Of a DNA stretch of 25,764 bases, positions 1 to 25,764 are shown in pieces. This stretch comes from Gemmatimonadota bacterium. GTDB lineage: Bacteria > 4572-55 > J002. The DNA lies in contig RFFQ01000128.1 in NCBI GenBank assembly GCA_003697105.1, positions 1-25,764 of the forward strand, written 5' to 3'. A model generated the notes under the pieces. It was not told where the DNA came from. It was given only the letters and a program-made list of their open reading frames with translations, and did no database searches. Positions within the stretch are counted from its first letter, which is position 1; each line of letters opens with the position of its first letter. The position numbers were made by a program, and so were the translations under genes.

Positions 1-125
1 CGGGTACAGGGCTTGGGTTAGCCGTTGTAAAAGAGTGTGTGGAGTTACATCATGGCACCATTTCCGTTACCAGCACTCCCGGTAAAGGAAGTACCTTCAT
101 ATTATGGTTGCCAAATAACCAATAG
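1..125 (+). CDS. Sensor histidine kinase, C-terminal fragment
   Basis: An open frame enters from the left edge (first full codon at base 3) and stops at the TAG at 123-125, giving about 40 residues. It opens with GTGLGLAVV, the G2 box of the HATPase_c domain, and continues with the usual ending (V-x-x-x-HHGTI-x-V-x-S-x-PGKGSTF-x-x-x-LP). This is the last part of the ATP-binding domain of a two-component sensor kinase, which phosphorylates its own histidine and passes the phosphate to a response regulator. Nothing of the sensor, HAMP or HisKA parts lies inside the window, so the signal is unknown. The fragment ends normally for the family, with no receiver domain added. Confidence 0.85.
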
Positions 126-180
126 GCAAAGCACGTTTAAATAGCCTTAGAGCTGTTATCACGGAAAACAGGGTACCATC

Positions 181-1701
181 ATGCTTAACCGGATAGGGAT
201 TATCACCATCCTGCTGGGGCTAAGTTCCGTTGAGGTCTTTCCAGCAGAACCCTTTGATTCAGACTCACTAGCATTACACGGGGTTCATCTGATCTATAAC
301 CTGCAAATTGAAGCGGGAATGGCATGTTTCGATCAATTAATGGAATCGGAACCGGATAACCCGCGGGGGGAATTCCTCAAAGCCGCAAGTTACTACTGGT
401 TAGTCCTCACCGCGATGTCCGATCCGGTAACAGGAAAACAATTTCAATCCGCCTGTGAAAGTGCGATTGACCGCCTCAATCAGTACGTCAAGCACGAGCC
501 GGAGAACCTTGATTATCAGTTTTATCAAGGGTCGTTATACATGGCGTTAGGTGGGTATTACGGGCTCCAAAAAAGTTGGTGGAACGCCTACTGGAAAGGT
601 AAAAAAGGGAAGAATATCCTCCAACGGGTCGTAGCGCAAGATTCCACCTATTATGATGCCTACGTAAGTTTGGGCATGTACTACTATTATAGTGAAATGA
701 TGCCAAAATTACTGAAATTTTTCGCACCGCTGTTGGGTATTGACGGGGATCGTCAAAAAGGGTTGTCTTACCTGAAACAAGCCGCAGAACATGGCACATA
801 CGCAGTGGCACAAGCCAAATTTTGTTTAGCGGATATTTATCTCCGGTGGGAAAAACACGTTTACACCGCTCGTCACCTGTTCCGCGAATTACATGAGGCA
901 TACCCACATAATTGGGTTTTTCAGTTGGGGTTAGCAGATTGTTACCGGCGGGTGGGCCAACCCCGGCGAGCCATTGCCGCGTTACAACCTCTCATCGTAC
1001 CGGAGCATTCTACCACACATCCGGAATTGGTGCGTGTTGCCTATTATCTGTTAGGGCGTGCCTATTATGCCCTCAATGAGTTTGAGGTGGCAAAAACCTA
1101 TTTCAGCCGTTCCGTAGCGGACTCCGCCCTAAACGGACGGCACCATTATGCCTATTTTTCGGCATGTTATCATCTGGGCGTAACGCAGGAACTCCTCGGA
1201 GATCGGCACGCGGCACTGGAAGCCTACCAACGGGTCACAGGTGAGGATGACGTCTCTGAGCAGTTACAAACTCACGTCCAAAACCGAATCGCTCAGCCGC
1301 TTTTGCCAATTGATCAAGAGCTCATCCAAGGTGAAAATTGGTATTATTCGCGCCATTATGCCAAAGCAATGGACATCTACCACCGTCTGTTGGCACAAAT
1401 CGCCCGGCAAGAGGAAGGCTACCCATCTTCTAAACGCAGCGAAGTCCACTACCAGATGGGACGGGTGCATTACAGTACCGGTCACTATCATGATGCGATC
1501 CACCAATTTGATTTGGCACTGCACCATTTGCCAGCGGCAGAACGGGGTCTCAAATCCCAAATTCATTTTCGCTTAGGAACCTGCTATCGTCTGTTGGGCG
1601 AGGCAGAAAAAGCATTGTCAGAATACGATCGTGCCTATAAATTAGGAGATTCATATCTACGAACAGAGGTGGATCGTGTCCGGCACGGGATCCAACACTA
1701 A
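181..1701 (+). CDS. Secreted tetratricopeptide-repeat protein
   Basis: The protein has 506 residues. The first 22 or so form a signal peptide: a hydrophobic core (IGIITILLGL) and a small-residue cleavage region near FPAEP. The rest is almost wholly alpha-helical TPR-like repeats. The clearest are at about 245-275 (LGLADCYRRVGQPRRAI), 290-310 (LLGRAYYALNEFEVAKTYF), 330-350 (HLGVTQELLGDRHAALEAY), 420-450 (QMGRVHYSTGHYHDAIHQF) and 460-490 (RLGTCYRLLGEAEKALSEY). TPR arrays bind other proteins, so a periplasmic or envelope scaffold role is likely, but no partner is visible. The aromatic-rich block at 110-175 (many Tyr and Trp) does not match a plain TPR. The ribosome site before the ATG is weak. 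A 55-base gap separates it from the kinase fragment, and only 12 bases separate it from the next gene. Confidence 0.8.
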   Translation: MLNRIGIITILLGLSSVEVFPAEPFDSDSLALHGVHLIYNLQIEAGMACFDQLMESEPDNPRGEFLKAASYYWLVLTAMSDPVTGKQFQSACESAIDRLNQYVKHEPENLDYQFYQGSLYMALGGYYGLQKSWWNAYWKGKKGKNILQRVVAQDSTYYDAYVSLGMYYYYSEMMPKLLKFFAPLLGIDGDRQKGLSYLKQAAEHGTYAVAQAKFCLADIYLRWEKHVYTARHLFRELHEAYPHNWVFQLGLADCYRRVGQPRRAIAALQPLIVPEHSTTHPELVRVAYYLLGRAYYALNEFEVAKTYFSRSVADSALNGRHHYAYFSACYHLGVTQELLGDRHAALEAYQRVTGEDDVSEQLQTHVQNRIAQPLLPIDQELIQGENWYYSRHYAKAMDIYHRLLAQIARQEEGYPSSKRSEVHYQMGRVHYSTGHYHDAIHQFDLALHHLPAAERGLKSQIHFRLGTCYRLLGEAEKALSEYDRAYKLGDSYLRTEVDRVRHGIQH

Positions 1702-1713
1702 AGGGAAAATCAG

Positions 1714-2142
1714 ATGAGTCTCACACCATTGGATAATTTACCGCTATCACAGGTGCGTTTTGCCCGCCCCACAAACCAGCTAGAGCGAGTGGTCGAATTC
1801 TACTCGCACGGAATTGGGTTACCCGAGATCGGTCGTTTCGAGGGTCACGATGGGTATGATGGAGTCATGCTGGGGTTACCGGGTCATTCGTACCATCTGG
1901 AATTTACCCAACATCGGGATGGCTGCCCCGCCCCCGCCCCCAACCCCGATCATCTGCTTGTCCTCTATATTCCCGATGAGAAAGCGATTGATCAGATTGT
2001 CCAGCGGTTGGGAGCCATGGGTTACCCACCGGTACCGCCGGAAAACCCCTATTGGAAAGCGTTGGGAGTCACGATTGAAGACCCCGACGGGTGGCGGGTC
2101 GTGCTGATGAATTCACCGGGATTTTCGACAACCCGCACCTAA
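1714..2142 (+). CDS. VOC-family protein, YycE-like
   Basis: This 142-residue protein belongs to the vicinal oxygen chelate (glyoxalase/bleomycin-resistance) fold. The N-terminal half reads RFARPT-x-x-LERVVEFY, then a GL-x-x-IG-x-F-x-GHDGYDGVMLGLPG block and HLEFTQH. The second half has the paired beta-alpha-beta unit ending in IEDPDGWRVVLMN. The GHDGYDGVMLG stretch and the two-half layout are as I remember them for Bacillus YycE-type proteins, whose substrate is not established. Conserved His and Glu residues (HLEFTQH) could bind a metal. The gene starts 12 bases after the TPR gene, with a GGGAAAA-like purine stretch as ribosome site, so the two are probably co-transcribed. It is unlike the three VOC genes at 17663-18952 and is probably not a recent copy of them. 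Confidence 0.82.
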   Translation: MSLTPLDNLPLSQVRFARPTNQLERVVEFYSHGIGLPEIGRFEGHDGYDGVMLGLPGHSYHLEFTQHRDGCPAPAPNPDHLLVLYIPDEKAIDQIVQRLGAMGYPPVPPENPYWKALGVTIEDPDGWRVVLMNSPGFSTTRT

Positions 2143-2168
2143 ATCTGCGGAAGCCATAAAGAAACTGC

Positions 2169-2206
2169 TTGAACTCCATCACGTAATGCACTATTTTACG
2201 TTTTTA
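2169..2206 (+). promoter_or_regulatory. Candidate promoter / weak terminator in the gap before the HD gene
   Basis: In the 96-base gap after the VOC gene, TTGAAC (2169-2174) and TATTTT (2192-2197) lie 17 bases apart and resemble sigma-70 -35 and -10 boxes. The same bases include an AT-rich inverted repeat, ACGTAA (2181-2186) with TTACGT (2196-2201), followed by a run of T. It could equally be a weak terminator for the upstream gene. Both readings are inferences from short matches. Confidence 0.3.
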
Positions 2207-2238
2207 GAATAAATTACCTTTTTTGATAGAAAGTAACA

Positions 2239-2694
2239 ATGTCCACCTTAGACCGAGCCATTCTCATTGCCGCTCAGGCACATTTGGGGCAGAAAGACCG
2301 TGCCGGCAAACCCTACATTTTGCATCCCCTGCGTCAAATGATGCGCTTTTCAACCGAGCCGGAACAGATTGTCGCCGTGTTACACGATGTGGTGGAAGAT
2401 AGCGATCTCACACTCGCTGACCTGCGCGACGCCGGTTTTTCAGAAGAGATTATCACCGCCGTCGATCATCTGACACGTCGCGAACAGGAAAGCTACGAGG
2501 CGTTTGTGGAACGAACCCTGCAGCATCCCCTCGCCCGCCGCATCAAATTGACCGATTTGGAAGATAATATGAACCTCACTCGCTTACCGTCATTCACCCA
2601 CGCCGATGCGGAACGAATGGCACGCTATCACACCGCCTGGCTGAAACTCAACCATCACATCACCCTCGAAAACCAAGAGAAAGGGAAACCATGA
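2239..2694 (+). CDS. HD-domain protein, RelA/SpoT hydrolase-like (possible small alarmone hydrolase)
   Basis: This 151-residue protein consists of a single HD domain of the RelA/SpoT hydrolase type. The metal-site residues are visible: His29 in PYILHP, His49-Asp50 in LHDVVED (followed by the ED pair seen in (p)ppGpp hydrolases), and Asp105 in KLTDLEDNM. There is no synthetase, TGS or ACT domain, so it is far shorter than RelA or SpoT. Stand-alone domains of this kind include Mesh1-type small alarmone hydrolases that remove the 3' pyrophosphate of (p)ppGpp, but other members act on other nucleotides. The C-terminal 20 residues are hydrophilic. The ribosome site (GAAAG) is weak. The stop overlaps the start of the peptidase gene by ATGA, indicating translational coupling. 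Confidence 0.78.
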   Translation: MSTLDRAILIAAQAHLGQKDRAGKPYILHPLRQMMRFSTEPEQIVAVLHDVVEDSDLTLADLRDAGFSEEIITAVDHLTRREQESYEAFVERTLQHPLARRIKLTDLEDNMNLTRLPSFTHADAERMARYHTAWLKLNHHITLENQEKGKP

Positions 2695-4478
2695 CTGCAT
2701 CCGACCATATGAAAGAATTACCCGACCGCTCTGAAGTCAACATCAATGATACTTGGGACTTAACCGCGATTTACCCCACCAAAGCCGATTGGGAAGCCGC
2801 CTGTAAAACCGTAGAAGCCCGGCTCCCGAAAATTGAAACCTATAAAGGGCAGCTCAACACCGTAGAAACCATCAAAGCCTGCAATGATTTGCTGACAGAG
2901 CTGTACCGGGAACTGGCAAAAATCCAGATTTACGCCCACCTGACATTGACACAGGACATCAGCAACTCCGAAGCACAACAAATGATCACCCAAGCAATGA
3001 ACCTGATTACAGCATACAACCAAAAAGGCTCGTTTGTCTCCTCAGAACTGGTCGAACAGGATGAGGCATTTTTACGAGAATGTGCGGAACACCCCTCGAT
3101 GACGGAACACCGGTTGGATTTACTGCACCTGATCCGCCGCAAACCGCACATCCTCAGTGACAAAGAGGAAAAACTGCTCGCACGTGCCATTACCCTCTGG
3201 CAGGATATGGGGGATGCCTATTCCAAACTGGAAAATGTGGATATGAAGTTTGAACATGCAGAAGACTCAAACGGAAATCCGCACCGGGTAACGCATGGCA
3301 CGTATGGCAAACTGATGGAAGCCAAAGACCGTAAATTACGGCAATCAGCCTATACCTCCATGCTCTCGGAGTTCAAGGATCATGTGCATACTTGTGCCGC
3401 AACACTGAACGGTAAAGTCAAGCAAAATCTGTTTTTAGCAGATGTGCGCCACTATAAAAATACGCTCCACGCGGCACTTCACCCCAATGCCATTGATGAA
3501 AGCGTCTATCACAGTTTGATCGAGAATACTTCGGATCATCTGGATGTCCTCCATGAATACGTGGATGTCCGCCGGCGCAAACTTGGCTATACCGATATCC
3601 ACATGTGGGATTTACACGTCCCGTTGGTCCCCAATTGCGAAATTCATTTTACGTATGATGAAGCGGTGGAGGTCATCATTGAAGCCTTAAAACCCCTCGG
3701 TGACGAATATGTGGATATTCTGCACAAAGGGCTAACGGAGCAACGATGGGTCGATAAATACGAAAATAAAGGCAAACGAAGTGGGGCGTTTAGCTCCGGG
3801 TGCCACGACACCTATCCCTACATCATGATGAATTTTAACGGCACGTTGGATAATGTCTATACCCTGGCGCATGAGAGCGGACACTCCATGCATAGCTATC
3901 TTTCCCGTAAGCACCAACCCGCTACCATGAGTTCATATCCCATTTTCACGGCAGAAATTGCCAGTACACTCAATGAATGCCTCCTCAATGAGTATTTTCT
4001 ACACCACTATAGCGGGGATAACCGCAAGTGTATTCTTTCACAGGAAATTAACACCATCCGCGGTACCTTTTTCCGCCAAACCAAATTTGCGGAGTTTGAG
4101 TTATTGACTCACCAGCATGTGGAAAACGGCAATGCGCTCACCGCCGATTGGCTCTGTGAAAAATACGGGGGCTTGAATCAAAAATATTACGGCAACGCTA
4201 TGACTTATGATGAGTTGATCCAATATGAATGGGCTCGGATTCCCCATTTTTACAGCAATTATTACGTGTACCAATATGCCACCGGTATTGCGTGTGCCTA
4301 CCAATTTGGCTCACGTATTTTGAGTGGCGAAGTTGAACCCTTCTTGAATTTATTGCGCTCTGGAGGAAATGATTTTCCACTGAACCAGCTCAAACGTGCC
4401 GGAGTGGATATGACTCACGAAAAGACCTACGAACCCATTATGAACCGGTTTGCCGAACTCGTTCGTGAATTTGAATAG
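2691..4478 (+). CDS. pepF: M3-family oligoendopeptidase (PepF type)
   Basis: This 595-residue zinc metallopeptidase cuts short peptides in the cytoplasm. The zinc motif is HESGH (394-398) in TLAHESGHSMHSYLS, and the third ligand is Glu422 in FTAEIASTLNE, 24 residues after the second His-containing motif as in the M3 family. The N-terminal helical lobe (about 15-200) and the catalytic lobe (200-595) give the usual PepF length, and no signal peptide is seen. The block GHSMHSYLSRKHQPATMSSY and the later YEWARIPHFYSNYYVYQYATG are typical of PepF rather than of thimet oligopeptidase or Dcp. It is coupled to the upstream HD gene (ATGA overlap) and is followed after 31 bases by the hydroxylase gene, so the three form a likely operon. 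No exported partner is implied. Confidence 0.93.
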   Translation: MTASDHMKELPDRSEVNINDTWDLTAIYPTKADWEAACKTVEARLPKIETYKGQLNTVETIKACNDLLTELYRELAKIQIYAHLTLTQDISNSEAQQMITQAMNLITAYNQKGSFVSSELVEQDEAFLRECAEHPSMTEHRLDLLHLIRRKPHILSDKEEKLLARAITLWQDMGDAYSKLENVDMKFEHAEDSNGNPHRVTHGTYGKLMEAKDRKLRQSAYTSMLSEFKDHVHTCAATLNGKVKQNLFLADVRHYKNTLHAALHPNAIDESVYHSLIENTSDHLDVLHEYVDVRRRKLGYTDIHMWDLHVPLVPNCEIHFTYDEAVEVIIEALKPLGDEYVDILHKGLTEQRWVDKYENKGKRSGAFSSGCHDTYPYIMMNFNGTLDNVYTLAHESGHSMHSYLSRKHQPATMSSYPIFTAEIASTLNECLLNEYFLHHYSGDNRKCILSQEINTIRGTFFRQTKFAEFELLTHQHVENGNALTADWLCEKYGGLNQKYYGNAMTYDELIQYEWARIPHFYSNYYVYQYATGIACAYQFGSRILSGEVEPFLNLLRSGGNDFPLNQLKRAGVDMTHEKTYEPIMNRFAELVREFE

Positions 4479-4509
4479 ACCATCGATAAAAAGAATTAGG
4501 AGGTTTTCC

Positions 4510-5409
4510 ATGTACGAAAAAGGTGTCTCCAAAGAAAAAGCGTTTAATCCCGATGAGTCACCCATGTTTGTGGGAGGTGATAACCGCGCCACCGTCGAAC
4601 TCGACCCCGATCACCCCGGTTTTCGGGATAAAGCGTATCGGGAACGACGAAATGCCATCGCTCAAATTGCCGTCGATTATAAACCGGGGCAACCGATCCC
4701 CAATGTGGACTATTTGCCGGAAGAACACGACGTCTGGCGAATTGTGCGCGAAAAACTTCGCCCCGAACACGAAAAACACGCCTGTACAGAATACCTGAAA
4801 TACGCTGATAAATTAGAATTACCTGAGGACCGCATCCCCCAGTTAAACGAGGTTTCCGAAAAAATCTATCCCCTCACCGGCTTCCGGCTCGAACCGGTTG
4901 CCGGGTTGGTCTCACCCCGCGGATTTTTGGAAGTGCTCAAAGACCGCGTCTTTCTGGCAACGCAATATATCCGGCATTATTCCGTGCCCCTCTATACCCC
5001 CGAACCGGATATCGTACATGAAGTTATCGGTCATTCGTGCCAACTTGCCAGCCCCATCTTTGCCGACATCAACCGTGTGATCGGCAAAGCGGTCGCCCGC
5101 ACTAAAACCCAACAAGGCATGGATGCCCTCAGCCGTATCTTCTGGTTTACCATTGAATTCGGTGTGGTGATGGAAGATGGCGAACCCAAAGCCTATGGTG
5201 CCGGATTGCTCTCCTCTGCCGGTGAGCTGGATTATTTTGCCACACAAGCGGAACTGGTGCCAATCGATTTTCATCGGATGGCAACTCAAGAATACGATGT
5301 CACCCAATACCAACCGATCTTGTTCTATGCCGACTCCTTCGATCATCTGCAACGAACCATGTACGACTTTTTCAATAATTGGCATGATGATTATTGGGCG
5401 CAAAATTAA
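4510..5409 (+). CDS. phhA: Pterin-dependent aromatic amino acid hydroxylase (phenylalanine 4-monooxygenase)
   Basis: The 299-residue enzyme would convert phenylalanine to tyrosine with oxygen, tetrahydropterin and non-haem iron. The iron ligands are visible: His170 and His175 in TPEPDIVHEVIGHS, and Glu216 in FWFTIEFGVV. Other family signatures are PLTGFRLEPVAGLVSPRGF (pterin side) and KAYGAGLLSSAGEL. There is no N-terminal ACT regulatory domain, as in other bacterial monomeric forms. The ATG at 4510 is chosen because AGGAGG (4498-4503) lies six bases upstream. An earlier in-frame ATG at 4450 would overlap the peptidase gene and add an unrelated tail. Tyrosine or tryptophan specificity cannot be fully excluded by eye. 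No pterin dehydratase (phhB) or pterin-recycling gene lies nearby. A strong terminator follows. Confidence 0.9.
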   Translation: MYEKGVSKEKAFNPDESPMFVGGDNRATVELDPDHPGFRDKAYRERRNAIAQIAVDYKPGQPIPNVDYLPEEHDVWRIVREKLRPEHEKHACTEYLKYADKLELPEDRIPQLNEVSEKIYPLTGFRLEPVAGLVSPRGFLEVLKDRVFLATQYIRHYSVPLYTPEPDIVHEVIGHSCQLASPIFADINRVIGKAVARTKTQQGMDALSRIFWFTIEFGVVMEDGEPKAYGAGLLSSAGELDYFATQAELVPIDFHRMATQEYDVTQYQPILFYADSFDHLQRTMYDFFNNWHDDYWAQN

Positions 5410-5486
5410 GCGGGAAGCACATACCAGCCTCCCCTAACCCCTACAGACCGTCTCCATTACGTGTTGAGGAGACCGTCCGATCCCTA

Positions 5487-5521
5487 AAAAACCCGCAAAT
5501 ATAGAGGATTTGCGGGTTTTT
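5487..5521. terminator. Bidirectional rho-independent terminator
   Basis: A perfect 14-bp inverted repeat (AAAAACCCGCAAAT at 5487-5500 and its complement at 5508-5521) encloses a 7-base loop. It has a GC core (CCCGC) with A-tracts on one side and T-tracts on the other, so it can stop transcription from both sides. It lies between the convergent hydroxylase and kinase genes. A second, weaker repeat (GTCTCC/GGAGAC) lies just before it at about 5448-5475. Confidence 0.92.
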
Positions 5522-5551
5522 GAATACTACGGACATCTGCTATGGAATCGC

Positions 5552-6571
5552 TTACGAACTTCCCCCAATTATCAGCACTATAAACAACATCAACAGCCCA
5601 ATCACCCCTAAAATCGGGGCATAGGTGATGTAAAAGGGCAGTTGGGGGAGTAATGTCGCTAGCAACACCACCCACGCCACCCCAGAAGCCGCCATGACAC
5701 TCCCGAAAACCAACCACTTGCGCTGGGCATAACGCTCCGTATCTAGGGCGGCGGTTGTCATCACTTGAGGGAGTTCATTCTGTTGTAATCGATGCAAATC
5801 GCGCTTGAGGTCTGTAGCAGACGCATACCGGCTGCGCCAATCGGGCTTGATCAGGTGAAGGAGCACCTGTTCCAATGCGGGAGAAACCCGCACATGCGGC
5901 TGAAAATAAAGCTGTAACCGTCGTTTTTCCATTTTAGATGGTTCTTTATGAGAGAGGAGATAAATCAAGAGGGTTCCTAATGCATATAAATCGGAAGCCG
6001 GTACGGCAAGCCCGTCCAGTTGTTCCGGCGGCATATAACCAAAGGTGCCCACCATTGTGGAGCCGCCGGCAATCGTCAATGTATCGCGCACCGCACCAAA
6101 ATCAATCAAAAAAACTTCGCCCGCCGCATTGAGAATGATGTTGGTTGGTTTTAAATCCCGGTGGATAATCGGGGGCGAAAAACCGTGTAAATATTCCAGC
6201 GTCTCTGTGATACGCCAGGCGATCTCGATTACCTCTGCCTCCGTAAAATGGCGCCCCGATTCCACCCACTCTGCCAGGGTCTTCCCTTCGACATACGCCT
6301 CTACCAGATAAAAATTGTAATCGCGCTCGGTTTCAATCGTAAAATGATCAAAATAAGCGGGAATGCGAGAGTGATTCAGATTTTTCAGAATTTTCGCCTC
6401 CCGCTCAAACAGCTCAACGGATTTCCAATCCCGTACTTTACGGATCGATAACTCCTTGACAACACAGGTCTGTTGTGTGTCCAAATCCGTTGCCAGATAC
6501 GTGGTAGCAAAGCCACCCCATCCCAGTTCCCGCTCAATCCGGTAACGATTATGAAGGAGGTCAGTCGTCAT
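5552..6571 (-). CDS. Ser/Thr protein kinase with C-terminal membrane anchor
   Basis: This 339-residue Hanks-type kinase has all the main motifs: glycine loop GWGGFATTYLA (17-27), catalytic Lys39 in CVVKE, HRDLKPTNI (137-145), DFG in IDFGAVRD (157-159) and the APE-equivalent PPEQ (181-184). The kinase domain ends near 265. Two hydrophobic helices follow (about 285-306 and 313-336), so the enzyme is probably a membrane protein with the kinase in the cytoplasm and no sensor domain outside. A TTG codon lies directly before the ATG. The ATG is preferred, with GGGAGAG about ten bases upstream. The gene follows the beta-helix gene by 55 bases and could share its transcript. Substrates are unknown, and no matching phosphatase is in the window. 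Confidence 0.92.
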   Translation of the reverse strand: MTTDLLHNRYRIERELGWGGFATTYLATDLDTQQTCVVKELSIRKVRDWKSVELFEREAKILKNLNHSRIPAYFDHFTIETERDYNFYLVEAYVEGKTLAEWVESGRHFTEAEVIEIAWRITETLEYLHGFSPPIIHRDLKPTNIILNAAGEVFLIDFGAVRDTLTIAGGSTMVGTFGYMPPEQLDGLAVPASDLYALGTLLIYLLSHKEPSKMEKRRLQLYFQPHVRVSPALEQVLLHLIKPDWRSRYASATDLKRDLHRLQQNELPQVMTTAALDTERYAQRKWLVFGSVMAASGVAWVVLLATLLPQLPFYITYAPILGVIGLLMLFIVLIIGGSS

Positions 6572-6626
6572 CAATTGGGTCTCTCCCGAGCCAAAGGTAT
6601 CTGTAAGCAGGTCGAATCAACCACTT

Positions 6627-8114
6627 TCATTTCAGCACCGTCATCATTCGGGAAATCTGGGTTTGCCCACAGACGAATCGATAGAGATACGTGCCGGATG
6701 GCAGGTCAGATGCCTCCACCGAAAGTTGGTATTGACCCGCACCGAACGATTGGTGATCCAGTAGCGTTTTTTGCAAACGCCCTTGCACATCATACAACCT
6801 TAATTGCACCGGTTGACCGGCATCCGCCTCACTAATCTGGAAGTGAATCGTGGTGCGCGGGTTAAAGGGGTTGGGATAATTCCCCAGCAGTTGGGTAACC
6901 TGCGGCGTGGTGGTCACTTGAACCGGTTCAACCCCAACACCCCCATCAAAAATGGGGTCAAAATCGACAGTGCCCTTGCTGGCATCATCGTTATGATCGA
7001 AGATCGTCAAAGCGATTTCCTCAAAATCTTCGCTATCCCAGCGGTTATTTTCTGCCATAATATCGGCGACGGAATCGTTGTACACACTCCACACATCGCC
7101 ATCTGGATCAACGTTACCAAAAATATGATTTTCACCATCATCGCCGGGATAATCATTGACCAGATCACCCAGATTAGCACTGGCGCCATTCACAAAATAA
7201 AAGCCGGTAAAATTACCGGTGATCACGTTTCGGACAAAAAGGGGTTCCGACGTGTTACCGCCGACCATCACCCCTGCACCGGAGTTGGGATTGCCCGCTT
7301 GAAAATTATGCTGAATCTGGTTCTCCCGAAACTCTCCAGAGGCATAAAGGAGATAAACACCGGTGTAATTATACTCGATCCGGTTGCCTTCCACCAGCGG
7401 CGCGATGTTTCCTTGACCGGTAACATCAAACGCCGTGATGCCCTGCCAAACATTGTGATGAATATGACTGCCGCGAATGGTAGGGTTACAACTCCCATTT
7501 GGCGATTGGTTGCTTATCTGAATCGCGCCACGCGGGGCTTGATCCAACGCACATTGGGTAATTTCACAACTATCAATAAGGGTATTGGAGTTTTCCACGA
7601 TAAAAATACCATTCTGCTGACAGTTTTCAATATGGCAATGACGGATCGTGACCGGCGGCGGCGTGGCATTACCCACCCCAAAAACATGGATCGCTTTGGT
7701 GTTATCCCAGAACTCACAATTTTCGATCCGTACCGGCGAATTGACCGAATTGATAGCGATAGCGGCGTCTTCAATCCGACAGTAGTGAAATTGGCTCAGT
7801 TGCATGGTATTTTCCAGCCGGACACCCGCCCAATTACCACTGAGTGCTCGGAATTGCACCGGATTGACCGCGGAGCCATTTGCCTGAATGGTTCCCAGCG
7901 CGGTCAAGCGGTAATCGCCTTGAAAAATCACGTCCACACCGGGTAAAAGGGTCAATTGTTGACCCGCCGGCACAGTGATGTCTCCGAGTATCCGGTAGGG
8001 CGAACCCAGAGGAGTCCACTGCCCAAAAACATCTCCAGCGGGGACATCGGTTGCTCCCGCCAACGGAGCAAAACTACACCAACCGATAATACTTATAATC
8101 AGAACGGTACGCAT
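6627..8114 (-). CDS. Secreted right-handed beta-helix protein with FlgD-like sorting domain
   Basis: The 495-residue protein starts with a signal peptide (MRTVLIISIIGWCSFAPLAG). Residues about 45-370 form a parallel beta-helix of the NosD/pectate-lyase-like kind. Repeated turns have the pattern I-x-x-N/H-x-I-x-x-N-x-x-G-I, such as IRHCHIENCQQNGIFI, IRGSHIHHNVWQGITAF and VEGNRIEYNYTGVYLL. Such helices bind or cleave polysaccharides, but no catalytic set can be assigned. An acidic stretch (EDFEEIALTIFDHNDD) precedes the C-terminal domain at about 408-495, which has NYPNPFNPRTTI, LYDVQGR and a terminal MMTVLK. That domain resembles the FlgD-like/type A sorting domains used for export to the cell surface in FCB bacteria. 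The ATG at 8114 is chosen for GAGG about six bases upstream and for the signal peptide; the frame is open further up without a signal. Confidence 0.88.
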   Translation of the reverse strand: MRTVLIISIIGWCSFAPLAGATDVPAGDVFGQWTPLGSPYRILGDITVPAGQQLTLLPGVDVIFQGDYRLTALGTIQANGSAVNPVQFRALSGNWAGVRLENTMQLSQFHYCRIEDAAIAINSVNSPVRIENCEFWDNTKAIHVFGVGNATPPPVTIRHCHIENCQQNGIFIVENSNTLIDSCEITQCALDQAPRGAIQISNQSPNGSCNPTIRGSHIHHNVWQGITAFDVTGQGNIAPLVEGNRIEYNYTGVYLLYASGEFRENQIQHNFQAGNPNSGAGVMVGGNTSEPLFVRNVITGNFTGFYFVNGASANLGDLVNDYPGDDGENHIFGNVDPDGDVWSVYNDSVADIMAENNRWDSEDFEEIALTIFDHNDDASKGTVDFDPIFDGGVGVEPVQVTTTPQVTQLLGNYPNPFNPRTTIHFQISEADAGQPVQLRLYDVQGRLQKTLLDHQSFGAGQYQLSVEASDLPSGTYLYRFVCGQTQISRMMTVLK

Positions 8115-8218
8115 ACGAACCTCATTACGATGAAAAATCAAGTTTTGGATACAAGATGTTCTGCACACCCCTAAACGAATATTGATTTGACATACGTGCG
8201 GTATCGGGTGCAAACTGC

Positions 8219-9070
8219 CTAAACCCAATCCTCAAATTGGTGTTGGATCACCTGAATAGACGCGTCATCAAAGCGGCCGCCACCATGGGTGACACCCGGA
8301 GCAATTTCCAGTGATCCTGCCGGCATTCGGTCAACTAGTTGTTGGGCTAACTCTTTGGAAATAAAAGGGTCATCCTCCCCGAGCATGAGGTGGTAACGGC
8401 GGGGGAACTGTACCTCATGTGCCCGGTACAGCGGATTCCGCGCACCCAAATGAAAAATATTACCATGCCCAATCAGCCCCACCAACCGGTGACCCAACAG
8501 CTGATTGATAAAGGCATAACTGGCGAGCATGACGCCAAAGCTAATGCCGATCAAACCGATTTGGGTGGGGTCGATCTGCCCGTAACGCGGCAAAACCCGC
8601 TCGATTAAATTATGTAAATCTTGAACAACCAAATCAAAATAGATGCCGTAATCAAATGAACGAACGCCGGCGAGTTTTAAGCGCTGCTGAATGTGCGCCA
8701 ACGCCACCGGTTTACCACCGGTAATACTCCGGCTACCCCCAAAAGGGGCATCCAGCCCCACCCATGCGATACCCATATCCAACACCGGCTTAATCTGAAA
8801 AAAGCTGTACTGGATAGGCGCACCAATCCCCTGTAAACTCAATACAACCGGTATATTACCTGCCCGGGGCGGATATGCTAGATAGACATCATAATTCGCC
8901 AGAGATTGATCCAATGCCGGATTATGGGTGACCGCCCGGGGATGAAGAATACGCAGGTGACGTAAGGTGTATCCCCACCATTCGCGGGAATCCAGTTCCT
9001 GAACCTGAAATCGGGCGGGCGACTTGATGGAAGGAATTGCCGTCATTCGGTTTTTCAGAATGCTTTCCAT
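8219..9070 (-). CDS. Alpha/beta hydrolase
   Basis: The 283-residue protein shows the alpha/beta hydrolase triad. The nucleophile is Ser177 in GISFG. The acid is probably Asp233 or Asp234 in LGEDDPF, where the residue before PF is in the usual place for these enzymes. The base is His262 in GVTHGGG. The early beta-strand block (IPVVLSLQGIGAP) provides the oxyanion-hole region, and LDAPFGGSRS resembles the acetyl xylan esterase/dienelactone hydrolase side of the superfamily. It has no signal peptide, so it acts in the cytoplasm. Its start overlaps the end of the biotin carboxylase gene by 16 bases, with AAGGAG upstream of the ATG at 9070. A second ATG at 9046 is less well supported. The overlap suggests co-translation. 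The substrate is unknown. Confidence 0.8.
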   Translation of the reverse strand: MESILKNRMTAIPSIKSPARFQVQELDSREWWGYTLRHLRILHPRAVTHNPALDQSLANYDVYLAYPPRAGNIPVVLSLQGIGAPIQYSFFQIKPVLDMGIAWVGLDAPFGGSRSITGGKPVALAHIQQRLKLAGVRSFDYGIYFDLVVQDLHNLIERVLPRYGQIDPTQIGLIGISFGVMLASYAFINQLLGHRLVGLIGHGNIFHLGARNPLYRAHEVQFPRRYHLMLGEDDPFISKELAQQLVDRMPAGSLEIAPGVTHGGGRFDDASIQVIQHQFEDWV

Positions 9071-10536
9071 GGGCTATACACATCTCCTTCTTCAGAAACA
9101 TCACCGGAATGAACCACAGACGTATCCCGGTAGAGTTCACCGATAACAGCCGTGATCAGAACTTCATCCGTCAATTCCGGGGGTTTTGCTTGCCAGTTCT
9201 CAAAATGGCGTGCGATAAAATCGGTGGTGGTCTCCCCAGAGTGAAACGCCGGGTGGTCCACCACAGCCCGTAAAAAGGGGATATTATGCTTTACTCCAGA
9301 AATAATGTAGTGATCCAGGGCCCATTTCAGCCGCTCAATGCAAATCTCCCGGGTCATCCCGTAAACGGTCAATTTTGCCATCATCGGATCATAATAGGGA
9401 GTAACCTCCATTCCGGCGCGAATCCCAATGTCATTGCGAATGTGAATCCCTTCCGGGGGGATAAACAGGTGCAAAACACCGGTTGAAGGCAGGAAATTAT
9501 TCTCGGCATCTTCCGCGTAAATCCGCACTTCGATGGCATGTCCCCGCTGGATAACCTGCTCCTGCTGAAAGGGTAACGGTTGTCCATCCGCCACTAAAAT
9601 TTGCAAATAGACCAGATCAATACGGGTGGTTTGCTCGGTCACGCAGTGCTCCACTTGTAAGCGTGTATTCATTTCCAAAAAGTAATAACTGCCATCTTCG
9701 CCATAAACAAACTCAACCGTACCGGCGTTATAGTAGTTTACGGCATTTGCCGCTTGGATTGCAATTTGCCCCATTTCTGCCCGTTTTTCTGGGGTAAGGG
9801 CGGTGGAAGGAGTTTCTTCCAGTACTTTTTGGTGGCGTCGTTGGATGGAGCACTCGCGCTCAAATAGGTGAAAGGTGTTACCATGCTGATCGGCGATGAT
9901 CTGAAATTCGATATGGCGCGGATTAACGATGTATTTTTCAAGGAAGATCGCATCATCTCCAAATGCGTTAAGAGCTTCTCGTTTAGCGCCATCAACCGCA
10001 TCGGCTAACTCCGCGGGGTCATGCACAATGCGCATTCCTTTCCCACCACCGCCTGCGGCGGCTTTGACCATCACGGGATAACCGATTTTGTCTGCTTCCG
10101 CCACGAATTTTTCGATGGATTGGTCGGTGCCATAATATCCCGGCACAACCGGCACACCGGCACGTTCCATTGTGGATTTTGCGGCGATTTTATTCCCCAT
10201 CAGCCGGATCGATTCTGGTGAGGGTCCAATGAACGTGATACCGGCATCCGCACAGGCTTGTGCGAAATCCGCATTTTCTGAGAGGAAACCGTAGCCGGGA
10301 TGAATGGCTTCCGCACCCGACTGGCGGGCTGCCGCTAGGATACGATCCATATTCAGGTAGCTTTCGGTGGCAGGTGCCGCACCAATAAAAACCGCCTCAT
10401 CTGCCCGAATCACATGCAATGCTTGCCGGTCTGCCTCCGAAAAAACTGCTACCGTTTTGATGCCCATCTCTTGGCACGCTTGAATCACCCGTACCGCAAT
10501 TTCACCTCGATTTGCAATCAAAATTTTAGAAAACAT
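9055..10536 (-). CDS. accC: Biotin carboxylase subunit of an acyl-CoA or pyruvate carboxylase
   Basis: The 493-residue ATP-grasp enzyme carboxylates biotin on a carrier protein. Visible motifs are the N-terminal KILIANRGEIAVR, AIHPGYGFLSEN (79-90), the glycine-rich ATP loop KAAAGGGGKGMR (158-169), ECSIQRRHQK (228-237), EMNTRLQVEH (288-297) and RIYAEDAENNFLPSTG (338-353). The family usually reads VEHPVTE after EMNTR; here it is VEHCVTE, and the following residues are QTTRIDLV instead of a glycine-containing turn. The enzyme is about 40 residues longer than E. coli AccC. The tail ends in SPWKAF, which recalls the SPWK endings of acyl-CoA carboxylase alpha chains. No biotin carrier or carboxyltransferase gene is nearby, so the acceptor is unknown. 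The start has GAGGT five bases upstream. Confidence 0.92.
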   Translation of the reverse strand: MFSKILIANRGEIAVRVIQACQEMGIKTVAVFSEADRQALHVIRADEAVFIGAAPATESYLNMDRILAAARQSGAEAIHPGYGFLSENADFAQACADAGITFIGPSPESIRLMGNKIAAKSTMERAGVPVVPGYYGTDQSIEKFVAEADKIGYPVMVKAAAGGGGKGMRIVHDPAELADAVDGAKREALNAFGDDAIFLEKYIVNPRHIEFQIIADQHGNTFHLFERECSIQRRHQKVLEETPSTALTPEKRAEMGQIAIQAANAVNYYNAGTVEFVYGEDGSYYFLEMNTRLQVEHCVTEQTTRIDLVYLQILVADGQPLPFQQEQVIQRGHAIEVRIYAEDAENNFLPSTGVLHLFIPPEGIHIRNDIGIRAGMEVTPYYDPMMAKLTVYGMTREICIERLKWALDHYIISGVKHNIPFLRAVVDHPAFHSGETTTDFIARHFENWQAKPPELTDEVLITAVIGELYRDTSVVHSGDVSEEGDVYSPWKAF

Positions 10537-10593
10537 AGTTACCTCGATCTGTATAAAGTCCAGTTAAAGCAAACGTTGACGTTTCGAAAACTC

Positions 10594-10610
10594 AAAAGCC
10601 TCTTGCTTTT
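10594..10610 (-). terminator. Weak hairpin after the propeller gene
   Basis: On the minus strand AAAAGC-loop-GCTTTT forms just at and after the stop codon of the propeller gene and is followed by GAGTTTTCG. A second small repeat (AAACG/CGTTT) lies at 10571-10584, nearer the biotin carboxylase start. The stem is short, so partial termination is the most that can be inferred. Confidence 0.3.
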
Positions 10611-13600
10611 ATTTGAGGAGCAACATGCGCCGACTCTGGGAAAAATCCGGTGCTTGCAAGCGATAAACATAAATTCCGGAAGGCAGGCTCTCATCCGGCG
10701 TCCAACTGACCTCATGATAACCTGCTTCGCGCCAGCCATCCACAAGGGTTTCCACCAATCGTCCTTGTACATCAAAAACATCCAATTTGATGGCGGATGT
10801 GGTAGGTAATCCAAAGCGGAGGATTGTAGTTGGATTAAAAGGGTTCGGGTAGTTTTGGCTCAGGGAATAGGTACGTGGCACCTGAACTTCCGCTGGCGTC
10901 GTGGGTACATCTGTAATGGTATTGATACCCAAAAGGAGTACATTGTCCAGTTGGTGAGCATTGGTGGTATTGCTTGTAGTTGCCGTGAAGCCAAAATAGC
11001 CATCAAAGGGGACATAATCCGTCAGACGATAGTCAAAACGTTGTTCGCCATCCCAAAACACGCGAACGTATCCGTCAAAGAAATCAATAACAACATGGTG
11101 CCATTGATCGTCTTCCAGTGCGCCATCTGGGGCTTGCCATGCCGCTAAATGGTTATCCGTGCGATTAAAAATGAAGGCGATGTGTTCCTCTGAAGGGTCA
11201 TGCAACCCAGCGGTTAGCTCTGTATCAAATTCGATGGCGTACCCTTGGGTGTTGTAAAAATCCAGGGTGGGACCCCCTAACGCCGGGTAATTAAAGTAGG
11301 GTACAAATCCGAAGGTCATCCCTTCTCCCCCAGAACCACCGCCGAGCCGCAAGTCAAAACGAGCTTGGAAACGGTCTATCAAAAACCGCTGTTCGGAGAG
11401 GTAAATACGCCCCCGTTGCGCCCGATCCGGCGGCGTTAGCCAAAGGATATTCTGGGTGTCATCCCAAAACACATCATCAGAAAGATAAAACATTTCCGGG
11501 TCAAACCGGGAAAAATCACTCTGCCATAAAATAGTGGTACCGGAATCTACAACAGTTAATTGGACGGGCACTGTAATCACCGTCTCATCGGAATCGTTAC
11601 TGGTGATGGCCAACGTCGTGGTATAGACATCCGGGGTAAGCGATTCAGCGGAAAGGAGTAAGGGTACATTTAGGGTTTCAAAGGGATTGATGCTATCTGC
11701 CGGAGCCATAGGTGTGAGCCAATCCACCTCACTGATGACCTCAAATTCAAGCAGTTGTGTACCTGAATTTGAAAGCCGGATCATTTCGGTAGCGGTCTGG
11801 TACTGCGGTAATGCCAGCTGAATTTCGGACCGGTCTATCTCGATGTCGGCATAGCCGGTCGTGGGCAATTCCGCCTGATACACACCGCGTCCGTGAGTTG
11901 CCGCCCGAATATATTTGACGTCATCGGACTCAAAATAGTCAAAATCCAGAACGGGTACCATCGGGATGCCCGTCTCGCGCGTCCACGTTTGCCCCCCATC
12001 ATGGGAATAGTACACCCCGATGTCCGTTCCTAAAAGCCAGAAGTTGGGGTCTGCCCGGTCAATATAAAATGTGTTGCAGGGAATGTTGGGCATATCGCCA
12101 CTGACGTTGTGCCAGCTTTCGCCTAAGTTGGTGGAACGGTAAAGCTTATCGCCCTCATAAAACCCAGAAAAGGTGATAAACAACGTATTTTCATCCCATG
12201 GATGGAACACGGCGCGGGTGATATTGCGCCCCGGTAAACCAGACCCACGAGCAGACCACGTTTGTCCGCCATCACTGGTAATTTGTGGACGCTGGCTACC
12301 TTGAGCCACCAACAGATGATTCGGATTCACCGGACTTTGCGCCATTTGAGAAATGGCATTTTCAAACTCCAAATCGCCCATGGCTTGCCAACTATTTCCG
12401 CGATTGGTGGAACGATAGGGTTTACTCGTGGCGCTGTAAATGATGTTGTTATCCCACGGATGCATAAAATAGGGTGCAATCCAAGCTTTTGGTTCGTTAC
12501 CGGGGATCCGGATGGCGGAAAAACTGCCCGGCAAACCCCGGTTGTTACTGCGCACCAGCCCACCATTTTGGCTGGACATGTACACATAATTTGGGTTGGT
12601 ATGATCCACAAAATTATCCATCCCGTCACCCCCGTAGGAATTGGGCCACTCCGTTTCCCCCTGATCAAAGGTATGAAAACTACCGTTATCCTGAGCACCA
12701 CCGTACATCACATCCGCATCGGACGGACTCGACGACATTCGATAAAATTGTAAGGTACGGATACCGTTGTTGCGGTGTTCCCAATTCAGACCCCCATCCA
12801 AACTCTGGTAAACTCCGCCATCACAACCCACGTAGATAATGTCGGGATCGGATAGGGAATAAGCAATTTGGTGATAATCGACGTGCATTGGGCTACCCCA
12901 ATACGGGTCATCGGAGCCGGGGATCGTTACCGGAGTGAAATTGATGCCATCGGTGGTTTCCCGCAAGATATTGGTCAACAAAAAGGCATGATTGGCATCA
13001 TTTGGGCTGACACCAATATCGAGGTCATACCATCCCTGCTCGCCACTATCCACATAGAAAATCTGCTCCCAACTGAGACCATCATTGATGGTTTTGTACA
13101 CTCCCACCTGGTTTTGCCAGTGTATCGCCAGATAGATCGTGGTAAGATTCCCATCATAATGGAGGGCTAAGTGCATCCGGGTCAACCAGTCGTATTCTGA
13201 AGGGGCGGGCAACCCGGTATTTTGTTCAATCCACGTTTCACCGTGATCATTGGATACCTGAAATCCATTTCGTGAAACGGCATAAACCCGACCTTCCCGT
13301 CCGGGATGTGTGAGCACATCCAGACCATTTACCGCCTCAATCACACGTTGCCAATTTTCTCCGGCATCAACACTACGCCAAATACCGGGTTGGTCACCTG
13401 TAAACAGCGAGGCATAGACAATATCACTATCAAATGGATCGACGGCAACCCCAGAAAAGCGTGTCTGGATACCAAAATCATCTTGCCCAACAAAACGCCA
13501 CGTTTCCCCCAAGTCCTCAGATTTATACATCCCGTGCCCATCATAAGAGTAGCCATTATAAGACGGTTCACCGGTTCCGGCATAGATCACATCGGGATTT

Positions 13601-14085
13601 TGCGGATCGAAAGCAATTGCGCCAAAAGTCAGGGATTCCAAATGAACACCCACATCTGCCCATGATTCACCCCCGTCAACGGTCTTCCAAATACCACCAC
13701 TAGCAGACCCCACAAATGCGATGTTTGGATCCACCGGATGCACGCCCAAACCACGCACCCGCCCGCTGTTGATCCCCCAATGGGGTTGCATCGAACCTAC
13801 ACCAGAAGGACCCACGTTTGTCCATTCCAATTCACGCGGATGGATCCGGCGCGATTCTTTCGCCAATTCCTGATCCCGTACCTGCCAGTAAATATCCACC
13901 GGAATAGAACCATCTTCCATCTGCCGAATCCGGTGAAATTCGTAGTAACGAATAAATGATTTCCGCTCCTTGACTTCATCTGGAAACCGGTCCCAATCAA
14001 TTTGATACTGTGCGAAAACAACCGTTGTAAAAAGCACCATCAGGAACGAAATCATGCCTGTAAGCCATATATTATATCTAATCAT
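10609..14085 (-). CDS. Large secreted Asp-box beta-propeller protein with lectin-like and sorting domains
   Basis: The protein has 1,158 residues from the ATG at 14085, chosen because AAAGAGG precedes it and a signal peptide follows at once (MIRYNIWLTGMISFLMVLF, cleaved near VFAQ). Residues about 85-745 form a sortilin/sialidase-like beta-propeller with ten Asp-box motifs (S/T-x-D/N-x-G-x-x-W), for example TVDGGESW, SEDLGETW, SLDGGLNW and SHDGGQTW. An Ig-like domain lies at about 745-848 (SNSGTQLLEF, TLAITSNDSDET). A concanavalin-like lectin domain lies at about 853-1054 (GGEGMTFGFVPY, GYAIEFDTE, WHHVVIDFFDGYVRVFWDG). The FlgD-like sorting domain, 1072-1158, has NYPNPFNPTTI, VFDVQGRLV and terminal RRMLLLK. 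No sialidase catalytic residues were identified, so binding or adhesion is more likely than hydrolysis. An extension from an ATG at 14157 would only translate the repeat array. Confidence 0.9.
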   Translation of the reverse strand: MIRYNIWLTGMISFLMVLFTTVVFAQYQIDWDRFPDEVKERKSFIRYYEFHRIRQMEDGSIPVDIYWQVRDQELAKESRRIHPRELEWTNVGPSGVGSMQPHWGINSGRVRGLGVHPVDPNIAFVGSASGGIWKTVDGGESWADVGVHLESLTFGAIAFDPQNPDVIYAGTGEPSYNGYSYDGHGMYKSEDLGETWRFVGQDDFGIQTRFSGVAVDPFDSDIVYASLFTGDQPGIWRSVDAGENWQRVIEAVNGLDVLTHPGREGRVYAVSRNGFQVSNDHGETWIEQNTGLPAPSEYDWLTRMHLALHYDGNLTTIYLAIHWQNQVGVYKTINDGLSWEQIFYVDSGEQGWYDLDIGVSPNDANHAFLLTNILRETTDGINFTPVTIPGSDDPYWGSPMHVDYHQIAYSLSDPDIIYVGCDGGVYQSLDGGLNWEHRNNGIRTLQFYRMSSSPSDADVMYGGAQDNGSFHTFDQGETEWPNSYGGDGMDNFVDHTNPNYVYMSSQNGGLVRSNNRGLPGSFSAIRIPGNEPKAWIAPYFMHPWDNNIIYSATSKPYRSTNRGNSWQAMGDLEFENAISQMAQSPVNPNHLLVAQGSQRPQITSDGGQTWSARGSGLPGRNITRAVFHPWDENTLFITFSGFYEGDKLYRSTNLGESWHNVSGDMPNIPCNTFYIDRADPNFWLLGTDIGVYYSHDGGQTWTRETGIPMVPVLDFDYFESDDVKYIRAATHGRGVYQAELPTTGYADIEIDRSEIQLALPQYQTATEMIRLSNSGTQLLEFEVISEVDWLTPMAPADSINPFETLNVPLLLSAESLTPDVYTTTLAITSNDSDETVITVPVQLTVVDSGTTILWQSDFSRFDPEMFYLSDDVFWDDTQNILWLTPPDRAQRGRIYLSEQRFLIDRFQARFDLRLGGGSGGEGMTFGFVPYFNYPALGGPTLDFYNTQGYAIEFDTELTAGLHDPSEEHIAFIFNRTDNHLAAWQAPDGALEDDQWHHVVIDFFDGYVRVFWDGEQRFDYRLTDYVPFDGYFGFTATTSNTTNAHQLDNVLLLGINTITDVPTTPAEVQVPRTYSLSQNYPNPFNPTTILRFGLPTTSAIKLDVFDVQGRLVETLVDGWREAGYHEVSWTPDESLPSGIYVYRLQAPDFSQSRRMLLLK

Positions 14086-14099
14086 AAGAACCTCTTTGT

Positions 14100-14240
14100 G
14101 AGTTTGGGAGTTTGACAAGTTCATGAGTTCGTGAGTTTGGGAGTTTGACGAGTTCATGAGTTTGGGAGTTTGACGAGTTCATGAGTTTGGGAGTTTGACA
14201 AGTTCATGAGTTTGTGAGTTTGGGAGTTTGACGAGTTCGT
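14100..14240. repeat. Tandem repeat A: five 25-bp units built from octamers
   Basis: Five copies of a 25-bp unit (GAGTTTGGGAGTTTGAC, then A or G, then AGTTCAT) stand at 14100-14124, 14133-14157, 14158-14182, 14183-14207 and 14216-14240. Two 8-bp spacers, GAGTTCGT (14125-14132) and GAGTTTGT (14208-14215), are themselves variants of the octamer inside the unit. The array ends 14 bases upstream of the propeller gene's start codon, where its leader or promoter would be expected. On the minus strand it is open and reads as Asn-Ser-Gln-Thr-His strings, which could be mistaken for an N-terminal extension. Confidence 0.95.
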
Positions 14241-14243
14241 GCT

Positions 14244-14404
14244 CCTTCATCCTTCCGCCTTCATCCTTCATCCTTCCACCTTCATCCTTCATCCTTCCGT
14301 CTTCATCCTTCATCCTTCCGCCTTCATCCTTCATCCTTCCGCCTTCATCCTTCATCCTTCCGCCTTCATCCTTCCGCCTTCATCCTTCCGCCTTCATCCT
14401 TCAT
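14244..14404. repeat. Tandem repeat B: 23 uninterrupted heptamers
   Basis: The stretch 14244-14404 divides exactly into 23 heptamers in register: fifteen CCTTCAT (one as TCTTCAT), seven CCTTCCG and one CCTTCCA. Much of the array follows a 21-bp super-unit, CCTTCAT-CCTTCAT-CCTTCCG, but near 14356-14390 the order becomes strict alternation of CCTTCCG and CCTTCAT. It starts three bases after repeat A. On the minus strand it encodes Met-Lys-Asp-Glu-Gly-Gly-Arg heptads, and it supplies the last residues and the stop codon of the small membrane protein gene. It lacks unique spacers, so it is not a CRISPR. Confidence 0.96.
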
Positions 14405-14749
14405 CTTATAGTGGGCTTTCATCGTTTGAGTTTGAAAGAGAAAAGCAGAAGCAAATGTCACCAACGCCACCCCACTCAGGATCAGGATCATTCGCAACCA
14501 GGGCAATTGCCACTTCAGGCGAAATACCATCAACTGGTACGCGGTGATAACCCACTCCACACTGGCAAGAATCAGGGCAACCTGAACCACGCGGGCAACC
14601 AGCGGACGCCGAAAAAATAAACTGATTAGCAATAAAAGGCTAACCAGCACGAATCCCATCAAACCTTCCCGCATAAAATGCGCTCCGATGACGAGTAAAC
14701 TCAATACAATAGGAATAAATTGCAAAATCAATAAGAGCGTTTTTTTCAT
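14366..14749 (-). CDS. Small four-helix membrane protein with repeat-derived C-terminal tail
   Basis: From the ATG at 14749 the protein has 127 residues and four hydrophobic helices, at about 3-24, 28-46, 54-74 and 84-107 (for example LVIGAHFMREGLMGFVLVSL and VVQVALILASVEWVITAY). The start overlaps the stop of the CYTH gene (ATGA at 14746-14749), with GGGAG just upstream. An ATG four codons earlier is less likely. The RRPLVARVVQ-x-AL-x-x-x-x-EWV region looks like a conserved membrane family of unknown function, from memory only. The last dozen or so residues (KMKDEGGRMKAEG) are translated from heptamer array B, and the TGA lies inside it, so the native end may have been lost or replaced. No function can be given beyond likely partnership with the CYTH protein. 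Confidence 0.72.
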   Translation of the reverse strand: MKKTLLLILQFIPIVLSLLVIGAHFMREGLMGFVLVSLLLLISLFFRRPLVARVVQVALILASVEWVITAYQLMVFRLKWQLPWLRMILILSGVALVTFASAFLFQTQTMKAHYKMKDEGGRMKAEG

Positions 14750-15216
14750 AAAGACTCCCATGTGGTAAAAGGATGTTGAACTAAATAGGAATTAAAATAA
14801 CGAGGATCACCGGTTACTTCTTGCCCGACCCATGAGGGCAACCTGAGGGGTTGGTCCAGATAATTCACCTCTACTTCAGCCAGAATAAGACCTTGATTTT
14901 GCCCTTCAAACACATCGATTTCCCAGATCAATCCGTCCACCTCCAAGCGGTAACGGGTTTTTTCCAACGGGAGATGTTCACATAGTTGCATTAACTCCCG
15001 GGCATCGGCGATTGGAATCTCATACTCAAATTCCAGACGGGAGGCTCCCCGACTCTTCCCTTTGATTGCCAAATATGCCGTATTAGCCACGATCCGAACC
15101 CGGACAGTTCGTTCGGGCTGGGTGGAAATATAGCCCTGTTGCAAATATTGTCCAGTGGCTTCTGACCGCCACTCATTGCCAGTGACTAAAAATTTACGTT
15201 CAATTTCAGTTGCCAT
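14746..15216 (-). CDS. CYTH-domain protein (triphosphatase-like)
   Basis: The 156-residue protein is a single CYTH domain, the triphosphate-tunnel fold shared by CyaB adenylate cyclases, thiamine triphosphatases and inorganic triphosphatases. The signature E-x-E-x-K is Glu4, Glu6 and Lys8 in EIERKFLV. Further tunnel residues are RVRIV (about 39-43), LAIKGKSRG (Lys and Arg), EFEYEIP, KTRYRLEVDGLIWEIDVF and LAEVEV near 113-118. This length and the QGYIS-x-x-x-x-x-TVRVR block fit short bacterial CYTH proteins, which mostly hydrolyse inorganic tripolyphosphate with Mg or Mn. Adenylate cyclase activity cannot be ruled out. No CHAD domain is present. It is translationally coupled (ATGA) to the small membrane protein downstream. 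AGAAGG lies about five bases before the start. Confidence 0.88.
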   Translation of the reverse strand: MATEIERKFLVTGNEWRSEATGQYLQQGYISTQPERTVRVRIVANTAYLAIKGKSRGASRLEFEYEIPIADARELMQLCEHLPLEKTRYRLEVDGLIWEIDVFEGQNQGLILAEVEVNYLDQPLRLPSWVGQEVTGDPRYFNSYLVQHPFTTWESL

Positions 15217-15236
15217 TTAGCCTTCTCTTGACTATC

Positions 15237-15252
15237 GCCGCAAGTTTGCGGC
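15237..15252. repeat. Short perfect hairpin between two minus-strand genes
   Basis: GCCGCAA and TTGCGGC form a 16-base perfect inverted repeat. It lies between the stop of the 337-residue protein gene (15304) and the CYTH start (15216). There is no T-run on either side, so it is more likely an mRNA-stabilising or attenuating hairpin than a terminator. Confidence 0.5.
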
Positions 15253-15303
15253 ATAATAGAATGAATGTGCGAAAAGCAAGATGTCGTGACATAACCGGAC
15301 AGA

Positions 15304-16317
15304 TCAATCCTCCTCAGTGAGGATGCCATACACATCAACCCGGATCGGTGTATCGAGAGCACCGATAAAATCAATTTTGTAGGGGGTACTTTTACGCATC
15401 ATCTCGAATAAAACCGGAGTGGAAACGGTCTCGGCTTGCTCCCAGTAACGGGCGGTCTCTTCATTGCTAAATTCCAGATACTCTGAAGCATAATCGATAA
15501 ACGATCGGGCATTAATCACCTCACCGACAATTAAAAAACGACCACCGTAACGGTGCCATTCCGCCACCGGGAGCGTTGTTTCCGCAGCTAGTTGGTTAAT
15601 ACACGCCTCATGCCACCGGAGCAACTCTTCCAATTTTGCCTTCTCAAACACCTGCTGAATGTGATCATCATTTTTAATACCTTGAGCGTATGCGCGTCGC
15701 CGGACTTCCGCTTTGGATATCCCACCCCGCTGATTACGCCAGGTGGCATCCTGCCGGTAAGTTGCTTCAAAAACGGTGGGGAACGCCTCATGTGACCACT
15801 CGCGCCGTTCTTCCTCTTCCAGATGGTCCTGGATACCTTGCCATAATTCAGCTACCCCGGCGCCGGACAAAAAATACGTTTGGCGGTAAGGGGGATAGTC
15901 TCGCTGCTGATCTTCCGGTGTGTTGGCCACCAGTAATTGCCTGCCACTGGCATAATTGACCTTCATCTCCAACCACGATCCCGATACCTCATGCGTATAG
16001 AGTACCGCCAGTACGTGCTCGGTAGGATGGATAAATTCGCACAAATAAAGGTCATCCAATTCACGAACTTGATAGGCGTTTCCCCGATTAAACCCGATCT
16101 GCTCCAATTCATCGATAAGATCGCTTATCCCATCTTCATAAAGCCAGCTCGGGTCATGATCTCGAAGAAGCCGAATGGTCGTCGGAAAGAAAATAGCAGA
16201 AGCATCCATCAGACGCTTGAACTCTATCCATTTCCGGCGCAACCACCAGATAATGCCACCGGCAACAATCACCAGTACCAAAAAGAGAATCCCCAGAATC
16301 TTCAGAATCAGACTCAT
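15304..16317 (-). CDS. Membrane-anchored protein of unknown function
   Basis: The 337-residue protein is not recognised. It begins with a single transmembrane helix (about 4-26, LKILGILFLVLVIVAGGIIWW) followed by LRRKW. The positive charge after the helix suggests that the large C-terminal part lies in the cytoplasm. That part is mixed alpha/beta, with a charged helix rich in Glu and Arg at about 165-175 (HLEEEERREW) and another near 205-240 (KAEVRRRAYAQG, HIQQVFEKAKLEELLRW). A short aromatic block (PPYRQTYFLSG) lies at about 142-152. It has no Cys pairs, nucleotide-binding loop or protease motif that I can see. AAAGGTG lies about five bases before the ATG, and a perfect TATAAT lies 62 bases upstream of it. 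It leads the minus-strand run of genes towards 5552. Confidence 0.75.
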   Translation of the reverse strand: MSLILKILGILFLVLVIVAGGIIWWLRRKWIEFKRLMDASAIFFPTTIRLLRDHDPSWLYEDGISDLIDELEQIGFNRGNAYQVRELDDLYLCEFIHPTEHVLAVLYTHEVSGSWLEMKVNYASGRQLLVANTPEDQQRDYPPYRQTYFLSGAGVAELWQGIQDHLEEEERREWSHEAFPTVFEATYRQDATWRNQRGGISKAEVRRRAYAQGIKNDDHIQQVFEKAKLEELLRWHEACINQLAAETTLPVAEWHRYGGRFLIVGEVINARSFIDYASEYLEFSNEETARYWEQAETVSTPVLFEMMRKSTPYKIDFIGALDTPIRVDVYGILTEED

Positions 16318-16378
16318 TGTACACCTTTCCAGTTCAAAACAAATTCCGTTAAATATTCTAGGGTGGGTATCAAACCCT

Positions 16379-16407
16379 ATTATACATCCCGAATCGAAAA
16401 TTGACCA
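16379..16407 (-). promoter_or_regulatory. Candidate sigma-70 promoter for the 337-residue protein gene
   Basis: On the minus strand a perfect TATAAT (plus-strand bases 16379-16384) lies 17 bases from TGGTCA (16402-16407), which matches four of six -35 positions. The TAGGGT/ACCCTA inverted repeat begins at the downstream edge of the -10 box, where the transcript would start. The palindrome GCAAATTTGC lies just upstream of the -35. Confidence 0.55.
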
Positions 16408-16529
16408 CGCAAATTTGCCTTAGAGCGGAGTATCTGTTGAAGAGAGTACGGGAAGTGGGCTCAAAATATCAAAATTAACGTGATCCACTGTAGTGGGATT
16501 TAGGGCAAATGTCAAGATCAACTTTGCCG

Positions 16530-16552
16530 AAAAATCGCGGCTCGCGATTTTT
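16530..16552. repeat. 10-bp perfect stem-loop upstream of the TPR promoter
   Basis: AAAAATCGCG (16530-16539) and CGCGATTTTT (16543-16552) flank a 3-base loop, followed by one more T. The shape is that of a small terminator on either strand. It sits five bases before the -35 box of the plus-strand promoter, so it may insulate that promoter or act as a protein site. Confidence 0.6.
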
Positions 16553-16557
16553 TGGGG

Positions 16558-16587
16558 TTGACAACCGGCAGTCACAGGCTGTATATA
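16558..16587 (+). promoter_or_regulatory. Candidate sigma-70 promoter for the TPR gene
   Basis: A perfect TTGACA (16558-16563) is followed 18 bases later by TATATA (16582-16587). Transcription would start near 16595, leaving an 80-base leader before the ATG at 16677. The lack of another promoter in the next genes suggests it may drive the run up to 19529. Confidence 0.65.
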
Positions 16588-16676
16588 TTTACAGGTTACG
16601 TGGATTTGAATCTCCAGAAATATTGAATTACTACGCTCTTTTCAGCAGCCAACCATACCCGGAGGAAGTCCAATTT

Positions 16677-17564
16677 ATGGCAAACTCAACGTTACCCAGC
16701 CTCAATTCGATGTGGGATTTTAGCGATCCGGCAGGGTCGGAAGCCCGGTTTCGGGAACAAATTCCCCACGCAATAGCCGCCGGAGATACGGCGTACCATA
16801 TCAATTTATTGACTCAAATTGCCCGAACATACAGTTTGCGGTTTCAATTTAAGGCGGCGCATCAAATTTTGGATGAAGCGGAATCCATGCTAAGCGAGGA
16901 ATGGGTCGAACCCCGCCTGCGCTATCTATTAGAACGGGGACGAACCTACAACACCGCCAAGGAAAGATCTAAGGCACTGGAAATGTTCCATGAGGCATTG
17001 AAGTTGGGCATGGAACATCACCAAGAATATCTAGCCATCGATGCGGCACACATGATTGCCATTGCCGAGGAAGAACCGCAAGCACAAATCGAATGGAATT
17101 TGAAGGCGATAGCTCTGGCGGAACAAGCCACCGATCCCAAGGCACGAAGTTGGTTAGGCGCATTGCTCAATAACACCGGCTGGGCACTTTTTCGTGCCAG
17201 AAACTACGGAAAAGCGCTAGAACTATTTGAAAAAAGCGTGGATTACGAACGCAATGAGAATCACAGCCAATATGAGCGTATTCAACGTTGGTGCGTCGCT
17301 CGAACCTATCGTGCGATGGGCCGGATAGATGAGGCGTTGGCACTCCAACATCAATTGGAAGCTGAATACGATGCCGGCGGTCTGCAAGACCAAAATGGTT
17401 ACGGTTTTGAAGAACTGGGTGAGCTTTATCTGTTAAAAAATCAAACGGAAACTGCAAAAACCTACTTTAAACGGGCGTACCAATACCTTTCTCAGGACCT
17501 GTGGTTTGTAAACAATGAGCCGGAACGGTACAACCGACTGAAAATGTGGGTGGAAGCCGAATAA
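16677..17564 (+). CDS. Cytosolic tetratricopeptide-repeat protein
   Basis: The 295-residue protein has no signal peptide or membrane helix. It is made of paired helices of the TPR type. The clearest repeats are RYLLERGRTYNTAKERSKAL at about 80-100, ALLNNTGWALFRARNYGKAL at about 162-181, RWCVARTYRAMGRIDEALAL at about 204-223 and FEELGELYLLKNQTETAKTY at about 244-263. Such arrays mediate protein contacts. The start at 16677 is chosen for GGAGG about 11 bases upstream; the frame is open to 16509, but that part contains a promoter and a hairpin. The small VOC/DinB genes begin 98 bases later without an obvious terminator between, so it may head their transcript. It is not closely similar to the secreted TPR protein at 181. 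Confidence 0.82.
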   Translation: MANSTLPSLNSMWDFSDPAGSEARFREQIPHAIAAGDTAYHINLLTQIARTYSLRFQFKAAHQILDEAESMLSEEWVEPRLRYLLERGRTYNTAKERSKALEMFHEALKLGMEHHQEYLAIDAAHMIAIAEEEPQAQIEWNLKAIALAEQATDPKARSWLGALLNNTGWALFRARNYGKALELFEKSVDYERNENHSQYERIQRWCVARTYRAMGRIDEALALQHQLEAEYDAGGLQDQNGYGFEELGELYLLKNQTETAKTYFKRAYQYLSQDLWFVNNEPERYNRLKMWVEAE

Positions 17565-17662
17565 AGGTCAGCGTACGGCATGCTTTCAAAAGCCCATCGC
17601 ACGTGTTACAACCAAAACAAATAGGGTACCACTCTCACCTTTTCTTTTAGGAGGATTATTTG

Positions 17663-18139
17663 ATGTCCAATACAAATCCATCCCTTGGTGCGTTGCAAAC
17701 AATCACACCGCACTTAATTTGCGCTGGCGCAAAAAACGCCATCGAGTTTTATCGACGCGCTTTTGGTGCCGAACTTCTTACCCAGATGGAGGGTCCGGAT
17801 GGGCGGGTGCTGCACTCTGCCTTGAAAATCGGTAATTCACAATTTTATGTGGTAGATGCTTATCCCGAATGGGGTTCAACAGACCCCCAAACCCTCGGAG
17901 GTTCTCCGGTGACGATCCATTTGTATGTACCGGATGTGGACGCCGTCTTTCAACGGGCAGTCGATGCCGGTGCGAAGGTATTAATGGAGCTTCAAGATAC
18001 GTTTTGGGGTGACCGGTACGGCAAACTGGCCGACCCCTTTGGGCATGAATGGTCGCTTGCCACACCGATTAAACAGATGAGCAAAGATGAAATTGAAGCT
18101 GCCGCCAAAAAGATGTTTGGAGGGCAATCAAATGGCTAA
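17663..18139 (+). CDS. VOC-family protein, PhnB-like
   Basis: This 158-residue protein resembles the PhnB/YdcN-like branch of the VOC fold. Visible landmarks are ITPHLICAGAKNAIEFYRRAFGA at the N-terminus, GRVLHSALKIGNSQFYVVD, then VDAVFQRAVDAGAKV and DRYGKLADPFGHEWSLAT near the end. His and Glu residues in those blocks (HSAL, GHEW) are where the family places its metal or substrate contacts. The ATG at 17663 is preferred over the TTG directly before it, because AGGAGG lies eight bases upstream. Many PhnB-like proteins are uncharacterised, and phosphonate metabolism should not be assumed. The last eight bases overlap the next VOC gene. Confidence 0.85.
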   Translation: MSNTNPSLGALQTITPHLICAGAKNAIEFYRRAFGAELLTQMEGPDGRVLHSALKIGNSQFYVVDAYPEWGSTDPQTLGGSPVTIHLYVPDVDAVFQRAVDAGAKVLMELQDTFWGDRYGKLADPFGHEWSLATPIKQMSKDEIEAAAKKMFGGQSNG

Positions 18140-18503
18140 ACGGGCAAAAATTGGTACTATTCTGTGGCGAGATTTAACCGTGCCGGATGCCGCGGCAATC
18201 AAAGACTTTTATTGTGATGTGGTGGGATGGAAGGCAGAAGTTCATGACGGGTGTGATGACTTCAATATCCTCACTCCGGCGGAGGGCGAATGTGTGGCGG
18301 GAATATGCTATGCCAAAGGAAACAATGCGAATCTTCCCCCACAATGGTTGATCTACATTACGGTGGAAAATGTGGCAGAAAGTGCCCAAAAATGCGTCGA
18401 ACGCGGCGGTAAACTGGTGGATGGTCCCCGGCAGATGGGCAATCACTACTTTTGTGTGATTCAAGACCCCGCCGGGGCGGTTGCGGCACTGATTGAAGGA
18501 TAA
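18132..18503 (+). CDS. VOC-family protein, bleomycin-resistance-like
   Basis: The 123-residue single-domain VOC protein begins MAKRAKIGTILWRDLTVPDA, continues with IKDFYCDVVGWKAE and ends in CVIQDPAGAVAALIEG. The pattern W-x-DL-T-V-x-D followed by FY-x-x-V-x-GW is typical of the glyoxalase-like group sometimes paired with PhnB-type genes. The start at 18132 is chosen for GGAGGG seven bases upstream and gives an 8-base overlap with the previous gene; the frame is open to 18087 but without a ribosome site. Residues such as His43 and Asp in DDFNIL might contact a metal, but the usual H/E pattern is incomplete. It is probably translated together with its neighbours. Confidence 0.85.
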   Translation: MAKRAKIGTILWRDLTVPDAAAIKDFYCDVVGWKAEVHDGCDDFNILTPAEGECVAGICYAKGNNANLPPQWLIYITVENVAESAQKCVERGGKLVDGPRQMGNHYFCVIQDPAGAVAALIEG

Positions 18504-18547
18504 TAGACCCGTGGTTTCCACTTCATGTTAGACAGGAGAGATGGTAC

Positions 18548-18952
18548 ATGTCCACGACACCAACCCAATCCCCCCACTTCCACATTGTTGGCGTGAATTA
18601 CATCAGTATTTATGTCAAGGATTACGAGGCAGCACTTGCATTTTACAGCCATGTGCTCGGTAAACCTGCCTTTCAGGAAAAAACGACGCGCGGCTGGTCC
18701 TTGGGAAACACGTGGTTAACGCTGTTCCCTGCCAAAGCCGGTACAAATCCCACTGGTAACCCGCAAAATATGGAATTTGCCATTCAGGTGGCGACTCCAG
18801 ATGAGGTGGATCGCTTACACCAAGCGTTTTTAGACGCCGGAGCCACCGATACCTGGACACCCGAGGATACTTGGATGTATGAAAACATGCGTTTTGGCGC
18901 AATTGATGACCCCTTTGGAGTGCGTATCGACATTTATTGCCCATTAAAATAG
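18548..18952 (+). CDS. VOC-family protein, glyoxalase-like
   Basis: This 134-residue VOC protein has HIVGVNYISIYVKDYEAAL at about 12-30, FYSHVLGKPAF, WSLGNTWLTLF, a linker, then DRLHQAFLDAGATDTW and AIDDPFGVRIDIYCPLK at the end. The terminal RIDIY strand and the early YISIYV strand are where glyoxalase relatives carry acid and His/Gln ligands. The His here is outside the usual place, so a metal site is uncertain. AGGAGA lies eight bases before the ATG, and 44 bases separate it from the previous gene. It is clearly different in sequence from the two VOC proteins upstream, so the row is not a simple recent triplication. Confidence 0.85.
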   Translation: MSTTPTQSPHFHIVGVNYISIYVKDYEAALAFYSHVLGKPAFQEKTTRGWSLGNTWLTLFPAKAGTNPTGNPQNMEFAIQVATPDEVDRLHQAFLDAGATDTWTPEDTWMYENMRFGAIDDPFGVRIDIYCPLK

Positions 18953-18998
18953 AAACCACATCGGTCCCCATTGAACATTATCACAGGAGCATTCAAAA

Positions 18999-19529
18999 AT
19001 GATGAAAGACCATATTTTAGCCGCAATTGAACACGAGATTCGGGTGTGCAAACATTTGTACACTAAATTTTCGGCGGAGCATTGGGATTACCGACCCATG
19101 GAGGGTATGCGTAGCACGCTGGAATTACTACGCTACCTTGCCGGATGTTCGATTTCCATGGTCCACGCGCTCACCCAAGGGTACAAAGATGAAACCGGAG
19201 AGTATGTTTTCCGTCATTATACCTATTTGGAAGAGATGCCCGCCGATCAGTTTATAGCAGAAATGGACAAACAATGGGCAGGAATCCAGCAGTTTTTTGC
19301 CACGCTTACCGATTCGGATTTGACCACTAAGCAGGTCAAAATCCCGTGGGAAAAAGAGCCTGTACCGTTGGGGCAGGGGTTGATCGATTGCGGGGTGAAG
19401 TTTTTAACGGCTTACCGGATGCAATTATTTTTGTATGCCAAACTGGCGGTGGACCCGGAACTCAATACCGCCAATTGCTGGGCAGGGATTGATTGGAAAC
19501 GAGATGCTGAAAAAACGGAAACGTCGTAA
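18999..19529 (+). CDS. DinB-like four-helix protein lacking the metal histidines
   Basis: The 176-residue protein has the DinB/YfiT-type layout of four helices: about 5-25, 38-60, 85-112 and 130-150. Landmarks are HWDYRPMEGMRSTLELLRYLAGC in the first two helices, PADQFIAEMDKQWAG in the third and LTAYRMQLFLYAK in the fourth, then a tail N-x-A-N-C-W-A-G-x-D. Typical DinB proteins bind a metal through three His, in HL after the second-helix motif and H-x-x-x-H in the fourth. Here these places read RYL and VKFLTAYRM, so the triad appears absent. The conserved-looking tail supports a defined subfamily. AGGAGC lies eight bases before the ATG. It ends the VOC cluster. Thiol-transferase activity, known for some DinB proteins, cannot be assumed. 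Confidence 0.78.
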   Translation: MMKDHILAAIEHEIRVCKHLYTKFSAEHWDYRPMEGMRSTLELLRYLAGCSISMVHALTQGYKDETGEYVFRHYTYLEEMPADQFIAEMDKQWAGIQQFFATLTDSDLTTKQVKIPWEKEPVPLGQGLIDCGVKFLTAYRMQLFLYAKLAVDPELNTANCWAGIDWKRDAEKTETS

Positions 19530-19551
19530 AAAGAGATCACCGGTACATAGA

Positions 19552-19580
19552 GCGAAGTCTGCCCTTCCGGTAGGCTTCGT
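19552..19580. terminator. Long hairpin after the DinB-like gene
   Basis: GCGAAGTCTGCC (19552-19563) pairs with GGTAGGCTTCGT (19569-19580) over 12 positions, allowing three G-U pairs, around a 5-base loop. It lies 22 bases after the DinB stop. No T-run follows, so it may be a transcript-end or processing structure rather than a classical terminator. Confidence 0.4.
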
Positions 19581-19624
19581 TATGGACGGGTGCGGCGATA
19601 ACCCTCATCCCCAAACATGATGTT

Positions 19625-19656
19625 CTCAGCGGCACATCTTCTTCGATCCCGCTGAG
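19625..19656. terminator. Hairpin at the convergent end before the MATE stop
   Basis: CTCAGCGG (19625-19632) and CCGCTGAG (19649-19656) form a perfect 8-bp stem with a 16-base loop, directly beside the MATE stop codon. There is no T-run in either direction. It may help end both convergent transcripts, together with the hairpin at 19552. Confidence 0.4.
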
Positions 19657-21039
19657 TCACACCTGAAGTTTATTTTTCCACCGTCCCCGAGCAAACCAGA
19701 TTGCCGACGTTATACCTCGAAATACTGCCGACAGTGAAATTACCCACCACACAGCATCAACCCCGAACTCTAGCACAATGCTGAGTACATACGCAAACGG
19801 GGCACGGCTAATCGCAAACGTACTGGAAATAATCATCGGTGGCACGGTATCTCCAGCACCCGAAAAGGCGCCATCGATAACAATACCTAAGCCCATAAAC
19901 ATCTGGGCAAAACTGGCGATACGGATGTACCGGCTTGCAATTTCAATTACTTGTGGATCAGATGAAAAGATACGGGCAATCCATTCTGGGAAGATCAAAT
20001 ATACCAACGTGGTAAGCATCATCAGCCATACAGTGATTTTCGCCGACATCCACGCTCCCGCTTCCGCCCGCGCCAATTGATTTGCTCCCAAATTTTGCCC
20101 GACAATAGTGGACGCGGCTGTGGCAAATCCCACCGATACCAAATACGAAAGCGACTCAACGGTGATTCCAATGGTTAACGCCGCTAAGGCGTAGGTAGCA
20201 TCCAGCATATTGATGATTTTCGTGATCACGATATAGATCATCAAAAAGCAAAGTCCGGCAACGCTAGGAGGCAACCCTATTTTGACAATCCGATGCAGGG
20301 TCCTGAAGTTGAGTTGCACTTGTTTTTCAAAGGGCACTCTGAGCCGAAGGCGCGTTCCGGTGAGCAAGACAAAAAAGATAGTCACACCGGTCAACTGAGC
20401 AAAAACACTGGCTAATGCGGCACCGGTCACGCCCAGAGCGGGGATTGGACCCCATCCAAAGATCAGTATCGGGTCCAGGACAAGGTTAATGACCGTGACC
20501 AGAAACATCACTTTCATCGGGGTTTTCGTATCCCCACTACCCCGTAAAATTCCATCTTGCACGGGTAGCAGAAACATCAAAAGGCTACTCGCCAGAAAAA
20601 TCTGCATATAATCATAGCTTAAAATTGCCACTGCCGGGGTTAAATCCATCAGTTGAAATAGGGGTACCAGACCGTTAATCCCGAACACCGTGACGATTGC
20701 CGAGCCGAAACAGCCAAAAGTTAGGGCTTGTTGGGCAACATGTACCGCGCGGGGTAGGTCACGCATGCCCACAAAGCGCGCCACTAAGGAAACGGTTCCC
20801 ACCTGCAAAATGCCACTCAAGGCATAGAGAATCCAAAGCAAAAACATGGCGGCACCCAGTGCCGCCATGGCATCCGCGCCGAGGCGGCCGATCCAGAGGC
20901 GATCCACAATAGTTAAGGTCGTTGCCAGCAATTGGGAGGTAATAGCCGGTGCGGCGAGGTGAAATACCGCCCGTGCCATACTGCCTTCCAAAATATAATC
21001 GGCTTTAGTAGTTCTTTTAGCCATAGGCATCAAAATCAT
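19657..21039 (-). CDS. MATE-family multidrug/cation efflux transporter
   Basis: The 460-residue protein has twelve hydrophobic helices in two similar halves, the MATE layout. Its N-terminus has the family opening ILEGSMARAVFHLAAPAI, then VDRLWIGRLGADAMAALGAA (helix 1-2) and QVGTVSLVARFVGMRDLPRA. The second half repeats the pattern with AALTIGITVESLSYLVSVGFATAASTIVGQNLGANQLARA, followed by a terminal SAIWFARGRWKNK. It would export organic cations or drugs in exchange for Na or H ions across the inner membrane. No strong ribosome site precedes the ATG at 21039, and in-frame ATGs at 21030 and 21024 are possible starts. The gene is separated from the surface-protein gene by a strong terminator, so it should have its own promoter, which I could not place. 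Confidence 0.93.
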   Translation of the reverse strand: MILMPMAKRTTKADYILEGSMARAVFHLAAPAITSQLLATTLTIVDRLWIGRLGADAMAALGAAMFLLWILYALSGILQVGTVSLVARFVGMRDLPRAVHVAQQALTFGCFGSAIVTVFGINGLVPLFQLMDLTPAVAILSYDYMQIFLASSLLMFLLPVQDGILRGSGDTKTPMKVMFLVTVINLVLDPILIFGWGPIPALGVTGAALASVFAQLTGVTIFFVLLTGTRLRLRVPFEKQVQLNFRTLHRIVKIGLPPSVAGLCFLMIYIVITKIINMLDATYALAALTIGITVESLSYLVSVGFATAASTIVGQNLGANQLARAEAGAWMSAKITVWLMMLTTLVYLIFPEWIARIFSSDPQVIEIASRYIRIASFAQMFMGLGIVIDGAFSGAGDTVPPMIISSTFAISRAPFAYVLSIVLEFGVDAVWWVISLSAVFRGITSAIWFARGRWKNKLQV

Positions 21040-21061
21040 TCGCCATTCTAAACCAAAAAAG

Positions 21062-21092
21062 AAGGCGGCAGGCTTTTATAACCTGCCGCCTT
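21062..21092 (-). terminator. Rho-independent terminator of the surface-protein gene
   Basis: AAGGCGGCAGG (21062-21072) and CCTGCCGCCTT (21082-21092) form a perfect 11-bp GC-rich stem around a 9-base loop. Read on the minus strand it is followed by a near-continuous T-run (plus-strand A-tract at 21055-21063). It lies about 50 bases after the stop of the large gene and 23 bases before the MATE start. Confidence 0.93.
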
Positions 21093-21141
21093 TGCGATCT
21101 ATAACATGCTGAAAACACGCATGCTTAGATGGTGATCGGGA

Positions 21142-24100
21142 TTACTTCAATAAAATCATCGATTGGGTAGCACTAAAGTCCTCACTGTGGAGTTGGTAGA
21201 AGTAAACTCCGGAACTTACAGCTTCACCCTTCGCATTGGTGCCATCCCATTCCACCGAATAAGTTCCGGCTTCTAAGGTCTCACTAACCAACGCATTCAC
21301 CAAACGACCACTGACATCGTAAATGCGCAACTCCACATTTGCCGTTGCGGGAATATCGAAGCGGATGGTGGTCTTCGGGTTAAACGGATTGGGATAGTTG
21401 GCATATAGCTCGTAGTTTGCCGGTACCGCAATCTGCGCCTTCGCCGAACCTTTAGATTCGAAGATTTGAATATTTTCAAACGCATTCAAGTTCGTATCGA
21501 GGGCAATAACGTTGTCAACCTGAATGTTCCATTCACCGGCGGCTTTTACTTCAAATGTCAAGGTTGCCAATGTACCGCTACCCATGACACCGGTGCCATC
21601 CAGAGACGCCACATCCACCACAACCTGACCGCTGGTGTGTTGCATCATGGCATCTGGGAAGATGGCGTTGATGCCGTTCGCGGCAAATAGGTCACCGGCA
21701 GCGACGCTCTTCAATTCCAGAACATCAGCGGTGTATCCCACGGTAATGCTACCGGCAAACAGGTCAACTACATTTTGCGCCGTCAAGGCAACATCAAAGG
21801 TCTCACCGACATGCACCGTTTCCGCACCCACCACTGGGGTAAAAGCGGTAACACCGCTGGTGATGGTCTGAGATGCGGCTTTTTGATCCCGGGCAGACAC
21901 AAAAAGCCCTTCCAGTTGATCCAGCTCACTGGCTATCCGGGCACTGGCGCACTGACCTTGACCGTAATAAACCGCGAAACGCGCTAAGTCAGCGAAGTTC
22001 ACGGCATCATCATGTCCGATCTGGTCAAAAATACCATCCAGCGCCACATCCACCGCAGGATTCCAGTGGACATCGCCGTTAGCAGAGCCATACGCATATA
22101 ACAACACTAACAGGTCAAAGGCTTCGACACAGGTATCCCCGTTGAAATCGGCAATGGGCCAGATGTCATTTAAGGTGAGACCCGACAGATTACCTAGCAA
22201 TGCCAGAATTTGCGGGGAAAGTGTCGGTAAGACATTGATCCGCAACGAGGTGGAGAGAGGTTGACCAATGTTGCTTCCCACAAATTGGAGGGTAGTGCTC
22301 AAGGTAATCCCTCCCGCATCTGGCAAGCGACTATCGGACAGGTCGTAAGAAACCGTTACTTCGGCACAACTGCTAGAAGCCATGTTGATCGAGACCGACG
22401 CAAAATCCGTCAGAATCTGCTGATCATTGGGTGTGGCATAGTAGGACACATCCACGATGGCGTCTGCCGCGGCAAAACCGACCAAATCTCCACCACTGGC
22501 AGTGCAAATCTGGAAGGTGTAACTTGCGGTCGCATCATCATTTTGGTTTGTGGTTTCATACCGTGTTTCGATCTGCGGATCGGCATAGTTGACCGTCACA
22601 TCAAACGTATGGCTATCACTGCCACCGTTTCCATCCGAGACGCTCACCGTAACTTGACCCGAACCCAACGTTGTGGGGTCAAAGTGGAGTGTATTTCCAC
22701 CAACAATCGTGGCAAAACCAGAGCCAAAACCGGTAATGTCATCAACCGTATAGGTTGGCGTATCATTATCGGCATCGGTCGAGGTCAGCGCGATGTCGTA
22801 CGGTGTAGAGAGCGTCAACGTCAACTGGGCATCCAAGGCGCCAAGTACCGGAGCATCATTCACATTTTCAACCGTTACTTGCATGTCATCGCTCACAGAA
22901 AGCCCGCCTTCGTCGGTTGCGGTAATCGTGACATTGGCAACCCCATTCCAATCGGCAGCGGGTGTAAATGACAAGACACCATCCGTTGTGATATTCACCG
23001 TCAATTCACCCACGCGTAGGGTCTGTTGTGCTTTGACATCGGTCAGAGCTTTGGTTACAGACGATACCGACCGCGAACCATCTTCCCGTAAGGTTACAAC
23101 GGTGTAACTGGAAGACCACGTTAAGTTGGCATCTGCGGTTTCAATGTCGCTCACATACGATTTCAAATCGATTACTGGGGATGGCGTCGGCGAGCCATCT
23201 TCGCTAAATGTCACATCCGGTAGTGCCGTATCGAAGACTGGTTGGTCGTTCACCGGATTCACCGTGACGGTCACAGTGGTTGTATCCGCCCCGCCTAACT
23301 GGTCAATCGCAATAAACTTGACCTGTTTATTACCATACCAATTTGCGGCGGCGTTAAAGGTAGCCACCCCGGAGGCAATCGATACGGTCAGGTCTGTACC
23401 GCCACCAATCACTTCCGAAAGATAAATCAATTGGTTAGCGGGTGTCAGATCGTCGGTCACTTGTTGGGTTAAGTCAACCGTAGGCGCCGGTGTCTCATCT
23501 TCATTGAAATTGACCGCTGTAAATGTCGCACTCCATTGGGGAGGGTTGTTGCTCGGGTCTGGAATAATTACGGTGATGGTCAAATCATCCGTCAGCGGCT
23601 CTGGGTCCTCAACCTGTAATGTCACCGGATATGTCCCGTAGCTTACGCCGATATGGGAAAATCGAAATGTTGTCCCATTATCCGTCACATTGATACTATC
23701 ATTGGGCACCAAAACAGTCCAGGAAAGCTCCGCATCGGTATTATCCACATCTTCAGCTAAATCTGCCAAGGTGACATCTGCGAAACCCTGATAGGGTACA
23801 ATCAGGACATAGCTATCCAAAGCGACTGGAGCATCGTTGACCGGATTGACTGTTACCGTAAACGCATCATTTTCAGAGCCATTATCGGCATCCGTGACCG
23901 TAACCGTCACGGTTGCCGTGCCATACCAATCTTGCTCGGTCGTAAACGTTAACGAACCGGTGGCACTGACCGAAGGCACCAATTCCGTCATATTGGAACT
24001 CACTTGCCACGTCAGTTGATCATCAGCGGTTTCCACATCGGAGACATATTGACGCAAATCAATTGCGGCAGGAGTGGTATCTTCATCAAAGCTCTGATCC

Positions 24101-25764
24101 GGAACCGGCGTATCAAAGACCGGAATATCATTCACAGACTCCACCGTAACTTGAATTTGGTCAGATGCCGAAGAATGACGTGTATCGGTTGCCGTAAAAA
24201 TAACTTGCTTGGTACCAAACCAATTGGAAGCTACAGAAAACGAAGCCATCCCGGTACCATCCACCGAAACGGTTAAATCGGTACCGCCACCAACAACTTC
24301 CGCGTCCCAACTCACAATCGCATCACCTTCACTACTGTTTGGGTCGCTGGCATACGTTGCCAAGTTGATAGTTGGCGCAGGTGTTGGCGAGCCATCTTCA
24401 CTAAAGGTTTGATCGGGCACTGGTGTCCACACCGGCGGGTCGTTCCGAAAATCATCCGCACCGATACTTGGCGGGTCAGGACGCTCCGTACCTTCTTGGT
24501 CTGTCGTAATTCCTGAAATCGCGACTCCTGCACTCACCGCCGGAGAGGAAACAGAGGTCAATTTAAGGTTAGTGGTACTGGTAAATCCGGGGTCACCACT
24601 GATACTATTGGCATCGGCACCGGTTATACCCCGGCTGGCTAAGGCTGCTTGCCAATCGCTTAGCAAGGTTAAATTTTGTTCCGGTTGTCCGCTTGGCTTT
24701 CCATAACCCACATGACCCATACCGTTGTTGTTGCTGACATAGAGGTCATTATAGTTAATGTCAGCAAACTGGGTCATGGTACCGCCATTTGCCACCTGAA
24801 TGGCGTAGTGCGATCCGCCAGCATCAGACTCCCGCATATTCACAAAAATATTGTTTTTTACAATCAAAGAGGGCGTGCCATTCGCCGAGGAAGTAAAAAA
24901 CGCAGTTGTCGATTGGCTATTACTTTGGGTGCCCGTCAAATAAACACTGTTAAAATAGAAACTGGAGTTGGTGCCATTATTTTCCAAGAAAATTCCGCGA
25001 ACATTGCCCGTACCGGTCACATTGAGGTCGGAAATCATATTGTTCACGTAGGAGTTATTTTGGCTATTTGCCAGCCATAAGCCGTACACATTGCTGTTGG
25101 TTGTAGCGGAAAGGGTGTAAATACGGTTTGCCGAAACTTCGGCATTCTGCACTCCCGCCGTGAACCGAATACCGCTGGTCGTAAAGTTACCATTGCTGGC
25201 ATTACGGATGGTATTCCCTCTAAGAACCAGCGACTGCTCATAAGCGGCACGAATACCGGCAGCACCAAAGTTTTCAATGGTATTTCCTTCAACCGTGTTG
25301 CTCATATTCGGGTTTGAGGAATCCCCTTCCAGATAGACACCGCGGGAATTGGAAGCGGCTCCAGTGGACAAGGTACAATTCTTAACCGCATTGTATGTTG
25401 CGGCGTTAGAAGCACTTCCCAAAATATGCACGGCGTGTTGTCCGGTGACCGCAATGGTCAAACCGTCAAGGGTCACATAATCCGAACCATTGAGCTGAAA
25501 ACCATAATCACCGGTAATATTGAACGTCGGATTAATATTGGTTGCCGCCCGAATCGTTACCGTATTAAGGGCACTCGTCCCATTCACAACCCCGATCATC
25601 ATCGGGCTGGTATCGGATGGATAGGAATTATCGGTGAGTTCCATAGTTACGGCACCACTGACACCCCGATCATTCAGAGCTGCAACTGCCGCCGACATCG
25701 TGGAGAAGTCACCGCCATTCCCGACCGTATAATTACCGGACAACGGTCCGGGTGCGGTAGAAAA
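21142..25764 (-). CDS. Giant modular surface protein: beta-helix, cadherin-like repeats, dockerin, cohesin, sorting domain (5' end outside window)
   Basis: The frame is open to the right edge, so the N-terminus is missing; the 1,541 residues seen are a minimum. Numbering below counts from base 25743. A GNYTVGNGGDFSTMSAAV block opens it. Residues 80-430 form a right-handed beta-helix with N-x-I turns, ending in IGADDF. Six cadherin/Ig-like repeats follow at about 434-1052, most opening with ND-x-PV and two with -F-SEDGSPTP. A cysteine-containing beta-sandwich lies at 1053-1175. A dockerin-like pair of calcium loops lies at 1184-1265 (DFNGDTCVEAFD, then DDAVNFADLARF). A cohesin-like domain lies at about 1305-1425 (VHVGETFDVAL, GSGTLATLTFEV). 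The FlgD-like sorting domain is at 1443-1533 (NYPNPFNPKTTI, IYDVSGRLV, terminal MILLK). It is probably a secreted, calcium-stiffened adhesin or scaffold. A strong terminator follows. Confidence 0.93.
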   Translation of the reverse strand, partial: FSTAPGPLSGNYTVGNGGDFSTMSAAVAALNDRGVSGAVTMELTDNSYPSDTSPMMIGVVNGTSALNTVTIRAATNINPTFNITGDYGFQLNGSDYVTLDGLTIAVTGQHAVHILGSASNAATYNAVKNCTLSTGAASNSRGVYLEGDSSNPNMSNTVEGNTIENFGAAGIRAAYEQSLVLRGNTIRNASNGNFTTSGIRFTAGVQNAEVSANRIYTLSATTNSNVYGLWLANSQNNSYVNNMISDLNVTGTGNVRGIFLENNGTNSSFYFNSVYLTGTQSNSQSTTAFFTSSANGTPSLIVKNNIFVNMRESDAGGSHYAIQVANGGTMTQFADINYNDLYVSNNNGMGHVGYGKPSGQPEQNLTLLSDWQAALASRGITGADANSISGDPGFTSTTNLKLTSVSSPAVSAGVAISGITTDQEGTERPDPPSIGADDFRNDPPVWTPVPDQTFSEDGSPTPAPTINLATYASDPNSSEGDAIVSWDAEVVGGGTDLTVSVDGTGMASFSVASNWFGTKQVIFTATDTRHSSASDQIQVTVESVNDIPVFDTPVPDQSFDEDTTPAAIDLRQYVSDVETADDQLTWQVSSNMTELVPSVSATGSLTFTTEQDWYGTATVTVTVTDADNGSENDAFTVTVNPVNDAPVALDSYVLIVPYQGFADVTLADLAEDVDNTDAELSWTVLVPNDSINVTDNGTTFRFSHIGVSYGTYPVTLQVEDPEPLTDDLTITVIIPDPSNNPPQWSATFTAVNFNEDETPAPTVDLTQQVTDDLTPANQLIYLSEVIGGGTDLTVSIASGVATFNAAANWYGNKQVKFIAIDQLGGADTTTVTVTVNPVNDQPVFDTALPDVTFSEDGSPTPSPVIDLKSYVSDIETADANLTWSSSYTVVTLREDGSRSVSSVTKALTDVKAQQTLRVGELTVNITTDGVLSFTPAADWNGVANVTITATDEGGLSVSDDMQVTVENVNDAPVLGALDAQLTLTLSTPYDIALTSTDADNDTPTYTVDDITGFGSGFATIVGGNTLHFDPTTLGSGQVTVSVSDGNGGSDSHTFDVTVNYADPQIETRYETTNQNDDATASYTFQICTASGGDLVGFAAADAIVDVSYYATPNDQQILTDFASVSINMASSSCAEVTVSYDLSDSRLPDAGGITLSTTLQFVGSNIGQPLSTSLRINVLPTLSPQILALLGNLSGLTLNDIWPIADFNGDTCVEAFDLLVLLYAYGSANGDVHWNPAVDVALDGIFDQIGHDDAVNFADLARFAVYYGQGQCASARIASELDQLEGLFVSARDQKAASQTITSGVTAFTPVVGAETVHVGETFDVALTAQNVVDLFAGSITVGYTADVLELKSVAAGDLFAANGINAIFPDAMMQHTSGQVVVDVASLDGTGVMGSGTLATLTFEVKAAGEWNIQVDNVIALDTNLNAFENIQIFESKGSAKAQIAVPANYELYANYPNPFNPKTTIRFDIPATANVELRIYDVSGRLVNALVSETLEAGTYSVEWDGTNAKGEAVSSGVYFYQLHSEDFSATQSMILLK

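Follow-up and report, generated by a model that had tools for sequence, protein, structure and literature searches.

The large secreted protein analysed here ends in a dockerin, a cohesin and a type IX secretion system (T9SS) sorting domain, in that order, and this arrangement is best read as a cell-anchored docking tail that is not a one-off in its genome. We consider that the tail may act as an anchored plug-and-socket coupling station that receives dockerins of the same subtype as its own, with a probability of roughly 0.45. The window, i.e. the whole stretch of DNA analysed (25,764 nucleotides), is the complete contig C3 of a 4.18 Mb genome assembled in 199 contigs. The gene runs off the contig at its 5' end, so that its signal peptide, if any, falls outside the window. 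From the N- to the C-terminus, the open reading frame encodes a beta-helix, cadherin-like/tandem-95 repeats, an X-like module, the dockerin, the cohesin and a T9SS type-A sorting domain (Table 1), and the product is probably a large, T9SS-exported, adhesin-like surface protein. The first-pass annotation had already placed the dockerin before the cohesin and the sorting domain; both order and positions were right, and only the extents were refined. The observation of a dockerin together with a cohesin is far beyond chance. Both domains are missed in a Pfam scan of the whole protein and need short pieces for their detection. The sorting domain scored 44 bits with TIGR04183 (cut-off 23; 40 bits in another scan) and 44.7 bits with FlgD_ig. 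Two more type-A sorting domains are encoded elsewhere in the window.

Table 1. Features of the window discussed in the text
Feature	Position	Strand	Details
Open reading frame	21142-25764	-	1540 aa; large secreted protein, truncated 5' by the contig end
Right-handed beta-helix region	24946-25503	-	residues 88-273; PF13229, 31.1 bits
Cadherin-like/tandem-95 Ig-type repeats	22585-24447	-	residues ~440-1060; PF17963, 69.2 bits; PF17892, 43.3 bits; NF012211, 119.2 bits
X-like module	22189-22575	-	~120 aa; directly before dockerin
Divergent dockerin	21961-22155	-	residues 1204-1268; both Ca loops present, loop 2 enlarged by 9 residues
Dockerin Ca loop 1	22114-22149	-	residues 1206-1217; DFNGDTCVEAFD
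Dockerin Ca loop 2 with insertion	21988-22050	-	residues 1239-1259; DVALDGIFDQIGHDDAVNFAD
Cohesin	21439-21843	-	residues 1308-1442; profile and fold
T9SS type-A C-terminal sorting domain	21154-21396	-	NYPNPFNP motif; TIGR04183, FlgD_ig
Further T9SS type-A sorting domain	6648-6878	-	open frame of 534 aa
Further T9SS type-A sorting domain	10621-10851	-	open frame of 1189 aa

Profile and predicted fold both identify the cohesin clearly, and dockerin binding is its predicted function. PF00963 matched positions 21493-21834 with 43.7 bits in the genome profile search (cut-off 24.1) and scored 40.1-43.8 bits when the C-terminal piece was scanned alone. The AlphaFold model has the jelly-roll cohesin fold, aligning with 4uyq_A over 131 residues (VIA Z 14.2, rmsd 2.5), and its best Foldseek matches are cohesins throughout. 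Profile and fold thus agree with the cohesin assignment made earlier by motif reading.

The dockerin is a divergent one. Scanned alone, it scores 13.9 bits with PF00404, below the gathering cut-off of 22.9, which is a detection threshold rather than a biological feature. We nevertheless file it as a divergent dockerin because of its loops and its fold, and in that form the original assignment was borne out by the family profile, the predicted structure and the presence of both Ca loops. The first PDB match of the family profile is 2y3n_B (E 6.4e-9), followed by calmodulins, which are general EF-hand relatives. The dockerin model (pLDDT 79.4, pTM 0.69) aligns with 2y3n_B over 60 of 60 residues (VIA Z 9.0), and its 13 Foldseek matches, although weak (best E 0.06), are all dockerins or dockerin-bearing chains. 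This type II dockerin of B. cellulosolvens is therefore the closest solved dockerin by both profile and fold; its partner is a type II cohesin and its second Ca loop lacks an insertion, whereas that of the window dockerin carries one. In an alignment of paralogues and relatives (A6), both loops have acidic residues at Ca positions 1, 5 and 12. Loop 1 is canonical; in loop 2 all three positions are Asp, and nine additional residues lie between the first and the second. D1 and D12 of loop 1 occur in all 42 aligned tails, while in loop 2 they occur in 36 and 40 of the 42, respectively. The loop-2 stretch 'DFEDL' is conserved over 20-odd families.

In type II X-Doc modules, an X module precedes the dockerin, and X-Doc entries are among the Foldseek matches of the window dockerin model. 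CipA-type scaffoldins carry their dockerin on the C-terminal side of the cohesins, unlike the window protein, where it precedes the cohesin. The X-like module occurs in six copies in the genome, each directly before a subtype-A dockerin, one of them in a protein that ends at its dockerin (contig C35). Neither a Pfam or PDB relative of this module nor any relation to known X modules was found.

A profile search of the genome for further dockerin and cohesin proteins retrieved many candidates for docking, with 21 cohesin and about 31 dockerin matches. T9SS machinery is present, with SprA detected at 508.6 bits over the frame and many PorV-family proteins over the cut-off, alongside about 100 type-A sorting domains. 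About ten tails combine dockerin, cohesin and sorting domain, nine of them in complete chains, which fall into subtype A, that of the window (C3, C14, C110, C179 and C183), subtype B (C163, C111 and C124) and subtype C (C31). Five further B-type tails (C160, C125, C48, C176 and C140b) contain a cohesin-like remnant, tentatively regarded as a shortened cohesin (profile probability 78 percent). Among the roughly 102 sorting-domain proteins, dockerins and cohesins are linked (Fisher p 2e-9). A second kind of protein, with about 14 members (C165, C74b, C43, C103, C96, C53, C140a, C56, C30, C36, C74a, C175, C2 and C35; loci L056-L068, L071, L073, L074 and L137), ends in a dockerin and has no sorting domain. 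These include S8 subtilases (C165 and C74b), an M14 carboxypeptidase (C43), a beta-propeller (C103) and a protein with LamG repeats (C53). The sole exception to the two kinds is an esterase with half a dockerin followed by a sorting domain (C26). No glycoside hydrolase was found among the dockerin-tailed proteins scanned, which include peptidases. In the dockerin tree, each of the subtypes A, B and C is found both stand-alone and in tails with a cohesin, which provides a Rosetta-stone argument for the coupling station.

All eight dockerin-ended proteins whose start is intact begin with an apparent signal peptide, and all eight are without a sorting domain. The subtype-B dockerin ('ISAFDAARVAQ..DVTGDGSISPFDAARIAQ') sits within a CarboxypepD_reg-like domain whose end is GEVTGNW (L044, L045, L047 and L058-L063), and two gingipain-type C25 peptidases carry it.

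The tail recurs well beyond this genome. An alignment of five of its own dockerin-cohesin units (A1) matched in 41 of 290 genomes searched, and a broader set (A2) in 55 of 386. We retrieved 43 non-redundant tandems from 24 genomes, namely the window's own, 22 others and the isolate KW1-S15_112; of the 22, only G001 shares the class of the window's genome, and the rest are listed merely as the same domain. All 43 tandems stand directly before a C-terminal sorting domain (with the motif in 41 and a variant PNP motif in two), a count partly shaped by selection, because the seeds all came from reading frames ending in a sorting domain. The linker between dockerin and cohesin spans 25-54 residues in 42 tails. 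In a scanned collection of genome contigs, only four distant loci were detected, and viral contigs scanned with A1 gave no match. A search of a literature collection that is itself incomplete found no description of this tail as a unit. Recurrence in at least 24 genomes probably reflects plug-and-socket coupling of secreted proteins at the cell surface.

Dockerin and cohesin also diverge together. Their pairwise distances correlate at r 0.45, at 0.40 between genomes only and, with one sequence per genome, at 0.31 for one pick and at a mean of 0.40 over 100 picks. The correlation with the sorting domain of the same chain is about 0 for the dockerin and 0.19-0.28 for the cohesin. Since the two halves of the sorting domain correlate with each other at 0.35-0.49, this domain is not merely noisy. 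Co-divergence of the dockerin with the cohesin but not with the sorting domain suggests, at the sequence level, a matched unit, and it would fit a matched pair equally well for binding in cis, between sibling chains or to a third party. The same pattern would also arise if dockerin and cohesin pass on together as one block and the sorting domains of a species become homogenised, which is a point against the coupling station. An AlphaFold model of the two domains together was built from a ten-row alignment (A5) in which, because cohesin fragments were misaligned in A3 and A4, only two rows cover the cohesin. Both domains are folded (mean pLDDT 71.2) but not confidently docked (pTM 0.48, linker pLDDT below 50). 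The undocked arrangement could be held against a coupling station; with two rows over the cohesin, it is not evidence against docking.

In the proposed coupling station, the sorting domain would keep the cohesin at the surface, beside the membrane anchor. There the cohesin would bind dockerins of the same subtype as the chain's own, mainly on secreted proteins that lack a sorting domain but also on sibling chains. For the window subtype, the candidate partner without a sorting domain is the protein on contig C35. The chain's own dockerin could provide a further link to another cohesin or, with no other partner bound, occupy the socket of its own chain, and the dockerin fold would require calcium. 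It is plausible that other secreted proteins dock on the tail, although those that end in a dockerin and lack a sorting domain may remain in the periplasm, where the tail could not reach them.

Alternatively, the linker of 25-54 residues might let the dockerin fold back onto its neighbouring cohesin in the same chain. Just above the anchor, this would give either a Ca-dependent joint that is rigid or bears force, or a socket plugged by its own chain. The near-invariable adjacency and order of the two domains, the linker length and their co-divergence are in line with such a closure in cis, and the conservation of 'DFEDL' is consistent with one conserved partner. However, the thin-alignment model leaves the domains apart and stand-alone dockerins of the same subtype exist, and we regard closure in cis as unlikely. 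Still less probable is that dockerin and cohesin do not bind at all and form a Ca-stabilised stalk, or an aid to folding or secretion, before the sorting domain. The C-terminal position next to the sorting domain in all 43 tandems read would suit a structural role, as would the five B-type tails that keep the dockerin-like part although the cohesin is reduced to a remnant; yet a spacer needs no co-diverging dockerin and cohesin, and it leaves unexplained the stand-alone dockerins that end proteins without a sorting domain. Surface fibres, an idea raised in the first-pass annotation, in which the dockerin of one chain would bind the cohesin of the next identical chain, draw on the same sequence evidence as closure in cis (tandem recurrence and co-divergence) and are suited by the upstream repeats, but they would compete with closure in cis and, because each chain is anchored through the domain adjoining its cohesin, would extend parallel to the membrane, and we consider them the least probable of these readings.

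The first-pass annotation had contrasted the window protein with cellulosomes on the premise that their cohesins and dockerins sit on different proteins. This is wrong as a rule, since scaffoldins often carry both (PMC3413522, PMC9012536). The scaffoldins of A. cellulolyticus combine cohesins and a dockerin in one polypeptide (PMC3413522), as the window chain does. Clostridial scaffoldins of this kind are anchored in the Gram-positive manner by SLH or sortase and their enzymes are mostly glycoside hydrolases, whereas the window protein has a T9SS sorting domain. In ANME archaea, non-cellulosomal proteins contain a dockerin and cohesins in one chain (PMC9012536). The window chain is likewise non-cellulosomal; the archaeal proteins differ from it in their partners and are described with no T9SS sorting domain (PMC9012536). 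The nearest described system is that of Ca. Stygibacter (Cloacimonadota), with a T9SS-anchored scaffoldin of 3755 aa that contains tandem cohesins, CBM2/CBM3 and a T9SS C-terminal domain, and with signal-peptide enzymes ending in dockerins (PMC8542988). In both systems, a type IX sorting domain anchors a cohesin chain, and the same genome encodes dockerin-ended proteins. In contrast to that scaffoldin with its tandem cohesins and CBMs, the window protein has a single cohesin and no CBM; its cohesin directly follows a dockerin, and the passages on the scaffoldin describe no dockerin beside its cohesins (PMC8542988). One cohesin, and no CBM found by Pfam and profile scans in the 1540 aa present, is not the composition of a cellulosomal scaffoldin.

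A broader and rather doubtful extension of the coupling station is that dockerin and cohesin before a sorting domain form a self-complementary, Ca-dependent coupler across many T9SS lineages. Such a coupler would close in cis or link like chains at the anchor and exchange with dockerin-tailed secreted proteins, giving an export-linked surface assembly distinct from cellulosomes. If the coupling reading is right, many uncultured T9SS lineages would attach and combine their secreted proteins at the surface by a common Ca-dependent plug-and-socket tail, and this would account for the retention at the cell of secreted proteins that lack a sorting domain. The tail also offers compact new candidate cohesin-dockerin pairs, with an unusual Ca-loop insertion, that are directly assayable.

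The order of domains is not universal. That the cohesin always lies between dockerin and sorting domain is ruled out by genome G040 (L114/L202), where three cohesins are followed by a dockerin and the sorting domain, and by IMG/VR UViG_2740892559_000001 (L147 and L163), in which a dockerin precedes the sorting domain with no cohesin between them. The latter sequence, called viral, encodes proteins with dockerins and T9SS-like sorting domains and looks like misassigned bacterial DNA. In several unrelated genomes (G026, G211, G238, G326 and G337), a small secreted protein with a cohesin, either alone or with a sorting domain, is encoded just downstream of the gene with the complete tail (L186, L184, L182, L188 and L191, respectively). 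One reading frame of Latescibacteria OY282377.1 (L105) apparently contains two internal units resembling the dockerin-cohesin tandem, with a canonical dockerin at its end, and no other such tandem was seen at a distance from a sorting domain.
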